Source of the DNA: Ktedonobacter robiniae
Lineage (GTDB): Bacteria; Chloroflexota; Ktedonobacteria; Ktedonobacterales; Ktedonobacteraceae
Direction of reading: 5' to 3'
Length of the DNA stretch: 64,000 nucleotides
NCBI RefSeq assembly: GCF_016587375.1
Contig: NZ_BNJG01000002.1
Location: 1,302,001 to 1,366,000 of the forward strand
How positions within the stretch are numbered: the first letter of the stretch is position 1; each line of letters begins with the position of its first letter. Made by a program: the position numbers and the translations under genes. The notes beneath the pieces are model-generated. The model saw nothing but the letters and a program-made list of their open reading frames with translations. It was not told where the DNA came from and searched no databases. Positions 1 to 64,000 of the stretch are shown one piece after another.

Positions 1-7
1 CACAGAC

Positions 8-214
8 ATGGGAAAGATGTACAGCCTGCGCCGCCTCATCGCCGGGATTGGCCTGATGCTTGGTTCCGCGCTTGCCACGCCCCTCTTCGCCAGCCACCAG
101 TATCTAGCCAGTGGAATCGCGCTCTGCTCCTGCTCCATCCTGCTCATCGCCATCATCAGCCTGGCCCACGAATGGCTCACCAAAACACCAAACAATCACT
201 CCTCACTTCCATAG
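8..214 (+). CDS. Small two-helix membrane protein
   Basis: This 68-residue protein is almost entirely hydrophobic, with two predicted membrane segments (about residues 9-28 and 33-52) and a short polar tail. The start is near the window edge, so the ribosome binding site cannot be judged. Its last two codons, CCA TAG, coincide with the terminal CCATAGGCGCC of a MITE-like repeat beginning at 209, so the present C-terminus may have been created by that insertion. No family is recognised. An overlapping open frame from 172 only reads through the repeat and is not accepted. Confidence 0.5.
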   Translation: MGKMYSLRRLIAGIGLMLGSALATPLFASHQYLASGIALCSCSILLIAIISLAHEWLTKTPNNHSSLP

Positions 215-258
215 GCGCCCGATTTATCGCGTGTAAGGCGATTTATCGCAGGAATACG
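209..258. repeat. MITE-like terminal repeat (single end)
   Basis: This copy begins CCATAGGCGCCCGATTTATC and continues with AAGGCGATTTATCGCA, the same two-hairpin arrangement found at 10234-10435 and 18932-19094. I find no matching inverted end within the next 200 bp, so it looks like a truncated or solo terminus. It supplies the TAG stop of the gene at 8-214. Confidence 0.7.
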
Positions 259-310
259 GAATATCGGGCTTCTTCCCATCAATATGTAATAGAAGAATCA
301 AGAGGAAGCC

Positions 311-346
311 CATCTTGCATAGACGCTACGCCGCCTATGCAAGATG
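311..346. terminator. Hairpin between convergent genes
   Basis: A perfect 12-bp stem, CATCTTGCATAG pairing with CTATGCAAGATG across a 12-nt loop, lies between the small membrane protein and the 3' end of the MerR gene. There is no T-tract. It is a probable bidirectional terminator by position. Confidence 0.5.
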
Positions 347-413
347 GGGCTGAGATCATCACACGGCTGGCACCAACCTACCAGTCCCCTCCTGCTGGGC
401 GGCTGCGTTTCCC

Positions 414-806
414 TCAACTCTCGACAATAGTGGCTATTTCACCCTGAATCAGGTTCACCCTCACCATCAGGCGGGACTTAATGTTAGCGAGAGCCTGCAT
501 TTCAGCATCAATTGCCTGGATTTTCTTTGTGTAGAGATTCAGCACATTTTTTCCACATTCACCCGGTTTTACGTCTACATCTCTCCGCTTGCCCAAACTC
601 TCGCAGGTAAAAAGCCTCCCAATTTCATCGGTGTTGAGACCCAGTCCCAGATATAATTGAATGGCCCGAATCTGTTCAATTACACTCTCGTCGTAATCGC
701 GATACCCATTCTCCAGGCGAGCTGCCTTAATCAGTCCACGCGACTCATAATGGCGTAGAGAACGCATGCTCGCGCCTGTTAAACGCGATAGTTCACCAAT
801 GCGCAT
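414..806 (-). CDS. MerR family transcriptional regulator
   Basis: A 130-residue regulator with the N-terminal MerR winged helix (MRIGELSRLTGASMRSLRHY), then a dimerisation coiled coil from about residue 75. Two cysteines in the effector region (TCES and GECG) could bind a metal or respond to redox, but this is inference. I chose the start at 806 because AAGGGGAAGG sits just upstream; a longer open frame to 890 would run into the promoter. The gene diverges from the PPOX-fold flavoprotein at 974, and the shared region holds a MerR-type promoter with a dyad in a 20-bp spacer. It probably controls itself and that neighbour. Confidence 0.88.
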   Translation of the reverse strand: MRIGELSRLTGASMRSLRHYESRGLIKAARLENGYRDYDESVIEQIRAIQLYLGLGLNTDEIGRLFTCESLGKRRDVDVKPGECGKNVLNLYTKKIQAIDAEMQALANIKSRLMVRVNLIQGEIATIVES

Positions 807-849
807 GTAGCAAATTCCTTCCCCTTGAAAAGAACTCTTTATTTCCCCC

Positions 850-881
850 TTGACTATAACACTAATGGCATAGTTTATATT
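850..881 (+). promoter_or_regulatory. MerR-type promoter with operator dyad
   Basis: TTGACT (850-855) and TATATT (876-881) are separated by 20 bp, longer than the usual 17 and typical of promoters that MerR proteins twist into activity. An ACTAT-N12-ATAGT dyad (853-874) sits between the two boxes. The promoter points toward the gene at 974. Confidence 0.65.
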
Positions 882-973
882 CTTCAACATAAAGGATTGG
901 TGTTGCTGTTACTGGCTCAACCGGAACTAGTAAAGATCTCATGTTTCACGTTCTCGATAAAGAAAGGACATTT

Positions 974-1387
974 ATGATGGCAACCAGGCTATCTGATAGA
1001 GCACGGGCGTTTCTCAACGAAAAGCATTTTGCGGTACTCAGCACCCTTAACAAAGATGGTAGCCCGCAACTGACAACAATGTGGTACATCCTCGATGAGG
1101 ACGACAACATCATCATGAATACCCAGATCCATCTTCAGAAAGCGAGGAATATTCGCCGAGATCCCCGCATCGCAGTCTGCGTTGAGGACGGACCTCGCTA
1201 TGTAACCATTCAAGGCACCATTCAGGTCCTCGAGGATCAGGCACTTATTCAGCGCGATTTAAAGCGTCTAGTGAACCGTTACGTCGAAGGCGAAGAGAAC
1301 AGACAGCAATACATTGACACATTCTCCCAACAGCAACGCATCTCCCTCCGCCTCCCATGCGACAAAACGACCGAGTACTTCGCGTAG
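974..1387 (+). CDS. PPOX-class flavin/F420-dependent oxidoreductase
   Basis: A 137-residue split-barrel flavoprotein of the pyridoxamine-5'-phosphate-oxidase-like superfamily. The typical opening is visible: LNEKHFAVLSTLNKDGSPQL, followed by MWYILDEDDNIIMNT, KARNIRRDPRIAVCVED and VTIQGTIQV. Such proteins bind FMN or F420 and reduce diverse substrates; the exact cofactor is not decidable here. The ATG at 974 is preceded by AAAGAAAGGA, so it is preferred to the longer frame at 941. The MerR gene upstream and the dyad promoter suggest induction by a small molecule or oxidative signal. Confidence 0.85.
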   Translation: MMATRLSDRARAFLNEKHFAVLSTLNKDGSPQLTTMWYILDEDDNIIMNTQIHLQKARNIRRDPRIAVCVEDGPRYVTIQGTIQVLEDQALIQRDLKRLVNRYVEGEENRQQYIDTFSQQQRISLRLPCDKTTEYFA

Positions 1388-1429
1388 GGAATCTTGAAAG
1401 CTCGGTAATAACAACTATATTGCAAGAGC

Positions 1430-1520
1430 GGTAGAACCACATTATCCGATGAAGAGCCCAAAGAACTTAAGGGAAATGAGCTTAAACAATGAAGTCTTCA
1501 CCACTTAATGTGGCTCTACC
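1430..1520. repeat. 91-bp element with 15-bp inverted ends
   Basis: GGTAGAACCACATTA (1430-1444) is repeated inverted at 1506-1520 with one mismatch. The inside has no gene. It may be a tiny non-autonomous element or a stem; only this copy is seen. Confidence 0.45.
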
Positions 1521-1543
1521 AGGAAACTTGAAGGCTTGTAGGA

Positions 1544-1573
1544 AAAGGGAGATGCTATGATGCATCTCCCTTT
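1544..1573. terminator. Intrinsic terminator
   Basis: A 12-bp stem (AAAGGGAGATGC / GCATCTCCCTTT) with a 6-nt loop is followed by TT on the plus strand. It is the classical terminator for the PPOX-fold gene, about 160 bp downstream of its stop. Confidence 0.7.
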
Positions 1574-1689
1574 TTGGTTTATTGCCCAGGAAAGTGGGCG
1601 CGTTTGAGGTCGCATCTCGTTTCATGGGATAAATCGGCGCGCCGTACCCCCCCATTCGGAGGCACGGCGTGGCACCGATATTGCCTGTT

Positions 1690-3081
1690 CTATTGATCCA
1701 GTGTGGAGAAGAGGTTGTTGAGAGCCTCAGAGAGATTGGGGTGGGAGAAGATGCCATCGCGCAGGGCTGTATAGGGCAGTTTGCCCATCATGGCGATTTG
1801 CAGCATGGCCATGACCTCGCCACCCTCAAGGCCCAACACGGCCGCACCCAGGATTTGCTTCGTCTGGGGGTCGACGATGGCCTTCATAAAGCCACGCGAC
1901 TCGTCGGTCTCCAGTGCGCGGGCGACGTAGCTCATGGGCATCTTCGCCACGCGGATATCAAGCCCCTGCTTGCGTGCCTCCTCTTCGCTCAGGCCGACAC
2001 GCCCCAGTTGTGGGTCAATAAAGACGGTATAGGGCAGCAGGCGATCCTTGATGCTGGCGTTACCATTCTCGATCAGGTTGGTGCGCAGGATGCGGAAGTC
2101 GTCATAGGAAATGTGGGTAAAGGCCGGGCCGCCCTTGACATCGCCAATGGCGTAGATGCCCGAGACATTAGTCTCCAGTTTGTCATTGACCTGGATCAGG
2201 CCATGCTCATTAGCCTCGACATCCGTGGCTGCAAGATTGAGCTTATCTGTGTTGGGAACGCGGCCAGGGGCCAGCAGGAGGTGCGAGCCTACCAGGGTGC
2301 GCTCGCCCTCGGGCGTCTCGACTGTGAGATGGATCTTGCCGTTGGCGTCCTTCGCGACACGCTTGAGCTTCGTCTGCAAGAAGACCTCGACACCATCCTC
2401 GCGCAAGATCTTTGCCACCTCTTCGGCGACATCCTTATCTTCTCGCGAGAGAAGCCGCGCGCCGCGCTGTATCAGCGTGACCTGGCTGCCAAAGCGGCGG
2501 AACATCTGCCCAAACTCCAGACCGATATAGCCACCACCAATGATCAGCAGATGCTCAGGCACAGTATCCAGCTCCATGATGCTGGTCGAATTGAGCGTGG
2601 GAATGGTCTCTATGCCCTCCAGGGGCGGAATCGCTGGCCGCAGGCCGGTATTGATGATAATGGTCTCGGCCTCAATCTCGCGCACATCGCCATCGTTGAG
2701 GGTGACGCGCAGGCGCTTCGGCCCTGTGAACTCGCCCTCGCCCATGAGCAGGTCCACGCCGGAGGAGACCAGGCGCTTCTCGCTACCTGAGCGAAAGCTA
2801 TCTACGATATCGCGCTTGCGCTTGCGCACGACCTCCATATCGATGTTTATGGGACCCGTTGAGACACCATAGTCGGCGCCTCGACGTGCCAGGTAGGCCA
2901 CGCGGGCGCTGGCAACCATGGTTTTCGTTGGCGTACAGCCTTCATTGACACAGGTGCCACCCACATGTTCACGCTCGACCATGGCGACCTTCTTCCCGCT
3001 CTGTTCCAGGGCCGAGGCCAGCGGACCGCCTCCCTGGCCTGCGCCAATCACAATCGCATCATAGGTTTGTATCTCAGCCAT
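1690..3081 (-). CDS. Pyridine nucleotide-disulfide oxidoreductase (Lpd/MerA-like)
   Basis: A 463-residue flavoprotein with FAD-binding GAGQGGG near residue 13, the redox-active disulfide in [14 protein letters not shown], an NAD(P)-binding [10 protein letters not shown], the second FAD motif YAIGDVKG, and a C-terminal dimerisation domain with [10 protein letters not shown] holding the catalytic His. This fits the dihydrolipoamide dehydrogenase/mercuric reductase-like group. It lacks the C-terminal vicinal cysteines and the N-terminal heavy-metal domain of true mercuric reductase, and there are no 2-oxoacid dehydrogenase genes nearby, so the substrate is unknown. GAGGAGCG precedes the start. 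Confidence 0.88.
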
Positions 3082-3116
3082 CGCTTTCGCTCCTCATTTT
3101 TATAAGGAAGGGAATT

Positions 3117-3168
3117 TGTGGGGACACCCCACGCCCCAGCAGGAGGGTTTCCCTCCTGCACCTCCCCT
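3117..3168. repeat. 52-bp dispersed repeat A, copy 1
   Basis: The copy starts TGTGGGGACACCCCACGCCC, contains a CAGGAGGG/CCCTCCTG hairpin and ends CACCTCCCCT. It recurs in inverted orientation at 7121-7172 with changes only in the hairpin loop and one flanking base. Both copies lie 35-40 bp upstream of a minus-strand start codon. Confidence 0.85.
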
Positions 3169-3208
3169 CAATTTAGTGAATACTTCACCATACTGGTACA
3201 CGAATTGG

Positions 3209-4030
3209 CTAACGGATATGATCCAGGTTGCGCAGAAATGCTTCGGCTTCCTGCCGCCAGACCTGAGGTTGACTCAGGTGAAGATCATGGTCCGCGTTAG
3301 CGATCTGGACATAGCGTGCATGAGGGAGCTGTTGAGCCATGGCACATAGCTTCTCTTGCGGAAGGAAGCTCTTTTCACCACCCACAAGCAGAGCAGGACA
3401 TTGGATGCGCAGCCACTCATCCGTATAATCGTGTCCCCCCTGGTCGGCCACTGAGCTGATCATATCCTCGAAGTGGAACTGAGGCCAGAAGCCATCACTG
3501 CGCTCCTCAAGGATCTCCAGCCAGGTCTGAGCATAGAGAGTGTCACCACCAAAGTATGCTCTGGCATCGGCCAGCGAGGGGAAGGGGAGGGGCCAGCTAT
3601 GCAGCCACTTGCGAATCTTCCCTTGCACATCAGGCTTATCGGGATCGGGGCTGACCGTGGCTTCAACCACAATCAAACCACACACAAGATCTGGCCGACG
3701 AGAGGCCACAAGATAAGCATTCTGCCCACCCATGGACTGCCCAATGAGCAACACCGGCTGAACCTGGAGCTGTTCAATAACGCTTATCACATCCTTGACA
3801 TAGGCATCCCGTGAGTAGTCGTTTAAGCCCTTGTCGCTCATACCATGCCCGCGCTGATCCAGGGCGTAGACGTGATAGTGCTCTCTTAGCCAGCTCGCGC
3901 TCTCCCGCCATTCCAGCCCCCGTCCCGCGAGGCCATGCAGAAGCAATACTGGCGGACCATCCCCGCCAAAGTCCACACAACAGAGGCGTACACCTCCAAC
4001 CTTCAGATAGCGCCGCATTTTAGTATTCAT
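3209..4030 (-). CDS. Alpha/beta hydrolase
   Basis: A 273-residue alpha/beta hydrolase. The oxyanion-hole motif LLLHGLAGRG is followed by DQRGHGMSD, the nucleophile elbow GQSMGG and the late catalytic His in NADHDLH. The acid residue is not at the canonical position: the strand-7 loop reads LLVGGEKSF, so a glutamate may serve. The start is supported by AAGGGAAGAGG six bases upstream. Substrate class (ester, epoxide, peroxide) cannot be inferred. It stands alone, with no shared operon evident. Confidence 0.88.
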   Translation of the reverse strand: MNTKMRRYLKVGGVRLCCVDFGGDGPPVLLLHGLAGRGLEWRESASWLREHYHVYALDQRGHGMSDKGLNDYSRDAYVKDVISVIEQLQVQPVLLIGQSMGGQNAYLVASRRPDLVCGLIVVEATVSPDPDKPDVQGKIRKWLHSWPLPFPSLADARAYFGGDTLYAQTWLEILEERSDGFWPQFHFEDMISSVADQGGHDYTDEWLRIQCPALLVGGEKSFLPQEKLCAMAQQLPHARYVQIANADHDLHLSQPQVWRQEAEAFLRNLDHIR

Positions 4031-4117
4031 CTATGCCTCTTCCCTTAAATTGTATGGTCCCGACCGACGCGTGCTTTAGCAGCATCGTCCCACCACAGCG
4101 TCATCCCTCTTTGAATC

Positions 4118-5356
4118 CTATGCCTCGTCCTTGACGCGTTTGAGCCACTTGGTAGCAGTGCTGCGGGCACACCTCAACTCATCAACGATATCTGCCACTT
4201 TCAGATCAGGATTCTCCTGGTACATGTCCGCGATAAGCTTGCCGTAATCTGGCGTAAATGGTTGGGCACCACGAAACTTGAAATCAATCGCGCTCAGAGC
4301 CTCTGTTGTGCGCCCAGACTCATCTTCAAAGAGGTTCTGCTCGTTCAAGGAGGGGCGCGACTCACTTGTGGCCTCGTCTTTGGCCTTGCCAGCGGGCAGG
4401 GCAGGCGACTCCGCAGAGGGGAGGGCAACGGTGGCGACGGTACGCTCAATTGTCTCGCGTACCAGTTCAACGGTGACCTGGGAGAAGCGATTGAGCATCT
4501 CGTTGTTCATGGCCTGCATGGCTGCCAGGTTCTGCGCGTTCATCTCCTGCATGGCCTGGACCACCTGTGTGAGCTCGCTGGCCTGCGCGTTTTGCGCAGG
4601 CTGGACGCTCTCTACCGATGTCTCCACCTCGCTGACCTGTGCCTGCTGCTTCTCAAGCTGCTGCTGCCGATTCCCCACCGCGATCTGCATCCGCCAGCGC
4701 TCCATCGTGCGGTCAATAGCCATCAGGATCAGCAGGCAGGTCGCCAGGGCCGCGCGTTCATAGACAAAACTGGTTGAGTTGATGCCCAACATTTGCATGG
4801 CTTGCGCTATGGTTCCCGGCACATCGCGATGTTGTGTAAAGACAGCCCCAATGACGATTGAGACGTAAGCAAGGAAGGCCAGGAAAACAATATTAAAGGT
4901 CACAAGCACCCATTTGCCCACCGGATGCCCAACCATACGCGCCAGGTCGGGAACGCGCCCGATCACCAGCAGAATCTGGAAGTCAACGCCCAGGCCCATG
5001 ATGAGAAGCCAGATATAGAAGAGGAAAGGTACATGGCCCAGGACCTCACCATTTGAGAGTACATCCATAAAGCCCAGGACCGAAGCGATTGCCAGCAGAT
5101 ACCCGAGCACCAGGTTGATAATTTTGTCGGCACGATGCGTCCATTCAATGGCCTGCTCATAGAAGCTTCCAGGCTCTGTCCGTGTCACATCAAACGCGTT
5201 GAGGGATGCCGCCTGGTCTTTCCTGGCTGTCTTAGCTAGCTGCCTGGCAAGTCTGGCCGCCTCGCGCTCCTCTCTACGCCTCGCCCAGCCACTCTTACCC
5301 ACGCTAGAAGATGCCTGCGATTCCTGCTGCGAATTCTGCTCTATAGCTTGCTGCAT
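4118..5356 (-). CDS. Membrane protein with C-terminal helix-turn-helix
   Basis: This 412-residue protein is of unrecognised family. A basic Arg/Ala-rich N-terminus (about 20-50) is followed by four membrane segments (about residues 80-225), a Gln/Met-rich coiled-coil region (about 230-310), an acidic linker, and a compact C-terminal domain. That last domain (about 370-412) contains DLKVADIVDELRCARSTATK, which reads as a helix-turn-helix like those of resolvase/Hin C-termini. It would place a DNA-binding domain on the cytoplasmic side of a membrane anchor. The ATG at 5356 is chosen over a TTG two codons earlier; AAGGGA lies upstream. Function unknown. Confidence 0.7.
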   Translation of the reverse strand: MQQAIEQNSQQESQASSSVGKSGWARRREEREAARLARQLAKTARKDQAASLNAFDVTRTEPGSFYEQAIEWTHRADKIINLVLGYLLAIASVLGFMDVLSNGEVLGHVPFLFYIWLLIMGLGVDFQILLVIGRVPDLARMVGHPVGKWVLVTFNIVFLAFLAYVSIVIGAVFTQHRDVPGTIAQAMQMLGINSTSFVYERAALATCLLILMAIDRTMERWRMQIAVGNRQQQLEKQQAQVSEVETSVESVQPAQNAQASELTQVVQAMQEMNAQNLAAMQAMNNEMLNRFSQVTVELVRETIERTVATVALPSAESPALPAGKAKDEATSESRPSLNEQNLFEDESGRTTEALSAIDFKFRGAQPFTPDYGKLIADMYQENPDLKVADIVDELRCARSTATKWLKRVKDEA

Positions 5357-5530
5357 ACGCAATGAATCCCTTCAATATACCTGTGCTTATAATAACAAAA
5401 ATACTTAATTTATAAGACTACAGCTACTTATTATACACACCATGGCAATAAAGCTCATAAGATAGGTGCCACATTGAACAGGGCTATTTCATTCTCTTCT
5501 GCTTCTCGCCTCGGTTTGCTACGCTCATCA

Positions 5531-5591
5531 GGGGAAAGGGGGTCTGAGTGGAAAAAGGCTTCGCCTTTTTCCACTCAGACCCCCTTTCCCC
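5531..5591. terminator. 29-bp palindrome downstream of prsW
   Basis: Perfect 29-bp arms (5531-5559, 5563-5591) around a TTC loop lie 23 bp beyond the PrsW stop. No T-tract follows on the minus strand. The REP-like sequence GAGCGCCGCAGGCGCGAAG abuts it at 5594-5612. Confidence 0.75.
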
Positions 5592-5593
5592 CT

Positions 5594-5612
5594 GAGCGCC
5601 GCAGGCGCGAAG
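5594..5612. repeat. REP-like repeat B, copy 1
   Basis: GAGCGCCGCAGGCGCGAAG, containing a GCGCC-GCA-GGCGC mini-hairpin, sits beside a long palindrome. Related copies are at 17237-17256 (inverted), 19835-19853, 35263-35281, 45746-45760 (inverted, partial) and 63278-63299 (diverged). Confidence 0.75.
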
Positions 5613-5614
5613 GG

Positions 5615-6457
5615 CTACTTCTGCTCGGGCAGGCGTTCTTTCCCGGCGTGCTTGTAGACGACTACGAGTGCGCCGATGCCGAGGATGCTGATAATGAGGG
5701 TCGCGACCGAGATGGGGAAACCTGGGGGGACCACGAAGTAGAGCGAATGGGGCAGGCCATCCCAGGCCCCATGCAGCACCACGACGAAGGCAAAGACCAG
5801 GATGACGGGAATTGTGATACGAAAACGGTGGGGCGCGCTCTCATGGAAGAGGACGGCGCTCAGGATGGCGGTCCACGTGCCATGCCCAAAGGGCGCGATC
5901 AGGCCACGCAGGATCGTCTCTACGATAGACGCGCTAAAGCGTCCATGGCTGTAGATAAAGGCATTGAAGGCATAGCCCGTGCTCTCCAGGGCCGCGAAGC
6001 CCATGCCCACAGCCGCGCCAAGCAGCAAGCCATCAATGGGCGAGTCGTGGCGCATCTTACGCGCAATGAAGATCACAGCCAGGATTTTACATCCCTCTTC
6101 AATGAGACCAATCAATAAGCCACTGCGAAATGAGAGCTCCTGATCAGGGCTGGTCTGCGGTGGAAGCAATAGCGCCTCAAGTATCGACGCGCCCAGCACC
6201 CCAAGCACACCACCCAGGCAGAAGCTTTTGGCTATTTGCTCTGGCGAAAGCGATGTGATGTGCTGATGATCGTACAAAAAAGCGACAAAGACGACCGGAA
6301 TGAGAAAGTTACCGATCACGATCACGGTGGGATAAAGGTTTGAGTTACTCGTCAAGGCCATAACTACCACAGTTAAAACGAATAGTAGAAAACCGAGAAA
6401 AAAGACCTGAAGCCAGCTACGCGATGGGCGACGAGGCGCCTGCCAGGTGCCTGACAT
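5615..6457 (-). CDS. PrsW family intramembrane metalloprotease
   Basis: A 280-residue polytopic membrane protein with about eight hydrophobic segments. The family's putative zinc/catalytic motifs are all visible: LIEEGCKILAV (EExxK), FAALESTGYAF (FxxxE), APFGHGTWTAI and LHGAWDGL (HxxxD). PrsW-type proteases cleave membrane substrates such as anti-sigma factors; the substrate here is unknown. AAAGGATG precedes the start. The gene follows the secreted protein gene by 13 bp on the same strand, so the two are likely cotranscribed, and the secreted protein could be a partner or substrate. Confidence 0.92.
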   Translation of the reverse strand: MSGTWQAPRRPSRSWLQVFFLGFLLFVLTVVVMALTSNSNLYPTVIVIGNFLIPVVFVAFLYDHQHITSLSPEQIAKSFCLGGVLGVLGASILEALLLPPQTSPDQELSFRSGLLIGLIEEGCKILAVIFIARKMRHDSPIDGLLLGAAVGMGFAALESTGYAFNAFIYSHGRFSASIVETILRGLIAPFGHGTWTAILSAVLFHESAPHRFRITIPVILVFAFVVVLHGAWDGLPHSLYFVVPPGFPISVATLIISILGIGALVVVYKHAGKERLPEQK

Positions 6458-6470
6458 AGATCACATCCTT

Positions 6471-7079
6471 TCATAGCCATGCCTCTTTTATAGGCACATC
6501 TTTGAGCGTTTTGCTCCCAGAAGCCTGATTTTTTGCCATCCAGACCTTTCCTGCTTGCGGAAGACCAATCACGACTGAGCCATCGGAGCAGCCATAATCG
6601 ATGCGCTGATTATTTACCAGGCCGGTGGCACCTGTGAGGAAGGAGCAGAATGAGCCATTGGCAAGCACAAGCAGCCAGGCCTGAGTGTCTGGTCCTTTAA
6701 AAGCTTCCGCCCGAGGCAGAGGCTGATTCAGATTTACCCGAATACCTTTCTGCCCCGTAGCGGGATTGGGATTGCAGATGACCAGGCTTCCAGACTTGGA
6801 CGCGACTGGTTCAAAGCATGGATCATAGATGATATTGCCGGTAGCACACCGCCAGGCATCACTGCGCGAGGCAGCCAGCGAGCCAATCCAACAATAACCC
6901 GACGCGGTGGCCTCTGCCGTTGAGGAGGGATAAAAGTAGGTCACGAGTGTAGGCTCAACACGCGCTACCGCCCTGGCAAGAGGCGTATACCCACCGAAGG
7001 AGAGTGCCCCCAGCAAAAGGGCCAGGCAGAGCACAACCAGGGACTTTCCTGAAGAAAGCCAGCGCTTACCTTGTATCAT
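6471..7079 (-). CDS. Secreted cysteine-containing protein
   Basis: This 202-residue protein has a clear signal sequence: a lysine/arginine n-region, a hydrophobic stretch VVLCLALLLGALSFGG and a likely cleavage near ARAVAR. The mature part has six cysteines (including GYCWIGSL, WRCATG, DPCFEP, VICNPN, SFCSFL and YGCSDG), which suggests disulfides outside the cell. No enzyme motif is recognised. GGAGG lies four bases before the ATG at 7079. It is the first gene of a two-gene unit with prsW. Confidence 0.75.
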   Translation of the reverse strand: MIQGKRWLSSGKSLVVLCLALLLGALSFGGYTPLARAVARVEPTLVTYFYPSSTAEATASGYCWIGSLAASRSDAWRCATGNIIYDPCFEPVASKSGSLVICNPNPATGQKGIRVNLNQPLPRAEAFKGPDTQAWLLVLANGSFCSFLTGATGLVNNQRIDYGCSDGSVVIGLPQAGKVWMAKNQASGSKTLKDVPIKEAWL

Positions 7080-7120
7080 CAATCCTCCACTCCTTTCAAA
7101 CAGGTGTGTTCACCACATCC

Positions 7121-7172
7121 AGGGGAGGTGCAGGAGGGTCTCCCTCCTGCCGGGGCGTGGGGTGTCCCCACA
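7121..7172. repeat. 52-bp dispersed repeat A, copy 2 (inverted)
   Basis: This is the reverse complement of the element at 3117-3168, differing in the loop of the CAGGAGGG hairpin and one base beside it. It lies 42 bp upstream of the secreted-protein start. Confidence 0.85.
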
Positions 7173-7677
7173 CATTCCCCCACTTACCATTCTCAAACCA
7201 AGCAAACATCTATCTCTAATAAAGCATAAACACATGGAAAAATAAGTACTAAGGTAACGCTAAAGGAATAAAAATTGAAGTTCATAGTATAATATATAGG
7301 AGAAAACTTACCCATCGGCGGAGAGAGGGCGTCATTGTTGTCTAGAGGTGGAATAAATTTAACCCCACAGGTGTTTTCTACTATGCAAATGCTTATGTAA
7401 ATGCTAAAAGCACCTATCCTTCCACCTGCTTATGCTACAGACATTTAGAAATTGTGTCGAGATTGTATCGCGCCCGACCTGTCTTCCTGGTACGAGGTGC
7501 ACTTACGAACGATATGTACTTAAGGACTCCGCTATTCCTGCCGATATTTAGATGAAGACCGACCAACCTATAATCAATAGCTAAACTAGCAATAGCTAAG
7601 CCGTAATACACTGAGCGAAATGCACGCGCACACATTGCCTTATTTTATTGTGCGTTTATCAATATGGAGACCCGCCT
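7173..7677. other. Intergenic region upstream of the sigma factor
   Basis: About 500 bp of AT-rich DNA with no convincing gene. A minus-strand open frame at 7435-7635 has no ribosome binding site or recognisable sequence. TATAAT-like boxes occur (7288-7293), but no well-spaced -35 partner was found. Confidence 0.5.
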
Positions 7678-8835
7678 ATGGCAATGTTACTTCAAGATCA
7701 TGAGAAGAATATGACACGTTTACTCCCTCTTCAGGAGTCTCCTTTTAGGACGAAACCAGGTGAGGAGGAGCACGATTTCGACCTGGACGAGGCCGAACTC
7801 CTTCACGAGGAGGACGCTTTGGATGAGGACGAAGAACAGGAAGAGGCTGAAGACACAACAGAGGAGCCTCTGCAAGAGGAAGAGCCTGTTCCTACATATA
7901 CAGCGAAGTCTAGTCATCCCGCCGCCCTTATAGAGGCCGCGGGCGAGCCTGGAGATACCCTTGAGACCTACCTGCGCGAGATGGGTCGCGTTCCCCTGCT
8001 AACCAGCGAACAAGAGGTGCAACTGGCGCAGCAGATCGAGCGAGGCAAACTAGAACAGGAGCGCGCACGCCTGCTCAAGGTCCCACCAGAGCGTGCGATC
8101 ATAGACTCGGCTCAGAATGCGCGCGACCGCCTGACTGAAGCCAACTTGCGCCTGGTCGTAAGCATTGCACGCAAGTACATGGGACGTGGCATGGCTTTAG
8201 CAGACCTCATTCAAGAGGGGAACGCGGGCCTGATGCTCGCCGTCGAAAAGTTTGATTATAGCAGAGGCTTTAAGTTCAGCACTTACGCCACCTGGTGGAT
8301 TCGTCAGGCCATCAATCGCGCCATCGCGAACCAGGCCCGCACCATCCGCCTGCCGGTCCACTTTCACGAGGCCGTCAACCGCCTGCACCGCACCAGCTCT
8401 CAGCTCTTTCAAGAACTGGGACGCGAGCCAAGCGCCGAGGAGATCGCGGAGCGCATGCATATCAGCATAGATACCGTCTACGATATCCTGGAGGCAGGCA
8501 AGCAACCCATCAGCCTGGAGTCGCCTGTTGGTGACGATGGCGATAGCTCCCTGGGCGACTTCGTCGAGGACCAGGTCACAGCCTCGCCAGCCGACATCAC
8601 TACGCGCAACATCCTCAGGGAGCAGATCGCGCATGTGCTCGACGAGCTGAACGAGCGTGAGCGTCACATCATCCAGTACCACTTTGGCTTCCTGGATGGC
8701 AAAGAGCACACCCTGGCCGAGATCGGCGAGAACCTACATCTCTCCCGCGAACGCGTACGCCAGATCGAAGCCAAAGCGCTCCGCAAGCTACGCCAATCCT
8801 ACAACAGCCGTCAGCTCAAAGACTTCTTGAACTAA
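7678..8835 (+). CDS. RNA polymerase sigma-70 factor, RpoD/SigA-like
   Basis: A 385-residue sigma factor. A very acidic N-terminal stretch (about residues 20-75) precedes region 1.2 ([17 protein letters not shown]), region 2 ([35 protein letters not shown]), region 3, and region 4 with [18 protein letters not shown] for -35 recognition. The architecture matches primary or group 2 sigma factors; which one cannot be settled without the rest of the genome. GGAGA seven bases before the ATG at 7678 decides the start over one at 7648. It is monocistronic, ended by a palindrome at 8845-8898. Confidence 0.95.
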
Positions 8836-8844
8836 AGAGACAAG

Positions 8845-8898
8845 CACGAGCAAGGGCGGCCAGATACCAATATGAGTATCTGGCCGCCCTTGCTCGTG
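8845..8898. terminator. 23-bp palindrome between convergent genes
   Basis: Perfect 23-bp arms (8845-8867, 8876-8898) with an 8-nt loop lie between the sigma factor stop and the monooxygenase stop. A bidirectional terminator is likely. Confidence 0.8.
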
Positions 8899-8926
8899 TG
8901 TCTGTCTGTACAGTTTCAACAAGAGT

Positions 8927-9955
8927 TCAGTTCGTTTGTCCGGTGAAATGAGGCAGGACTTCCTGGGCAATGAGCCGCATTGAGCGCGAGACAAGTGCTG
9001 GTGGCAGGCCGCCAAAGTCCGACCAGAACACGACATGACGAGGATCGATGTGTGCCTGGAATTGTGCAATCACCTCGATCAGATCGCTGGGCGTGCCAAA
9101 CCAGAGGAGATTTTGATCCATTAGATGATGAATAACATGCATTATCTGTTCATGACTACCGGGATGCTGATGCTCCATATAACGGCGCAGCGCATCAACA
9201 GCTATATGGAGGGCTTCCGTGCTTGTGGGGGCCACAAACGTGTAGAGGATCAGCGGTAACTCATAGTGCTCGTTATCGCCGCCTGCTGCCAAATAATGGC
9301 TGCGATGGTCCTCGACCAGCTTCTGAGCGTCAGCAAAGCTCTTCGCGCTAATGTGGGGCAGGCTGATCACTGGTTGAGTTGCTCGACCCCGCATGGCAAA
9401 TGAATCCCCCTTGATGGCGGAGAACCAGTGGCGTGGGACAGGCTGTTGCACTGGCGTGACGTTGAGCTTTGCATTCTCAAGCTGAAAATAGCGACCCTGA
9501 AACGTCACCTGTTCTCCACGCCAGAGTCGCTGAATGATTTCCCAACTCTCCTCAAAACGGCCAAAGCTCTCAGCCGCGTCCTGTCCCATGGCAGCATATT
9601 CGTGCGCGAAACTTCCGCGCCCAATGCCCAGGCCCAGGCGTCCCTGGCTGAGCAGATCAACCAGAGCGTAATCCTCGGCGAGTTGGAGCGGATGACGCAG
9701 GGAGAGGTTGGCGACGGCAGTATTCAGGCCGATCCGTTGTGTCAGCTTCGCAGCAGCAGCGAGCAAGATCGCAGGATTAGGGCAGGCCAGCAGTTGATCC
9801 GGTGTAAGATATCCATGATGCTCCCCGATCCAATAAGAGTCGAAGCCCAGTTCATCGGCGAGGACAATCTGCTCCAAAGTCTGCTGGTAGATCGCAACAG
9901 AGGTGCGCGCCTCGGTGTCATACACGTCGAGCAATGAGAAAAGACTAAAGCGCAT
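8927..9955 (-). CDS. LLM class (luciferase-like) flavin-dependent oxidoreductase
   Basis: A 342-residue member of the bacterial luciferase-like monooxygenase family. It opens MRFSLFSLLDVYDTE, then shows DSYWIGEHHG, LLAAAAKLTQRIGLNTAV, RHPLQLAEDYALVDLLSQGR and GIGRGSF, the TIM-barrel landmarks that bind FMN or F420. AGAGGGA precedes the ATG at 9955, which is preferred to a start 13 codons upstream. It has no partner reductase beside it, and its substrate is unknown. Confidence 0.9.
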   Translation of the reverse strand: MRFSLFSLLDVYDTEARTSVAIYQQTLEQIVLADELGFDSYWIGEHHGYLTPDQLLACPNPAILLAAAAKLTQRIGLNTAVANLSLRHPLQLAEDYALVDLLSQGRLGLGIGRGSFAHEYAAMGQDAAESFGRFEESWEIIQRLWRGEQVTFQGRYFQLENAKLNVTPVQQPVPRHWFSAIKGDSFAMRGRATQPVISLPHISAKSFADAQKLVEDHRSHYLAAGGDNEHYELPLILYTFVAPTSTEALHIAVDALRRYMEHQHPGSHEQIMHVIHHLMDQNLLWFGTPSDLIEVIAQFQAHIDPRHVVFWSDFGGLPPALVSRSMRLIAQEVLPHFTGQTN

Positions 9956-10071
9956 TAGTGTTGTCCCTCTTTCGGCGGCATTTCGGTCAGGCAATGGCTA
10001 ACCTCCACACAATAGTTCATTCCATGAACTGCTTTTAACTGAGCAATCATGCGCAGCTCCTTCTATTTCTA

Positions 10072-10134
10072 AATTGGTAACTTGGTAACTTGGCAACTTG
10101 GCAACTTGGCAACTTGGCAACTTGGCAACTTGAT
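10072..10134. repeat. 8-bp tandem repeat tract
   Basis: About eight head-to-tail copies of AACTTGGC (outer copies AATTGGT, AACTTGGT and AACTTGAT) lie upstream of the monooxygenase gene. Such a short unit is prone to slippage. Confidence 0.9.
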
Positions 10135-10233
10135 AAATTTAAGCTGTCAATGATTGTTCTTCTGAAGGCAGGGCTTGTGAATGACAGAGAGGAAAGGGGC
10201 TTCGATTTGCTATGTGGAGGAAATCAATTCACG

Positions 10234-10435
10234 TAAGTGCCTGATTTATCGCGCGAGGCGATTTGTCGCAATGATACGGCATAGCAGATTTTCTTGATTG
10301 AAAGGTGTATTTTGTCGTGTATGGAGTTTTATGACGTGCCGACGCTTCCACGAGAGAATCCAACACGGCAAAAAGACACCCGTTCTTCTGCATTACTGCG
10401 ATAAATCGCCTTGTGCGCGATAAATCAGGCACTTA
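10234..10435. mobile_element. MITE-like element, copy 2
   Basis: A 202-bp element has inverted ends of about 45 bp, each beginning TAAGTGCCTGATTTATCGCG and containing two GCGATTTATCGC-type mini-hairpins. The ends match each other with a 3-bp gap and a few substitutions. The interior holds no gene. The internal hairpin pattern is shared with 209-258, 18932-19094 and 27181-27347, so it is probably mobilised in trans. Confidence 0.75.
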
Positions 10436-10507
10436 TGATTTGGGGCTGCCGTCCCGGTATAGCGTGAGGATCAAGCAGAATTTCTTCAATTGACGCCTAT
10501 GGACACG

Positions 10508-11971
10508 CTAGCCCCCCGATTCATCGTGGGGGTCCCTACCGGCCTTTTTTACCAGGCGTCGCAGCAATGATGGCAGCCATTGGCGTAGGTAGTCCCGGCG
10601 TTCAGGGGTTAGCGGCTTCGCGCCATAGCGCTCGCGGGTATAGTCCTGGGTTAAGGCCACAAGAATGTCCTGATCCGCTGGCGTTTCCTGCTCCTCCGCT
10701 TCAGGCAAGACCTGAGTGAGAGTCAACAGGCGGGCCTGATATTCAGCGGGCGTCTCGTCAGCACGGCGTGGCAGCCCTTGCGTCGCCATGGCTGTGAGGA
10801 GTTCACGGTAGCGCGCACGTGCGGATGAGGAATCTAGCGCCTCAAGCTTGGTCCGCTGATTGCGCTCCTTCCGCCGCTCTTTTTGAATTTTCTCCTTATC
10901 GAGATTTTCGCGCACCTCGTTTCCTTCCCCTGCATTTGCCTCGTGCACCCTCCTTTTGAGTATGACCAGCATAAGTATGACAACCAGGAGAATGCCGCAG
11001 ACAAATCCGATCAGGGTAAGAGGCAAGGCAAGAGTAGTTGGCGGAGGGGTATGCAATACCGGGATGGAAGATGGTGGCTGAAGTTGGCGTTTGGATAGGT
11101 CTGGTAGAGATGGCCCCTGTGAAGCCTTCCCAAAATTGAGCAGGCTAAAGAGATAAGCCAGCAGGCTCAGAAGCGAGATAAACAGGCCCAGAATTACATT
11201 GACCACGCTGGCTAACACCTCGGGCGGAAGGGCTTCAAAGGCAATACCGCCAATAATAACGGCCACCCAGGTGAGCGCCAGACCCGTAATCCACCTTCCT
11301 GTCTTAAAACTGCCTTGGCCCTTGCTCTGCCGTGCTTGCTCTTGCTTAAGGATGCTGAGGCGTTTAAATGAGAGAGCCAGCAGGCCTGAGAGGAAGAAAA
11401 TGGGGAGATCGGTCATCAAAGTGCGGTTCAGGGCCGGAAATCCCATGGACTGTTCGGCGAGAGCAAAAACCATTACACCGAGTAGGAGCAGGAAGCCAAA
11501 CTTTAAGCCCCACACAAGCTGATTCGTCTCCTCGTCGGGCCGCGTACGGGAATAACTGCGGTACCAGACCACGGCGGTCAGGAACAGCATGATCGTCCAA
11601 CCACCCGAGTCCTCGGCAAAGGCGGGATTCGTCCACAGCAGGAACGCAAAGGCGACCAGTACGCTCAGTATATGCATGAGCTGAACAGGTATTCTTGACA
11701 CATTGGTTGCTGCAGCTTTTGTACGTCGCCACAGCATCCACCAGTGCAGACCAAGCAATACGAGTGCCACACTGGCAACGTTAAGCTCAAGTTGAGCGTC
11801 GGAAGCAAAGAAAATCTTCTCGACCAGGACCTGGAGCGCCAGGGCGATGGGCAGCGCCTCCATGATGGCTGAAGCAACCGGGATTGCAAGAACCTCAATC
11901 CAATTGGAGGTGAACTGCGCTCCTACCGACGAGCGTTCCCTGCGCATCGTTGATCGCGTGGGTAACTTCAT
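10508..11971 (-). CDS. Membrane protein with C-terminal DUF4129 domain
   Basis: A 487-residue protein with about nine membrane segments, then a basic Lys/Arg-rich linker and a C-terminal DUF4129-type domain: ARARYRELLTAMATQGLPRR, ETPAEYQARL, and DYTRERYGAKPLT. This domain is known beside MoxR and DUF58 genes, as here. GGAGGAAAGGAG precedes the ATG at 11971, which makes the gene overlap the 3' end of the DUF58 gene by 77 bp. The longer open frame to 12118 is out of keeping with this strong site. A transglutaminase partner often found in such clusters is absent. Confidence 0.85.
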   Translation of the reverse strand: MKLPTRSTMRRERSSVGAQFTSNWIEVLAIPVASAIMEALPIALALQVLVEKIFFASDAQLELNVASVALVLLGLHWWMLWRRTKAAATNVSRIPVQLMHILSVLVAFAFLLWTNPAFAEDSGGWTIMLFLTAVVWYRSYSRTRPDEETNQLVWGLKFGFLLLLGVMVFALAEQSMGFPALNRTLMTDLPIFFLSGLLALSFKRLSILKQEQARQSKGQGSFKTGRWITGLALTWVAVIIGGIAFEALPPEVLASVVNVILGLFISLLSLLAYLFSLLNFGKASQGPSLPDLSKRQLQPPSSIPVLHTPPPTTLALPLTLIGFVCGILLVVILMLVILKRRVHEANAGEGNEVRENLDKEKIQKERRKERNQRTKLEALDSSSARARYRELLTAMATQGLPRRADETPAEYQARLLTLTQVLPEAEEQETPADQDILVALTQDYTRERYGAKPLTPERRDYLRQWLPSLLRRLVKKAGRDPHDESGG

Positions 11972-13310
11972 GCCATTTCTCCTTTCCTCCAGGATAGTAG
12001 CAGGAAAAATCCTCAATTCCTGGAAGCTCTCGTCGTTCCTCTGGCTCCCCGACCAACACGAGATGGACCGCGCACTCATGCCTCTGCTGTTCCTGAAGCA
12101 ATTCAAGCGTGTCTTCACTGAGCGTTTGGGTAGCGCTGATCAGCAGGATAGTGGTACCCCGCGCAAACATTTCATACCCGTTTTCAAGCACATACTCCAT
12201 AGGCATGTGTTGATCAGGAGTCAAACATGCAAGCATAGTCAAGAGGTCCTCAGCTTGCTCATAGTTCAGGCCAAAGGGAACGCTCACCCCTGGCACAGAG
12301 TAGTCTACCGCGTTGGACATATCTGTCGTCTCTGCATCTCCTTCCTGGTCAGTATTGACTACAGAGCTGAGTGCATGGCTGGGCGTTGCCAGTGCGCAGT
12401 TGGCGAGCAGGCCCACCTTATACCCCTCCTCGAGTCCCCACATCGCCAGTGAGGCAGCCATTGAGATACAAAACTCCTGAAGAGCGCTATCGGGTCCCTG
12501 GAGTTGAGGTGAATAGGCGCGGGTATCCAGCAAGAGTAAGAGCTGGCGCCGGGTAGTCGACTCGTAGATTCTGCTGCATAGCTCACCTGTGCGTGCGGTC
12601 GCTTTCCAATCGATGCGGCGCAAATCGTCGCCCGGCTGATAGGCGCGAATACCGGCAAACCAGAGCGGATCTTCAAGCAGTTGACGTGGCCCGATATAAT
12701 CACCCATCAGGAACTTTGAGGGAAGGCCCAGGCTCTCCAGTGGGGCGATCAGCGGATAGACTACTACTTCTTCGCTGGCAGGCAGAAGAAGCTCGCGTTC
12801 CAGCCAACCCAGGGGATCACTGCAGCGCAGCTTGAGCGGCCCAAAAATATGGCAGCCGCGCACATAAGCGCTCATCGTAAAACGCTGCGTCACACGCTGA
12901 TAGGACCACAGCAGCCATGAACTGGTGAACGTTTCGCGCGGGACAGCCTGTAATCTGGTCTCTACCTTCTTCAAGATCACAAGTGGGGGAGAGATAGTAT
13001 TATCCATCTGTACCCAGGGGAGAGGCAACCACTTGCGGTTCTCGATGCTCATCGTCAGCGTGACTTGTTCCCCCAGGAAAAGCTTCTTCCTGTCTACACG
13101 CTGGCGGACAAGCAGGTGCCTCAGCGCGTAGCGAAAGTAGAGGTCCGGGACAATCGCGATCACGAGCGTGAAAACGCCCGCTTGCAGTGGAAGCGGCTGA
13201 CGGCTGAGCCCGCTCACAACAAAAAGAATGCAGGCCACAAGATACCAGGAGCGGCGCTGTTTAAGGATCTCCCGATAAAAATTAGCTTCGTAAGCGTCCT
13301 GTATATTCAT
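11895..13310 (-). CDS. DUF58 domain protein
   Basis: A 471-residue protein with two membrane helices near residues 20-65, an immunoglobulin-like stretch (LGEQVTLTMSIENRKWLPLPW), and the DUF58 signature PGDDLRRIDWKATARTGEL followed by LLLLLDTRAY, the start of a von Willebrand-like fold. DUF58 proteins are known to work with MoxR ATPases, probably in envelope or complex assembly. The ATG at 13310 lies 7 bp after the moxR stop, so the two are cotranscribed. The longer frame starting at 13409 overlaps moxR and is rejected. Confidence 0.9.
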   Translation of the reverse strand: MNIQDAYEANFYREILKQRRSWYLVACILFVVSGLSRQPLPLQAGVFTLVIAIVPDLYFRYALRHLLVRQRVDRKKLFLGEQVTLTMSIENRKWLPLPWVQMDNTISPPLVILKKVETRLQAVPRETFTSSWLLWSYQRVTQRFTMSAYVRGCHIFGPLKLRCSDPLGWLERELLLPASEEVVVYPLIAPLESLGLPSKFLMGDYIGPRQLLEDPLWFAGIRAYQPGDDLRRIDWKATARTGELCSRIYESTTRRQLLLLLDTRAYSPQLQGPDSALQEFCISMAASLAMWGLEEGYKVGLLANCALATPSHALSSVVNTDQEGDAETTDMSNAVDYSVPGVSVPFGLNYEQAEDLLTMLACLTPDQHMPMEYVLENGYEMFARGTTILLISATQTLSEDTLELLQEQQRHECAVHLVLVGEPEERRELPGIEDFSCYYPGGKEKWHEVTHAINDAQGTLVGRSAVHLQLD

Positions 13311-13317
13311 CGCCTGG

Positions 13318-14310
13318 CTACCTCGGGGCAAGCACCGAAGAGATTTCCTCGGTGGGAACAGGTGTCGCCTGGATGATCTCGGCAATAATTTCCGCGTTGC
13401 GCCTGCCACGCATACGGTTGCGATGCGTGGTCATGAGACGGTGGCCCAGAACAAAGGGGGCCAGGTACTTAACATCGTCCGGCACGACAAAATCGCGCCC
13501 CTGGATCGCGGCATAGGCCTCGCAGGCACGATAGAGCGCCAGTGTGCCGCGTGGACTCACGCCCAACTGGATGTCCTTGTGCGAGCGCGTGCTACGGACC
13601 AGCGCCAGGAGATAACGCTCAACGACGGGTTGCCATTGCACCTGGCGAATGGCCTGTTGCAAAGCAAGAAACTCCTCCCCACTCACCACGGCCTGTAACG
13701 TGTCCAGTGGCTCTTCCAGCTTAAAGCGATGGAGAATGGCCTGTTCTTCCTCCTCACTGGGATAGCCCATCTGAACCCACAGGAAGAAGCGGTCAAGCTG
13801 AGCTTCTGGCAGCGGAAAGGTTCCCTCAAGCTCGACCGGATTCTGCGTCGCAATGACCAGGAACGGCTGGGGGAGGCGCCTGCTCTCGCGCTCGACCGTG
13901 ACCTGGCGTTCGGCCATCGCCTCAAGGAGAGCCGCCTGGGTGCGCGGGGTCGTACGGTTAATTTCGTCTACCAGGAGGATTTGTGAGAAGAGTGGTCCCG
14001 CGCGAAAAGTAAACTCGTTCTGCTTCTGGTCAAAGTAGCTGACACCAATAATGTCAGTAGGGAGCAAATCAGGTGTTCCCTGGATACGCTGGAAAGCCGC
14101 ATTGAGCGAACGTGCCAGCGATTTTGCCAGAACTGTTTTCCCCATGCCGGGTACATCTTCAAGGAGCACATGTCCATTGCTGAGCAGCGCGACAAGCAAA
14201 AGATCAACGATCTCTGATTTACCAACAATAACACGCGCAATGTTCTCGCGGATCAACGCAGCATACTGCCGGGTAGAACTCAAGGAAGGGGTCAGCGAAT
14301 CATTCGCCAT
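13318..14310 (-). CDS. MoxR family AAA+ ATPase
   Basis: A 330-residue AAA+ ATPase of the MoxR class. Walker A is DVPGMGKTVLAK, Walker B LLVDEINRTTPRTQ, sensor 1 ATQNPVE and the sensor 2 region GVSPRGTLALYRA. MoxR proteins act as chaperones that insert cofactors or mature complexes. Here it heads an operon moxR-DUF58-DUF4129, with tight spacing throughout. No metalloenzyme partner is adjacent, so the client is unknown. Confidence 0.95.
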   Translation of the reverse strand: MANDSLTPSLSSTRQYAALIRENIARVIVGKSEIVDLLLVALLSNGHVLLEDVPGMGKTVLAKSLARSLNAAFQRIQGTPDLLPTDIIGVSYFDQKQNEFTFRAGPLFSQILLVDEINRTTPRTQAALLEAMAERQVTVERESRRLPQPFLVIATQNPVELEGTFPLPEAQLDRFFLWVQMGYPSEEEEQAILHRFKLEEPLDTLQAVVSGEEFLALQQAIRQVQWQPVVERYLLALVRSTRSHKDIQLGVSPRGTLALYRACEAYAAIQGRDFVVPDDVKYLAPFVLGHRLMTTHRNRMRGRRNAEIIAEIIQATPVPTEEISSVLAPR

Positions 14311-14394
14311 CGATGGGTACCTCCAAAAATACTCGCTTCTGGGTCCGTAGCCAATAATAACTATCTGCTATAACGATTATAGCTGTTTGCAATT

Positions 14395-15282
14395 TCACCT
14401 GTCAAGGTAGAAACTGCGCAGCTCCCACGGCGCGATACCGCAGAAGCCAGCGTTGCTCCAGCCTAGCTCTATCTCACGCTCAGCGGCTCGCGCGCTTAGA
14501 TATGCGTAGAGCTGGTGGGCCGCGCTCGTCTCAGACCAGCCAGACTCCGCCTGGGCAAAGGGGCTATGCGCGGTACGCCTGCCTCCAGAGCCATCTCCAT
14601 CTACGACGGTATCCACAATGACACGCCGCGCTTCGCTGGTGAGCAGGCGCTCACCAAACTGTTCTACACTGGAATAGGGGAGGCAGGGGCTGACGGTGAT
14701 CTGGGTAGACACACCATGCTGACTCGCCTCCCGCACAAGCTCCCAACGCTTCTCCAGCGCGGGGCCTCCTCTTAGCTGCTTTAAATACGCCTGGTCGTCT
14801 GTCTCGATGGTGACGGAGAGCCAGGCATAGGGGATACGCGTTAGCAGGGGCAGGTCACGCTCCGCCAGGGGCGAACGCGTCTGAATTACCAGCAGGTCCA
14901 GGTCGGGAAAGCCCGCGAAGACCTCCAGGCACTGGCGCGTTACCTCATATGTCCGCTCAAGTGGTTGGTAGGGATCGGTGGTGCTGCTCATAAAAATGCG
15001 CAGGCGCTCGCGCGCCTCGGGTGACATACGCTTGAGTTCTCGCTCCAGCAAGGTAGCGGCGTTCGTCTTTACCTGTACCGCGTCGCCCCATGCCGCTCCG
15101 TTACTACCAAAAGACCAGTTGGGCAGGAATTGAGCATAGCAATACATACCACAGGTGGTCCGACCAAAGCCACACCCCACATAAGCCGAGAGGGCATGCG
15201 TGAAGGGGTATGGTCCGCCCGCCAGGAAGCCCTTGCGCTGCGGCGTCAGGATGCTCTTCGCCTCCTTCAAGGTAGTTTCCAT
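14395..15282 (-). CDS. SPL-like radical SAM protein
   Basis: A 295-residue protein resembling spore photoproduct lyase-like radical SAM proteins: FTHALSAYVGCGFGRTTCGM at the front, STTDPYQPLERTYEVTRQCL, VIQTRSPLAERDLPLL and SVTIETDD later. The cysteine motif is unusual: CGFGRTTCGMYC gives C-X6-C-X3-C rather than the canonical C-X3-C-X2-C, although the following YAQ is typical. An iron-sulfur cluster and radical chemistry are expected from the family but unproven here. The gene follows the DUF2267 gene on the same strand. Confidence 0.85.
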   Translation of the reverse strand: METTLKEAKSILTPQRKGFLAGGPYPFTHALSAYVGCGFGRTTCGMYCYAQFLPNWSFGSNGAAWGDAVQVKTNAATLLERELKRMSPEARERLRIFMSSTTDPYQPLERTYEVTRQCLEVFAGFPDLDLLVIQTRSPLAERDLPLLTRIPYAWLSVTIETDDQAYLKQLRGGPALEKRWELVREASQHGVSTQITVSPCLPYSSVEQFGERLLTSEARRVIVDTVVDGDGSGGRRTAHSPFAQAESGWSETSAAHQLYAYLSARAAEREIELGWSNAGFCGIAPWELRSFYLDR

Positions 15283-15341
15283 CTCGTCTCCTTCCTCAAT
15301 CCTTTAATCATAGCATAGAATGACACGAGAGGAACATTTGG

Positions 15342-15389
15342 ATGCAACAGAAAAGGGTCCAGGCGAGCCTGGACCCTTTTCTGTTGCAT
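15342..15389. terminator. 23-bp palindrome after the DUF2267 gene
   Basis: Perfect 23-bp arms (15342-15364, 15367-15389) with a 2-nt loop. It lies just past the stop that the DUF2267 gene would have without its frameshift. A T-tract follows on the plus strand only. Confidence 0.8.
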
Positions 15390-15396
15390 TTTTACC

Positions 15397-15782
15397 TTAC
15401 CGCTCGCCCCAGAGGGAATTATAGTCCCTGGAAAGCTGGTGGCGAATTGCTCTAACTGCCCTTCGGTGAGGGCATCCTGGAGAGTGCTAAAGACGGCCTG
15501 GACATCTCCCGCCGCCTGCTCCGCATTGACGCCTTCGATGTCGCCCACATGCTGGCAGAACTCGTCCGCGGTCATATCATATCCCATGCCTGCTTGCCCC
15601 GAAAGTGTATACTGCGCCTCCTGTGGAGGCAACTGCGAAGCCAGGTCCTTCGCCTCGCCGCCTCCCAGCCGCTCCCCCAGCATTTGTAAAGTGGCGCGGG
15701 AGGCTCGCTCGGCCTCGTCTCGCGACAACAAATGTGCTCGTTCCTGTACTTCGCGGATAAACTCGTCGTGTTTCATATCCAT
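15397..15782 (-). CDS. DUF2267 protein, apparent frameshift
   Basis: The first 115 or so residues are a normal DUF2267 protein: two similar halves, MKHDEFIREVQERAHL...EAERASRATLQMLGERL and TADEFCQHVGDIEGV. The frame as given then becomes FATSFPGTIIPSG and runs on through the palindrome to a stop at 15267, overlapping the next gene. In the next frame the same bases read QLSRDYNSLWGER and stop at 15397-15399, which is the usual ending of the family. One missing base near 15425-15443 explains this. It is either a sequencing slip or a real mutation. Members are cytoplasmic proteins of unknown role. Confidence 0.8.
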
Positions 15783-15938
15783 CTCCCTGAAATGAAACTA
15801 TCTATCAAGCGTCGTATTCCCGGCTGCATGTATGAAAGCACATTGTCCAGTTGGCATAGATGCGTTTATATGCACATACCCTCTCGCCGTTTCACGCTTA
15901 ATCAACGAGTCATGTAACAAGCGCCTAAACCCGCACTA

Positions 15939-17183
15939 CTACTGACGTGAGCCAGGCTTCACACCATCGATGTCAATCAGTAGGTGACGGGGGCCACGCA
16001 GGACGGCATTCTGGCGATAGGGAGGCGGATCAAGCACGAGGCGGGGATTGATGACGCGTCCGAACAGGATATTGAGCGCGATCTGGACCTCGAGGCGCGC
16101 CAGGGGTGCACCAAAGCAGTAGTGGATGCCACTGCCAAAGCCCAGGTGCTGGTTATCTTCGCGGTCAGGAATGAAGCGCTCGGGGTCAGGGAAGCGCTCA
16201 GGATCGCGGCTGCCAGCGGCCAGCATGAGATAGACGGGCGAGCCTTTAGGAACCGTTACCCCATCGACTGTTATGTCAGCAATAGCAGTACGCTGCGAGT
16301 TAAACTGCACGGGTGGCTCATAGCGCAGCAGTTCTTCCACTAGCGACACAGCCAGCTCAGGCTCTTTGCGCAGGCGCCCAAGCACATCGGGATAGCGCAA
16401 GAGGGTCAGCACACCGTTGGTCAACAAGTTGACAGTGGTCTCATGACCAGCGATCAGCAGCAGAACCGAGGTTGTTACGAGATCCATGGGTGTGAGCTGA
16501 CCCTCAGGTCCGTCATCGTTGATAAGCCGGGAGAGCATGTCCTCGCCTGGCTGCTTGCGCCGGGCATCTATCAGCTCGCTCATGTACTGGGCGATCTCTT
16601 TTAAAGCCTCCTGGACATTCATGGGCCCATCATGCCCGCTCGCCTTGGGCTGCGGATCAAGCGAGGCCACGATAGCTTCCGCCCAAATATGGAAGCGGGC
16701 CTCGTCCTCCTGGGGTACGCCAAGCAGCTTGCAGATTACCGTCACGGGGAAGGGATAGGCAAAGTCATCGACGATATCGACGCGCGTTTTGCCCTCAAAG
16801 CCATCAATCAGGTCATTTACGATCTGCACTAGCTCACCTTTCATGTTATCGATCATGTCTGGCGTATGCGGCGGACCAAACTGGCGCGATACCATCCGGC
16901 GCAGGCGGTCATGATCGGGTGGGTCCAAGCGCAGGAAGGGAACGGGATAGGGATTGGCTAGCGCGGCCTTGGCCTTGGGATCTTCCGGCGAGCGTTTGCG
17001 CACATCCGAACTCAGGCGTGGATCATGCAGCAGCGCAGTGATCAAACGATAGCTACTGACGAGATAGCTACCATCCGGTTCGCGCAGGACAGGCGTCTTA
17101 CGCAATTCAGCATAGAGTGGATAGGGATTAGCACGATTGGCATAGTCGTTTATCTGCTGAAACAAGCTTGCTTCTGTTATCAT
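15939..17183 (-). CDS. Cytochrome P450
   Basis: A 414-residue bacterial P450. The I-helix oxygen-binding motif is LIAGHETT, the ExxR motif EELLRYEPP, and the haem-binding loop FGSGIHYCFGAPLARLE with the cysteine ligand. It ends near residue 400 with ordinary length. The upstream genes on the same strand encode a reductase and a ferredoxin, giving a complete class I electron chain: NAD(P)H to reductase to ferredoxin to P450. A 32-bp palindrome separates it from the reductase, so its expression may be set independently. The substrate is unknown. Confidence 0.95.
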   Translation of the reverse strand: MITEASLFQQINDYANRANPYPLYAELRKTPVLREPDGSYLVSSYRLITALLHDPRLSSDVRKRSPEDPKAKAALANPYPVPFLRLDPPDHDRLRRMVSRQFGPPHTPDMIDNMKGELVQIVNDLIDGFEGKTRVDIVDDFAYPFPVTVICKLLGVPQEDEARFHIWAEAIVASLDPQPKASGHDGPMNVQEALKEIAQYMSELIDARRKQPGEDMLSRLINDDGPEGQLTPMDLVTTSVLLLIAGHETTVNLLTNGVLTLLRYPDVLGRLRKEPELAVSLVEELLRYEPPVQFNSQRTAIADITVDGVTVPKGSPVYLMLAAGSRDPERFPDPERFIPDREDNQHLGFGSGIHYCFGAPLARLEVQIALNILFGRVINPRLVLDPPPYRQNAVLRGPRHLLIDIDGVKPGSRQ

Positions 17184-17236
17184 TCTTTTTCTGTCTTTCT
17201 ATTTACCTAATCCGACACGCAATTCCATCACGTGAC

Positions 17237-17256
17237 TTCTCGCGCCTGCGGCGCTC
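17237..17256. repeat. REP-like repeat B, copy 2 (inverted)
   Basis: CTTCTCGCGCCTGCGGCGCTC is the reverse complement of repeat B with one extra base pair. It directly abuts the palindrome at 17260-17326. Confidence 0.7.
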
Positions 17257-17259
17257 GCC

Positions 17260-17326
17260 TGGTATATGGGTTGTGATGCATGCTGGCAGCCGTAGGCTGC
17301 CAGCATGCATCACAACCCATATACCA
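17260..17326. terminator. 32-bp palindrome between reductase and P450
   Basis: Perfect 32-bp arms (17260-17291, 17295-17326) around a 3-nt loop start 6 bp past the reductase stop and lie within the presumed P450 operon. It may stop or attenuate transcription between the electron carriers and P450. Confidence 0.8.
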
Positions 17327-17331
17327 AAACT

Positions 17332-18642
17332 CTATATGAGCACACGCGGAAAGCGGGCAGGTACTGGCTGGAGCGTGGTAGGTATGTCGAAGGAGGGCGA
17401 CTCTGGCGGGAAGGGCGCGGCGGCCGCGATCTGCTTCTCATAAAAGGGGAGCCATCTTCCATGATCAAAGCTGACCGCCGCCACCGTCCGGCCCTGGTAA
17501 CCGTAGGCAGCCACGAACTGGCGCTTCTCTACTGACCCCTGCATGATTACTACTTCGTCGGCAAAGGGTGGCAGACCCACGCACTTGATATTGACGCCGA
17601 ATTGCAGGGACCAGAAGGCGGGAATGGTCAGGTAGGGACGACACTCGGCCTGGGAGCTGAGCATATTATGCGCGGCAACCTCAGCCTGGGCTACGGCATT
17701 CCCCCAGTGCTCTAGCGCGACAAGCTGGTCGCTATACAAAGGATGAGGGAAGCTCGCAACATCGCCCGCCACAAAGACATCGCCAATGACGCGTCCATCG
17801 CTATCCAGGACTCGGCAATCAGCATCACAGGTCACGCCCATCTTCCCCACAGCCAGCCCTGAATCTTGCAGCCACTCGATATTGCGGACCGCGCCCAGGG
17901 CGACTATCGCCACATCTACATCCAGCGAACTACCATCGGAGAAATGCGCCCCGCGCAGGCGTCCACTCGCGTCTCCCTCCAGTGAGGAAACCATTGTATT
18001 GCAGCGCAGGTCTACTCCGCGCTGACGTTGCAGTTGGGCCGCCACAGAACCAATCTCACCGCCCAGCGCACCGATCAACGGCGACTCTCCCCGCTCGGCG
18101 ACCGTGACAGATAAACCCAGGTCCATGCAGACCGAAGCGATCTCGGAGCCGGTGAAGCCCGCGCCGATGATCAGCACGCGGCGCGGCTTCTGGTCCAAAA
18201 GCTGGCGTAAGTGCTGGGCGTCATCACGTGTGCGCAGGACTGCAACACCCTTCAGCGCTGCCTCGTTGGCCTTAAACCAGGGGCGCGCACGCGTCCCCGT
18301 CGCGATCAGTAGGCGATCAAAATCCACTGTCTCTCCATCGGCGAGCTGTACCTGCTTATTTGCTATATCCAGCCCGGTCGCGGCCACACCCAACCGCCAC
18401 TCCACATCATCCAGGGGCTGCAAACGTGGGAGGGTAGTGTGGTCTGCCGGTATCCAGCCACTCAAGACCTGTTTGGAGAGCGGGGGCCGATCATATGGCT
18501 CATATGGCTCGTCGCCAATCGTCGTCAGCTTGCCAATGAAGCCCTCCTTGCGCAAGATCTCGGCGGCCCGCAGACCCGCCAGAGAGGCGCCCACAATCAC
18601 AATATGGCCATTCTTCTTAAAGCTCTCTTCAACCTGCGTCAT
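17332..18642 (-). CDS. FAD-dependent ferredoxin reductase
   Basis: A 436-residue flavoprotein of the class that feeds P450 and dioxygenase ferredoxins. It has the FAD motif IVIVGASLAGLRAAEILRKE, the conserved YDRPPLSKQVL, the NAD(P)-binding IIGAGFTGSEIA, the second FAD motif DVFVAGDVASFP, and the C-terminal reductase domain ending in FDIPTTL. GGGAGGGAG precedes the ATG at 18642, one base after the ferredoxin stop, so translational coupling is likely. The longer start at 18690 lies inside the ferredoxin gene. Confidence 0.92.
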   Translation of the reverse strand: MTQVEESFKKNGHIVIVGASLAGLRAAEILRKEGFIGKLTTIGDEPYEPYDRPPLSKQVLSGWIPADHTTLPRLQPLDDVEWRLGVAATGLDIANKQVQLADGETVDFDRLLIATGTRARPWFKANEAALKGVAVLRTRDDAQHLRQLLDQKPRRVLIIGAGFTGSEIASVCMDLGLSVTVAERGESPLIGALGGEIGSVAAQLQRQRGVDLRCNTMVSSLEGDASGRLRGAHFSDGSSLDVDVAIVALGAVRNIEWLQDSGLAVGKMGVTCDADCRVLDSDGRVIGDVFVAGDVASFPHPLYSDQLVALEHWGNAVAQAEVAAHNMLSSQAECRPYLTIPAFWSLQFGVNIKCVGLPPFADEVVIMQGSVEKRQFVAAYGYQGRTVAAVSFDHGRWLPFYEKQIAAAAPFPPESPSFDIPTTLQPVPARFPRVLI

Positions 18643-18643
18643 A

Positions 18644-18898
18644 CTACGCTCCCTCCCTAACGAGCGCTTGCTCTTTCTGCTTGTCCTCATGACGACCTTT
18701 TGACCGCTCTACCTTCTCTATTAAAATGGCCTGGACGGGACAAGCAGCGGCAGCCCGCAGAATCTTCTCACGCAGGGCCTCGTCGGGATTGGCATTATAC
18801 ATAAGTGCCTCATCACCAATGAGCTTGAAGGCCTCTGGCGCGAGGAAGCAGCATTGGGCATATCCCTGGCAACGATTAAGATCAACAACGATTCGCAT
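18644..18898 (-). CDS. Ferredoxin for P450
   Basis: An 84-residue ferredoxin. Cysteines in LNRCQGYAQCCFLAPEAF and AAACPVQAI match the three-cysteine arrangement of [3Fe-4S] ferredoxins that serve bacterial P450s; the middle ligand of a [4Fe-4S] site is replaced by tyrosine/alanine. The charged tail after residue 60 (KGRHEDKQKEQ) is an addition. It is the first gene of ferredoxin-reductase-P450, with a MITE-like element immediately upstream at 18932-19094. Confidence 0.9.
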   Translation of the reverse strand: MRIVVDLNRCQGYAQCCFLAPEAFKLIGDEALMYNANPDEALREKILRAAAACPVQAILIEKVERSKGRHEDKQKEQALVREGA

Positions 18899-18931
18899 CT
18901 ATATTTCCTCCTCTTGTAAGGGCCTTTCAAA

Positions 18932-19094
18932 CCATAGGCGCCCCGTTTACGGCGCGCAAGGCGATTTATCGCACGAATACCGGATGGCTATCAACCATAT
19001 CACATGGAGAACATGCTCCGTTCTCCATAAATTGCACGTAATTTAATATTACTGCGATAAATCGCCTTACGCGCGATAAATCGGGTGTCTATGG
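18932..19094. mobile_element. MITE-like element, copy 3
   Basis: A 163-bp element has ends of 49 bp beginning CCATAG and both carrying AAGGCGATTTATCGCA. The interior holds an ATGGAGAAC/GTTCTCCAT hairpin and no gene. It sits between the TetR gene stop and the ferredoxin start and may displace or supply promoter elements for the P450 genes. Confidence 0.8.
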
Positions 19095-19103
19095 AAATTG
19101 GAC

Positions 19104-19694
19104 TTATATGTCGGGATGGAGCAGGTGATAGATCATAAGGGCGGCGGCCTGCACCTCGACCGCCATCTCCTGCTCGCTCTTCTCGTCGAGCATATCCGTC
19201 AGGCGCGAAACAATCGCCAGCAGCATCCAGGCGCAGGTCGAGCAGCGAATATCCTCGCGAATGTAGCCTGCCTGGCGCAACTGCTCCAGGTCCCACGTCA
19301 AACGCTCGTGCCTGCGCTGCTGATAGGCGCGCTCATGCTGCGCGAACTCAGGATCTAACAGTAAAAGTTCCTGGCGCGCACGCAGCAAACCACTTCTCTG
19401 GTAGAGAATTTTCCAGATGTAAGCCTCGGTCTCGGACAGGGTTAGCAAGCGCTGGGGAAGCACAAAAAGGCCGTCATCGTCCGCCTCCATCTCCTGACGA
19501 AACAGGGCCAGGAGCAACTGTTGCTTTGAGGCGAAGTAACTATAAAACACGCCCACGCTTACACCGCTCCGCTCCACAATTGCGTCTATAGTCGTCTCGG
19601 TATAGCCACGCTCACCAAACAATTCAAGCGCGGCCTGAAGTATTGCGTTATATTTGGCCCGGCTTCTCGCCTGCCGTGGAACTCTCTGACCCAT
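19104..19694 (-). CDS. TetR family transcriptional regulator
   Basis: A 196-residue TetR regulator. The N-terminal DNA-binding domain is ILQAALELFGERGYTETTID with VSVGVFYSYFASKQQLLLAL, and the rest is a helical ligand domain of normal length. It lies upstream of the ferredoxin-reductase-P450 genes on the same strand and downstream of the FAD oxidase gene. A perfect 22-bp-arm palindrome at 19765-19811 sits 70 bp before the start and is a candidate operator. The target genes are inferred from position only. Confidence 0.9.
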   Translation of the reverse strand: MGQRVPRQARSRAKYNAILQAALELFGERGYTETTIDAIVERSGVSVGVFYSYFASKQQLLLALFRQEMEADDDGLFVLPQRLLTLSETEAYIWKILYQRSGLLRARQELLLLDPEFAQHERAYQQRRHERLTWDLEQLRQAGYIREDIRCSTCAWMLLAIVSRLTDMLDEKSEQEMAVEVQAAALMIYHLLHPDI

Positions 19695-19764
19695 ACATAG
19701 TGCCTACATCTTTTTCGACTATCAAAATAGAAACGTGTATATGCGTTCTTGTTTTCATTATAGC

Positions 19765-19811
19765 AAACCCTGATATAGAAAGCAAGCGGCTTGCTTTCTA
19801 TATCAGGGTTT
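19765..19811. promoter_or_regulatory. 22-bp palindrome upstream of tetR
   Basis: Perfect 22-bp arms (19765-19786, 19790-19811) with a CGG loop. By position it could be a TetR operator, but its length is nearer that of the gene-end palindromes in this window. Confidence 0.55.
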
Positions 19812-19834
19812 TCCATTCACACACCCTTACCCCT

Positions 19835-19853
19835 GAGCGCCGCAGGCGCGAAG
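19835..19853. repeat. REP-like repeat B, copy 3
   Basis: GAGCGCCGCAGGCGCGAAG, identical to the copy at 5594, placed between two palindromes (19765-19811 and 19866-19922). Confidence 0.75.
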
Positions 19854-19865
19854 GCGCTCAAAAAA

Positions 19866-19922
19866 ATAGGTATGTTGGCATGGGTGGCGGGATTTGCCCG
19901 CCACCCATGCCAACATACCTAT
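19866..19922. terminator. 26-bp palindrome after the FAD oxidase gene
   Basis: Perfect 26-bp arms (19866-19891, 19897-19922) with a 5-nt loop, 12 bp beyond the oxidase stop. Confidence 0.8.
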
Positions 19923-19934
19923 AACACTAATTCT

Positions 19935-21503
19935 CTACGCCAGTGGAATGCTCTGGGCGAAGTGGAAGAAGTTGCCGGGATCATAGGTGGCCTTGATGCG
20001 TTTGAGGCGCGCCAAGTTGGAGCCATAGTAGGCCTGCTGCCAGTTGGGCAGGTCGGGATCGATATAGTTCTGGTACGAGGTGCCGGTGGCATAGGAGCGC
20101 ATGGCCTGCCAGGTGGAGCTAAGCCAGGAGCGGTTGGCCGCGACCAGGCTGTCCGAGTCGCCTGGCTCCCAGGTCGCGGTATATTGAGCCGAGAAGAGAG
20201 CATTGCGATGCGAGAAGGCCGTGGCATCGCCGGCGACGCGGTTGATCGCGCCACCATGCGCATCAATGCCAATGCCTCCGCCCGTGAAGTTCCCGTTGGC
20301 CTGGCGAGTATTAATCGCGTTGACCAGGGCATTAATGCCCGCTCGCGGAAGCGCGTTGGTGAAGTAGTCGGCCTTGGAGAGATCGATCTCGCGCTGTACC
20401 TGGCCCTGAGGCCCCATGCTGGGCAGGCGACACTGCTCCACGCTCTTGCCATAGCAACCAGCCTCGTAGAGCATGGCATCGCGCACGCCAGATTGCCATA
20501 CATAGCGGCTCGTCGGCGCGATCCCCAGGCGATCAATCAGTTGCTGGAGCTGCGCGTTGGCCGCGCCCTGGTCTCCCACATACACGCCATTTACGCGCAC
20601 CAGCGGGCCATCTTTAGTCGCTAGCAGCAGACAGTTAGACCAGAGTTCGTCGGGAGCCTGGGGTGCCCAGTTTTGCCAGGCATTCACAACATCCCCAGCG
20701 TTGTTCCACGCCCAACCCAGCGTAAAGAGCGTCACAGAGGAGAGCTGGTGTACCTTGAAGGTAAAGGAGGTCACAACACCAAAGTTGCCGCCGCCACCGC
20801 CACGCAAGGCCCAGAAGAGGTCTGGCTCCTGGCTCTCATTGCAGGTAACGACCCGCCCATTGGCCAGCACTACCTGCGCTCCCAGGAGGTTATCAGAGGT
20901 CAAACCATACTTCCGACCCAGAACACCAATACCCCCGCCCATAGTTAAACCCGCGATGCCCACCGAGGGGCAGGAGCCTGCGGGAATAATCACCCCCTGA
21001 TCAGTAAGCGCGGAATAGACATCGATCAAGCGCGCGCCTCCGCCAATAGTCGCGGTCCCCGCGCCCGTATCCACATTGACATCGCCCAGCTTCGTCATAT
21101 CCACAACCAAACCAGTGGTTGTGGAGTAGCCCGCGTAGGAATGCCCGCCCGAGCGAGGCGTGAAGGGCAGGTTAAAACGTCTGGCAAAGTTCAGGCAGGC
21201 CTTCACGTCCTCGGACGAGGCACAATACGCGATACCGGCTGGCTTGATATTATCGAAGCGCGGATTAAACAACTGGTGCGCGACATCATATTTGCTGTCT
21301 CCAGGCCGCACCAGCTCTCCCTTGAGGCGCTTCCCCAGGTTCACCCAATCAGCATCAGTCAGCGTCGGAGGCTTCGTCGGGCTCGCCGTCGCCTTAGGCG
21401 TTGCCGTAGCGGCGCTCACAATACCCGAGCCTCCACTCTGGCAGGCCGCCAGCAACGCGGATAAACCGCCTGCACCTAGCGCGAGAAATTTGCGCCGATC
21501 CAT
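19935..21503 (-). CDS. Secreted berberine-bridge-type FAD oxidase
   Basis: A 522-residue FAD-linked oxidase. The N-terminus is a twin-arginine signal (MDRRKFLALGAGGLSALLAA) followed at once by a lipobox cysteine, so the enzyme is probably folded, exported and lipid-anchored. The FAD_binding_4 domain has SGGHSYAGYSTT, whose His is the covalent attachment site, and SCPSVGIAGLTMGGGIG, whose Cys could make the flavin bicovalent. The BBE C-terminus YQNYIDPDL...YGSNLARLKRIKATYDP is intact. Relatives oxidise sugars or alkaloids. The start at 21503 is chosen over an upstream TTG because it gives a proper Tat signal. Confidence 0.9.
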   Translation of the reverse strand: MDRRKFLALGAGGLSALLAACQSGGSGIVSAATATPKATASPTKPPTLTDADWVNLGKRLKGELVRPGDSKYDVAHQLFNPRFDNIKPAGIAYCASSEDVKACLNFARRFNLPFTPRSGGHSYAGYSTTTGLVVDMTKLGDVNVDTGAGTATIGGGARLIDVYSALTDQGVIIPAGSCPSVGIAGLTMGGGIGVLGRKYGLTSDNLLGAQVVLANGRVVTCNESQEPDLFWALRGGGGGNFGVVTSFTFKVHQLSSVTLFTLGWAWNNAGDVVNAWQNWAPQAPDELWSNCLLLATKDGPLVRVNGVYVGDQGAANAQLQQLIDRLGIAPTSRYVWQSGVRDAMLYEAGCYGKSVEQCRLPSMGPQGQVQREIDLSKADYFTNALPRAGINALVNAINTRQANGNFTGGGIGIDAHGGAINRVAGDATAFSHRNALFSAQYTATWEPGDSDSLVAANRSWLSSTWQAMRSYATGTSYQNYIDPDLPNWQQAYYGSNLARLKRIKATYDPGNFFHFAQSIPLA

Positions 21504-21663
21504 TTCATCTATATGCTCAAAAATTGTCAATGCGCTATATCCTCATCTATATCAAAGTATTTATATATCAACGCCACTATGTAGCAAATTTTGCTTACAC
21601 TTTTACCAACGACATCGAGAGTCGATTCATCTCGCTAATTATTCCGGGCAGTGTATGGTGGCA

Positions 21664-21730
21664 CGACGCTGCTAAAGCACGCGTCTACATATCATGTGCT
21701 TATATGTAGACGCGTGCTTTAGCAGCGTCG
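21664..21730. terminator. 29-bp palindrome
   Basis: Perfect 29-bp arms (21664-21692, 21702-21730) with a 9-nt loop. It overlaps the last codons of the fragment at 21719-22110 and lies 160 bp upstream of the FAD oxidase. Confidence 0.8.
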
Positions 21731-22110
21731 GTCAGAGTACTTCTGCTTTATTATGTGACGGGCAGCCTTAAGAGCAGCCTCCCACTCATCTATATAGCGT
21801 TCTATTCTCACTCTAAACCAGCAGTGGTATCCATCTATATAATCGTCAATATCACCCTCAAGAACATAGACGTATTCGCCATACTCGAAGATCACCTGAT
21901 TCCGACTTTGCTGCAAATCCCAAAAGTCTAACGGGATGAAGAAATTGTCTTGAGAGTAATCAATCTCGCACTTTCTTCCTCTAATAAATCTGGGGAGCCA
22001 TCTTTTATGATAGCTCCCCAGTTCCCACGCACCTCCATGGGCGGCGGTTTTGTGTCTATGCCCAGACAGGATGCGAGCGCCCAGCGTAGGCGCGTACGTA
22101 TGTAGCGCTT
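21719..22110 (-). pseudogene. Open frame without a start; probable gene fragment
   Basis: A frame stays open for about 130 codons and reads like a real protein in its second half: KCEIDYSQDNFF, DFWDLQQSRNQVIFEYGEYV, DDYIDGYHCWF, YIDEWEAALKAARHIIK. There is no ATG or GTG in it; the first usable codon is a TTG at 21916, inside the conserved-looking part and without a ribosome binding site. The front half crosses a hairpin (about 21990-22020). I read it as the C-terminal piece of a truncated gene. The family is not recognised. A 65-residue TTG-started protein is the alternative. Confidence 0.5.
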
Positions 22111-22113
22111 TTA

Positions 22114-23142
22114 CTAGAAATTAAACTTGTCGATGTTGTCCTTGTCGAAGACGGTTGGCGGGCCAAGCAGGACTACGTTGTTCGCGCCAATAGTCTTCTT
22201 CCCAAGCTTGCCAGCGTCAAAGCTCTCGCCTTGCTGGCCCTTGATCTTACCCTGTACTAGGGCGCTTGCTGCGTAGTAAGCCAGGTAGCCAAGCTGACCG
22301 GGATCCCACAGGGCGAAGGAGGGACAGGTGCCATCCTTAACATACTTACGCATCTGGTTAGGCGTCCCCAGACCTGTGATCAGGACCTTTCCACCCTTAT
22401 TTACGGATTCGACGGCACGCGCGGCTGCGGCGATACCAACAGTCGTCGGTGAGATAATACCCTTGAGATTGGGATAGGCTTGCAGCAGGCCCAGGGTCTC
22501 GTTGAAGCTCTTCTGGTCATCATCGTTTCCGTACGCTACCTTTACAAGCTTCATATTCTTATAATCCGGCTTGCTCAGCTCGTCCTTCATAAACTGAATC
22601 CAGGTATTCTGATTGGTCGCGGTACTGGCCGCTGAGAGAATCGCGATATCGCCGGTGTAGTTGAGCTGCTTGGCCAGCGTCTGCACCTCGATGCGCCCGA
22701 TATCCTCAGAGTTCGCCTGATTAATAAAGACCTGACGCGCATCGGGCGCAACATCCGAGTCATAGCTAACGACCTTGATGCCCTGCTGAATGGCCCGCTT
22801 GAGCGAGGGAGCCAGGGCGTTTGGATCGTTCGCGGAGACAACAATAGCGCTCACATGCTGCTGTGTCAACGTGTTAATGTACGTCACCTGCTCCGAAGCG
22901 CTGGCATTCGATGGGCCGACCTGCTTGAAAGTTCCTTTCAGTTCACCCGCCGCGTCTTTGCCACCATTGGCAGCGGTGTCGAAATAGGGATTGTTGATGG
23001 CTTTCGGTAAGAACGCGACGTTTAGTGAAGTCCCGTTCCCGCCAGTAGCGCCCGCGTTGCCATCCGACGAACCGCCACAGGCCGCTAGAAGCAACAAAAT
23101 ACCAACCATGAATCCGAGGCCAAGTGTGCGAAACAGCTTCAT
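22114..23142 (-). CDS. CUT2 sugar ABC transporter, substrate-binding lipoprotein (RhaS-like)
   Basis: A 342-residue periplasmic-binding-type protein. It has a lipoprotein signal ending LLLLLAAC, then NVAFLPKAINNPYFDTAANG, IVVSANDPNALAPSLKRA, IKVVSYDSDV and the hinge elements of the rhamnose/autoinducer-2 group. AAGGAGGA precedes the ATG at 23142. It is the last gene of the transporter operon, 40 bp after a permease whose final codons contain a perfect 32-nt palindrome (23193-23224); such a hairpin often raises binding-protein mRNA over permease mRNA, though that is inference here. The sugar is not proven. Confidence 0.88.
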   Translation of the reverse strand: MKLFRTLGLGFMVGILLLLAACGGSSDGNAGATGGNGTSLNVAFLPKAINNPYFDTAANGGKDAAGELKGTFKQVGPSNASASEQVTYINTLTQQHVSAIVVSANDPNALAPSLKRAIQQGIKVVSYDSDVAPDARQVFINQANSEDIGRIEVQTLAKQLNYTGDIAILSAASTATNQNTWIQFMKDELSKPDYKNMKLVKVAYGNDDDQKSFNETLGLLQAYPNLKGIISPTTVGIAAAARAVESVNKGGKVLITGLGTPNQMRKYVKDGTCPSFALWDPGQLGYLAYYAASALVQGKIKGQQGESFDAGKLGKKTIGANNVVLLGPPTVFDKDNIDKFNF

Positions 23143-23182
23143 TGACTGTCCTCCTTCGTGACACACGTTAAGCGTAAAAAAG

Positions 23183-24196
23183 TTAGTGGCTCGGTGCTAC
23201 TGGCGCACGTGCGCCAGTAGCACCTTTGAGACGCCTGCGGGTTATGGTAGCCTGGATGCGTTGTGCCAAATTTGGCCCAAGCACTGAGAAGATCAATAAC
23301 ACGCCGATCACAGTGTTCTGGATATCGCCACTGATATTGGCGAGTCCCAGGGCGTTATGTAGCATCGCTATAATGATGAGCGAGAGGATTACGCCCACCA
23401 GACTCCCGCGACCACCACAGATATTGACACCACCCAGGAGCACAATTGTCACTACATCCAACTCAAAGCCGACCGCGTTATCGGCCCGCGCGCTCGCGAA
23501 ACGCGCGGTGAAGAGGATGCCAGCCAGCGCCGCGATGGCTCCTGAGATGACAAAGAGCGTCAGTTTCAGGCGGTCCACGCGAATGCCTGAGAAGCGTGCT
23601 GCCTCCTTATTATTGCCAACCGCAGAAATGCGGCGCCCAAAGCTGCTCCAATGCAGGAGGACCACAAAGACCAACGCGAGCACGATAAAGACCAGCACCG
23701 TCCAGGGAATCAAGGTACCTGGAACCACGCCAAAGCCGAAGTTGGTAAAGACCACGGAAAAATCGCTTACGGCCTGATCGCCAAGCACCACATAGGCCAG
23801 GCCGCGATACAGCCCCAGTGTACCCAGAGTCACCACCAGCGAGGGCAGACCCAGGCGTGTCACCGCCACTCCATTGAGCAGGCCCGCGCACGCCCCCAGC
23901 ACCAGCACCAGCAGCATGCCCAGGCCAATGGGCAATCCTGCGCGTACGCAGACACCCAGGACCACGCTTGCCAGGCCCAGAATCGAGGCCACCGAGAGAT
24001 CAATCTCGCCCACTACGATGATGAGCGTCATAGCCAGGGCCATGATGGCCTTCTCCATCACGTCGCTGGCCATCAGCGAAAAGTTAGAGAAGCTCAGGAA
24101 GTATGGTGAAAGCGAGCTACCAAGGATCATTACCAGCACTAACAGGACTAGCAACAGGGCCTCCCATGAGCCAACATTTTTCCGTAGCCAGTTCAT
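23183..24196 (-). CDS. CUT2 sugar ABC transporter permease (RhaQ-like)
   Basis: A 337-residue inner-membrane permease of the ribose/rhamnose type, with about eight to ten membrane helices. Characteristic stretches are VGEIDLSVASILGLASVV and the late loop VTIVLLGGVNICGGRGSLVG. The ATG at 24196 overlaps the stop of the preceding permease by ATGA, with GGAGG upstream, indicating coupling. The C-terminal codons lie in a perfect palindrome. Confidence 0.92.
   Translation of the reverse strand: MNWLRKNVGSWEALLLVLLVLVMILGSSLSPYFLSFSNFSLMASDVMEKAIMALAMTLIIVVGEIDLSVASILGLASVVLGVCVRAGLPIGLGMLLVLVLGACAGLLNGVAVTRLGLPSLVVTLGTLGLYRGLAYVVLGDQAVSDFSVVFTNFGFGVVPGTLIPWTVLVFIVLALVFVVLLHWSSFGRRISAVGNNKEAARFSGIRVDRLKLTLFVISGAIAALAGILFTARFASARADNAVGFELDVVTIVLLGGVNICGGRGSLVGVILSLIIIAMLHNALGLANISGDIQNTVIGVLLIFSVLGPNLAQRIQATITRRRLKGATGARAPVAPSH
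23193..23224. promoter_or_regulatory. 32-nt perfect palindrome inside the permease 3' end
   Basis: GGTGCTACTGGCGCAC and its exact complement overlap the last permease codons and precede the binding-protein gene. It is a candidate intercistronic mRNA stabiliser or attenuator. Confidence 0.6.
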
Positions 24197-25233
24197 CTCT
24201 GCCTCCGTGCAAGCAATCTGCGCCGTATCCAACGCGTGATAAAGGCGTCCAGGGTAACCGCCGCCAGGATCGCGGCCCCGTCGATAGCCTGGAGCCAGAA
24301 CTGAGAGAGCTTGAGCAGCGTCAGGGAGTTATCGATGGTACCCAGAATAATGGCGCCCAGAATGACGCCCAGGATCGTGCCCGAGCCACCAAAGATATTC
24401 ACGCCTCCTACCACGACCGCCGCGACCACCTGTAACTCCAGCCCCGAAGCGGCGCGCGCATCGACCGTGGCAAAACGCGCTCCCCAGAGCACGCCCGCCA
24501 GGCCACACAGCAAACCCGAGAGCACAAAAGTGCCGAAGATCAGCCAGTTACTGCGAATACCGACCAGCGAGGCAGCCTCGGGATTGCTCCCAATGGCGTA
24601 AAGCTGGCGACCAGAGCGGCTGTAGCGTAGGAGGAAGGTGAAGATCAGAGCCACGACCACGGCAAAGATGATTAGCGCTGGCACACCCAGAATCTTTGTC
24701 GTTGCCAGGGCGAGATAGCTATCCGGCACCTGGTAGGCTGTGACTTCGTTGCCACCTGCCATCATGAAGTCAAGGCCGCGAAAGACGTAGAGCGTACCCA
24801 GGGTAGCGACAATAGCTGGTACACGCCCCCAGCCCACTATCAGGCCGTTCACTGCTCCCAGCGCCAGGCCAACGATACAGCCCAATAAGGCTATGAGTAC
24901 GATATTGGTGCTCGGACTATTCTTGAGTGTGTTCGCGGCGATATAAGCCGTCAGACCAACAATGGAGCCAACCGAAAGATCTACGTTACGCGTGAGCACC
25001 ACTATGGTTTCGCCAACAGCTACAATAGCCAGGATCGCGATTGAAAGCAGGATCTGCTCCAGGTTGTCCAACCCTAGAAAGCGCGGCACCTGGACACTTA
25101 CTACAATCACGATCAGCAGCAGAACCGCCAGCAGGCCAAGCTCGCGCATCCGGCTCACCAGGTTCACAAAACGGCTACTACTGGCCCGCACTGGCGCGCG
25201 CGGCTTCTCCAGTTTGGTACTTGTTGTGCTCAT
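24193..25233 (-). CDS. CUT2 sugar ABC transporter permease (RhaP-like)
   Basis: A 346-residue permease with the family motif LTRNVDLSVGSIVGLTAYIA and VVAAVVVGGVNIFGGSGTIL near the C-terminus. It starts at 25233 within the stop of the ATPase gene (ATGA overlap) and ends within the start of the next permease. Two non-identical permeases suggest a heterodimeric channel, as in rhamnose and autoinducer-2 transporters. Confidence 0.92.
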   Translation of the reverse strand: MSTTSTKLEKPRAPVRASSSRFVNLVSRMRELGLLAVLLLIVIVVSVQVPRFLGLDNLEQILLSIAILAIVAVGETIVVLTRNVDLSVGSIVGLTAYIAANTLKNSPSTNIVLIALLGCIVGLALGAVNGLIVGWGRVPAIVATLGTLYVFRGLDFMMAGGNEVTAYQVPDSYLALATTKILGVPALIIFAVVVALIFTFLLRYSRSGRQLYAIGSNPEAASLVGIRSNWLIFGTFVLSGLLCGLAGVLWGARFATVDARAASGLELQVVAAVVVGGVNIFGGSGTILGVILGAIILGTIDNSLTLLKLSQFWLQAIDGAAILAAVTLDAFITRWIRRRLLARRQR

Positions 25234-26732
25234 ACAGCCACCTGCCCCGTTGCAGCAAACATAACCTTCTCCTGATTTGCCTCGGCACGTGTGAAGACCT
25301 GGCTGACATGCCCCTCGTGCATAACCAGCACGCGATCAGACATCGCCAAAACCTCTGGCAGCTCACTAGAGATCAAAATAATCGCCAATCCGCGTCCCGC
25401 AAGTTCCGAAATGATGCGATGCACCTCGGCCTTGGCGCCGATATCAATACCACGCGTCGGCTCATCAAGAATCAGAATCTCTGGCTCGGTCGCCAGCCAC
25501 TTGCCAAGGACCACCTTCTGCTGATTGCCGCCCGAGAGGGCTTTGGCCAGTTGATTGAGGCCCGCGGCACGCACATGCAGTTGCTCGGCATAGCTCTTCG
25601 CCAGCTCCATCTCTCGGCGTTGATCAACCAGGCCCAGCCTGGAGAGCTGATCGAGTAGCGGCAACGTCACATTCCTGGCGATGCTGAAATCCAGTACCAA
25701 CCCATGCTGGTGCCGATCCTCGGGTACATAGGCAATTCCATGACGCATGGCCGCCTTGGAGGAGGAGATCTTAATCACGCGACCTCGGAGCAGGATCGTG
25801 CCGCTATCAGCTCGGTCAATGCCAAAGAGGACACGTGCGACCTCGGTACGGCCCGCACCCACCAGGCCCGCAAAGCCCAGAATCTCGCCACGCCTGAGGG
25901 TAAAGCTTACATCGCGGAAGACACTGGCACGCGTGAGATTACGTACTTCGAGTACGACCTCGCCAATCTCAGCCTCGCTTTTGGGAAAGAGCGCCCCCAG
26001 TTCGCGACCCACCATATGCCGGATCAGGTCTTCTGTGCTCAATTCTCTGGCGGGCGCGGTAACGACATGCTCGCCATCCCGCAGAACCGTCACACGATCC
26101 GCCAGTTCTGCGATCTCTTCCAGGCGATGACTGACAAAGAGAATCGCCACCCCCTGCTCGCGCAACTGTCGCACGATCTTGAAAAGCTCCTGCACCTCGT
26201 GGGGTGAAAGCGCCGCTGTAGGCTCATCCATCACCAGGACGCGTGTATCCAGTGAGAGCGCCTTGGCGATCTCCACAAGTTGCTGATCCGCGACCGAGAG
26301 GCCCTGTACGAGAGTTCGTACGCTCAACTGGACATTAAGCCTGTTTAGCAGCCGGTCAACCTCAGCGTACATGTGTCGCCAGTCCACGCGTCCAAAACGG
26401 TCGCGCGGGTGGCGGCCCATAAAGATATTCTCAGCCACGTCGAGATCGGGAAAGAGGCTTGGTTCCTGGTGGATAACAGCGATACCCAGGGCCTGCGCCT
26501 GGGCGGGGTTCCGCAGCTCGATAACTTCTCCATCCATCTTGAGCATACCCATGTCGGGCCGGTAAACGCCAGCAAGCATCTTTACGAGTGTACTCTTGCC
26601 TGCTCCGTTCTCTCCGACCAGGGCATGCACCTCCCCTGGATAGAGCGCCAGGTCAACGCCTTTGAGAGCCTGAATCGCTCCAAACTGCCTGGCTACGCCT
26701 ATGAGTTCAACAATGAGCTCAGAAGGTTTCAT
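25230..26732 (-). CDS. CUT2 sugar ABC transporter ATP-binding protein (RhaT-like)
   Basis: A 500-residue ATPase with two fused nucleotide-binding domains. The first has GENGAGKSTLVKMLAG and VLVMDEPTAALS. The second has LVGAGRTEVARVLFG in place of a strict Walker A, SGGNQQKVVLGKWLA as signature and LILDEPTRGIDIGAK as Walker B; a degenerate second P-loop is normal in CUT2 ATPases. It heads the operon, with GGGGAGG before the ATG at 26732. The promoter and LacI-type operator lie at 26828-26879. Confidence 0.95.
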   Translation of the reverse strand: MKPSELIVELIGVARQFGAIQALKGVDLALYPGEVHALVGENGAGKSTLVKMLAGVYRPDMGMLKMDGEVIELRNPAQAQALGIAVIHQEPSLFPDLDVAENIFMGRHPRDRFGRVDWRHMYAEVDRLLNRLNVQLSVRTLVQGLSVADQQLVEIAKALSLDTRVLVMDEPTAALSPHEVQELFKIVRQLREQGVAILFVSHRLEEIAELADRVTVLRDGEHVVTAPARELSTEDLIRHMVGRELGALFPKSEAEIGEVVLEVRNLTRASVFRDVSFTLRRGEILGFAGLVGAGRTEVARVLFGIDRADSGTILLRGRVIKISSSKAAMRHGIAYVPEDRHQHGLVLDFSIARNVTLPLLDQLSRLGLVDQRREMELAKSYAEQLHVRAAGLNQLAKALSGGNQQKVVLGKWLATEPEILILDEPTRGIDIGAKAEVHRIISELAGRGLAIILISSELPEVLAMSDRVLVMHEGHVSQVFTRAEANQEKVMFAATGQVAV

Positions 26733-26827
26733 ACAACCTCCCCTTTGTAAGTAGCCTCAGCCAATTAGAAGTTCGAAGTGTATGTTTTGCAAATAAGGTG
26801 AAAGAAAAATGTCCCGACAAACATTGC

Positions 26828-26879
26828 ATTGAAACGTTTCAATAAAACAAGTATAATCAACATACAATAGTTTTGTCAA
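26828..26879 (-). promoter_or_regulatory. Promoter and LacI-type operator of the CUT2 operon
   Basis: On the minus strand TTGACA (26874-26879) is followed after 18 bp by TATACT (26850-26855), then by the perfect 16-bp palindrome ATTGAAACGTTTCAAT (26828-26843). The operator falls where transcription should start, a repressor position. The layout is the same as at 48777-48822. Confidence 0.8.
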
Positions 26880-26954
26880 GGGTAAAGCTGGCATAAATTG
26901 CGTTTTATCGTTTTTCACATCAACTATAGACTCTACAATCCTGGCAGTCAGCTT

Positions 26955-27120
26955 TGCATAATGGCATACTATAGCTGGTGCTATGTTTCTCTTCAGCAGT
27001 AAACAAACAGGCATTATCAGCATCTTCTGGAGCAGGGGCATCGGGACATCGCCTTTATCAATGGCCCTTTGAGTATGCGCCAATGTATCGACCGTCTTGA
27101 AGGGGTTAAGCGTGCATGCA
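26955..27120 (+). pseudogene. Remnant of a LacI family regulator
   Basis: From 27018 to 27119 one frame reads HLLEQGHRDIAFINGPLSMR then QCIDRLEGVKRAC, a textbook piece of the LacI ligand domain. Just upstream, in another frame, ATAGCTGGTGCTATG reads IAGAM, matching the family's D-x-x-x-AGA step, but stops and shifts separate it. The N-terminal helix-turn-helix and the C-terminal half are missing. It lies divergent from the CUT2 operon, where its cognate repressor is expected. A 148-codon open frame on the other strand is a shadow. Confidence 0.75.
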
Positions 27121-27180
27121 AGCAGCCCAAGGGTGTGATTCATTCCTCTGAAACTGCTGCAAAAAAGGCCGCAATTACTG

Positions 27181-27347
27181 GTAGGGGCGCGTCCGAACGC
27201 CATTTATGGCAGTTCGATGTAAGCCTTATTTTTTCCATCTAAAAGGTAATAGATCACAAAACATGCCATCATTGGGATGTTTTTGGCTAACGCCGAAGTG
27301 CGATGAATCGCCTTCGGACGCGCTGAAGCTGGCCCCTACCGACTTGG
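27181..27347. mobile_element. Diverged MITE-like element, copy 4
   Basis: The outer ends GTAGGGGC and GCGTCCGAA are inverted at the right side with an insertion of about 10 bp, and the next 30 bp also align imperfectly. The right arm contains GGCGATTCATCGCA, a variant of the family mini-hairpin. It lies directly after the LacI remnant and may have helped break that gene. Confidence 0.55.
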
Positions 27348-27409
27348 GAAGCCATCTCGCGCCAGAGATTGCTCTCCAAGCTTGCATGGATCCTACATTT
27401 ATTGTGCGT

Positions 27410-28366
27410 TTACTGCCAGGAGCTTGCCTGGTCCAGGGTCTTAATCGCGGCCTCGTCGAGCTTGAGATCAATCGCCTTCATGAGGTCATTGACCTGCTCC
27501 ACTGAGGTAGCGCTAGCAATGGGGGCCGTCATGCTGGGACGAGCGATCAGCCAGGCCAGTGCGACCTGGGCCTGCGTGGCATGGTACATCGCCGCAACCT
27601 TGTCGAGAGCTGCCAGGATGCGCTCACCGCGCTCATTCATGTAGCTCTGCTTGACTCCCTGCGCCCTTGAACTCTGAGGCAGATCCCTATCTGAGCGATA
27701 TTTACCCGTCAGGAAGCCGCTCGCCAGGCCATAGTAGGGAATGACACCAATCTGCTCTTGAAGGCAGAGAGGCTCCAGGTCACGCTCAAAATCGGCACGA
27801 TCATAGAGGTTGTAGAGCGGTTGCAGGCTCTCATAACGTGGATTGCCATGCTGCTGACTCGCCTGGAGCGAGAGCCGCAGGCGCTCAGCCGTGAAGTTTG
27901 AGGCCCCCAGCGCCCGAACCTTTCCCTGCTGCACCAGTTCGGCATAGGCCGCCATCGTCTCTTCAGGATCAGTCTCGGAATCATCCCTGTGTGACTGGTA
28001 GAGATCGATATAGTCTGTCTGCAAACGCTTGAGCGAGGCCTCAACCGCCTGCATTATATACTTGCGCGAGAGTCCCTTCTGCTCCGGCCCCATTTCAGAG
28101 CCCACCTTGGTCGCGATGATCACCTGCTCGCGGTTACTGCGCTGCTTCATCCACTTGCCCAGAATGGTTTCAGACTCTCCACCCTGATTACCAGGTACCC
28201 AGCGCGAGTAGACATCGGCGCTATCAATAAAATTGCCGCCCGCGGCGACATAGGCATCCAGTACATTGAAAGAGACGGCCTCATCTATCGTCCAGCCAAA
28301 GACATTGCCACCCAGGCAGAGCGGCACAACCTCAAGCGATGAACGACCCAATTTACGTTTCTTCAT
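27410..28366 (-). CDS. Aldo/keto reductase
   Basis: A 318-residue NAD(P)H-dependent aldo/keto reductase. Visible landmarks are MKKRKLGRSSLEVVPLCLGG, the catalytic FIDSADVYSRW (Asp and Tyr), IIATKVG with the catalytic lysine, DYIDLYQSHRDD with the His, and ALGASNF. The ATG at 28366 has GGGGAGC about ten bases upstream. It faces away from the sugar transporter remnant region but lies near it, so it could act on a carbonyl product of the same sugar; this is positional inference only. Confidence 0.92.
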   Translation of the reverse strand: MKKRKLGRSSLEVVPLCLGGNVFGWTIDEAVSFNVLDAYVAAGGNFIDSADVYSRWVPGNQGGESETILGKWMKQRSNREQVIIATKVGSEMGPEQKGLSRKYIMQAVEASLKRLQTDYIDLYQSHRDDSETDPEETMAAYAELVQQGKVRALGASNFTAERLRLSLQASQQHGNPRYESLQPLYNLYDRADFERDLEPLCLQEQIGVIPYYGLASGFLTGKYRSDRDLPQSSRAQGVKQSYMNERGERILAALDKVAAMYHATQAQVALAWLIARPSMTAPIASATSVEQVNDLMKAIDLKLDEAAIKTLDQASSWQ

Positions 28367-28367
28367 A

Positions 28368-28753
28368 CTATATATGCTCCCCATTTTCAACAAAAGTAAA
28401 TACAGTCAAGCTGCCTTCTCTCACACGCCAGGCAAGCCAGCCGCGTTTCAGCGACCACGCCCACTCAGCAGCCACGCGGCCCAATCTGCCCGCCCATTGC
28501 GGATCGCCGCCCTGGCAGCTGCCTTCCAATGCTGATGGCTGCTGAGGCGGGTTTAATAGCACTCTATCATCGTTGCCACTCACTCCTTCAATCCCGCGCT
28601 CCATCAATAAACGCGCCGTCCCCACAGGGTCAAGCGGCCCCAGAATCGTATCCCCCAGGTGGGCATATGCCTGATTCCTCTCCGCTCAATATCCTCCAAA
28701 ACCGCTTCCAGCGCCCATTTATTCCCGTGGATATCCGCGATAATCGCGATCAG
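28368..28753 (-). pseudogene. Metallophosphoesterase remnant with frameshift
   Basis: The piece begins LIAIIADIHGNKWALEAVLE-DIERRGI, the metal-binding opening of a calcineurin-like phosphoesterase. About 28668 a one-base shift is needed to continue into AHLGDTILGPLDPVGTARLL and VSGNDDRVL, the second and third motifs. The start codon is absent, because the frame is joined directly to an esterase fragment. The rest is short and ends in unrelated sequence next to the aldo/keto reductase start. It cannot make an active enzyme as it stands. Confidence 0.75.
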
Positions 28754-28928
28754 GACCAGAAATCACGCAGTCTGCGATAATGGCGACGATTTCAGGTTCC
28801 CCTGCCTGCTCAAGAGCGGCCAGTTCAGACTGATGACGCTGTTCTGCGAGCGAAAGTTCTGGCCCTGCTTCAGTGCTTATTTCTGCCAGCTTTTGCAAGT
28901 AGAGGGCGACTTGTGGATCAAGAGGCAT
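28754..28928 (-). pseudogene. N-terminal fragment of an HSL-type esterase
   Basis: MPLDPQVALYLQKLAE, SLAEQRHQ and GEPEIVAIIADCVISGP match the opening of acetyl-hydrolase/HSL-type alpha/beta hydrolases (MPLDPQ...IPGP). AAGGAAGGAATA before the ATG at 28928 is a good ribosome binding site. After ISGP the sequence passes into the metallophosphoesterase remnant, so a deletion fused the two genes and removed the catalytic domain. Confidence 0.65.
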
Positions 28929-29217
28929 AGGGTATTATTCCTTCCTTGAGAGCATGTGTATACAATGCGGCCAATTGCTCAAGCATGTGCGTGTTTCCCT
29001 CCTTGGGAGGCGTTATCTCAACGATACTCCACCCAACAGATAACAAACTGCTCGCGATTGCGTGATGAATAATACTTGAGCGTCTCTATATCTATGCCAC
29101 CATCGGATAAGCAGTAAGCGGTACTTTTAGGAAACCCCGCTTCCTTCTCATCATTTTCTCATTTTTACTTCGTACACTCGCAATAAGTAGAGATTTTAGG
29201 TAATATGGTGTGGTACA
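28929..29217. other. Intergenic remnant region
   Basis: The minus strand shows a frame ending KYYSSRNREQFVICWVEYR before a stop near 29032, with no start codon, and then AAGGAGGG followed by a possible 22-codon peptide starting MLEQLAALY. These look like the debris of a decayed gene. No function is assigned. Confidence 0.35.
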
Positions 29218-29259
29218 GTAGCCACGTACGCCACAGCAGCCGCGTACGCCAGTAGCGAG
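29218..29259. repeat. Dispersed repeat C, two units
   Basis: GTAGCCACGTACGCC (29218-29232) and CAGCCGCGTACGCCAGTAGC (from 29237) are two units of a repeat that recurs at 30643-30694, 32928-32948 and 36265-36288. They lie inside a TGGTGTGGT/ACCACACCA stem. Confidence 0.7.
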
Positions 29260-29359
29260 CGCAGCACCACACCCAGAACGAGCGCCGCAAGCGCGATAGC
29301 ACAGCAACATATACAATTTATATATAATCTCTACAAAAAAAGAAAGAAGGTAGATCCCA

Positions 29360-29593
29360 ATGAATAATCGCAAGTTCCTCTTCATCGGCGGCATCATCGT
29401 TGCCATCATCGCGCTCCTGTGCAGCATCTATTATATCATTCCTGGTTACGATCACATCCTGGTTACTCATGACTCGACCGCCTCGCACCCCACGCATTTT
29501 GTGGCCTTCCTGGGCCTGGCTATTGTTGGCGCGCTCGTCGCCCTCGTCTCGCGTCCGCGTCCCAATAAGGGCGTAAAGCCGGAGCAGGCATAG
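29360..29593 (+). CDS. Small two-helix membrane protein
   Basis: A 77-residue protein with two membrane segments (FLFIGGIIVAIIALLCSIYY and FVAFLGLAIVGALVALV) and a short basic tail. AAGGTAG lies eight bases before the ATG. It ends 44 bp upstream of the undecaprenyl-diphosphatase gene and is probably cotranscribed with it. No named family is recognised; the layout resembles small membrane proteins seen in Chloroflexota. Confidence 0.7.
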   Translation: MNNRKFLFIGGIIVAIIALLCSIYYIIPGYDHILVTHDSTASHPTHFVAFLGLAIVGALVALVSRPRPNKGVKPEQA

Positions 29594-29637
29594 AAACAGC
29601 TTTAACGTCTCTTAAGAAAGAAAAGGATTTGTAAGGC

Positions 29638-30519
29638 ATGAACCTGACGCTCTGGCAGGCCATTCTCCTGTCTCTTCTACAAGGATTTACAGAACTCTTT
29701 CCCATTAGTAGCCTGGGTCACACCGTGATTGTCCCTGGTCTGCTCAACTGGGGAGACCTGGTCCATGATGAGCGTTTTCTTCCCTTTATCACCGCGCTCC
29801 ACCTGGGGACCAGTATCGCGCTGGTTATCTATTTCTGGCGCGACTGGCTCCAGGTCTGCAAAACCCTCTTTACCAGTATTAAAGAGGCAAATGTACAGGT
29901 AGGAACCGAAGGCTGGGTAAGCTGGCTCATTATTATTGGCTGTATCCCTGCTGCCCTACTGGGCGTTTTTCTAGAGAAACCGCTCAAATCACTCTTTGCC
30001 TCACCTATCATCGCGGCAACCTTCCTCATCGTGAATGGCATCCTGCTCTTCATCGGTGAGTGGTGGCGTCGTCGTAATCTGAAGAAGCTCCAGGACATGC
30101 CAGCCAAAGAGCAGGAAATTCTCTCCCGCCCGCTCAAATCACTCAAATGGTGGGAAGCCATCCTGATCGGCTTCGCTCAGTCGTTGGCCCTGATCCCCGG
30201 CATTTCACGCTCGGGCGCGACCATGGTTGCGGCCCTCGGCGCGAAACTAAGCCACGAGGATGCGGCGCACTTCTCCTTCCTGCTGGGCACACCTCTCATC
30301 GGTGCCGCCGCCCTGCTCGAAGTGCCACAGCTCTTCCATGTGCCAACCGCGACAATGGGCATGATCCTCCTGGGCATGGTCCTCTCCGGTATCATGGCCT
30401 TCCTGAGCACCAAATTCCTGATGCGCTACTTCCAGACCGGGCGCCTCGATCCCTTCGGCTACTACTGTATCGCAGTCGGCGCGGTCTCCCTGGTCCTCTT
30501 CACCCTGGTTATTAAATAA
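29638..30519 (+). CDS. uppP: Undecaprenyl-diphosphatase
   Basis: A 293-residue polytopic membrane enzyme that dephosphorylates undecaprenyl diphosphate to recycle the peptidoglycan lipid carrier; loss or excess affects bacitracin resistance. The two active-site motifs are LLQGFTELFPISSLGH near the N-terminus and PGISRSGATMVAALGAKLS about residue 190. Eight membrane helices are expected and visible. Its stop codon lies within the first bases of a 34-bp palindrome (30518-30587). It follows a small membrane protein gene. Confidence 0.95.
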   Translation: MNLTLWQAILLSLLQGFTELFPISSLGHTVIVPGLLNWGDLVHDERFLPFITALHLGTSIALVIYFWRDWLQVCKTLFTSIKEANVQVGTEGWVSWLIIIGCIPAALLGVFLEKPLKSLFASPIIAATFLIVNGILLFIGEWWRRRNLKKLQDMPAKEQEILSRPLKSLKWWEAILIGFAQSLALIPGISRSGATMVAALGAKLSHEDAAHFSFLLGTPLIGAAALLEVPQLFHVPTATMGMILLGMVLSGIMAFLSTKFLMRYFQTGRLDPFGYYCIAVGAVSLVLFTLVIK

Positions 30520-30587
30520 GATCAGAAAAGAAATTGCTGTGTGCAGCGGCATCTGCCGCTGCACACAGCAATTTCTTTTCTGATCTT
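30518..30587. terminator. 34-bp palindrome at the uppP stop
   Basis: Perfect 34-bp arms (30518-30551, 30554-30587) with a 2-nt loop. The stop codon TAA overlaps the first two bases. No T-tract follows. Confidence 0.85.
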
Positions 30588-30642
30588 GTCTCCCCTTCCG
30601 CTTTTGGGATTGAGGAATGTATAGGTATATTTAGGAAAACAA

Positions 30643-30694
30643 AGTAGCCGCGTACGCCAGGGCGCAGCCCCAGTAGCCGCGTACGCCAGTAGCG
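30643..30694. repeat. Dispersed repeat C, two units
   Basis: GTAGCCGCGTACGCCAGGGC (from 30643) and GTAGCCGCGTACGCCAGTAG (from 30672) lie head to tail directly before the ribosome binding site of the response regulator. Confidence 0.8.
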
Positions 30695-30709
30695 AGAAGG
30701 AGAAAAGGT

Positions 30710-31387
30710 ATGCGCATTCTTGTCGCGGAAGATCATCCTAGCTTAGGGCCAGACATTCAGCGGGGCCTGGAGCGCTTTCACTATGTCACCGACCTGGCGA
30801 CTGATGGCGAGGACGCGCTGGCGTCCGCACTGGCGACGCCTTACGATCTGCTGATCCTCGATGTGATGCTCCCATCGCTGGATGGCTTTGAGGTGTGCCG
30901 TCGCCTGCGCAGCGCTCATCGTACCCTCCCCATTCTCTTTCTTACCGCTCGTGGCGAGATCGATGACCGCGTGCGTGGACTCGACCTGGGCGGCGATGAT
31001 TATCTCGTCAAGCCCTTTGTCTTCCGCGAGTTGGAGGCCCGTGTACGCGCGCTGTTGCGCCGCGAAAAGAGCGCTACCTCGGCAACGCTCCAGTTCGAGG
31101 ACCTAACCCTGGACACCCAGACGCGCGAGGCCTGGCGTGGCTCACGCCAGCTTACCCTCTCCAGCCGCGAATACGCCCTGCTAGAGTTTCTCCTTCATCA
31201 CCCACGCCAGGTGCTCAGCCGGGAAACCATCGCGGACCACGTCTGGGATGGCGAGGCCCCCTACCAATCGAATATCATCGACGTGTATATCCGCTATCTC
31301 CGCAACAAGCTCTGCGCATCGGGCGAACCCGATGTCATTCAGGCGATTCGTGGCGTCGGCTACCAGCTCAAAGGGAAAACTATATGA
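30710..31387 (+). CDS. OmpR/PhoB family response regulator
   Basis: A 225-residue two-component regulator. The receiver domain has the acidic pair ED (residues 7-8), phosphoacceptor D51 in LILDVMLPSLDGF and K101 in YLVKPF. The C-terminal winged helix has LSSREYALLEFLLHHPRQVL and VDVYIRYLRNKL (as IDVYIRYLRNKL). AAGGAGAAAAGGT precedes the ATG. The stop overlaps the start of the kinase gene (ATGA), so the pair is translationally coupled. Confidence 0.95.
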   Translation: MRILVAEDHPSLGPDIQRGLERFHYVTDLATDGEDALASALATPYDLLILDVMLPSLDGFEVCRRLRSAHRTLPILFLTARGEIDDRVRGLDLGGDDYLVKPFVFRELEARVRALLRREKSATSATLQFEDLTLDTQTREAWRGSRQLTLSSREYALLEFLLHHPRQVLSRETIADHVWDGEAPYQSNIIDVYIRYLRNKLCASGEPDVIQAIRGVGYQLKGKTI

Positions 31388-32883
31388 AAACCTTGCAGCG
31401 CCTGCGCTCTCACCTCTGGCCCATGGGGACGCGGCTCCAACTCACCTTCTGGTATACCGCCGTGCTCGCCCTGATTATCCTCTGCGCGGGAGCTATCGTC
31501 TACAAATACCTGGAAAGCTCGCTTGAGGGCAGCTTCGATACTACACTCTCACTCCAGGCTGGCCTGCTCACCAGCGAAATCAGCGAACAGAATAACCACC
31601 TGACCATTAGCGACCGTACTGGCAATATCCCGAGCCTGGAGGCCACGCACTCCGATCCTCGCAGTATTCCCGCCGATATCACTAATGGCTTACTGGTCCG
31701 CATCCTTGATAGTAATGGGCGCGTTGTACGTGAGTCGCCGGGCTTTCGCCTCTACGCTCTGCCCACCCTCACCTCCGCTCAATTTGGTACCCAGCAGATC
31801 ATGCAGCAGACGCTAAAGCTAAGAGAGCAGAAAGGCGACAAGGTTGAGCTGCGCCTGTATAGCCAGGTCCTCACAGATCATGGCCGCCCCTACGCCATCA
31901 TCCAGGTTGGCGAGTCTCTAAACCAGTTGCATAGCGTACTGCGCAACACCGCCTATGTCCTGCTACTACTCACACCCTTCTTGCTGGCTATCAGCGGCCT
32001 GGGTAGCTACTGGCTGGCCGCGCGCGCCTTCGCGCCTATCCACCAATTGACCTCGACGGCCCGCGCCATCAATTCCGGTGATCTTAGCCAGCGTGTCCCT
32101 CTTCCGCGCGCGCGCGACGAGGTCTATTTCCTGGGGGTCACCCTCAACGCTATGATCGCTCGCCTGGAAGATGCCTTTACTCGCCAGAAGCGCTTTGTCG
32201 CCGACGCCTCACACGAGCTACGCACGCCTATCGCTGCCATTCAAAGCAAAACCGACGTCGCCCTGCTCCAACCACTCAGCACACAGGAGTATGTGGAGGT
32301 CATCCAGCAGGTCAATACAGAGACCCTGCGCCTGGGCGACCTGATTAGGAATCTCCTGGCCCTGGCACGTTCCGACGAGGAAGAGGCTCATCTCATCTAT
32401 GAGTCCGTCCATCTGGACCAGGTTGTCGACGCAGTCATCTCCACCGCCACCGAATTAGCCCAGGAGCGCGACATCACCCTCCAGGCTCAGGACCTGGCGC
32501 CCGTCGAAGTCCAGGGCGACGAAGCCCGCCTGATCCAGGTTGTCATGAACCTGGTCGATAACGCCATCGCCTATACATCACCCCACGGCTGCGTTAGCGT
32601 GACCGTCAAGCAAGAGGGCGCTCAAGGGCTACTCGTCGTGCGCGATACAGGCCGGGGCATCGCATCTGAACACCTCCCTCATATCTTCGAGCGCTTCTAC
32701 CGCGCCGATGCCGCCCGCAGTCGCGATGCCGCCCACAAGCGCGGCAGTGGCCTGGGCCTCGCCATCGTCGATTGGATTGTGCGCGCCCACCAGGGCCGAA
32801 TCTCGGTCGAGAGTACCGTAGGCAAAGGTTCAACCTTCACAGTCTCGCTTCCACTTAAACAAGCAAGCACAAACAACTGGTAA
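31384..32883 (+). CDS. Sensor histidine kinase
   Basis: A 499-residue kinase with membrane helices near residues 20-40 and 190-212 flanking an extracytoplasmic sensor of about 150 residues. A HAMP linker follows (LTSTARAINSGDLSQRVPL), then the dimerisation domain with H277 in FVADASHELRTPIAAIQ, and the ATPase domain with VVMNLVDNAIAYT (N box), VRDTGRGIA (G1) and KRGSGLGLAIVDWIV (G2). It partners the regulator at 30710. The signal is unknown. A palindrome with repeat C in its loop follows (32917-32962). Confidence 0.95.
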   Translation: MKTLQRLRSHLWPMGTRLQLTFWYTAVLALIILCAGAIVYKYLESSLEGSFDTTLSLQAGLLTSEISEQNNHLTISDRTGNIPSLEATHSDPRSIPADITNGLLVRILDSNGRVVRESPGFRLYALPTLTSAQFGTQQIMQQTLKLREQKGDKVELRLYSQVLTDHGRPYAIIQVGESLNQLHSVLRNTAYVLLLLTPFLLAISGLGSYWLAARAFAPIHQLTSTARAINSGDLSQRVPLPRARDEVYFLGVTLNAMIARLEDAFTRQKRFVADASHELRTPIAAIQSKTDVALLQPLSTQEYVEVIQQVNTETLRLGDLIRNLLALARSDEEEAHLIYESVHLDQVVDAVISTATELAQERDITLQAQDLAPVEVQGDEARLIQVVMNLVDNAIAYTSPHGCVSVTVKQEGAQGLLVVRDTGRGIASEHLPHIFERFYRADAARSRDAAHKRGSGLGLAIVDWIVRAHQGRISVESTVGKGSTFTVSLPLKQASTNNW

Positions 32884-32916
32884 ATATGCTCTTTGAGCAA
32901 TGCATATCGCGCAGCA

Positions 32917-32962
32917 ACCAGGGAGGTAGCCGCGTACGCCAGGGCGCAGCTACCTCCCTGGT
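32917..32962. terminator. Palindrome with repeat C in its loop
   Basis: Arms of 14 bp (ACCAGGGAGGTAGC and its complement) enclose an 18-nt loop that is exactly a repeat C unit (CGCGTACGCCAGGGCGCA). It lies 33 bp after the kinase stop. Confidence 0.75.
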
Positions 32963-33004
32963 CACAATGATACTGCGTCACCCCATCATATTATTAAGCG
33001 TGAT

Positions 33005-33037
33005 AGAGATAGCAAGCGAGCTACGCTTGCTATCTCT
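33005..33037. promoter_or_regulatory. Hairpin upstream of the molybdoenzyme gene
   Basis: AGAGATAGCAAGC (33005-33017) pairs perfectly with 33025-33037 across a 7-nt loop, about 20 bp before the ribosome binding site. It could be an operator or a leader hairpin. Confidence 0.45.
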
Positions 33038-33069
33038 GGCACAAAACGTTTATGATCGGAGGTGGCAGT

Positions 33070-34158
33070 ATGAGTAATTCTTCCGCGCACGCGCTTACTA
33101 TTGTCTATCAGGAGCAGCCCTTGAATGCAGGCACTCCCCTACCCATTTTGCGCCGCTCCTTTGTGACGCCTCAGACGCTCTTCTTCGCCCGCAATCACGG
33201 ATCTATACCCACTATCGATCCCGCAACCTACCGCTTCCGAGTCGGAGGTATGGTCAGGTCTCCCCTGGAATTCAGCCTGGAAGAGCTGCAATCCCGCTTT
33301 CCCTCTCAGACAATCATGGCCACCCTGCAATGCACGGGAAGCCGGCGCAACGAGCTTATGGCCTTGCATACAATCCCCAACGAGATTCCCTGGGGCGCCG
33401 AGCCTATCAGTAATGCCAACTGGCGTGGTGTCGCCCTCCGCGATGTGCTTCAGGCCACCGGAATAGCGCCCGCGGCGCGTTACGTCTCCTTCAGCGGTCT
33501 CGACGAGGTGTGGGAAGAGGGCAAGGCCGTTGGCTTTGGCAGCTCTATCGCGCTTGAGAAGGCCCAGGCGCCCGAGGTCATCCTGGCCTTTGAGATGAAT
33601 GGAGAGCCACTCACGCCTATGCATGGCTTCCCGGTACGCGTCATCATTCCTGGCTATATCGGCGCGCGCAGCGTCAAATGGCTTGGGACGATTACCCTGC
33701 AAGACGAGCCTTCGCATAACTATTTCCAGGCCCGCGCCTATAAGCTCTTTCCACCCAACGTCACCCAGGCCCCGACAGATACCAGCCAGGGTAAGATGCT
33801 GGAGACACTTCCCCTGAACGCGGTCATCTGCATACCCCAGGATGGGCAGATGCTAGAGGCGGGACCGGTGCGCATTCTGGGGTATGCCTTTACAGGCGAG
33901 GGATCGCCCATCCAACGGGTCGAGATCTCGGCTGACAAGGGCAAGACCTGGACCGTCGCCACGATTACGGAGCGAAACGATCCCTGGGCCTGGTGCTTCT
34001 GGGAAACAACACTTGACCTTCCACCCGGCCCACACCAGCTATTCGCCCGCGCCTGGGACGCTACCGGGCATACACAGCCCGCCGATGCCCGCCAGCTCTG
34101 GAACTTCAAAGGTTACGCCAACAATGCCTGGCACCGCATCCGCCTTCATCTGGCCTGA
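33070..34158 (+). CDS. Sulfite oxidase-like molybdopterin enzyme
   Basis: A 362-residue member of the sulfite oxidase/plant nitrate reductase family. The molybdenum-ligating cysteine is C88 in ATLQCTGSRRNEL; substrate-pocket motifs include RGVALRDVL, GEPLTPMHGFPVRVIIPGY and GARSVKWLG. The C-terminal third is the Mo-co dimerisation domain with GYAFTGEGSPIQRVEIS and WAWCFWE. There is no signal peptide, so it is cytoplasmic as predicted, and no haem or cytochrome partner is nearby. GGAGGT precedes the ATG at 33070. Sulfite is only a possible substrate. Confidence 0.93.
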   Translation: MSNSSAHALTIVYQEQPLNAGTPLPILRRSFVTPQTLFFARNHGSIPTIDPATYRFRVGGMVRSPLEFSLEELQSRFPSQTIMATLQCTGSRRNELMALHTIPNEIPWGAEPISNANWRGVALRDVLQATGIAPAARYVSFSGLDEVWEEGKAVGFGSSIALEKAQAPEVILAFEMNGEPLTPMHGFPVRVIIPGYIGARSVKWLGTITLQDEPSHNYFQARAYKLFPPNVTQAPTDTSQGKMLETLPLNAVICIPQDGQMLEAGPVRILGYAFTGEGSPIQRVEISADKGKTWTVATITERNDPWAWCFWETTLDLPPGPHQLFARAWDATGHTQPADARQLWNFKGYANNAWHRIRLHLA

Positions 34159-34190
34159 CAAACCACAACTAATTTATTCAATACGCTTTA

Positions 34191-34907
34191 TCAATGGCTC
34201 TGCAAGAAGCGCTCTATCTGGGGCTGCTCGGCAGGGGTTGCGGGGCGGAACTGGTCTTGCTCGTTAATGTAGGCGATTTGCGTCCCCTGAAAAGACACGA
34301 TCATATCAGGGCGATGATCTCCATTGACGTCTACAAAGCGCAACGTTACGGGCACGAGGTCATCTTGCGCGCCATATAACTGCGGCCCGGTATAAACATG
34401 GGTGTGCGCGGGATCTCCACCCGAAATTTCAATAACCTGGATACGCCGATTCAGATTAAGGGCAATAAAGTGGCTGGGTTGGCCCGCCTGCTCATTGTGC
34501 CCCACGCGCATATCCATCTGGAATGTGCGAGGTCGCCCATACCGCATATCATCAAGCAGGCCCTGGCCCCAGCCGAGAAGCAGACTCAGACATATCCAGA
34601 GCACAAGCATACCCAGCATACCCAGGCCAAGATAGACTAGGGGATGCGCGGCCTGCCCTCGTCTCCCACGCGGCGCATCCATTATCTCGGACTCAGGCAG
34701 CTTAGCCGTGACCTGGGGTGGATAACCTTCGGTTGTGCGCACACGCGAGGCCCGCTGGATCGGAGCTTGCGTACCTTTACGCGCCCCATTCTTCACGTTC
34801 GCATGAGAGGCGCCTTGTTTATCGGACGAGCGATACCGCACCAGACTCCTGGGGGTATGGCGCATCTCCGCCTCCTGCTCCTCGGCGCCAGTTATCGGCA
34901 TCGACAT
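34191..34907 (-). CDS. Membrane-anchored protein, unknown function
   Basis: A 238-residue protein. The first 95 residues are basic and low-complexity; one membrane helix follows (about 96-120, VYLGLGMLGMLVLWICLSLL), and the C-terminal domain would lie outside. There, FVDVNGDHRPDMIVSFQG resembles an FG-GAP/VCBS-type calcium-binding blade, and the protein ends shortly after. AAAGGAG six bases upstream supports the ATG at 34907. No enzyme motif is seen. Confidence 0.7.
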   Translation of the reverse strand: MSMPITGAEEQEAEMRHTPRSLVRYRSSDKQGASHANVKNGARKGTQAPIQRASRVRTTEGYPPQVTAKLPESEIMDAPRGRRGQAAHPLVYLGLGMLGMLVLWICLSLLLGWGQGLLDDMRYGRPRTFQMDMRVGHNEQAGQPSHFIALNLNRRIQVIEISGGDPAHTHVYTGPQLYGAQDDLVPVTLRFVDVNGDHRPDMIVSFQGTQIAYINEQDQFRPATPAEQPQIERFLQSH

Positions 34908-35194
34908 CAACTGCTCCTTTCATGCAACCACGCCGTGGTATCCGACCGCAGAGTGGCCCCTTACCCGACAGTATAACTTATTCTATGCTTCAACATTAAC
35001 AGCGCTAAAAAAGCGCGCTACTCCAATAAACGTGTGTCTAACGCGAAGGCCAATATAACCGTAATCCTGGTAGAGATTGTAGCAAGAAAAAGATGGGCTG
35101 TCTATACTTTTTTAGACCAAATTTTCTAATTTCCAGGCATTTTTAGAATTTTTGTTCTAATTCATTAATCCAAGCTAGCTTGGACCCTACAACA

Positions 35195-35262
35195 AGGTGA
35201 AAATGTATGGGCACGGAGGCGTGGGCGGACGCCCACGCCTCCGTGCCCATACATTTTCACCT
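35195..35262. repeat. 33-bp palindrome in a divergent region
   Basis: Perfect 33-bp arms (35195-35227, 35230-35262) around a GA loop. Unlike most others it is not at a gene end. Repeat B follows directly. Confidence 0.85.
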
Positions 35263-35281
35263 GAGCGCCGCAGGTGCGAAG
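35263..35281. repeat. REP-like repeat B, copy 4
   Basis: GAGCGCCGCAGGTGCGAAG, one base different from the copy at 5594, joined to the 33-bp palindrome. Confidence 0.75.
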
Positions 35282-35417
35282 AGTCTTGCACAAAGAAGCC
35301 ACTACAATGTATTGACATATCAAAACACATGACCTATAGTAGAGATAGCAATACAAACCCTGTTTGATACTTATGCTTGTATAAACGGTAGCGATAAAAA
35401 ATTAGGGAGAATGACGC

Positions 35418-35696
35418 GTGCCAATATCATGTCAATTGCGAGTCCTGCTCGCGCGCCTGAACGTTGAGCGCGCCATGCAGAACACCAGTCCAATCAGTCT
35501 GCGCCGCATGGCGGAAGAGAGCGGCGTCTCGCTCAGTGTCCTGGTAGCGCTGCATACAGGGCGTAGCCAGAGAGTGGACTACACGACGCTGGATCGCCTG
35601 CTTACCTACTTCAACCGCTTCTTCCCGGTCACAATCAATGACCTGCTCACCTGGGAAAGCGCCAGCGAAGAAGAGACACATATAGCCGTTGGTTAA
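35418..35696 (+). CDS. Small helix-turn-helix protein (XRE/Cro type)
   Basis: A 92-residue protein with a Cro/C1-type helix-turn-helix: SLRRMAEESGVSLSVLVALH followed by RVDYTTLDRLLTYFN, as in the small HTH_26 regulators. It starts with GTG at 35418, supported by GGGAG upstream. It lies 31 bp before the peptide deformylase gene on the same strand and is probably cotranscribed, so it may regulate that unit. Confidence 0.85.
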   Translation: MPISCQLRVLLARLNVERAMQNTSPISLRRMAEESGVSLSVLVALHTGRSQRVDYTTLDRLLTYFNRFFPVTINDLLTWESASEEETHIAVG

Positions 35697-35727
35697 ACAC
35701 ATTCTAAATTGAGGGAAAAATAAAATC

Positions 35728-36246
35728 ATGCCACTACGCAATATTGTTATGCTGGGCGACCCCATTCTGCGCCAGAAGGCCAAACGCATCCACCGCTTCG
35801 ATGCCTCGCTGCGCAAGCTCGTTAAGGATATGTTTGAGACGATGCATGCCAATGACGGCGCGGGTCTCGCCGCGCCCCAGATTGGCCTCTCGCTGCGCCT
35901 CTTTGTCGTGGAACTTGAAGATCCCAAGACTGAGAAATACTACAAGGTCGCCATGGCGAACCCGGAGATTATCAAGACCGAGGGCGAGCAGACCGGCCTG
36001 GATGGTTGCCTGAGCATTCCAGGCTACTACGGCGTGAATGTGCGCCGTGCCAATAAGGTCATCGTCAAAGGCCAGGACCTGAATGGCAAGCCGATGAAGG
36101 TCCTGGCCGAAGGCTACTACGCCTGGGCACTCCAACATGAGATTGATCACCTGGACGGCGTGCTCTTCATCGACCTGCTCGACAGTCCCGAAGACTTGCG
36201 CGAGGTACGCCATAGCGACGACGAAAAAGAAGAAGTTCTCAAATAA
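35728..36246 (+). CDS. def: Peptide deformylase
   Basis: A 172-residue deformylase that removes the N-formyl group from new proteins. The three motifs are GAGLAAPQIG (46-55), DGCLSIPGYYG with metal ligand C94, and QHEIDHLDG with H137, catalytic E138 and H141. Motif 2 has Asp where EGCLS is usual. It ends in the arm of a palindrome shared with the convergent PIG-L gene. Confidence 0.95.
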   Translation: MPLRNIVMLGDPILRQKAKRIHRFDASLRKLVKDMFETMHANDGAGLAAPQIGLSLRLFVVELEDPKTEKYYKVAMANPEIIKTEGEQTGLDGCLSIPGYYGVNVRRANKVIVKGQDLNGKPMKVLAEGYYAWALQHEIDHLDGVLFIDLLDSPEDLREVRHSDDEKEEVLK

Positions 36247-36310
36247 GTGGAGTATGATACCGTAGCCCGCTACTGGCGTACGCGGCTACGGTATCATACT
36301 CCACTTATTT
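36241..36310. terminator. 27-bp palindrome between convergent genes
   Basis: Perfect 27-bp arms (36241-36267, 36284-36310) overlap the stop codons of def and of the PIG-L gene. The 16-nt loop plus adjoining bases is a repeat C unit. Confidence 0.85.
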
Positions 36311-37156
36311 GAAATACTTGATAGGTGGGCAGGCTGGCCGTGGATGCGCGCCGCACCCCCTCAAAGAGGTCCTGCTCCACGCTTCGCCCGCTATTGACCA
36401 GGCTGAAGGCGCGGTAGAACTCCTGCGGACCCCATAGCCGCTTATGGTCCTCAACCGAGAGTCTGGGCAGTTTCTCCAGGGGCGGAATCTGCGTGATGTG
36501 ACTGCGAACGGCGTTCCAGGCCTGGCGCCAGTAGGCACTGGTATCCAGGCGTGTCGTTACGGCCCACTTCATCCAGGAGAGGCAGGTGCGCTCCTGCCCG
36601 TCGATATGCATGATCATATCGCCAAATATAGGGGTGTAGTGCGCGAACCAATCCTGGGTGGAGACGCGATAATAGAGCTTTGCTACGCGATGAGGACCCA
36701 GGTGCCAGCCCTGTCCATAGCCCTGGTCGGCTGCGCACAGCACGGCGGCCGTCGTAAACTGCGAGATGGCAATATGGTCGGGATGCCCATACAGTCCATC
36801 CGGGCCAAAGGTCACAACCACGTCGGGTCGCACCTGGCGCATCAGCGCCGTGATCTTCGCCACGGCTTCATCCCCATCTGCCTGGTCCAGGTCGCCGTCG
36901 ATATAGTTTAGAAAGTCCAGGCGCGCTATCCCTAGTGCGCGACAGGCGGCTCGCAGTTCCTCCTCACGTATACGCCCCAGACCCTCCTGGCCTGGATACT
37001 CGCTCCAATCCCTGAACCAGCCACGCTCACCGCGTGTGGCAACCACCAGGGAGATCTCCACACCCTCCGCGGCATACTTCGCTAGCGTGCCCCCAGGGCA
37101 ATTGACTCATCATCCGGGTGCGCCAGCACGCACATCAACTTCAATGGGGTAGGCAT
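36294..37156 (-). CDS. PIG-L (LmbE) family deacetylase, frameshifted
   Basis: Reading from the ATG at 37156 gives LMCVLAHPDDESIALG, the zinc-binding start of PIG-L deacetylases, and then a stop after a five-base run (37090-37094). One added base restores GTLAKYAAEGVEISLVVATR, which continues without a break through GPDGLYGHPDHIAISQF to the stop at 36294. GGAAGGAAAG precedes the ATG. A GTG-started version from 37061 would lack the AHPDDE metal site. The one-base gap in a homopolymer is either a sequencing error or a real inactivation. Family members remove N-acetyl groups from sugar-containing thiols, lipids or antibiotics. Confidence 0.85.
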
Positions 37157-37348
37157 ACTTCTTTCCTTCCAACAACAATCCCGATTTCTACACTGGCATT
37201 CAAATAAAACTTACTTGATCTAATAAGTCAAGTATAATAAGCCGGGCCAAAGAAGTCAAGAGCATAGGAGGTATGGAGGTAGGGGCTTATGGTGCAAGAA
37301 GTCAAGCGATCTGCGCATACATAACGTTACCGCATGTACTTAAAATCG

Positions 37349-37371
37349 TCTAAAACTTATACTGTTTTAGA
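37349..37371. promoter_or_regulatory. Operator-like dyad before the YfhO gene
   Basis: TCTAAAAC and GTTTTAGA form a perfect 8-bp dyad with a 7-nt spacer just before the ribosome binding site AAGGTG. Upstream, AAGTCAAG occurs three times (about 37226, 37254 and 37299). Confidence 0.5.
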
Positions 37372-37388
37372 TGAGATAAGGTGAATAG

Positions 37389-39503
37389 ATGATTAAGAAT
37401 CCACCCTTAAGACTCCAATACTTCAAAAGACTCCAATACTCTAAAGCAAAGTTGACAGCCTGGCTGCGCGTAGTTGGTCAGCTAGCAATACTCGGTATCG
37501 TCGCGGTCGCGCTCCTGCTGCCGGCGCCCTTTACCTCTAATCAACTGCCAGCGGCCAGGCAGGAGAGTGACCTTATGATCAGTCACTGGCCTACCGCACT
37601 CCTGATTCAGCGCACCTTCGCTCAATATCATCAGTTGCCACTCTGGAATCCCTATTTTGGGGGTGGTCAGCCGCTAACCTCCGATCCGCTGGCGGCGCTC
37701 TTCTATCCCCCAACCCACCTGGTTCACTTTCTCCCTCTGCGTGACTACTATCTCGTGCTTATCCTGGGTCATCTGCTATTCGCTGGCCTGGGTACATTAC
37801 TGCTTGCACGTCGTACGTTTGGCTTGTCGCATCTCGCCGCGCTGGTGGCCGCGATTGGCTATATGGCGACGCCACGACTGATCAGTCACCTGGGCGCGGG
37901 CCACCTGACGATCTTTCAGACCGTGACCTGGTTCCCCTGGCTGGCCCTCTCCTGCTGGGCGACTGTACGCGAGCCTCGCCGCTGGGGCGCGCTGCTGGGA
38001 ATCTGCATCGCCATGACCTTGCTGGCTGGACATCCCCAGATGGCTTACTATGGCATGTTGATGCTGGCAGGCCAGGCCGCGTGGCTCCTGGTCAAGCGCT
38101 GGTGCCTGGAGGGGCGCCAGGCGTTCCTCGCCTCCCTGGCTGGTTTAGCCGTGGCTGGCGTCATTGGCGCGCTGATCGCCTCAATCCATCTCTTGCCACT
38201 GCTAGAGTTTACAATGCACTCAACCCGCCAGACCTCAGTAAGTTCGGGTGATACCTATCCCCTGGAAGTTTTTCTCCATGAGCTATTGAATCAGCAGGCC
38301 CGGCCTGACCTGCCCTGGGAAGGTATGCTCACGCCCGGACTGGTCGTTCTTGCCCTGGCACTGCTCGCAGCCATCACACGCTGGCGTAAAGCCTGGCCTC
38401 TGCTCCTGGGTCTCGTGCTCATCGCCGGGCTCGCGATGGGTAATGCCTCACCTCTCTATCTACTTGCCGCCCATATCCTGCCCAGTTTTGACCGCTTCCG
38501 TGGACTGGCGCGTATCTGGTTTATAGGACTCTTCCTCTTTGCCTTGCTCGCTGGGATCGGTATCGACGCGCTCCTACATCGAATACGACGCCTCTCCTCC
38601 TACGCCTCTGTCGCAACGGGTCTCCTGGCAGTCCTCATCGTCGCGCTTACGCTGGTCACTACAGACAGTGGATATGCACGCTCTAACGATGTCGGCGCCG
38701 TTACTAGGCCATCTACGCTAACGCAGACCGCGACGCACCTGGCTGGCAGCGGGCGCATATATGGTACACAGCGCAACCTTCCACAATTAGACGCAGTCCA
38801 GACTCAGACCCGCTTCGCCGATGGTTGGAATCCGCTTTTGATCAATTCCTACGTCTCCTATATGCAGAAAGCGGGCGGCTATACCTTTTATGGCTATCAA
38901 TTTACGATCCCTGCGTATGACTCCCCTACCGTCGAACCAGATGCCAGGCTGCTTGGCTTGATGGATGTAAGCGTGGTGCTCTCGCGCCGACCGCTCTCCG
39001 ATCCACACCTGGTGCAGGTCGGGAAGGTTGATAATACCTTCCTCTACAAAAACACTGCCGACGCGGGTTATGCCTACCTTGTCAACCCCGATTCCACCGG
39101 TCACTTACCAACGCTGAACTCACTTCAGCCGCTTAAAACGCCCATCCATATTGTAAACGCGGCACCTGAGCCAGACACCTTTACCTTCTCCACGGATAAG
39201 CCTGCTTACTTCGTGATTGGCACCCCCGCCTATCCCGGCTGGGTCGCCTCGCTGGATGGTCAGTCCGTACCCATCCAGCAGATCGATGGTATACTACCCG
39301 CGCTCAAAGTAGGTCCCGGTACTCACCGCGTGCGCTATACCTATGAGCCGCTCTCCCTACGCGTCGGCGCGACCCTCTCGCTCATTGGCCTCCTGACAGC
39401 CCTCATATGGCTGCTCTTCGTTGTCCGCCGCTCCAGGCGTACCCAACCCCCGCAGCCTGCACCGAAACAGGCCGAAAGCACTCCTGTACCCATTGGCGCC
39501 TAA
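37389..39503 (+). CDS. YfhO family membrane protein
   Basis: A 704-residue protein with about twelve membrane helices over residues 20-430 and a C-terminal extracytoplasmic domain (about 440-660) before a last helix. Landmarks include WNPYFGGGQPLTSDPLAALF and SFDRFRGLARIWFIGLFLFA, typical of YfhO-like and related glycosyltransferase C superfamily proteins. Such proteins add sugars to lipoteichoic acids or glycans in some bacteria; the role here is not shown. It is monocistronic, ended by a palindrome with a T-tract. Confidence 0.85.
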   Translation: MIKNPPLRLQYFKRLQYSKAKLTAWLRVVGQLAILGIVAVALLLPAPFTSNQLPAARQESDLMISHWPTALLIQRTFAQYHQLPLWNPYFGGGQPLTSDPLAALFYPPTHLVHFLPLRDYYLVLILGHLLFAGLGTLLLARRTFGLSHLAALVAAIGYMATPRLISHLGAGHLTIFQTVTWFPWLALSCWATVREPRRWGALLGICIAMTLLAGHPQMAYYGMLMLAGQAAWLLVKRWCLEGRQAFLASLAGLAVAGVIGALIASIHLLPLLEFTMHSTRQTSVSSGDTYPLEVFLHELLNQQARPDLPWEGMLTPGLVVLALALLAAITRWRKAWPLLLGLVLIAGLAMGNASPLYLLAAHILPSFDRFRGLARIWFIGLFLFALLAGIGIDALLHRIRRLSSYASVATGLLAVLIVALTLVTTDSGYARSNDVGAVTRPSTLTQTATHLAGSGRIYGTQRNLPQLDAVQTQTRFADGWNPLLINSYVSYMQKAGGYTFYGYQFTIPAYDSPTVEPDARLLGLMDVSVVLSRRPLSDPHLVQVGKVDNTFLYKNTADAGYAYLVNPDSTGHLPTLNSLQPLKTPIHIVNAAPEPDTFTFSTDKPAYFVIGTPAYPGWVASLDGQSVPIQQIDGILPALKVGPGTHRVRYTYEPLSLRVGATLSLIGLLTALIWLLFVVRRSRRTQPPQPAPKQAESTPVPIGA

Positions 39504-39515
39504 GCCCTCTTTCTC

Positions 39516-39577
39516 AATCAAATAGAACGCTGAAGGGCCTGGGCAACTGCCCAGGCCCTTCAGCGTTCTATTTGATT
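39516..39577 (+). terminator. 30-bp palindrome with T-tract
   Basis: Perfect 30-bp arms (39516-39545, 39548-39577) with a 2-nt loop, followed by TTT. It is the best classical terminator candidate among these palindromes. Confidence 0.85.
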
Positions 39578-39584
39578 TTTTCTC

Positions 39585-39632
39585 TTGACAGCTGATGCAT
39601 AATATTTTATTATCTGAGTAGTTACTCAGATA
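39585..39632 (+). promoter_or_regulatory. Promoter and ArsR/SmtB-type operator
   Basis: TTGACA (39585-39590), a 17-bp spacer and TATTAT (39608-39613) make a strong promoter. A perfect dyad TATCTGAGTA-N2-TACTCAGATA (39611-39632) overlaps the -10 end and the start region, the usual place for an SmtB/ArsR-family repressor. Confidence 0.85.
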
Positions 39633-39668
39633 AGCAGATAAGGGATAAGGGAGAGAAGCGAGAGACCC

Positions 39669-40067
39669 ATGGCAAAAGAGACTGGACGTTCACCTATTGA
39701 CGCCGAGGCCGTCGTGGCCGCACAGCAGCAGGCCCTGCCCGAGATCAATCTCCTCTTGATCGTGGAGACGTTTCAGGCCCTGGCCGATCCAACGCGGGCG
39801 CGCATCCTCTATGCCCTGACGCGCCAGACGCTGTGTGTGCGTGACCTGGCTATCGTCGTAGGCGTCTCGGAATCGGGTGTCTCACATCACCTGCGCTTTC
39901 TGCGTGATCGCCGCCTGGTCAAATCCCGACGCGATGGCACAACGATCTATTATTCAGTGGATGACCAGCATGTGGCCGCGCTCTTCCAGGAGGCCAACTA
40001 TCACGTCGATCATGTCCAACGCGGTCTCCCCGATCATCCCTACATTATTCATTCACACGAGGACTAA
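39669..40067 (+). CDS. ArsR/SmtB family metal-responsive repressor
   Basis: A 132-residue winged-helix repressor. The core is FQALADPTRARILYALTRQ, ELCVRDLA as TLCVRDLAIVVGVSESGVSH, and the wing RDGTTIYYSVDD. The C-terminal tail is rich in His and acidic residues (YHVDHVQ, IIHSHED), like the metal site of zinc/cobalt sensors such as CzrA and SmtB. A perfect operator overlaps its promoter, so it represses itself and, 25 bp downstream, the CDF efflux gene; metal binding would release it. Confidence 0.93.
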   Translation: MAKETGRSPIDAEAVVAAQQQALPEINLLLIVETFQALADPTRARILYALTRQTLCVRDLAIVVGVSESGVSHHLRFLRDRRLVKSRRDGTTIYYSVDDQHVAALFQEANYHVDHVQRGLPDHPYIIHSHED

Positions 40068-40092
40068 CTTCTTATCAGGAGGAACAATACCT

Positions 40093-41274
40093 ATGGCACA
40101 TTCCAGCGCCGCCCATGAGCATCATGAGCACTCCCATTCCCCAGAGCATACGCACAATCACGACCAGCACGACCATGCACATGAGTCACATGAGCATGAC
40201 CATGACAATCATAGTCATAAGCATGATCATCAGCACGATCATACATGTGCGCACCATAATCACGACCATCATGACCATGGACATAGCCATGGTCCGCTGG
40301 GCTGGCTTGTCGACGCAATTCCCTTCCTCCATGGACATAGCCATGGCGAGGTCAATGTCGATACCGCTCTTGAAACCAGCGACCGTGGCCTCTGGGCACT
40401 GAAAATCTCTCTGCTGGGCCTGGGGGTGACCGCTCTCTTCCAGCTCATTATCGTCCTCATTAGCGGTAGCGTGGGCCTCCTGGCGGACACCATCCATAAC
40501 TTCTCGGATGCCCTGACTGCCATCCCCCTGGGTATCGCCTTCGTGCTGGGAAAAAAGCTGGCGACCCGGCGCTATACCTATGGCTTTGGGCGCGCGGAAG
40601 ACCTGGCGGGCGTCGTCATTGTGCTGATGATCTTCTTAAGCTCCCTTGTGGCGGGTTATGAGAGCATCATCAAGCTGCTCCACCCAGAACCACTGCGCAA
40701 CGTCTGGTGGGTCATGGTGGCCTCCATCATTGGTTTCCTGGGCAATGAGGGGGTAGCGATCTTTCGCATCCGCGTCGGGAAAGAGATCGGCTCTGCCGCG
40801 CTGGTGGCCGATGGTCAGCACGCTCGCGTCGATGGTATGACCTCCCTGGCTGTGCTCTTTGGCGCGCTTGGTAGCCTCCTCGGTCTCCCCCTGGCGGACC
40901 CCATTATCGGCCTTCTCATCACCGTCGCCATCCTCTTCATCGTCAAAGACACGGCGCGCACCATGTGGCACCGCCTGATGGACGCGGTCGATCCCGCCAT
41001 CGTTGACAAACTTGAACGCGTGGCTCGTGAGACGCCTGGTGTCCAGCAGGTCCGGCATATTCGCGCACGCTGGCTTGGACATAAGCTCTCCGCCGAGATG
41101 CAGATCCTCGTCAACGAAAATCTCTCGTTGCGTGAAAGCAACCAGGTGGTCGAGAATGTGCGCCACAACCTGTTCCACGCCCAGCCACGCCTGGCAAGCA
41201 TCTCCGTCCACGCTCAACCCGACGCCCAGATCTCCGAGTCGCTTACAGCCCACCACGAGGCCCTGGCCCTCTAG
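40093..41274 (+). CDS. Cation diffusion facilitator (zinc/cobalt efflux)
   Basis: A 393-residue CDF transporter. The first 85 residues are extraordinarily His-rich, with about every second residue His, and should act as a metal buffer or sensor. Then come six membrane helices; the metal site is in SVGLLADTIHNFSDALTAIP (HxxxD) and DGQHARVDGMTSLAVLFG (HxxxD). The cytoplasmic C-terminal domain has the usual PGVQQVRHIRAR. AGGAGGAAC precedes the ATG at 40093. It exports divalent metal such as zinc by proton exchange, and is controlled by the repressor upstream. Confidence 0.95.
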   Translation: MAHSSAAHEHHEHSHSPEHTHNHDQHDHAHESHEHDHDNHSHKHDHQHDHTCAHHNHDHHDHGHSHGPLGWLVDAIPFLHGHSHGEVNVDTALETSDRGLWALKISLLGLGVTALFQLIIVLISGSVGLLADTIHNFSDALTAIPLGIAFVLGKKLATRRYTYGFGRAEDLAGVVIVLMIFLSSLVAGYESIIKLLHPEPLRNVWWVMVASIIGFLGNEGVAIFRIRVGKEIGSAALVADGQHARVDGMTSLAVLFGALGSLLGLPLADPIIGLLITVAILFIVKDTARTMWHRLMDAVDPAIVDKLERVARETPGVQQVRHIRARWLGHKLSAEMQILVNENLSLRESNQVVENVRHNLFHAQPRLASISVHAQPDAQISESLTAHHEALAL

Positions 41275-41284
41275 TACAGTGTGT

Positions 41285-41334
41285 GGGGCACGAAACATCA
41301 TGCACCGCTAGCGGTGCATGATGTTTCGTGCCCC
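41285..41334. terminator. 50-nt perfect palindrome between convergent genes
   Basis: Two 25-bp halves (41285-41309, 41310-41334) meet at CGCTAGCG without a loop. It lies between the CDF gene and the CopD-like gene. Confidence 0.85.
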
Positions 41335-41450
41335 TTTGACATGGCGATCCGCTTCATAGCCATCGAACCTTCCCTTTTTGCACTCCAGCGACAAAGGTAA
41401 GGTGAAGGCGGCAGCAGCCAGGTCGTTCACTGCTACCTTCTTCCTCTCTC

Positions 41451-41888
41451 TTACCCGACAAACGTCGCGCCAGTCATCACTCCGACAGCCAGTACGGTCA
41501 AGATAAATCCTGCAAGAGCCCAGCGGCGGGCCGGGACATTTTCCGTTTTGTTAATCGATCGGATCGCAGGACGTAACGCGCCATCGCCGATACCGAGAAG
41601 TATAATCGCGATCACAAAGCCCGCGATGATCAGGCTTCCCCATGCACTTCCAAAGAGATTGGCAAAGCCACGCGTTCTCGTGATGAGAATGAGACCAAAG
41701 CCCATTGTGAGTGTTCCTGTATAGGTAAGAACTCGTGTGGTCGTCAGAGCCAGCCGTTTGAGTGTCTCGTTCGGCTCTTTTCCTAGAAGCGGTATGATGA
41801 AAAAGGCCAGGAGTGCGTAGCCGCCCACCCATATTGCCGCGCCTAAGACATGTCCGTAACGTATCAGCCATGAGACGATTGTTGTCAT
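41451..41888 (-). CDS. Four-helix membrane protein, CopD/DUF2269-like
   Basis: A 145-residue membrane protein with four helices. The opening WLIRYGHVLGAAIWVGGYAL, with His and Gly in the first helix, resembles CopD/DUF2269-type proteins that may bind haem or copper. It is the last gene of a four-gene minus-strand unit and starts inside the stop of the preceding gene (ATGA). No direct evidence of substrate. Confidence 0.7.
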   Translation of the reverse strand: MTTIVSWLIRYGHVLGAAIWVGGYALLAFFIIPLLGKEPNETLKRLALTTTRVLTYTGTLTMGFGLILITRTRGFANLFGSAWGSLIIAGFVIAIILLGIGDGALRPAIRSINKTENVPARRWALAGFILTVLAVGVMTGATFVG

Positions 41889-42319
41889 ACCGGCTCCTTT
41901 CGTTCATCCCGCACATGCACTTTTGTTGATGGGAAAGGTACACTAGACGTGCTGGTCTCCCTTTCAGCCGCTACTACGGCTGTCTTGTCTGAGACAGCAT
42001 CGTGGATCAGAGCCTTCTGTGTTCTCACGCGTCGATTTATGATCCATTCACCAACTAATGCTCCTGGCGGTCCTGCGGTCAGCAAGACCGCTACGGGAAA
42101 CCACCATTCCCAGACGCCATCGATCGCTCCCACTCCCACGATGACAAGCAAGAGCAGGAAATTGATGCCATGCAGGGGTCCAAGAATCTGGACCATCTCG
42201 CGCTGCCCAGTAAGCGCCGCAGACACAAGCGCGAGCAGGAGCACAAGATCGATCAGTGCAAATACGCGCACGATGCGTAAGCGGCGACGGATATGCTTGG
42301 TTTGCTGTATCGAGGTCAT
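41885..42319 (-). CDS. DUF3817-like small membrane protein
   Basis: A 144-residue protein with three membrane helices (about 20-40, 47-67, 70-95). VRVFALIDLVLLLALV and GPLHGINFLLLLVIVGV match the usual layout of DUF3817 proteins, with a His-Gly in the second helix. The C-terminal 45 residues are polar. It overlaps both neighbours by ATGA junctions, so the three small genes 42633-41451 are translationally coupled. Confidence 0.75.
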   Translation of the reverse strand: MTSIQQTKHIRRRLRIVRVFALIDLVLLLALVSAALTGQREMVQILGPLHGINFLLLLVIVGVGAIDGVWEWWFPVAVLLTAGPPGALVGEWIINRRVRTQKALIHDAVSDKTAVVAAERETSTSSVPFPSTKVHVRDERKEPV

Positions 42320-42633
42320 ATTTGCTGTCCACTTTCAATGACTCGCATGCCAGTGACTTTGGAAGAGGGCAGCATTCCGGCCTTTGACGTGCCAGTGAGG
42401 GTGTCGCCGTCGATGGTCACGTCGAACGTGAGGTTCAAACGCATCGGTTTGGTAATTGACTGCTTCCAGGTGAGACGATTACCATTGAGGGCCGGGGTGA
42501 TCAGTGGCGTGGTTTCTGCGTCGCCTTTCGCCATCCCTTCGACGACCCCCTCGTTCTCGGTGAGCTCAAGTGTGGCGGATTGCGTGCCAATCGGCGTTGC
42601 TATATTGATATTCCAGCTACCTGTAAGAGACAT
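42316..42633 (-). CDS. Small beta-rich protein, unknown function
   Basis: A 105-residue protein that begins MSLTGSWNINIATPIGTQ and consists of regular amphipathic strands: SATLELTENEGVVEGMA, NRLTWKQSI, LNLTFDVTIDGDTLTGTSKA. It resembles lipocalin-like or DUF-type beta proteins found beside oxidoreductases. No catalytic motif. It ends in an ATGA overlap with the DUF3817-like gene and follows the DJ-1 gene by 74 bp. Confidence 0.65.
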   Translation of the reverse strand: MSLTGSWNINIATPIGTQSATLELTENEGVVEGMAKGDAETTPLITPALNGNRLTWKQSITKPMRLNLTFDVTIDGDTLTGTSKAGMLPSSKVTGMRVIESGQQI

Positions 42634-42707
42634 GTGATATCCTCTCATTCATTGCCCAAACCTGTTGAGTAAGGCGGGCGCTACCTGGAGAGATCGGGGA
42701 GATCGCT

Positions 42708-43370
42708 CTACATGGCAATTGCTTCGAGTCCTCTGTTGTGCCAGGTGGTTCCACGTCGCTCGTACTCGACAAGCTCCTCCACTGCACGAGCGATACGAGG
42801 ACCAAGCTCACGTTCGAGCAGATACAGCCCAAGGTCCAGGCCAGAAGTGACCCCACCAGCAGTGACCAGATCGCCATCATCGACCACGCGGGCATGAACC
42901 GCGATGGCCCCAGTGGCCCCGAGGGCATCCATACCCATGTGATGCGTTACCGCGTGGCGGTCCTCAAGGAGCCCTGCCATCGCCAGCGCAAGGGAACCAC
43001 CACAGACTGTCGCGACAGTGACCTTGGGATTGTCCAGGGCTTTTCTCATCAAGGCCGAGAGGTTTGTCTCCATCGTTCGCGCTAGCAGAACTGGAATAGT
43101 GTCGATCTTGCTCCCATTCTCGGGTTCGCTAATCCGTCCCGCTGCTCCTGGCATGATGATGAGATCGGCGTTGTCCGGGTTGAGGGTACCCGTAGCACGC
43201 AGGGCGAGACCGCCTGATCCGCTCACAACCTCGCGCGGTCCTTCCGCCGACACCAGTTCTACTGTCAGTGCTCCACCAGCTACGACACCTCCCGCCCCCA
43301 GTACCTCATACGGGGCGATGACATCAAGTGGATCAAAACCGTCAAATAGCACGATTTGTACATATATCAT
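42708..43370 (-). CDS. DJ-1/PfpI family protein
   Basis: A 220-residue glutamine-amidotransferase-like protein: QIVLFDGFDPLDVIAPYEVL at the start, an acidic residue at the strand end, and the nucleophile elbow VATVCGGSLALAMAGLL with Cys. Then HHMGMDAL and VTAGGVTSGLDLGLYLLERE, as in isonitrile hydratase-like and AraC-fused DJ-1 proteins. The start at 43370 follows AGGATCC. It faces the GlxA-type regulator at 43561, whose N-terminal domain is the same fold; the two share a 190-bp control region. Confidence 0.9.
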   Translation of the reverse strand: MIYVQIVLFDGFDPLDVIAPYEVLGAGGVVAGGALTVELVSAEGPREVVSGSGGLALRATGTLNPDNADLIIMPGAAGRISEPENGSKIDTIPVLLARTMETNLSALMRKALDNPKVTVATVCGGSLALAMAGLLEDRHAVTHHMGMDALGATGAIAVHARVVDDGDLVTAGGVTSGLDLGLYLLERELGPRIARAVEELVEYERRGTTWHNRGLEAIAM

Positions 43371-43440
43371 AAGGGATCCTTTCATAAACGTCGCAAACAA
43401 TGACGGCTGGCTGTCGTCTTCTCTACTATAGGACAGGCTT

Positions 43441-43463
43441 ATCTCGCCGAAAAGTGGCGAGAT
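43441..43463. promoter_or_regulatory. Dyad in the DJ-1/GlxA intergenic region
   Basis: ATCTCGCC and GGCGAGAT are a perfect 8-bp dyad with a 7-nt spacer midway between the divergent genes, a candidate binding site for the AraC-type regulator or another repressor. Confidence 0.5.
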
Positions 43464-43560
43464 CGACAGGTATCAACGGATTCTCGCCAGACTGTGCGAG
43501 CCGATGGGGAGGCATCCTTCGCGATTGGCAGGAAAGAAGGGAAGATGATATAGTAGGGCC

Positions 43561-44514
43561 ATGCATACAGTCGCAATTCTTGCCCTGGACGGAGTAGTGG
43601 CATTCGATCTGTCTACTCCGATTGAGGTGTTCGGGCGCACCTCTTTGCCAGACGGGCAGGCTGCTTATCGGGTACGAATCTGCGCTCCCGCCAATGAGAT
43701 CGATGCAGGCACGTTTACGCTGCGCGCTCCCTGGGGTCTTGAGAGGCTAACCGAGGCAGACACGATTATCCTGCCCGGCCTGGCTGACATGACGACACCC
43801 ATTCCCAATGAGGTGTTAGTCGCTTTGCGCAACGCGGCAGCACGTGGCATACGGATCGCATCGATCTGCAGCGGAGCATTTATCCTGGCTGCTACCGGAC
43901 TGCTGGATGGTCTGCGTGCAACTACCCACTGGATCGCAGCGAGCGAGTTAGCACGACGGTATCCCAAAGTGGAGGTCGATGCCAATGTCCTCTTCGTCGA
44001 CAACGGACAGTTCCTAACCTCCGCCGGGGCAGCCGCAGGACTTGATCTGTGCCTGCACATGATCCGTCGAGATTATGGTTCTGCTGTGGCAGCCGACGCC
44101 GCCAGGGTTTCAGTTATGCCTTTGGAGCGCGACGGCGGACAGGCACAGTTCATCGTACATGAGCCACCTCCCCCAGATGGGGCGACGCTTGAACCGGTGC
44201 TGCGGTGGATGGAAGAGCACGCACACCAGGAACTCAAGCTTGAAGACATCGCGGCCCAGGCCATGATAAGTACCCGAACCCTCAGCCGGCGCTTCCGTGA
44301 GCAGACCGGCACGACCCCGTTACAATGGCTGAATCGCGCTCGGTTGCGCAAGGCGCAATGCTTGCTGGAAACTACTGGTCACTCAGTTGAGTGGATCGCC
44401 AGTCACGTCGGATTCGGCTCGTCAACCACCTTCCGAGACCAATTCAAGCACCTCGTTGGCATCAGCCCGCAGGCATACCGACGCGCATTCCGAGGAACAG
44501 CGCCGATACTCTGA
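43561..44514 (+). CDS. GlxA family transcriptional regulator (DJ-1 plus AraC domains)
   Basis: A 317-residue regulator. Residues 1-190 are a DJ-1/PfpI domain (ILALDGVVAFDLSTPIEVFG, SICSGAFILAATGLLDG with Cys, TSAGAAAGLDLCLHMI). Residues 215-310 are an AraC-type DNA-binding domain with two helix-turn-helices (LEDIAAQAMISTRTLSRRF and SVEWIASHVGFGSSTTFRDQ). The ATG follows AGGGCC. It is divergent from a DJ-1 gene and three small membrane or beta proteins, its likely targets. Confidence 0.93.
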   Translation: MHTVAILALDGVVAFDLSTPIEVFGRTSLPDGQAAYRVRICAPANEIDAGTFTLRAPWGLERLTEADTIILPGLADMTTPIPNEVLVALRNAAARGIRIASICSGAFILAATGLLDGLRATTHWIAASELARRYPKVEVDANVLFVDNGQFLTSAGAAAGLDLCLHMIRRDYGSAVAADAARVSVMPLERDGGQAQFIVHEPPPPDGATLEPVLRWMEEHAHQELKLEDIAAQAMISTRTLSRRFREQTGTTPLQWLNRARLRKAQCLLETTGHSVEWIASHVGFGSSTTFRDQFKHLVGISPQAYRRAFRGTAPIL

Positions 44515-44704
44515 TTGGCGGAGGATAAGAAGTCGTTCTTCCTAGTGGCCACGTACTAGTGGCCACGTACGTTCGACCTCTCACAAACGATGGTGATGAA
44601 TCAGAAGCAGAAAGAAACTGATCGCGCTGACGACCCGTGAGCGGAGTGGTGTCTCTTCCTGGCTGAAGGGAAATGTCGCCGAGCGCGGCCTTCCCCTTCA
44701 ACCT

Positions 44705-45718
44705 CTAGGAGGAGAAGTGCTCAGGGCTAAGCATGTCCAGAACCTCCTGCTCATCCTTATTGGTGGAAAGATAGTCATCGGTGGCAGGCTCAATCTTCCA
44801 GATCACCCCTTTAAGGGTCACGAAGCGCCAATCCAGGTTGGGGCTATTATTGAAATCAGCGGGAGTGGCGGTCTTTAACAGGTCCAGCACATCTCCTGGC
44901 GCGGTCTGGTGAATATCAAGCTGCCCAGATTGGACTTTATGGATATAATCTGCAACAATGCCCTCGGGATCCTCGCGGAAGATCACTCTATGCAGATTGC
45001 GCAGATTGTGCTCAGCGGCCTCGCGGTGCGCGGGAATGTCTATATCGCGCGCGATACGCAGGCGCAGGGCCTCGAAGAAGCTATATTGCACCAGGCCGCT
45101 ACAGATAAAGCGTAACACAGATGTCCGAGAGGTCTCGTCCTCGTCCTCATGCTTGAAGAAATCAGCGACCTTCTGCGCGGCATCGGCGGCCTGTGGTAGG
45201 ACTGAGAGATGGCGGCGGGCGGCGCGGGCGGCGTAGAGCGCGCTCAGCTCATAGACGGTTGTCTTATCGTAGAGACCATTGATCTGGTCGAAGGCGATGC
45301 CACGCACATGGCGTAGATACTCGATACCATGAGTATCTTCTGGGCTGTGGGAAGCGTGCCACGCCCGCTCCAAAGGGTTCTCCATATACCAATCCAGGTT
45401 GGGACGCTTGATACTGACGGTGAACTCGTCGTATGGCACGACCTCGTTGCGCCAGCTCGCGATATGCACCCCCTTAGTTTTGGCCTCGATCAAAAAGGTA
45501 TTGTGATAGCCCATGTCAGGCTCACGGACGAGATACACGATAGAAGAGTGACTCCACTTGCTGGCCGTCGCCATCCGAATCAGGTGGGCAAAGATCTCGC
45601 GTGGATTCTTATTCTCGCGCAGAATAACATCAGAGACGCGAAGAAAGGGCCCGCCATTACGCTCATCAAGAAAGAAGTTCAACGGATCTTGTTGAATGCG
45701 AACTGCTCTATAGGCCAT
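44705..45718 (-). CDS. Permuted papain-like (NlpC/P60 superfamily, YiiX-type) protein
   Basis: A 337-residue protein. SKWSHSSIVYLV (His), TFLIEAKTKGVHI (Glu) and, much later, RFICSGLVQYSF (Cys) give the permuted order His...Cys typical of the YiiX/LRAT-like branch of the NlpC/P60 superfamily. It would act as a hydrolase of amide or ester bonds; the substrate is unknown. There is no signal peptide. Between the His and Cys is a long helical insertion. The gene stands alone. Confidence 0.7.
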   Translation of the reverse strand: MAYRAVRIQQDPLNFFLDERNGGPFLRVSDVILRENKNPREIFAHLIRMATASKWSHSSIVYLVREPDMGYHNTFLIEAKTKGVHIASWRNEVVPYDEFTVSIKRPNLDWYMENPLERAWHASHSPEDTHGIEYLRHVRGIAFDQINGLYDKTTVYELSALYAARAARRHLSVLPQAADAAQKVADFFKHEDEDETSRTSVLRFICSGLVQYSFFEALRLRIARDIDIPAHREAAEHNLRNLHRVIFREDPEGIVADYIHKVQSGQLDIHQTAPGDVLDLLKTATPADFNNSPNLDWRFVTLKGVIWKIEPATDDYLSTNKDEQEVLDMLSPEHFSS

Positions 45719-45745
45719 AACACATCCTGCCTTTTTTAATTCTCA

Positions 45746-45760
45746 TGCCTGCGGCGCTCA
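45746..45760. repeat. REP-like repeat B, partial
   Basis: ATGCCTGCGGCGCTC is the reverse complement of the first part of repeat B. No long palindrome adjoins it. Confidence 0.5.
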
Positions 45761-45886
45761 CCACACATCCCTACTATTTACTGACACGGATGACTTTTAA
45801 GAGCGGATGCGTGGATAAGTAATGCTGCCAGGATGAGGAATTGATGTGTAACCTTTTGGTAGGCTAAGGAGTGTTTAGTATATATA

Positions 45887-45922
45887 GTAAGTACTTTGTA
45901 AGCACTTTTGGTAAGTGCTTTT
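45887..45922. repeat. Three direct repeats upstream of csbD
   Basis: GTAAGTACTTT, GTAAGCACTTTT and GTAAGTGCTTTT follow each other in about 36 bp, 80 bp upstream of the csbD ATG. They could bind a stress regulator. Confidence 0.6.
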
Positions 45923-46001
45923 GCTACTTGTACGTTCTAGCCCGACCGAGGACTTTCTCGCTGGTCGGTGTACGATAGTCTTGAAAAGGAGTAATTTCAC
46001 C

Positions 46002-46244
46002 ATGGAAGAGAAGGATAAAGATCTTGGTACCAAGGGGAAAGAAGATACCTTGAAAGGCAAGCTTGGCAAGACCGCGGGCAAGATTCAGAGCAAGGTCGGC
46101 GAGGCCACTGGCAACACTGAGATGGAAGCCAAGGGCAAAGCCAAGGAGGCGGGTGGCACACTTCGTTCCACCGCTGGCAACGCCGAGCAGAAGGTTGACC
46201 GCACCCTCGACCGCGAGGAGCGCCGCGAGCGCCTCGACGAATAG
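46002..46244 (+). CDS. CsbD family stress protein
   Basis: An 80-residue, highly charged, Gly/Lys-rich protein with repeats of the KGKxxxxxGK type: KGKEDTLKGKLGKTAGKIQS, VGEATGNTEMEAKGKAKEAG. This is the CsbD pattern known from general stress genes. It is probably disordered or helical. AAAAGGAG lies ten bases before the ATG at 46002, against a longer frame from 45915. A 26-bp palindrome follows. Confidence 0.9.
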   Translation: MEEKDKDLGTKGKEDTLKGKLGKTAGKIQSKVGEATGNTEMEAKGKAKEAGGTLRSTAGNAEQKVDRTLDREERRERLDE

Positions 46245-46251
46245 AGAATAA

Positions 46252-46303
46252 AAGAAGAAAGAGCGCCCCCATCCTGTACAGGATGGGGGCGCTCTTTCTT
46301 CTT
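46252..46303. terminator. 26-bp palindrome after csbD
   Basis: Two 26-bp halves (46252-46277, 46278-46303) meet without a loop, 7 bp after the csbD stop. No T-tract. Confidence 0.85.
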
Positions 46304-46393
46304 ATCCCCTTGTGTATTAACAACAGTTGTGTTAAATATGATTTATATTCAAAAACATGAATGTAGATAAACCACAAATGAGGATTGTATTTT

Positions 46394-47488
46394 ATGAAAA
46401 AGCGCGGGTATGGCCCTCTTATTGCCGTATTTTTAGTGACCTTGATCATGTTCGGGGCGCTTTGGGAAAGCTGGTCGGCCCTTAACACGCTCCTCACACC
46501 GCCGGACGTCACAAAGACTGACAAAATTTCTCTGGTGATCAATGATGGCGAGAGCACGCAGCAGATCGCCGATGAGTTGCAGGCGCGGGGACTGGTACGC
46601 AATGCCCTGGCCTTTCGCCTCCTGGCACGGATCAAGGGCCTGGATGTCAAGCTACAGGCTGGCGCGTATACCCTCACACCCGGCATGAACACGGATCAGA
46701 TTATCACCAAACTGCTGAATGGACAACCCGACGGCAAGCGCTTCCTGATCCAGGATGGCTATCGCCTGGAGCAAATAGCCAATAGTGCCGCGGCGATAGG
46801 ACTGCCACATTTTAGCAAGGATGATTTTCTCAATTATACCAAGCATCCCGACAAGTTCCCGGACAAGGCAAAATATCCTATTTTGAATAACCTCTCCAGC
46901 ATGGAGGGCCTGCTTTTCCCAGAGACATATACCGTGCCCGTGACCTATAACACGGTGCAGATGATTGATATGATACTGGATCAATTTATTAAGGTTGAGA
47001 AGGACAATAACCTGGTAGCCCAGGCGCAACAGCACCAGTTGAGCGAATATGAGATGATTATTCTGGCCTCGATTGTGCAACGCGAGGCCAGTAACGCGAA
47101 ACAGATGCCAACCATCGCCGGTATCTACTGGAATCTGGATAAGAATACAAGCAATGATGAGACAGTCGGCCTCCTAAGCTCTGACCCGACCGTGGAATAC
47201 GCCTACGATACCGACCATCCACCGGCCAATGGGAAGTATTGGAGGGACCTCAATGACTACGGCTCAGGCAAGACGGTGGAACAAGATAATCCCTTCAACA
47301 CCTATTGGCACAAGGGATGGACACCCACACCTATCAGCAGCCCCAACCTTGCCGCACTCCAGGCCGCGGCTTCGCCCGCCAAGACCGATTGCTACTTCTT
47401 CCTCACCAATCCCGCCAATGGCGACCTGGTCTGCGCCACGACTTACGCGGACCATCAAAAGAATGTAGCCAAGTACTTGCAGCATTAG
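46394..47488 (+). CDS. mltG: Endolytic transglycosylase MltG
   Basis: A 364-residue single-pass membrane protein. A helix at residues 10-28 is followed by a LysM-like region (ISLVINDGESTQQIADELQ) and the YceG/MltG catalytic domain with the conserved SSMEGLLFPETYTVP, where Glu is catalytic, and LASIVQREASNAKQMP. It cuts nascent glycan strands and sets their length. GAGG about 11 bases upstream supports the ATG at 46394. It is convergent with the LacI gene, separated by a palindrome. Confidence 0.93.
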   Translation: MKKRGYGPLIAVFLVTLIMFGALWESWSALNTLLTPPDVTKTDKISLVINDGESTQQIADELQARGLVRNALAFRLLARIKGLDVKLQAGAYTLTPGMNTDQIITKLLNGQPDGKRFLIQDGYRLEQIANSAAAIGLPHFSKDDFLNYTKHPDKFPDKAKYPILNNLSSMEGLLFPETYTVPVTYNTVQMIDMILDQFIKVEKDNNLVAQAQQHQLSEYEMIILASIVQREASNAKQMPTIAGIYWNLDKNTSNDETVGLLSSDPTVEYAYDTDHPPANGKYWRDLNDYGSGKTVEQDNPFNTYWHKGWTPTPISSPNLAALQAAASPAKTDCYFFLTNPANGDLVCATTYADHQKNVAKYLQH

Positions 47489-47517
47489 CGCTGCTTGCTA
47501 GAGCACAAAAAATGAGT

Positions 47518-47568
47518 AAGAGTGTGTAACGGCGGTCTGGCTGTGCCAGGCCGCCGTTACACACTCTT
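47518..47568. terminator. 23-bp palindrome between mltG and lacI-type gene
   Basis: Arms of 23 bp (47518-47540, 47546-47568) with one G-T type mismatch and a 5-nt loop lie between convergent genes. Confidence 0.8.
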
Positions 47569-47571
47569 ATC

Positions 47572-48588
47572 TTATCTCCCCAGCGTACTGGCGCGCGCCT
47601 GGAGGCGGAAGGGGACCATAATGGATTCTGGTGGTTGGGTGCGCTGGCCCTTGATTCTCTCGATGAGCAGGGTCACGGCGAGGCGGGCTATCTCCTGCTT
47701 ATCTGGTTCGATAGTGCTGAGGGCGGGCGTCGCATAGCGCCCATCTTCTATGTCGTCAATGCCAATGACCGCGATATCTTCGGGGATGCGGTAACCAGCC
47801 TCGTGAATAGCAGACATCGCGCCCAGGGCCATAAGGTCATTAAAGCAGAACACGGCATCGGGTAGACTGGCTCGCTCCCGGTTGAGCAGGTCGCGCATGG
47901 CCTGGGCGCCATCGGCGCGATGCCAGGAACCTCCCGTAACCAGGAGAGAGGTATCCAGGGGGATACTGGCTTCTTCCAGCGCCTTTTTGTAGCCCTGTAA
48001 GCGCAGGGATGGCGCCTCGTTAAGGGCCTGCTGGACACCGATTGCCGCGATGCGGCGCTTGCCTAGATCAATGAGATGCCCGGTAGCAACATACGCGGCC
48101 TCCGTATTGTCAATAAGCACGTGGTCGAAGGGCGCGCCAAATAATCTCTCACCTAGCAATACAATGGGGCCTTGAGACTGATTCTGGGCGATACTCTCTA
48201 CGTCCAGCGTGTGCGAGTCTAGAATGACGCCGTCAAGCATGTGAGGACTCATCCCGGTAAGGATCGCCAGTTCTTTATCGCGCTGGGCAAATGTGTAGTC
48301 AAGCAGGACAGTGTAATTCATTTCGGACGCGGTCACAGTTATCGCGCGCGCCACGTCCGCGAAATATGGGTTGGAGAGATCTGGGAAAGCATAGGCCAGA
48401 ACACTTACCTGGGCGTTGCGCAGGCGCCGCGCGGCCACGTTGGGCTTATAATTCAGTTTTTTAATCGCTTCAAGCACGAGCACTCGTGTCTCTGGTCCAA
48501 CATGTTCAAAATTACCATTGACGACATTCGAGACCGTCTTAATCGAGACACCAGTATAGGCCGCGATATCCTTTAAATGTACCGTCAT
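47572..48588 (-). CDS. LacI family transcriptional repressor
   Basis: A 338-residue LacI-type regulator. The helix-turn-helix is MTVHLKDIAAYTGVSIKTVS and the hinge helix PNVAARRLRNAQ. The ligand domain includes VLAYAFPDLSNPYFADVARA, the DNTEAAYVATGHLIDLGKRR step, and VIGIDDIEDGRYATPALSTI. It is divergent from the sugar operon beginning at 49027, whose promoter carries the perfect operator GTTCAACGTTGAAC. It very probably represses that operon until an oligosaccharide or pentose is present. Confidence 0.95.
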   Translation of the reverse strand: MTVHLKDIAAYTGVSIKTVSNVVNGNFEHVGPETRVLVLEAIKKLNYKPNVAARRLRNAQVSVLAYAFPDLSNPYFADVARAITVTASEMNYTVLLDYTFAQRDKELAILTGMSPHMLDGVILDSHTLDVESIAQNQSQGPIVLLGERLFGAPFDHVLIDNTEAAYVATGHLIDLGKRRIAAIGVQQALNEAPSLRLQGYKKALEEASIPLDTSLLVTGGSWHRADGAQAMRDLLNRERASLPDAVFCFNDLMALGAMSAIHEAGYRIPEDIAVIGIDDIEDGRYATPALSTIEPDKQEIARLAVTLLIERIKGQRTQPPESIMVPFRLQARASTLGR

Positions 48589-48695
48589 TGCGAAGAGAGA
48601 AATCCTTTAAAATAATCATTTTACTATTTTTATAGTCCGGCTATTGGAGATAGTACCCGCTTTTCTCAACAGTGTCAACGTATAACTCAGAGTAA

Positions 48696-48767
48696 GGTGT
48701 GATTTATGGGCAGGGTCTGTGACGGGAGCATTCGCTCCCGTCACAGACCCTGCCCATAAATCACACC
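48696..48767. repeat. 34-bp palindrome upstream of the sugar operon promoter
   Basis: Perfect 34-bp arms (48696-48729, 48734-48767) around an ATTC loop lie in a divergent region, about 10 bp before the -35 box. It may insulate the operon from readthrough. Confidence 0.85.
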
Positions 48768-48776
48768 CTTTCCTCC

Positions 48777-48822
48777 TTGACAGGGAAAAATTTTGTATGT
48801 TATACTTCGTTCAACGTTGAAC
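48777..48822 (+). promoter_or_regulatory. Promoter and LacI operator of the glycan operon
   Basis: TTGACA (48777-48782), an 18-bp spacer and TATACT (48801-48806), then GTTCAACGTTGAAC (48809-48822), a perfect 14-bp palindrome with the central CG typical of LacI-family sites. The operator covers the expected start point. Confidence 0.88.
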
Positions 48823-49026
48823 TGGCAGAACTAAAGGGATTTACCGGTTGCCAATTCCGAGCATACTCTATTTTATGCATGGCAGCTTTCGTTGTCGCCG
48901 TCGTCATGATGACTACAGATGCTGTTGTATGCTTTATTGTCCCTGCTACACACATGGTTGTTAGTTTATGCGTCGTTGCATAACGTTTTCCAGGTCTTCT
49001 TTTGAAGAGGAAAGGAAAGTACACGG
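48823..49026 (+). other. Leader of the glycan operon
   Basis: About 200 bp separate the operator from the first gene. Nothing conserved or riboswitch-like was recognised; a 69-codon open frame across it has no support. GGAAAGGAAAG near the end is the ribosome binding site. Confidence 0.5.
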
Positions 49027-50418
49027 ATGTCAAGGCAGTTTGATTCTCTGACCCCTGATGCCCCTCTCTCAGATATGCAAGCTATTTCTCGCCGCTCATT
49101 TCTCAAAACCTCAGCGACTATGGGAGCCCTGGCTGCCGCTGGAAGCTTCGGCCTGGCTGCCTGTAATTCACCCTCTGCCAGTGGGACCGCGACTGGCAGC
49201 GCGACTGCAACCGAAGGCACAATCACTATCTGGGATCGCTCTGGCGATCTGTTCCAGGTCTTTGACGCCACCATCGCTACCTTCAACAAGAAGTATCCCA
49301 AGATCAAAGTCAAGCACGTATCGGTCGATGTCGATTCCAAGTTGCCCACAACCCTGAATACCGGGGTGAATGTGCCTGATGGTTCGTTCTATGAGGATAC
49401 CAATTTACCCGTGTTGGCCTCGCACTACTACGACATCACGGATTGGATCCAACCCTATACAAAAGATATCGTGCCGTTCAAACTACGTGTGAATACGCAT
49501 AATGATCGCGTGGTGGGCATTCCCTGGGATCTCGATCCAGGCCTGTTGTATTATCGAGAGGACATGCTGCAGACAGCGGGTATCAGCCCGGATTCTATCC
49601 AGACCTATGATGATCTGCTGGAGGCCGCGCACAAGGTACAGGATAAGTTCGGGCCTAAATGCAAACCTATCCATCTGGAGCAGGATCCGGGACTTACTCA
49701 GCTCTGGGTCGAGATGTTTGCCAATCAACAGGGTGCCAGCATGGTAGACGCGAGCGGCAAGTTGCAGCTCAACTCTCAGGCCTACCTCAATATCATGAAC
49801 TTCCTCAATCGCGTGCATACGGAGAATCTCGGCACACGGGCTGCGTATTTTAGCCCAGGCGATCTTGCCGCGATCGATGCCGACCAGGTAGCCTTTTATC
49901 CCTGGGCGGTCTGGGCGGTATATGGCGCGGACCTCCTCTTCAAGAAGAGTAAAGGCAAGTGGCGCGCGATGCCTCTGCCAGCCTGGACGAAGGGTGGCGC
50001 ACGCGGAGCGGTCATGGGTGGTAGCTCCTTCATTATTCCGAAGAAGGCCAAGAATCCGCACCTGGCATGGCTATTCTACGAACACCTGGTCTTCAGTAAA
50101 GAAGGCTACTCAGCGGTTTACGGGCCAAACAAAATATATCCTGGTGGCATCAATACCTCGCTGCCATCATACCTGCCTGCCTTACAGACGCAGTTGTATA
50201 AGAATTCGGATGGCCTGGGTGGGCAGAATCTCTGGCAGGTCGCCACCGGAACTGTCAAAGATATCCCTGGAAACTTCTACATTGCTCCCTGGTATAACCA
50301 GGCGGTACCCTACTTCGGCACAAATGTGCAGCGTATGCTGGATGGACAGATGACCCCGCAACAGGTGCTCCAAAAGTCTTCGTCCGATATTCAGACAAAG
50401 CTGGTTGACCGCCAGTAG
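49027..50418 (+). CDS. CUT1 sugar ABC transporter, substrate-binding lipoprotein
   Basis: A 463-residue family 1 extracellular solute-binding protein. It has a twin-arginine signal (SRRSFLKTSATMGALAAAG) ending in the lipobox LAAC, then TITIWDRSGDLFQVFDATIA, a long ligand domain with GIPWDLDPGLLYYREDM, and SFIIPKKAKNPHLAWLFYEH near the end. It captures an oligosaccharide for the two permeases downstream; no ATPase gene is in the operon, so a shared MsmK-type ATPase elsewhere is expected. It is the first gene of the LacI-controlled operon. Confidence 0.92.
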   Translation: MSRQFDSLTPDAPLSDMQAISRRSFLKTSATMGALAAAGSFGLAACNSPSASGTATGSATATEGTITIWDRSGDLFQVFDATIATFNKKYPKIKVKHVSVDVDSKLPTTLNTGVNVPDGSFYEDTNLPVLASHYYDITDWIQPYTKDIVPFKLRVNTHNDRVVGIPWDLDPGLLYYREDMLQTAGISPDSIQTYDDLLEAAHKVQDKFGPKCKPIHLEQDPGLTQLWVEMFANQQGASMVDASGKLQLNSQAYLNIMNFLNRVHTENLGTRAAYFSPGDLAAIDADQVAFYPWAVWAVYGADLLFKKSKGKWRAMPLPAWTKGGARGAVMGGSSFIIPKKAKNPHLAWLFYEHLVFSKEGYSAVYGPNKIYPGGINTSLPSYLPALQTQLYKNSDGLGGQNLWQVATGTVKDIPGNFYIAPWYNQAVPYFGTNVQRMLDGQMTPQQVLQKSSSDIQTKLVDRQ

Positions 50419-50504
50419 TTCCGACATATTCCGCGTGTATTACTTGTCAGGGGAGGGTGCATAGCGTTATGCTCTCTCTCCATCCTCAGAGAGGAGTTGT
50501 TGCT

Positions 50505-51449
50505 ATGGCTGTCGTCACGCCCCCGCCACGTACAGTTATCCCCGAATCTGTGCCTTCACGCGCACCTATTCAGCGCATTCGCCATTGGCTAGGGGGTAGC
50601 TTCTCACCATATCTGTTTATCGCGCCGTTCTTCATCTTCTTTTTCGCGTTCTCGTTGTTCCCGTTGCTCTACGCGTTTGTCCTCAGCTTTACCCACTGGC
50701 ATGGGGACGCGGACCCGCGCTTTATTGGCCTGGCAAATTACCTGTTTCTGCTCACAGATAGTGACTTCTGGGGTTCGCTGGCTAACTCCGCGCTCCTGTG
50801 GCTGCTCATCATCCCGGTGCGTGTGTTGAGCGCGGTCGTGGTCGCGGCCTTGCTCTCGCTGCCAAAATTGCGCTTCCGTGGTTTCTTTCGTACCTCGATG
50901 CTACTCTCCTACGTGGTCCCCCTGGTGGCTATTGTCCAGGTCTGGCTGGTGCTCTTTGACCAGGACTTCGGCGCAATCAATACCTTGCTCGTATGGCTGC
51001 ACCTGCCCACCATTGGTTGGCTAACTACCAGCATGTGGTCAAAACCGACCCTGGCTATGCTAGTGCTGTGGTGTGGAAGCGCCTTCGCGGTTTTGTCGAT
51101 GCTGGCTGCCATTCAGGCTATCCCCGCCGAATATTATGAGGCCGCCGCGATTGACGGGGCAGGCCCCATCCACCAGTTCTTTACGATTACGCTGCCCCTC
51201 TTACGCCGCACAGTCGGGTTCCTGGTGGTGTTCAGTACCCTGGGCGTAGTGCAGATGTTTGCCGAGCCAAAAATATTGACGAATGGCGGACCGTATAACT
51301 CGACTACCACGGCAGGCTTCTTTCTAAACTCCTACATAACTAACTCAGATTTTGGCACGGGCGCCGCGAACTCGTTCCTGCTGATGATAATTCTAGTGAT
51401 ATTGTCCCTGGTAATGCTGCGCTTTTTACGTGCTGGAGATGAGAGGTAA
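50505..51449 (+). CDS. CUT1 sugar ABC transporter permease (MalF-like)
   Basis: A 314-residue permease with six membrane helices. It has the EAA loop EYYEAAAIDGAGPIHQFFTI that contacts the ATPase. GAGAGGAG precedes the ATG at 50505, so a longer frame from 50457 is rejected. It lies 86 bp after the binding-protein gene. Confidence 0.93.
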   Translation: MAVVTPPPRTVIPESVPSRAPIQRIRHWLGGSFSPYLFIAPFFIFFFAFSLFPLLYAFVLSFTHWHGDADPRFIGLANYLFLLTDSDFWGSLANSALLWLLIIPVRVLSAVVVAALLSLPKLRFRGFFRTSMLLSYVVPLVAIVQVWLVLFDQDFGAINTLLVWLHLPTIGWLTTSMWSKPTLAMLVLWCGSAFAVLSMLAAIQAIPAEYYEAAAIDGAGPIHQFFTITLPLLRRTVGFLVVFSTLGVVQMFAEPKILTNGGPYNSTTTAGFFLNSYITNSDFGTGAANSFLLMIILVILSLVMLRFLRAGDER

Positions 51450-51454
51450 ACGCT

Positions 51455-52363
51455 ATGGCAACACTTGCATCAAACATTTCGCTAGCGAGGACAGATTCAG
51501 CCTCCAGGCGGCGTGGGACCTTCCGCGTAAGTAGCATTCTAGCCTATCTTGTTTTGTGCCTCGCGGCCCTGATAACGATCTTCCCCCTGGCATGGATGTT
51601 TATCTCATCTTTGAAGCCGGGCAACGAAATAGCCGCGACTCCCCTGGGGCTGGATATTCATACACTATCCTTCAACAATTACATGGCTCTGTTATCGGCT
51701 GTGCCAATATGGGTGGGCTTTCAGAATACACTAATCGTCCTGTTTATTCAGGGTGGAGCAACCTTGCTGCTCTGCCCCCTGGCAGGCTTTGCCTTTGCCA
51801 AGTTTGAGTTTCGCGGCAAACGCTTTTTCTTTAACTTTGTGCTCTCCACAATGATGCTCCCCGTCATCGCCATGATTCTGCCGCTCTTACTTGAAATGGG
51901 GGCCTTGAACTGGGTGGATAGCTATCAGGGCCTGATTGCCCCAGGCCTCGTGAATGCCTTCGCGATCTTCTGGATGCGGCAACAGATCGCGGAAATTCCA
52001 GATGAATTGCTGGAAGCAGCCAAAGTCGATGGATGCACACCTTTTGGTATGTACTGGCGGATTGTGGTTCCCTTGATGCGGCCCGCGCTCGCGGCTCTGG
52101 CAATCATGACCTTCCTAGGCATCTACAATGACTTTGTCTGGCCGGTAATTATTACCCAATCGGATACCATGCAGACCTTGCAGGTTATGCTCTCAAACCT
52201 GGCGACCCAGATCAATAACACTAGTCCTGGAACAACAGGACACGACGCCTGGGGCATGATTATGGCCGCGAGCACAATAGCAACTGTGCCTGTACTGGTA
52301 TTGTTTATTGCGCTCCAGCGCCAGTTTATCAGCGGTATCCTGGCGGGCAGCGTGAAAGGCTAG
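51455..52363 (+). CDS. CUT1 sugar ABC transporter permease (MalG-like)
   Basis: A 302-residue permease with six helices and an EAA loop, ELLEAAKVDGCTPFGMYWRI. It starts 5 bp after the MalF-like gene, with GAGAGG upstream, so the two are coupled and form a heterodimeric channel. The C-terminal end is QFISGILAGSVKG, the usual conclusion of this family. Confidence 0.95.
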   Translation: MATLASNISLARTDSASRRRGTFRVSSILAYLVLCLAALITIFPLAWMFISSLKPGNEIAATPLGLDIHTLSFNNYMALLSAVPIWVGFQNTLIVLFIQGGATLLLCPLAGFAFAKFEFRGKRFFFNFVLSTMMLPVIAMILPLLLEMGALNWVDSYQGLIAPGLVNAFAIFWMRQQIAEIPDELLEAAKVDGCTPFGMYWRIVVPLMRPALAALAIMTFLGIYNDFVWPVIITQSDTMQTLQVMLSNLATQINNTSPGTTGHDAWGMIMAASTIATVPVLVLFIALQRQFISGILAGSVKG

Positions 52364-52399
52364 ATACTTACTTTCTTTTGGTAAAGGTTACAAAACACT

Positions 52400-54448
52400 A
52401 TGGTTACTAATAGCAGGCGTGAGGCTTATCCACGCCCAGATTTTGATCGTTCGCATAGTTGGCTGTGCCTCAATGGAGGCTGGAAATTCCGGCCCGATCC
52501 CGAGGGAGAGGGAGATAAAGCGCATTGGGAGCAGCCAGGAGCGGCGCAATGGCTCCAACAGATCCAGGTCCCATTCGCCTGGGAGAGCAAAGCCTCCGGC
52601 GTGGAACGCGAATGGCTCTCGCTTGGCTGGTATCATCACCATATCGCTCGTTCCCAGGCATGGGAAGGCGAGCGTACCATCTTGCACTTTGGGGCCGTCC
52701 ACTATCACTGCCGGGCATGGGTGAATGGGCAGTTCGTTGGCGAGCATACGGGAGGCTACACACCCTTCGCCTTTGATATCACCGACGCGCTCCAGGATGG
52801 TCAGGGTGAGCTTATAGTACGCGTTGAGGCCCCCCTGGATAAACGGGCCATTCCTCACGGCAAACAGCGCAGCCAACCCCATGATGACTACTATGAGTGC
52901 CAGTTTACCGCCAGCAGCGGCATCTGGCAGACGGTCTGGCTGGAGGGGCGCCCCGCGACCTATATTAAGCGCGTTCAGCTCTCAGCATCCGCTTCGCTCG
53001 ATAGCATTCAAGCCCATATTGAACTAGATGGCGCATTGCCAGCACAAACCCTACTGTATGTACAGCTTGAGGACAGGGAGGAAGAGTGTATTCCTGTTGA
53101 AGGGAATGCCTCGCAAACCCTCAATTTGCCAATTACGCAACCAAGGCTCTGGACACCAGCGGATCCCTTCCTCTATTACGTCACTTTCCGGCTTGAGAGT
53201 CCCGCAGGACGCGACCGGGTACGAGCCTATACTGGGCTACGCAAAATTGAGATACAAGGAAAATACCTCTTTCTCAATGGCGAGCGCCTCTACCTGCGGG
53301 GCGCCCTCGACCAGGGATACTGGCCTGAGGGCGGCTATACCGCACCGAGCGACCAGGCCTTACGCCAGGATATTGAGATCGCGTTAAACGCTGGCTTTAA
53401 CCTCATTCGTAAGCACATCAAGTTGGAAGATCCCCTCTGGCTCTACTGGGCGGACCGCCTGGGCTTGCTGGTCTGGGCCGAGCCTCCCTGCTATGGGCGC
53501 TTCTCGGAGGAGGCCTCGGCAACCTTTGACACTCAGCTCCCCCTCATGGTTGAGCGCGACTACAATCATCCCAGCATTATTCTCTGGGGTATTTATAACG
53601 AAGAATGGGGTCTGGACTGGCGGAGCGCCGAGGATCACGAGAAACAAGAGGCCGTCATTCGCGCCTATGATCTGCTGGCCGCTTGCGACCACAGCCGTCC
53701 CATTATCGATGATTCAGGCTGGAATCACGTGAAAACCGATGTCCTGGACTGGCACTACTATGACGAAGACAACCAGCGCTGGCGCGATATCACGGCGGCC
53801 CTGGCAGGCGACAACACGACCTGGTTCGGCCATCAGCTAGGCGTTGATCACTGGTACGAGACCCAGCTCAGCGTAGCGGACCAGGATCACAATGGCCTGC
53901 CGCTACTGAATGGTGAGTATGGAGCGGGAAGAAACGCGGAGGAGCGAGGCTGGTATTTCCGCTGGCAAACGCAGGAGTTGCGCCGCCACGCCGCGATAAG
54001 CGGATACATCTATACCGAACTCTACGACGTAGAGTATGAACTCTGTGGTCTCTACGATGCCGACAGGCACCTCAAGCCCCTCGGTTGCGACCCCGCGTGG
54101 GTAAACGCAGAAACCACCTTTATCTTTGATTTCCTGCCTCAGCGTCCCGGACTGGACTACATTGCCGATGGCGGTGAACTGGAGTTTGGGATACAATTCT
54201 CGCACCAGGGCGCGCAGGCGCTATCTGGCCAGCTCACCTGGTGGTGGGGAGAGGCTTCAGAACAGAAGCAGAGCCAGGCTTTGCGTATTGAACCCTTTAC
54301 CATAACGGAAACATTTGTTCTGCACACGACAATGTCTCTGAATGCTAAGCGTGGAACGCTGCATCTACAGCTGCTAGATGAGCAGGATCGTGTGCGTGCT
54401 TATGCCTTCCTGGATGTTGCTCAGGCGCAAGAGGCTAATATAGCCTGA
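52400..54448 (+). CDS. Glycoside hydrolase family 2
   Basis: A 682-residue cytoplasmic GH2 enzyme without a signal peptide. The N-terminal sugar-binding domain has LCLNGGWKFRPD and AWVNGQFVGEHTGGYTPFAF; the TIM barrel has the acid/base in SIILWGIYNEEWG (about residue 400) and the likely nucleophile in LLNGEYGAG (about residue 505). Activity could be beta-galactosidase, beta-glucuronidase, beta-mannosidase or a pentosidase; GH43 next door favours plant hemicellulose. It follows the permeases by 36 bp. Confidence 0.93.
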   Translation: MVTNSRREAYPRPDFDRSHSWLCLNGGWKFRPDPEGEGDKAHWEQPGAAQWLQQIQVPFAWESKASGVEREWLSLGWYHHHIARSQAWEGERTILHFGAVHYHCRAWVNGQFVGEHTGGYTPFAFDITDALQDGQGELIVRVEAPLDKRAIPHGKQRSQPHDDYYECQFTASSGIWQTVWLEGRPATYIKRVQLSASASLDSIQAHIELDGALPAQTLLYVQLEDREEECIPVEGNASQTLNLPITQPRLWTPADPFLYYVTFRLESPAGRDRVRAYTGLRKIEIQGKYLFLNGERLYLRGALDQGYWPEGGYTAPSDQALRQDIEIALNAGFNLIRKHIKLEDPLWLYWADRLGLLVWAEPPCYGRFSEEASATFDTQLPLMVERDYNHPSIILWGIYNEEWGLDWRSAEDHEKQEAVIRAYDLLAACDHSRPIIDDSGWNHVKTDVLDWHYYDEDNQRWRDITAALAGDNTTWFGHQLGVDHWYETQLSVADQDHNGLPLLNGEYGAGRNAEERGWYFRWQTQELRRHAAISGYIYTELYDVEYELCGLYDADRHLKPLGCDPAWVNAETTFIFDFLPQRPGLDYIADGGELEFGIQFSHQGAQALSGQLTWWWGEASEQKQSQALRIEPFTITETFVLHTTMSLNAKRGTLHLQLLDEQDRVRAYAFLDVAQAQEANIA

Positions 54449-54485
54449 CATAGTTATTGATCATTACGAAAGGAAAAGAGACGGC

Positions 54486-55535
54486 ATGACCTCTACACGA
54501 AGTAAGCTTCTCCCCTGGGCAGCTACACTGCTCTCGCTCTGGTTGCTGGTAGTGGGTTGCACGTCGTCCGATTCATCTATGCTAAAATCAGATGTATCTC
54601 TGCGCAATCCAATAGCGCCAATCGCTGACCCTTTTATTGTCAGACACGCAGGCAGCTATTATCTCACTGGCACACGAACCGGGACCTCGCTTGAGATATG
54701 GCACGCGCCGCGCCTGGAGGATGTGGGCAAGACCTCGCAGACAATCTGGACGCCGCAGCAGGGCGAGCCAGCTTTCCAGGTCTGGTCCCCCTCTATGTTC
54801 CTGCTGGACTACCATGGAAGCAAGCACTGGTTTGTCTACTTTACGGCAGCCATGCAGGACAAAAACGAGGCCCATCGTATTTATGTCTTACAGAGCGAGG
54901 GCAGTGATCCACTTGGACCATACACATACAAGGGACAACTGGCAGGGACCGATGACACCACCGCTATCGACTCCTCCTTGCTAGAGCTAGACAATAAACT
55001 CTACCTTATGTACGTGCTTGAAAAAGGCTCAAACGCCGTTTATCTCGCGCCTATGAGCGATGCCCTGACGGTGAGTGGTGAGCCTCGCTTAGTCATCGAT
55101 CCAGACCACCCCTGGGAGCAAGGAGACCAGGCATACTCGCACTATCCAGTCGCCGAGGGGCCCGAGGCCCTCTATCACGATGGCAAGACCTTTATTGTCT
55201 ACTCGGGTAGCGACACGGGTAACTACAACTATTGCCTGGGGCTTATGATCTATAAAGGTGGGGATCCCTTAGAGGCAAAATCCTGGGAGAAGAAGGGACC
55301 AGTTTTCCAGTATAGTAGCGATAATGGCGTCTTTGGCCCTGGTAGAGCACACTTTACGACCTCGCCAGATGGTAACCAGTCCTGGATGGTCTATCATGCC
55401 AAAACCACCGCCGATTTCACCTATGATGGACGCGAGACACGCACGCAACAATTTACCTGGAACGCGGACGGAACACCAAATTTCGGCACACCTGTAAGTG
55501 TGAAAACCCCACTAGAGCCGCCAACGGGGGAATAA
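54486..55535 (+). CDS. Glycoside hydrolase family 43 lipoprotein
   Basis: A 349-residue five-bladed beta-propeller hydrolase with a lipoprotein signal (LWLLVVGC). The catalytic residues are in NPIAPIADPFIVRH (Asp base), TTAIDSSLLEL (Asp pKa modulator) and YPVAEGPEALYHDG (Glu acid). GH43 enzymes are arabinofuranosidases, arabinanases or xylosidases. Being extracellular, it would release the sugars that the transporter imports and GH2 finishes inside. It is the last gene of the operon, with a 40-bp inverted repeat directly after its stop. Confidence 0.93.
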   Translation: MTSTRSKLLPWAATLLSLWLLVVGCTSSDSSMLKSDVSLRNPIAPIADPFIVRHAGSYYLTGTRTGTSLEIWHAPRLEDVGKTSQTIWTPQQGEPAFQVWSPSMFLLDYHGSKHWFVYFTAAMQDKNEAHRIYVLQSEGSDPLGPYTYKGQLAGTDDTTAIDSSLLELDNKLYLMYVLEKGSNAVYLAPMSDALTVSGEPRLVIDPDHPWEQGDQAYSHYPVAEGPEALYHDGKTFIVYSGSDTGNYNYCLGLMIYKGGDPLEAKSWEKKGPVFQYSSDNGVFGPGRAHFTTSPDGNQSWMVYHAKTTADFTYDGRETRTQQFTWNADGTPNFGTPVSVKTPLEPPTGE

Positions 55536-55691
55536 CATAGGCGCCATATGTATGACTTTGCTGGCAAATTTTGTCCGGACAAGTTCTGAGCGTGGAAAGG
55601 TATCCAGCGGCTTGAGAGACGGGCGTTCTCACAAGCCTGTTCGGGCAGCTTGACAAAATTTGCCAGCAAAGTCATACATGTGGCGCCTATG
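55536..55691. repeat. 156-bp element with 40-bp inverted ends
   Basis: The arms 55536-55575 and 55652-55691 pair over 40 bp with a single G-T type mismatch and begin CATAGGCGCC, the same terminus as the MITE-like family. The 76-nt interior contains a smaller GGCTTGAGA/TCTCACAAGCC stem. It lies at the GH43 stop. Confidence 0.85.
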
Positions 55692-55938
55692 GGATGCAAA
55701 AAAACGTGAATTGCACCCAGAGAGATCGATGCCCTTGACTGATTGCTCTATGCCTTGTACTATTTTACCGATAAGTTTATTTTTGAGCATAATACACAAT
55801 AATACTTATTTCCAAATGTAACAAGTAAGCCGTATTCTATTACCCCATCTGAAGCCAGGCCAGTGGCTTCTTTTGCCAGCCGTCGATGTTCTTGTAGAAG
55901 CAAATCTTGTAATGCTAGCTTCAGCCTGAGGAGCAGAG
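55692..55938. other. Intergenic region upstream of the GCS2-like gene
   Basis: About 250 bp of AT-rich DNA with no gene. No clear promoter could be chosen. GAGGAGCAG at 55928 is the ribosome binding site of the next gene. Confidence 0.45.
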
Positions 55939-57045
55939 ATGTTTGCATTTGGCATCGAGCATGAGGTCGCCTTCCTCAACCGGCAAGGAGTTTTCGCCGA
56001 TTATTCCAATACCACCTTTGAAGAGTTTGATCGGATTGTAGCGCAGTTACCACGTTATGAAGCGGATTATCCGCAGCTACGTATCGGGGATGCTGGTATC
56101 AAGGTCAAGCGCTGGTATATCGAGGGCTTCGAGCGCTATAGCCTGGAGGGAAGGGTCACCGCCTGTCCCCCCAAGGGCATCGAGATACGTACAACCATCC
56201 ATTCATCCATCGGGGACGCGGTGCAGGAATTGACGGAGAGCTTTGACCTTCTGAGGCAGGCCGCGCACATGGAGGGCTTTACCCCGGTGCTTGTGAGTTA
56301 TCATCCCTATCAGCGCGCCTTCACTCCCAATCCACCTCTGAATGCCTACGAGCAACAGCGCCGCGTGCTCTCGCCTGAGAAGCGCACGGCCTTTCTCCCC
56401 ATGGTGACCTATGGTCCTGACCTCAACCTGTCATTACAGGGGATGAGTAACGCCGAGATCATTGACGCGGGGAAGAAGCTGACCTATTATAGTCCCTTTA
56501 TTGTGCCTTTTAGCGCAAGCTCACCCTTTTACGAGGGAAAGGCCTGGGAAGGGCTTTCGGTGCGCACCTTCATTCGTACGGGTATCCGGCCCGCCACCAT
56601 GGTTTTTCTTGAACGCTCTGAGGACTTGATTGCAAGCTCGCCCTCGCTGACCAAGCCCGCGCGCCTCCCAGCCGAGGTGGGACGTATCGAGTTCAAAGCC
56701 TGTGATAGCTGTGACGATTTCGCACTCTACGCCGCTCTGCTGGCACTCCTCAAGGGCCTGCTACTGGATGAGACCCTGCCAGAACGACTGCTAGTGCCAG
56801 ATACGGCTCTACACCAGGCGTCGTCCCGCAAAGGCTTCGTGGATGCGCGCATTGAAGAGGGAGCATGGAACATCCTTGAGGCCGCGAGCAAGGCGCTATG
56901 TGATGATTCCGATCACACCTACCTGCGCCCCCTCTACGCCCTCCTGCGCGAGAAGAAGACGCCCGCCCACACACTCATTCAAGCTTACCAGAGCACAGGA
57001 TCAATTGAAGAGGCACTTCAAACAACCTATCCCTCTACAGAGTAA
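55939..57045 (+). CDS. Glutamate-cysteine ligase-like (GCS2 family) protein
   Basis: A 368-residue protein of the carboxylate-amine ligase fold. FAFGIEHEVAFL is the metal/ATP-binding opening; GIEIRTTIHSSIGDAVQELT and VGRIEFKACDSCDD carry further conserved acids. GCS2 members form amides between glutamate and cysteine or other amines. No glutathione synthetase, bacillithiol or mycothiol genes are adjacent, so the product is not known. GAGGAG precedes the ATG. It seems monocistronic. Confidence 0.8.
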   Translation: MFAFGIEHEVAFLNRQGVFADYSNTTFEEFDRIVAQLPRYEADYPQLRIGDAGIKVKRWYIEGFERYSLEGRVTACPPKGIEIRTTIHSSIGDAVQELTESFDLLRQAAHMEGFTPVLVSYHPYQRAFTPNPPLNAYEQQRRVLSPEKRTAFLPMVTYGPDLNLSLQGMSNAEIIDAGKKLTYYSPFIVPFSASSPFYEGKAWEGLSVRTFIRTGIRPATMVFLERSEDLIASSPSLTKPARLPAEVGRIEFKACDSCDDFALYAALLALLKGLLLDETLPERLLVPDTALHQASSRKGFVDARIEEGAWNILEAASKALCDDSDHTYLRPLYALLREKKTPAHTLIQAYQSTGSIEEALQTTYPSTE

Positions 57046-57113
57046 TGGTGGCATGACACCGCTAATGCTGTAAAAAATAATCTGAGAATACCAGGCGAAA
57101 TGTTTTCACCCAT

Positions 57114-57143
57114 CATAGGCGCCCGATTTATCGGGCGCCTATG
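57114..57143. repeat. Collapsed MITE-like repeat at the kinase stop
   Basis: CATAGGCGCCCGAT and its exact complement (57114-57127, 57130-57143) are two family termini brought together. On the minus strand CCATAG gives the last proline and stop of the kinase gene. Confidence 0.7.
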
Positions 57144-59418
57144 GAACCTGGGGCGACGCAGCGTAGGCCGCAGACATTCTCGGATTCATTATTAAAACTC
57201 CATTAGCAGCGCCATCCCCCGCACCGTCCGCCAGTACCTTTTGCGAGGAGGAGACGGGGAAAGAGAGGTAGAAGGTTGAACCCTCTCCCTCCATCGACTC
57301 AAACCAGGTATGCCCACCATGGCGCTCCACCAGTTCTCGGCAGAGGTAGAGGCCCAGACCCGTGCCGGCAATCCCCTCGTTAAGTGCATTGTCCGCGCGC
57401 ATAAAGCGACCAAAGATCTGCCCCTGCTGCTGCTCAGGGATACCAATGCCTGTATCTTTGACGCTTACCAGCACCGTATTCTGCTGGTGCGCATCCACGT
57501 CGATCTGAATGGCCCCGCCCAGGGGGCTATACTTGATCGCATTGCCAATAATATTCGTCAGCACCTGCTCAATACGCTGCTGGTCGATATCGACGACAAA
57601 GTGGTCGGTAAATATATGTAGAGCCAGCGTATGGCGTTCGGTGGTGACTTGCAGACGCGTGACGACGCGCTTCAGCAGCGCGATCAAGTCCACAGGCTCA
57701 AAATGTAGTTGCAAGCTGCCAGTCTGGAGACGTGCAACATCCAACAGGTCCGAAGCCAGGTCTACCATGCGCGATGTGGCCTGGTCAATGTTCTGGAGCG
57801 CCTCCACCTGCCATTCGGCCAGTTCGGCCCCCTTGCCGCGCGCGGTCTGCACCAGCAAGGTTTGAGCAAAGCCCTTCAGGACCGCCAGGGGCGTACGTAA
57901 TTCATGGGCCGCGATAGTGATAAACTCATCCTTTAACCGCTCAGCCTCGGCATAGGCCATCAAGCGGCGTGTCTCGGTTACATCATTCCAGACAATGACG
58001 GCGCCTGAGGCCTTTAACGACTGCTCCTCCTTCGTCGTACGGTACCGGGGATGCATGGGAACAATCGAGGCCTTGGGCAGATGTAGTGGCGAGACATTGA
58101 CCATATACTCGCGCACCTCGTTATTGGAGGTATTGACCATGACCGTAAAGTTCAGGTCGCGTCTCTCCGTCGTCGCGCTCTGAATCGGTCCCGCGAGCAT
58201 AGCCGTGATCTCTTGTCTGTGATTCTGCTCATCTTGAAGCAGTTCGCGAATATGGCGCGCGGCCAGGTTCTCGCGCAGTATACACCCATGCACATCCATC
58301 AACATAACCCCGTCGGCGATATGCTCAAAGATGGCATCCGTCTCCAGCACATGAATATGGGCTGAGTGATAGAGCCGCGCGTTATCCAGGGCAATGGCTG
58401 CCTGTGTGCCCAGACCAAGCAACAGAGCCTCATCCTCCTCCGTAAAATGATCCGGCGCACCATGACCCAGCAGCAAGCCTCCGCGCACGACAGATGAGCG
58501 ATCTAGCAAGGGCACACCCAGAAAGCTCCGCACCACGGGATGGTTCTTAGGCACGCCTACGCTGAGCAGCTTCTCCTTCGAAACGCGCCCTTGCGCATAG
58601 TCCACAGCAGCCTGCCGTCCCGCTTTAATCCACTCGGGCGACATATCGTGGCGATGCACACCAGCCATACGCCCATGCACCAGAACATCCGCTATGCGCA
58701 CCGGCACCCCCTCCCAGAAAATGGGCGCGAGCAGCCCCTCGCCCTTGAAAGACATATGCTGGAAAAAATGCTCTTGCTGAGACGAAACCCCCACGACCGC
58801 CGCCAGGTAAAACGCATTCCCGCCAACAGGGGTTATCGGCTGACCAAACTCATTCAGGGGGCGCAAGGTAAAGGCCGCGAACTCCGCTCCCGTCAACTGG
58901 CAGGCCGTCTCAGCGATCAGGTGCAGCAACTTCTTCTCGTCTAGCTCGCTAGAGAGCGCGGTTCCTACTTTATAGAGAGCGGCAAACTTGCGGGCGCTCT
59001 GTTCCGCACTCTGGCGTCGTTTGACCGCAAGCTGCACGAGTACCAGGATTGAAGACATCATCAGGAGGAAGATTGCTAGCTGGACCAGCATGGGTGCAAG
59101 CGGCTTCACCAGGCCAACCGGGTCAATTAAGACCACATAGACACATACGATCTGCAATGCGATAGCCAGAAAGGTATAGCGCACAGGCCAATAATATGCC
59201 AGCACGGCAATTAAGGGGAAATATAAGACGCCAGCGTTGGGCAGAAAAATAAGCCAGAGATCACACATATATAAGAGGCTCGTCAGCAGGGCCGTCCCCA
59301 TCACCGCTGTAATAATGCCCGAGAGAGGGAACATATGCCAGCGATGCCAGGCGGCATCGAGCATCACACTAAAGCGTTGCAACCATAAATTGTTTTTCAA
59401 ATAAGAGCTTATTTTCAT
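57139..59418 (-). CDS. GAF/PAS sensor histidine kinase
   Basis: A 759-residue kinase. Five or six N-terminal membrane helices (about 30-135) form a DUF4118-like anchor. A GAF domain (about 165-345) opens KFAALYKVGTALSSELDEKK; a PAS region follows (HVLETDAIFEHIADGVMLMD). The dimerisation domain has the phospho-His in FITIAAHELRTPLAVLKGFA, and the ATPase has LTNIIGNAIKYSP, VKDTGIGIPE and GTGLGLYLCREL. The end, QVP then stop, falls in a repeat. It is divergent from the OmpR regulator at 59630, its probable partner. Confidence 0.93.
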   Translation of the reverse strand: MKISSYLKNNLWLQRFSVMLDAAWHRWHMFPLSGIITAVMGTALLTSLLYMCDLWLIFLPNAGVLYFPLIAVLAYYWPVRYTFLAIALQIVCVYVVLIDPVGLVKPLAPMLVQLAIFLLMMSSILVLVQLAVKRRQSAEQSARKFAALYKVGTALSSELDEKKLLHLIAETACQLTGAEFAAFTLRPLNEFGQPITPVGGNAFYLAAVVGVSSQQEHFFQHMSFKGEGLLAPIFWEGVPVRIADVLVHGRMAGVHRHDMSPEWIKAGRQAAVDYAQGRVSKEKLLSVGVPKNHPVVRSFLGVPLLDRSSVVRGGLLLGHGAPDHFTEEDEALLLGLGTQAAIALDNARLYHSAHIHVLETDAIFEHIADGVMLMDVHGCILRENLAARHIRELLQDEQNHRQEITAMLAGPIQSATTERRDLNFTVMVNTSNNEVREYMVNVSPLHLPKASIVPMHPRYRTTKEEQSLKASGAVIVWNDVTETRRLMAYAEAERLKDEFITIAAHELRTPLAVLKGFAQTLLVQTARGKGAELAEWQVEALQNIDQATSRMVDLASDLLDVARLQTGSLQLHFEPVDLIALLKRVVTRLQVTTERHTLALHIFTDHFVVDIDQQRIEQVLTNIIGNAIKYSPLGGAIQIDVDAHQQNTVLVSVKDTGIGIPEQQQGQIFGRFMRADNALNEGIAGTGLGLYLCRELVERHGGHTWFESMEGEGSTFYLSFPVSSSQKVLADGAGDGAANGVLIMNPRMSAAYAASPQVP

Positions 59419-59629
59419 GAGTCTATAATAATAGAATTTAAGGTGAATAACAAGATAAAAGGTATTAAAACCTCGTGAAAGAATGCTCGTTCCACTTTTT
59501 TATTGAGATAAACACTTTACAAATAGAGGCATTTCCGGCACAATACATGCAGATACACACATGATAGAGATGCGTGTGTTCTGTCTGGCTACCACTACAT
59601 ATCTCCACGAGAAGAGGAAGCATAAACAT

Positions 59630-60352
59630 ATGCCTGCGAAAAAAACCGTCATTCTCACCGCTGACGACGACTCACAGCTTTTACGGCTCGTCTCGCGCAA
59701 CCTGGAGCTAGAAGACTACGAGGTACTCACAGCCAGCGACGGGGAACAGGCCCTGGCCATCGTAGAGAAACAGCTTCCCGACCTTATTTTACTTGATGTC
59801 ATGATGCCCAGGGTGGATGGCTTTACAGTCTGCAAGCATATTCGCGAGTTCTCAATGGTGCCCATTATCATCATTACGGCCCGTGGCCAGGATCGCGATA
59901 AGGTCAAGGGGCTGGACCTGGGTGCCGATGACTATCTGACCAAACCATTTAGTATTGAGGAACTCCTGGCACGCGTGCGCGCGGTCCTACGCCGCTCACG
60001 CTTCAGCGCCAGCGAGCCAGGCCAGGCTACACGCATGCAAGCCAGCATCGGCGAATTGACCATTGACTATTCACAGCATCTTATCATCAAGGGCACAAAA
60101 GAGCTCTCCCTCACACCTATCGAATACCGCCTGCTTGCCTACATGGCACAGAACATGGGGCACATCGTCACTCATGACCAGCTACTCGAACACGTCTGGG
60201 GGAGCGAGTACATAGGCGAGAGCCATATGCTCCAGGTCAATATCAACCGCCTACGCCGCAAGCTAGAGCCTGATCCCTCGCATCCACGCTATCTGCTCAC
60301 CAAGGTCGGCATCGGCTACCTCCTCGCCTCCCCCTCCGGCGCCACTTCCTAG
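59630..60352 (+). CDS. OmpR/PhoB family response regulator
   Basis: A 240-residue regulator. The receiver has ADDD (11-14), phosphoacceptor D56 in LILLDVMMPRVDGF and K105 in YLTKPF; the winged helix has LSLTPIEYRLLAYMAQNMGH and MLQVNINRLRRKLEPD. GAAGAGGAAG precedes the ATG at 59630. It diverges from the sensor kinase, sharing about 210 bp of control DNA. A 13-bp-arm hairpin at 60365-60399 follows. Confidence 0.95.
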   Translation: MPAKKTVILTADDDSQLLRLVSRNLELEDYEVLTASDGEQALAIVEKQLPDLILLDVMMPRVDGFTVCKHIREFSMVPIIIITARGQDRDKVKGLDLGADDYLTKPFSIEELLARVRAVLRRSRFSASEPGQATRMQASIGELTIDYSQHLIIKGTKELSLTPIEYRLLAYMAQNMGHIVTHDQLLEHVWGSEYIGESHMLQVNINRLRRKLEPDPSHPRYLLTKVGIGYLLASPSGATS

Positions 60353-60364
60353 TCTGGCCAAAAA

Positions 60365-60399
60365 CAGTCCCGCTACCCATCCAGGTCGGGTAACGGGAC
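60365..60399. terminator. Terminator-like hairpin
   Basis: AGTCCCGCTACCC pairs with GGGTAACGGGACT across a 9-nt loop with one mismatch, 12 bp after the response-regulator stop. Confidence 0.65.
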
Positions 60400-60842
60400 T
60401 GCTATAGCGGGCAAGAGAGTGAGAGGTGTCTGCTGTCACTCTACCGACGCTGCGGGCAGCGCATGATGGTTCGTCCAACCTCTTGGAAATCTTGTCTCGC
60501 GAATATTTTATGTACTGTGCTTATCTTAAGCATTTCATATCACAAATTTATCACTTTTAATTTTCACAATCTCACATTTTACTCACATGAGTATTAAAAA
60601 TTCATAAATGTAGCAATCAACTTTGTGGTTATTTAGCATTTAGACATATATATTTGCTGTACAAGCATTAAAAAATTGTTATAGAATAATATACATAGCA
60701 CATAGCTTGCTTATGCCAAGCGTAACGCATACATGCAACCACACGTGTTAGAAATGGCTCGCAGCGCTCAGGGCGCATGTGTTGTAAGGATATAGCTATC
60801 ATAAAAGTAGAAAGCATAATTCTCTGTATCAAGGAGAGTGTC
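60400..60842. other. AT-rich leader upstream of phosphoketolase
   Basis: About 440 bp without a gene, strongly AT-rich between 60530 and 60720. It should contain the phosphoketolase promoter, but I cannot pick a well-spaced pair of boxes. Confidence 0.5.
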
Positions 60843-63200
60843 ATGGCGCAACTCGACCAGCCTCAGCTTGAACGCATGCATCGTTACTGGAATGCGGCCA
60901 ACTATCTGACTGTCGGCCAGATCTATTTGCAGGCTAATCCTCTCTTACGAGAGCCGCTTAGCCCCGAACATATCAAACCCCGCCTGCTGGGCCATTGGGG
61001 GACTTCGCCCGGTCTAAGCTTTATCTATGTCCACCTTAATCGCCTCATCAAGGAGCGCGACGCCAATATGATCTACCTGGCGGGACCTGGCCACGGTGGA
61101 CCCGCTATCGTGGCCAATGTCTACCTGGAGGGCACCTATAGCGAGGTCTATCCCCATATCACACAGGATCACGATGGGATGCACAGGCTCTTCCGTCAGT
61201 TCTCGACTCCAGGCGGCATTCCCAGCCACGTCAGCGTTCCTACCCCTGGCTCCATTCACGAGGGCGGTGAGCTGGGCTATGTGCTCTCGCATGCCTTTGG
61301 CGCGGCCTTCGATAATCCTGATCTAATTGTGGCGGCGGTGATCGGCGATGGCGAGGCGGAGACCGCGCCGCTTGAGGGCGCCTGGAAGAGTCTGAGCTAT
61401 CTCAATCCTATCCGTGATGGCGCGGTCCTCCCCATCCTCCACCTCAATGGCTATAAAATCTCCAGTCCCACAGTGTTGGGGCGTGCCTCTGATGAGCGCA
61501 TTCGCAGATTAATCTCTGGCTATGGCTACGATGTGCATTTCCTGGAGGGCGATGACCCCATGCAGATGCACCACGCCTTCGCCGAGCTACTTGATACCTG
61601 CTATGAGAAGATTCGCGCCTGCCAGGAGCATGCCCGCTCACACGGCGTCCAGGGCGTGCCCCCCTGGCCCGCGATCATTCTGCGTACCCCCAAAGGCTGG
61701 ACCGGGCCAAAGGAGGTTGATGGCAAACGCATCGAGGGGACCTACCGCGCGCACCAGGTTCCCATCGACGGGGTCAAAAACAATCCAGAGCATCTGCATA
61801 TGCTCGAAGAGTGGATGCGCAGCTACCAGCCAGACGAGATCTTTGACGAGAATGGAAGGTTTATCTCCGAACTGGCGGAGCTAGCACCACAGGGCACGCG
61901 CCGCATGGGCGCCAATCCTCACGCCAATGGTGGTCTCCTGCTCCAGGATCTACATCTCCCACTCTTTACCGATTACGCCCTGGGTGTCAAGAAGCCCGCC
62001 ACGGAGCGGCATGAGTCTACGCGCCAGCTCGGCATGTGGATGCGCGACATCTTCTCCGCCAATAAAGAGCAGCAGAACTTCCGCCTCTTCTGTCCCGACG
62101 AGACCAACTCCAACCGCCTGAGCAATGTGTTTGAGGTCGAGAATCGCTGCTTCGTCGAGCCAATTATCAGCGATGATGACAATCTCTCGCCCGATGGGCG
62201 CGTGATGGAGGTCTTAAGCGAGCATCTCTGTCAGGGCTGGCTGGAGGGCTATCTCCTCACCGGACGCCATGGCATCTTCGCCACCTATGAGGCCTTCGCC
62301 ATGGTCTCGGCCTCTATGACCATCCAGCACTCCAAGTGGATGGAGGAGGGCATCAAGCTCCCCTGGCGCGCGGATATCTCCTCGCTCAATATCCTGCTGA
62401 CCTCAACCTGCTGGCGCAACGACCACAACGGGTTCAGCCACCAGGGACCCGGCCTGATCGATACCGTGCTCTCCAAGAAAGGAACCGTGGCGCGTATCTA
62501 CCTGCCACCCGATGCCAACTGCCTCCTCTCGGTGGCCGATCACTGCCTGCGCAGCCGCAACTATGTCAACCTGATTGTGATCGATAAGCAGCCCCAACTC
62601 CAATGGCTCAATATGCAAGATGCCATTGACCACTGTACACGCGGCCTCTCGACCTGGCAGTGGGCCAGCAACGACCAGGACGTTGAGCCAGACGTGGTCA
62701 TGGCCTGCGCGGGCGATATTCCCACCCTGGAGACCGTCGCGGCGGCCTGGTGGCTACGCCAGCACATCCCAGAGCTAAAAGTACGCGTGGTCAACGTGGT
62801 CGACCTGATGACGCTCTATCCCCCCTATCTCCATCCTCACGGCATGGAGGAGGCCAAATTCGTCGAGCATTTTACCGAGGACAAACCGGTCGTCTTCGCC
62901 TTTCACGGCTATCCACGCGCCGTTCACGAAATCGTGCATGGTCGCGCTAACGAGGAACGCTTCCACGTACGCGGCTTCAACGAAGAAGGCACAACCACGA
63001 CTCCCTTCGACATGGTGGTGCTCAACGGCATGAGCCGCTACCACCTCTGCATTGAGGTGTTGCGCCGCGCTCAGCGCGTTCGTGGACTCACTCCGGCCCT
63101 GATCGCTGAATGTAACGACCTACTTGCCAAGCACCATACCTACGTCCGCGCTCACCTCGAAGACATGCCCGAGATCCGCGACTGGACCTGGACCGATTAG
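60843..63200 (+). CDS. xfp: Phosphoketolase
   Basis: A 785-residue thiamine-diphosphate enzyme that splits xylulose-5-phosphate, and often fructose-6-phosphate, with phosphate to acetyl phosphate. Visible landmarks are [49 protein letters not shown], the thiamine motif [15 protein letters not shown] and [26 protein letters not shown] five bases before the ATG at 60843 sets the start. No acetate kinase or pentose genes are adjacent, but the pentose-oriented GH43 operon upstream could supply its substrate. Confidence 0.95.
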
Positions 63201-63204
63201 CGAT

Positions 63205-63277
63205 ATAACATAGGGGTGATAGCGTGATGATGGGCTGGTTTCGCCAGCCCATCATCACGCTATCACCCCTATGTTAT
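63205..63277. terminator. 34-bp palindrome between convergent genes
   Basis: Perfect 34-bp arms (63205-63238, 63244-63277) with a 5-nt loop between xfp and the LuxR-type regulator. A diverged repeat B copy follows at 63278-63299. Confidence 0.85.
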
Positions 63278-63299
63278 GCGAAGCACCGCAGGTGCAAGC
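63278..63299. repeat. REP-like repeat B, diverged
   Basis: GCGAAGCACCGCAGGTGCAA keeps the CACC-GCA-GGTG hairpin of repeat B with compensating changes in both arms, next to a palindrome as at 5594 and 35263. Confidence 0.55.
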
Positions 63300-63982
63300 T
63301 AACGAGACAGGAGTCCTCGTTCAAGCGCGACCGCAACGGCTGAGGTACGTGAGTCGACCCCAAGCTTGGTATAAATACTGGTGAGATGCGCCCCCACCGT
63401 GCGCAGGCTGATACCAAGTTGGGCTGCAATCTCTTTGCTGCGCTCGCCACTCGCCACTCTACGCAAAACTTCTAGCTCTCTCTCGCTTAGCTCACCCTCG
63501 CCACTACTCCTGGCCCTTGGAGAGGGACGCTGCTCCTGAGAAGCATGAGAAAGCAGGCGCGCCACAATTCCCGGCTGAAGCAGCGTTTCTCCACGCGCCG
63601 CGCTCCGTATGGCCTGAAACATTGTTTCACTACTGGTGTCTTTCAGCAGATAACCGCAAGCGCCAGCACGTAGACCGCGTAACATAAGATCGTCCTCGTT
63701 ATAGGTAGTCAAAATAACGATCGCGATATGCGGCCATTGCGCCCGCAAATGAGTGATCGCCTCCAGCCCATCCATTCCTGGCATACGCAAATCCATCAAC
63801 ACTACATCGGGTTGCGCCTCTTTGACGATACGAAGAGCGCTTGCTCCATCTGCCGCCTCCCCCACCATGACAAAGCCCTCGCCCAATATCTCTAGCATCA
63901 TACGCAAGCCTTCACGCACAACCTGATGATCGTCTACAACGACGACACGGATTAGCCCCTGCTCATGCTCATTCGCTTTCAT
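63299..63982 (-). CDS. LuxR/NarL family response regulator
   Basis: A 227-residue regulator. The receiver has the acidic pair DD (17-18), D64 in VVLMDLRMPGMDGLEAI and KD in YLLKDTSSETMFQA. The C-terminal LuxR domain reads LSERELEVLRRVASGERSKE and LGISLRTVGAHLTSIYTKLG. A sensor kinase is expected just beyond the window edge, since the gene starts at 63982. Its stop lies next to a repeat B copy. Confidence 0.95.
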   Translation of the reverse strand: MKANEHEQGLIRVVVVDDHQVVREGLRMMLEILGEGFVMVGEAADGASALRIVKEAQPDVVLMDLRMPGMDGLEAITHLRAQWPHIAIVILTTYNEDDLMLRGLRAGACGYLLKDTSSETMFQAIRSAARGETLLQPGIVARLLSHASQEQRPSPRARSSGEGELSERELEVLRRVASGERSKEIAAQLGISLRTVGAHLTSIYTKLGVDSRTSAVAVALERGLLSR

Positions 63983-64000
63983 ACGTGTATATTCTTCACT

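Follow-up and report, generated by a model that had tools for sequence, protein, structure and literature searches.

Template switching and quasipalindrome correction have been described, in the passages available from PMC8794818 and PMC8604942 (PMC7202029 being a further paper listed on the subject), as scattered events in rRNA, in yeast coding DNA and in E. coli, with arm homogenisation and spacer inversion as their signatures (PMC8604942, PMC8794818). The palindromes of Ktedonobacter analysed here share with these systems the homogenised arms, the simultaneous symmetric changes, the inverted spacer or loop and the stems arising from short seeds. They differ in scale, with 207 perfect palindromes (arm of at least 18) in 1.2 Mb and loops flipped in 10 of 31 testable ortholog comparisons, and in setting, the process being at work here in the core of a mobile element. 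A MITE is an element with terminal inverted repeats (TIRs) that is mobilised in trans by an insertion sequence. The element carrying the repeat under study (repeat B) resembles a MITE in being short and non-coding, with an 18 bp TIR and a target duplication of 9-10 bp, and in having its TIR in common with a longer element; it is unlike other MITEs in its core, a perfect palindrome that shows near-total sequence difference between copies and is self-matched within each.

Two further systems invite comparison. REP/BIME sequences with their RAYT are, in the passages available from PMC8266576, likewise short hairpins between genes, repeated hundreds of times, and in a BIME two different hairpins (here B and a module C) flank a centre; the present elements differ in having no GTAG, no Y1 gene in the genome, and a TIR with target duplication. 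Bidirectional intrinsic terminators are similar in placing a hairpin a few bp past stop codons, one per convergent gap, whereas the arms here are 20-39 bp long, are nearly always mismatch-free and in most cases lack a T-tract. A survey of perfect inverted repeats covers 118,019 genomes (PMC13155455), and there, too, perfect arms are enriched at gene ends; the passages available from that survey contain no loop-inversion or mobile-element analysis, and its main text makes no mention of Ktedonobacter or Chloroflexota. The word stem 'palindrom' is absent from the main text of a Ktedonobacteria genome paper (PMC13289182), and among papers on Ktedonobacter repeats and on bacterial perfect palindromes, taken by title and beginning of the abstract, none describes these structures. 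Within the literature searched, the mechanism appears to be known, and its scale and its coupling to a MITE appear to be new. The reading developed below, to which we assign a probability of about two in three, is that B forms the hairpin just inside one end of a MITE and that the palindromes are kept perfect by DNA-level template switching at replication.

Repeat B and its association with palindromes

The window is the whole stretch of 64,000 nucleotides analysed (G000:C2:1302001-1366000), part of a 10.7 Mb Ktedonobacter genome (G000, the own genome). It was compared with the same-genus relatives K. racemifer DSM 44963 (G001) and Ktedonobacter sp. SOSP1-85 (G003), substitution between the aligned DNA of the three being 5.2-6.9%, and more widely with Dictyobacter kobayashii (G026). 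Repeat B (GAGCGCCGCAGGCGCGAAG) has 6 matches in the window at up to 3 mismatches, against 0.07 expected from shuffles. Its single strand folds with -6.5 kcal/mol as (((..(((((...)))))..))), a hairpin GCGCC-GCA-GGCGC with tandem G-A mismatches and outer CCT/AGG pairs, and no Rfam family is found at gathering score anywhere in the window.

The sequence-only reading had placed B beside the palindromes at 5531, 17260, 35195 and 63205 and between those at 19765 and 19866. This placement is borne out with slightly shifted coordinates (Table 1), and all the palindromes so named are perfect. The proposed distance of about 3 bp holds at 5531, 17260 and 35195 (0-3 bp), the copy beside the palindrome at 63205 being 4 bp away; B at 19835-19853 sits 23 bp from palindrome 19765-19811 and 12 bp from 19866-19922. 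To call the arms unrelated was nearly right, as aligned arms differ between copies by 0.47 compared with 0.53 for shuffled ones. Given that both sides of its stem have changed (GCGCC/GGCGC to GCACC/GGTGC, a compensated alteration), the copy at 63282 counts as B by its structure more than by its sequence. The palindrome at the 29280 copy is degraded in the own genome and perfect in SOSP1-85, and a B match at 27870, within a predicted ORF, has kept its place in two relatives and has no palindrome. No right TIR is recognised at the element of the 5531 palindrome.

Table 1. Repeat B copies, palindromes and element parts in the window
Feature	Position	Strand	Remark
Left terminal inverted repeat CAGGGCTATTTCATTCTC	5479..5496	+	1 mismatch to TIR pattern
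Hairpin module C (degenerate GCCTCGGCTCGCTACGC), 2 mismatches	5508..5524	+	on the palindrome's far side from B
Perfect palindrome, 29 bp arms, loop TTC, element core	5531..5591	.	beside B 5594
Repeat B, exact	5594..5612	+	2 bp from palindrome 5531-5591
Repeat B, 2 mismatches	17238..17256	-	3 bp from palindrome 17260-17326
Perfect palindrome, 32 bp arms	17260..17326	.	
Perfect palindrome, 23 bp arms	19765..19811	.	G003: left arm alone at same place
Repeat B, exact	19835..19853	+	right-arm remnant CACACCCTTACCCCT just before
Perfect palindrome, 26 bp arms	19866..19922	.	
Repeat B, 3 mismatches, real copy	29280..29298	+	absent from the sequence-only reading
Perfect palindrome, 33 bp arms	35195..35262	.	
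Repeat B, 1 mismatch	35263..35281	+	0 bp from palindrome 35195-35262
Non-B palindrome	36239..36312	.	G003: arms replaced by another perfect pair; G001: absent
Non-B perfect palindrome, 34 bp arms	48696..48767	.	
Perfect palindrome, 34 bp arms	63205..63277	.	B present
Repeat B variant AGCACCGCAGGTGCAAG	63282..63298	+	4 bp from palindrome 63205-63277

The association extends genome-wide and is one-sided. The own genome (10.7 Mb) holds 166 copies of B at up to 2 mismatches, compared with 1 for the reversed control pattern. In an 864 kb sample (B with up to 2 mismatches, perfect palindromes with arm of at least 16), 26 of 30 copies have a palindrome no more than 15 bp away, against 2.4% at random places, so that copies of B are not mostly away from palindromes, the finding that would have told against the association; within 60 bp, the GAG end faces the palindrome 22 times and the other end once, with 3 overlaps. 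Among 135 distinct B loci (up to 3 mismatches) pooled from the own genome, K. racemifer and SOSP1-85, most of which keep the 5-bp stem and 3-nt loop, a palindrome with arm of at least 14 lies within 14 bp on the GAG side at 97 and on the other side at 5. The GAG side is without perfect palindrome at 38 loci, and many B loci lacking a perfect one hold a half or mismatched one; we read the half-palindromes as decay, the direction being a reading rather than a proof. The exact 20-mer of B, compared over 80 of at least 107 stretches, has a palindrome at 22 of 29 places in Ktedonobacteria (28 Ktedonobacter, one Dictyobacter) and at 0 of 59 outside Ktedonobacteria, both among the matches listed. Those 59 matches rule out B as a universal palindrome partner.

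Many of the 20-mer matches outside Ktedonobacteria fall in a different repeat, GTCATCCTGAGCG...CGAAGGAT. The core of B occurs within a different dispersed repeat TGTCATCCTGAGCG-CCGCAGG-CGCGAAGGATCTGCT (L183-L260, mostly Gemmatimonadetes records, in several phyla), with a palindrome in none of the copies examined.

That B is a recognition signal for palindrome formation, or for a process that makes or keeps the palindromes as the sequence-only reading had proposed, is not supported. B is absent near 163 of the 207 palindromes and present at 44, and G002 and G009, with 1 and 0 B matches, still reach palindrome densities of 9 and 20 per 100 kb, which implies that palindromes do not need B. At the B locus 488271 of SOSP1-85, the K. 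racemifer ortholog is without B and has the far flank CTCGCAAGCTCGCCGCAGG reverse-complemented in its place: the supposed signal has itself given way to the opposite flank in mirror image. A more specific form of the idea, B seeding palindromes through its hairpin as fold-back primer or pause site, could draw on the 97 to 5 asymmetry. We consider it very improbable, in view of the many palindromes without B and of the bare 20-mers outside Ktedonobacteria among the matches listed, and given that the order within the MITE already explains the one-sidedness. No fresh MITE insertion with B and without palindrome that later gained one was seen with certainty.

The probable MITE that carries repeat B

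Repeat B is the subterminal hairpin of a non-coding MITE of 160-185 bp, which reads 18-bp TIR, hairpin C, palindrome (arms of 20-35 bp), B and second TIR, the TIR pattern being CAGGGCT(A/T)T(C/T)(C/T)AATTCTC. B keeps company with palindromes because both ride in the same small transposon, and it is one-sided because the order inside the MITE is conserved. Hairpin C is found on the palindrome's far side in 15 of 96 copies (up to 4 mismatches; flank alignment). TIRs stand at both ends of L079, L096, L215, L278, L010 and L182. The target duplication, 9-10 bp in most intact copies, is exact at L096 (160 bp, TIR 18/18, TCAATTAAA), L215 (185 bp, TIR 18/18, GATGTCAAG) and L010 (163 bp, CATACATATC) and has one mismatch at L182 (172 bp); L079 and L278 have their TIRs and no target duplication. 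L079 and L096 are nearly identical 160-bp copies from the relative G010.

At up to 4 mismatches, 13 of 134 B loci have a TIR, compared with 4 of 2,000 random places and none of the 163 palindromes without B, and both TIRs are kept at 5 of the 134 loci; B copies without TIRs would be decayed MITEs. A subfamily of B ending in GARGTC has a TIR at 1 of 34 (up to 5 mismatches) and may be another family. The own genome contains 34 TIR matches, against 0 for the reversed control. Fourteen of these make up seven pairs, each spanning exactly 1,336 bp, and at least 7 of the remaining matches are within 130 bp of listed B copies. The seven pairs are located at G000:C1:879071-880406, C1:3161169-3162504, C1:4208678-4210013, C2:12179-13514, C2:717987-719322, C5:230995-232330 and C7:92198-93533. 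K. racemifer has two TIR pairs of about 1.5 kb, and the loci examined include no TIR pair about 1.3 kb apart. The shared ends and the spacing, taken by coordinates, suggest that the short element is a MITE of a putative 1,336-bp insertion sequence, whose presumed transposase would probably move it in trans. Two TIR matches in viral contigs, considered as an insertion sequence there, were both chance, with no partner at the right distance.

Y1 transposases are absent from the own genome and from G002, and numerous in K. racemifer (20 matches) and SOSP1-85 (42). The sequence-only reading had suggested a REP-associated Y1 enzyme, by which B would be a REP recognised by Y1 (TnpA-REP) and the same enzyme would make or maintain the palindromes. 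Like a REP, B is indeed a small hairpin located between genes, internally mismatched and present in 100-200 copies (166 against the control's 1), and both sister genomes carry Y1 transposases. The account is nonetheless scarcely credible. The suggested genome search for a Y1 (RAYT/IS200-like) transposase, by Y1_Tnp (PF01797), gave 0 matches in the own genome despite its 166 B copies, controls being positive in 5 of 14, and none of the 36 Y1 places compared in SOSP1-85 is within 2 kb of the 100 listed of its 139 B copies. The intact elements are bounded by TIRs and target duplications; Y1 elements are not known to carry either. Beside the B hairpin, 135 copies show no GTAG-like tetranucleotide on either strand, a GTAG-type tetranucleotide 5' of the palindrome being a mark of REPs in the passages available from PMC8266576; positions -6 to -1 most often read A, C, C, C, C and T, and the 3' side reads GAAG/GAGG. 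The suggested link to a mobile element was right in kind, and the TIRs common to the 1.34 kb element explain mobility better than a Y1 enzyme does.

Number and position of the palindromes

The palindrome census covers 1.2 Mb, with genes called by a simple codon-usage script and positions relative to them hence approximate. It gives 247 perfect palindromes with arm of at least 14 and 207 with arm of at least 18; the arms are mostly 23-31, the longest 39, and the commonest loop is 3. A size-matched Markov sequence yields a single palindrome of arm 14 and nothing beyond it, and no palindrome above arm 14 occurs in 200 kb of E. coli K-12. By arithmetic, and if the sample is representative, the genome would hold about 1,850. 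Per 100 kb, the own genome has 15.2 palindromes, SOSP1-85 17.0, K. racemifer 20.8 and G002 9; samples of 20-40 kb give 20 for G009, 10 for G019 and 10 for D. kobayashii, and there are 0 in 40 kb of G007 and 0 in 20 kb of G051.

The 207 palindromes are distributed over convergent (61), tandem (106) and divergent (27) gaps, predicted genes (12) and the edge (1). Counted by gap, 61/117 convergent, 99/350 tandem and 26/150 divergent gaps have a palindrome, and the 61 convergent palindromes occupy 61 different gaps. In tandem gaps, 88 of 106 lie closer to the upstream stop, and the median distance to the stop codon is 22 bp (tandem) or 7 bp (convergent). A role as transcription terminator or mRNA 3' end would explain these positions. 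The share in convergent gaps is lower for palindromes with B (7/44) than for those without (54/163), which fits two populations, gene-end hairpins and B-elements; the palindromes without B, several times as numerous, are mostly found at the 3' ends of genes. TTTT within 10 nt after the stem is found at 7.9% of 228 ends compared with a background of 3.9%, and there is a slight downstream enrichment of T (at least 5 T of 10: 22% against 11.6%). The T-tract of an intrinsic terminator is thus lacking overall, and a minority of the palindromes may qualify.

Selection at the RNA level alone, with the palindromes as terminators or mRNA 3' ends and their pairing kept by ordinary compensatory substitution, is favoured by the preference for convergent and tandem over divergent gaps, by the proximity to upstream stops and by the T enrichment. 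As a full account it is unlikely, for it explains position and not perfection. Among 212 stems of at least 20 pairs, 180 have no mismatch, 28 have one and 4 have two, which is beyond what hairpin stability needs. The mismatches are 16 G-T, 17 A-C and 3 other; the 19 that can be oriented by gene strand, a small number, divide into 10 wobble in the transcript and 9 in the antisense. If the hairpin were selected as RNA, G-U should be favoured in the transcript, and the lack of wobble bias argues for perfection at the DNA level. Neither the absence of a T-tract at most palindromes nor loops that are exact reverse complements of each other between species agree with RNA-level selection.

Arm perfection and its changes between relatives

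Palindrome perfection looks like a DNA-level property: arms diverge by 0.47 between copies and by 16 of 2,889 pairs (0.55%) within a copy. Comparison of the own genome with SOSP1-85 anchored 45 palindromes (16 of 61 unanchored), of which 22 were identical or similar, 7 diverged, 10 matched in place by an unrelated perfect palindrome and 6 without counterpart. With K. racemifer the corresponding numbers were 11, 3, 4 and 1 for 19 anchored (42 unanchored), and between SOSP1-85 and K. racemifer 28, 9, 5 and 11 for 53 anchored (49 unanchored). Over 37 in-register comparisons with 1,045 pairs, 992 pairs were unchanged, 32 had paired double changes (14 of them from one replaced locus) and 21 were changed on one side; independent change would, by arithmetic, yield less than 1 paired double. 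The ratio of double to single changes is biased because the loci were chosen as palindromes in both genomes. The count of loop inversions is independent of that choice: 31 testable ortholog comparisons gave 10 inverted, 17 same and 4 unclear, with 6 further loops too short for the test, and the inversions trace to about 8 distinct loci.

Individual loci illustrate each kind of change. At 63205 the arms are identical and the loop reads TTTCG in the own genome and CGAAA in SOSP1-85. The palindrome at 48696, also with identical arms, has ATTC in the own genome and K. racemifer and GAAT in SOSP1-85; as it is a non-B palindrome, B is dispensable for loop inversion. The SOSP1-85 ortholog of 17260 has other arms, likewise perfect, with B and flanks conserved. 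At 35195 the arms in K. racemifer differ symmetrically and extend into the first base of B, and SOSP1-85 has an unrelated palindrome at the place. The palindrome at 36239 differs from that of SOSP1-85 by 14 paired changes, and paired changes within the palindrome also separate L079 from L096 (AGTG/CACT versus ATCG/CGAT). Outside the window, at own locus 326262 of the joined block, the palindrome extends into GAGC of B, with mirrored GCTC opposite; the K. racemifer counterparts are GAAC and GTTC. Symmetric multi-base changes and conversion of quasi- to perfect palindromes are thus both found, the direction being unpolarised at most loci. Paired changes and loop inversion between species occur in palindromes without B too, and perfection appears to be a separate process that acts on non-B palindromes as well. 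Where a relative has no similar palindrome (83 cases), 8 retain one arm only, 10 both arms, usually in imperfect form, and 65 neither; none of 83 shuffled arms scores as high as the single-arm matches.

These patterns are consistent with template switching during replication, whereby the replicating strand would fold back or switch to the sister template and one palindrome arm would serve to rewrite the other. Such rewriting would correct mismatches, change both arms at once and flip the loop; it could sometimes overwrite the flanks, even B, and a short seed could give rise to a new palindrome. Arm-to-arm copying through recombination, by cruciform extrusion and resolution or by gene conversion, would homogenise arms and invert loops just the same. 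It does not, however, easily give partial flank mirrors or seed-born palindromes with one ancestral arm, and 20-35 bp is short for homologous recombination, so that we hold it to be rather unlikely and infer template switching at replication as the copying process.

The nucleases checked in 31 genomes revealed no replication or repair defect by which template switching might become more frequent. Loss of a hairpin nuclease was rejected as the cause, since 30 of 31 genomes have the exonuclease VII large subunit, whether they are rich in palindromes or not. For SbcD, 0 of 31 genomes pass the curated cut-off and 29 have weaker matches, and its loss was likewise rejected: it does not discriminate, because palindrome-poor relatives are also below the cut-off. 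The SbcD-like proteins of the 31 genomes are weaker phosphoesterase matches alone.

Tentatively, Ktedonobacter might possess an unusually active fold-back copying that continually writes, corrects, flips and replaces some two thousand perfect palindromes of 20-35 bp, most of them at gene ends, and a MITE family would have adopted a palindrome of this kind as its core. Were this so, symmetry would be inherited as form and the letters would not, each MITE copy being self-matched and nearly unrelated to the others. The element is a clear example of a mobile-element core with constant symmetry and freely drifting sequence, and bears on the question of how long perfect stems remain perfect. The genus offers many natural replicates, syntenic at 93-97% identity, for counting and dating template switching in relation to the direction of replication. 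Such palindromes should not be taken for conserved protein-binding sites or for REP/RAYT elements.

Other repeats accompany these palindromes. A second palindrome family has near-constant arms (CGACGCTGCTAAAGCACGCGTCTACATAT) and variable loops; it occurs at many places in L032, L033, L043, L051 and L070 and in the window at 21664-21730, where the copy is identical in the own genome and SOSP1-85 and has one paired change in K. racemifer. A third repeat, GTAGCCGCGTACGCCAGTAGCGG, is variously a perfect palindrome, a tandem or part of other palindromes (L031 9142, L043 494, L047 4454 and 16850; in the window at about 29200-29260, 30650-30720 and 36239-36312). Longer inverted repeats starting CATAGGCGCC, with 67-76 nt between the arms, lie at 55536-55691 and 18932-19094 of the window and are probably another MITE-like family. 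A repeat of about 92 bp (L056 10482-10573) has dozens of 84-97% identical places in SOSP1-85.
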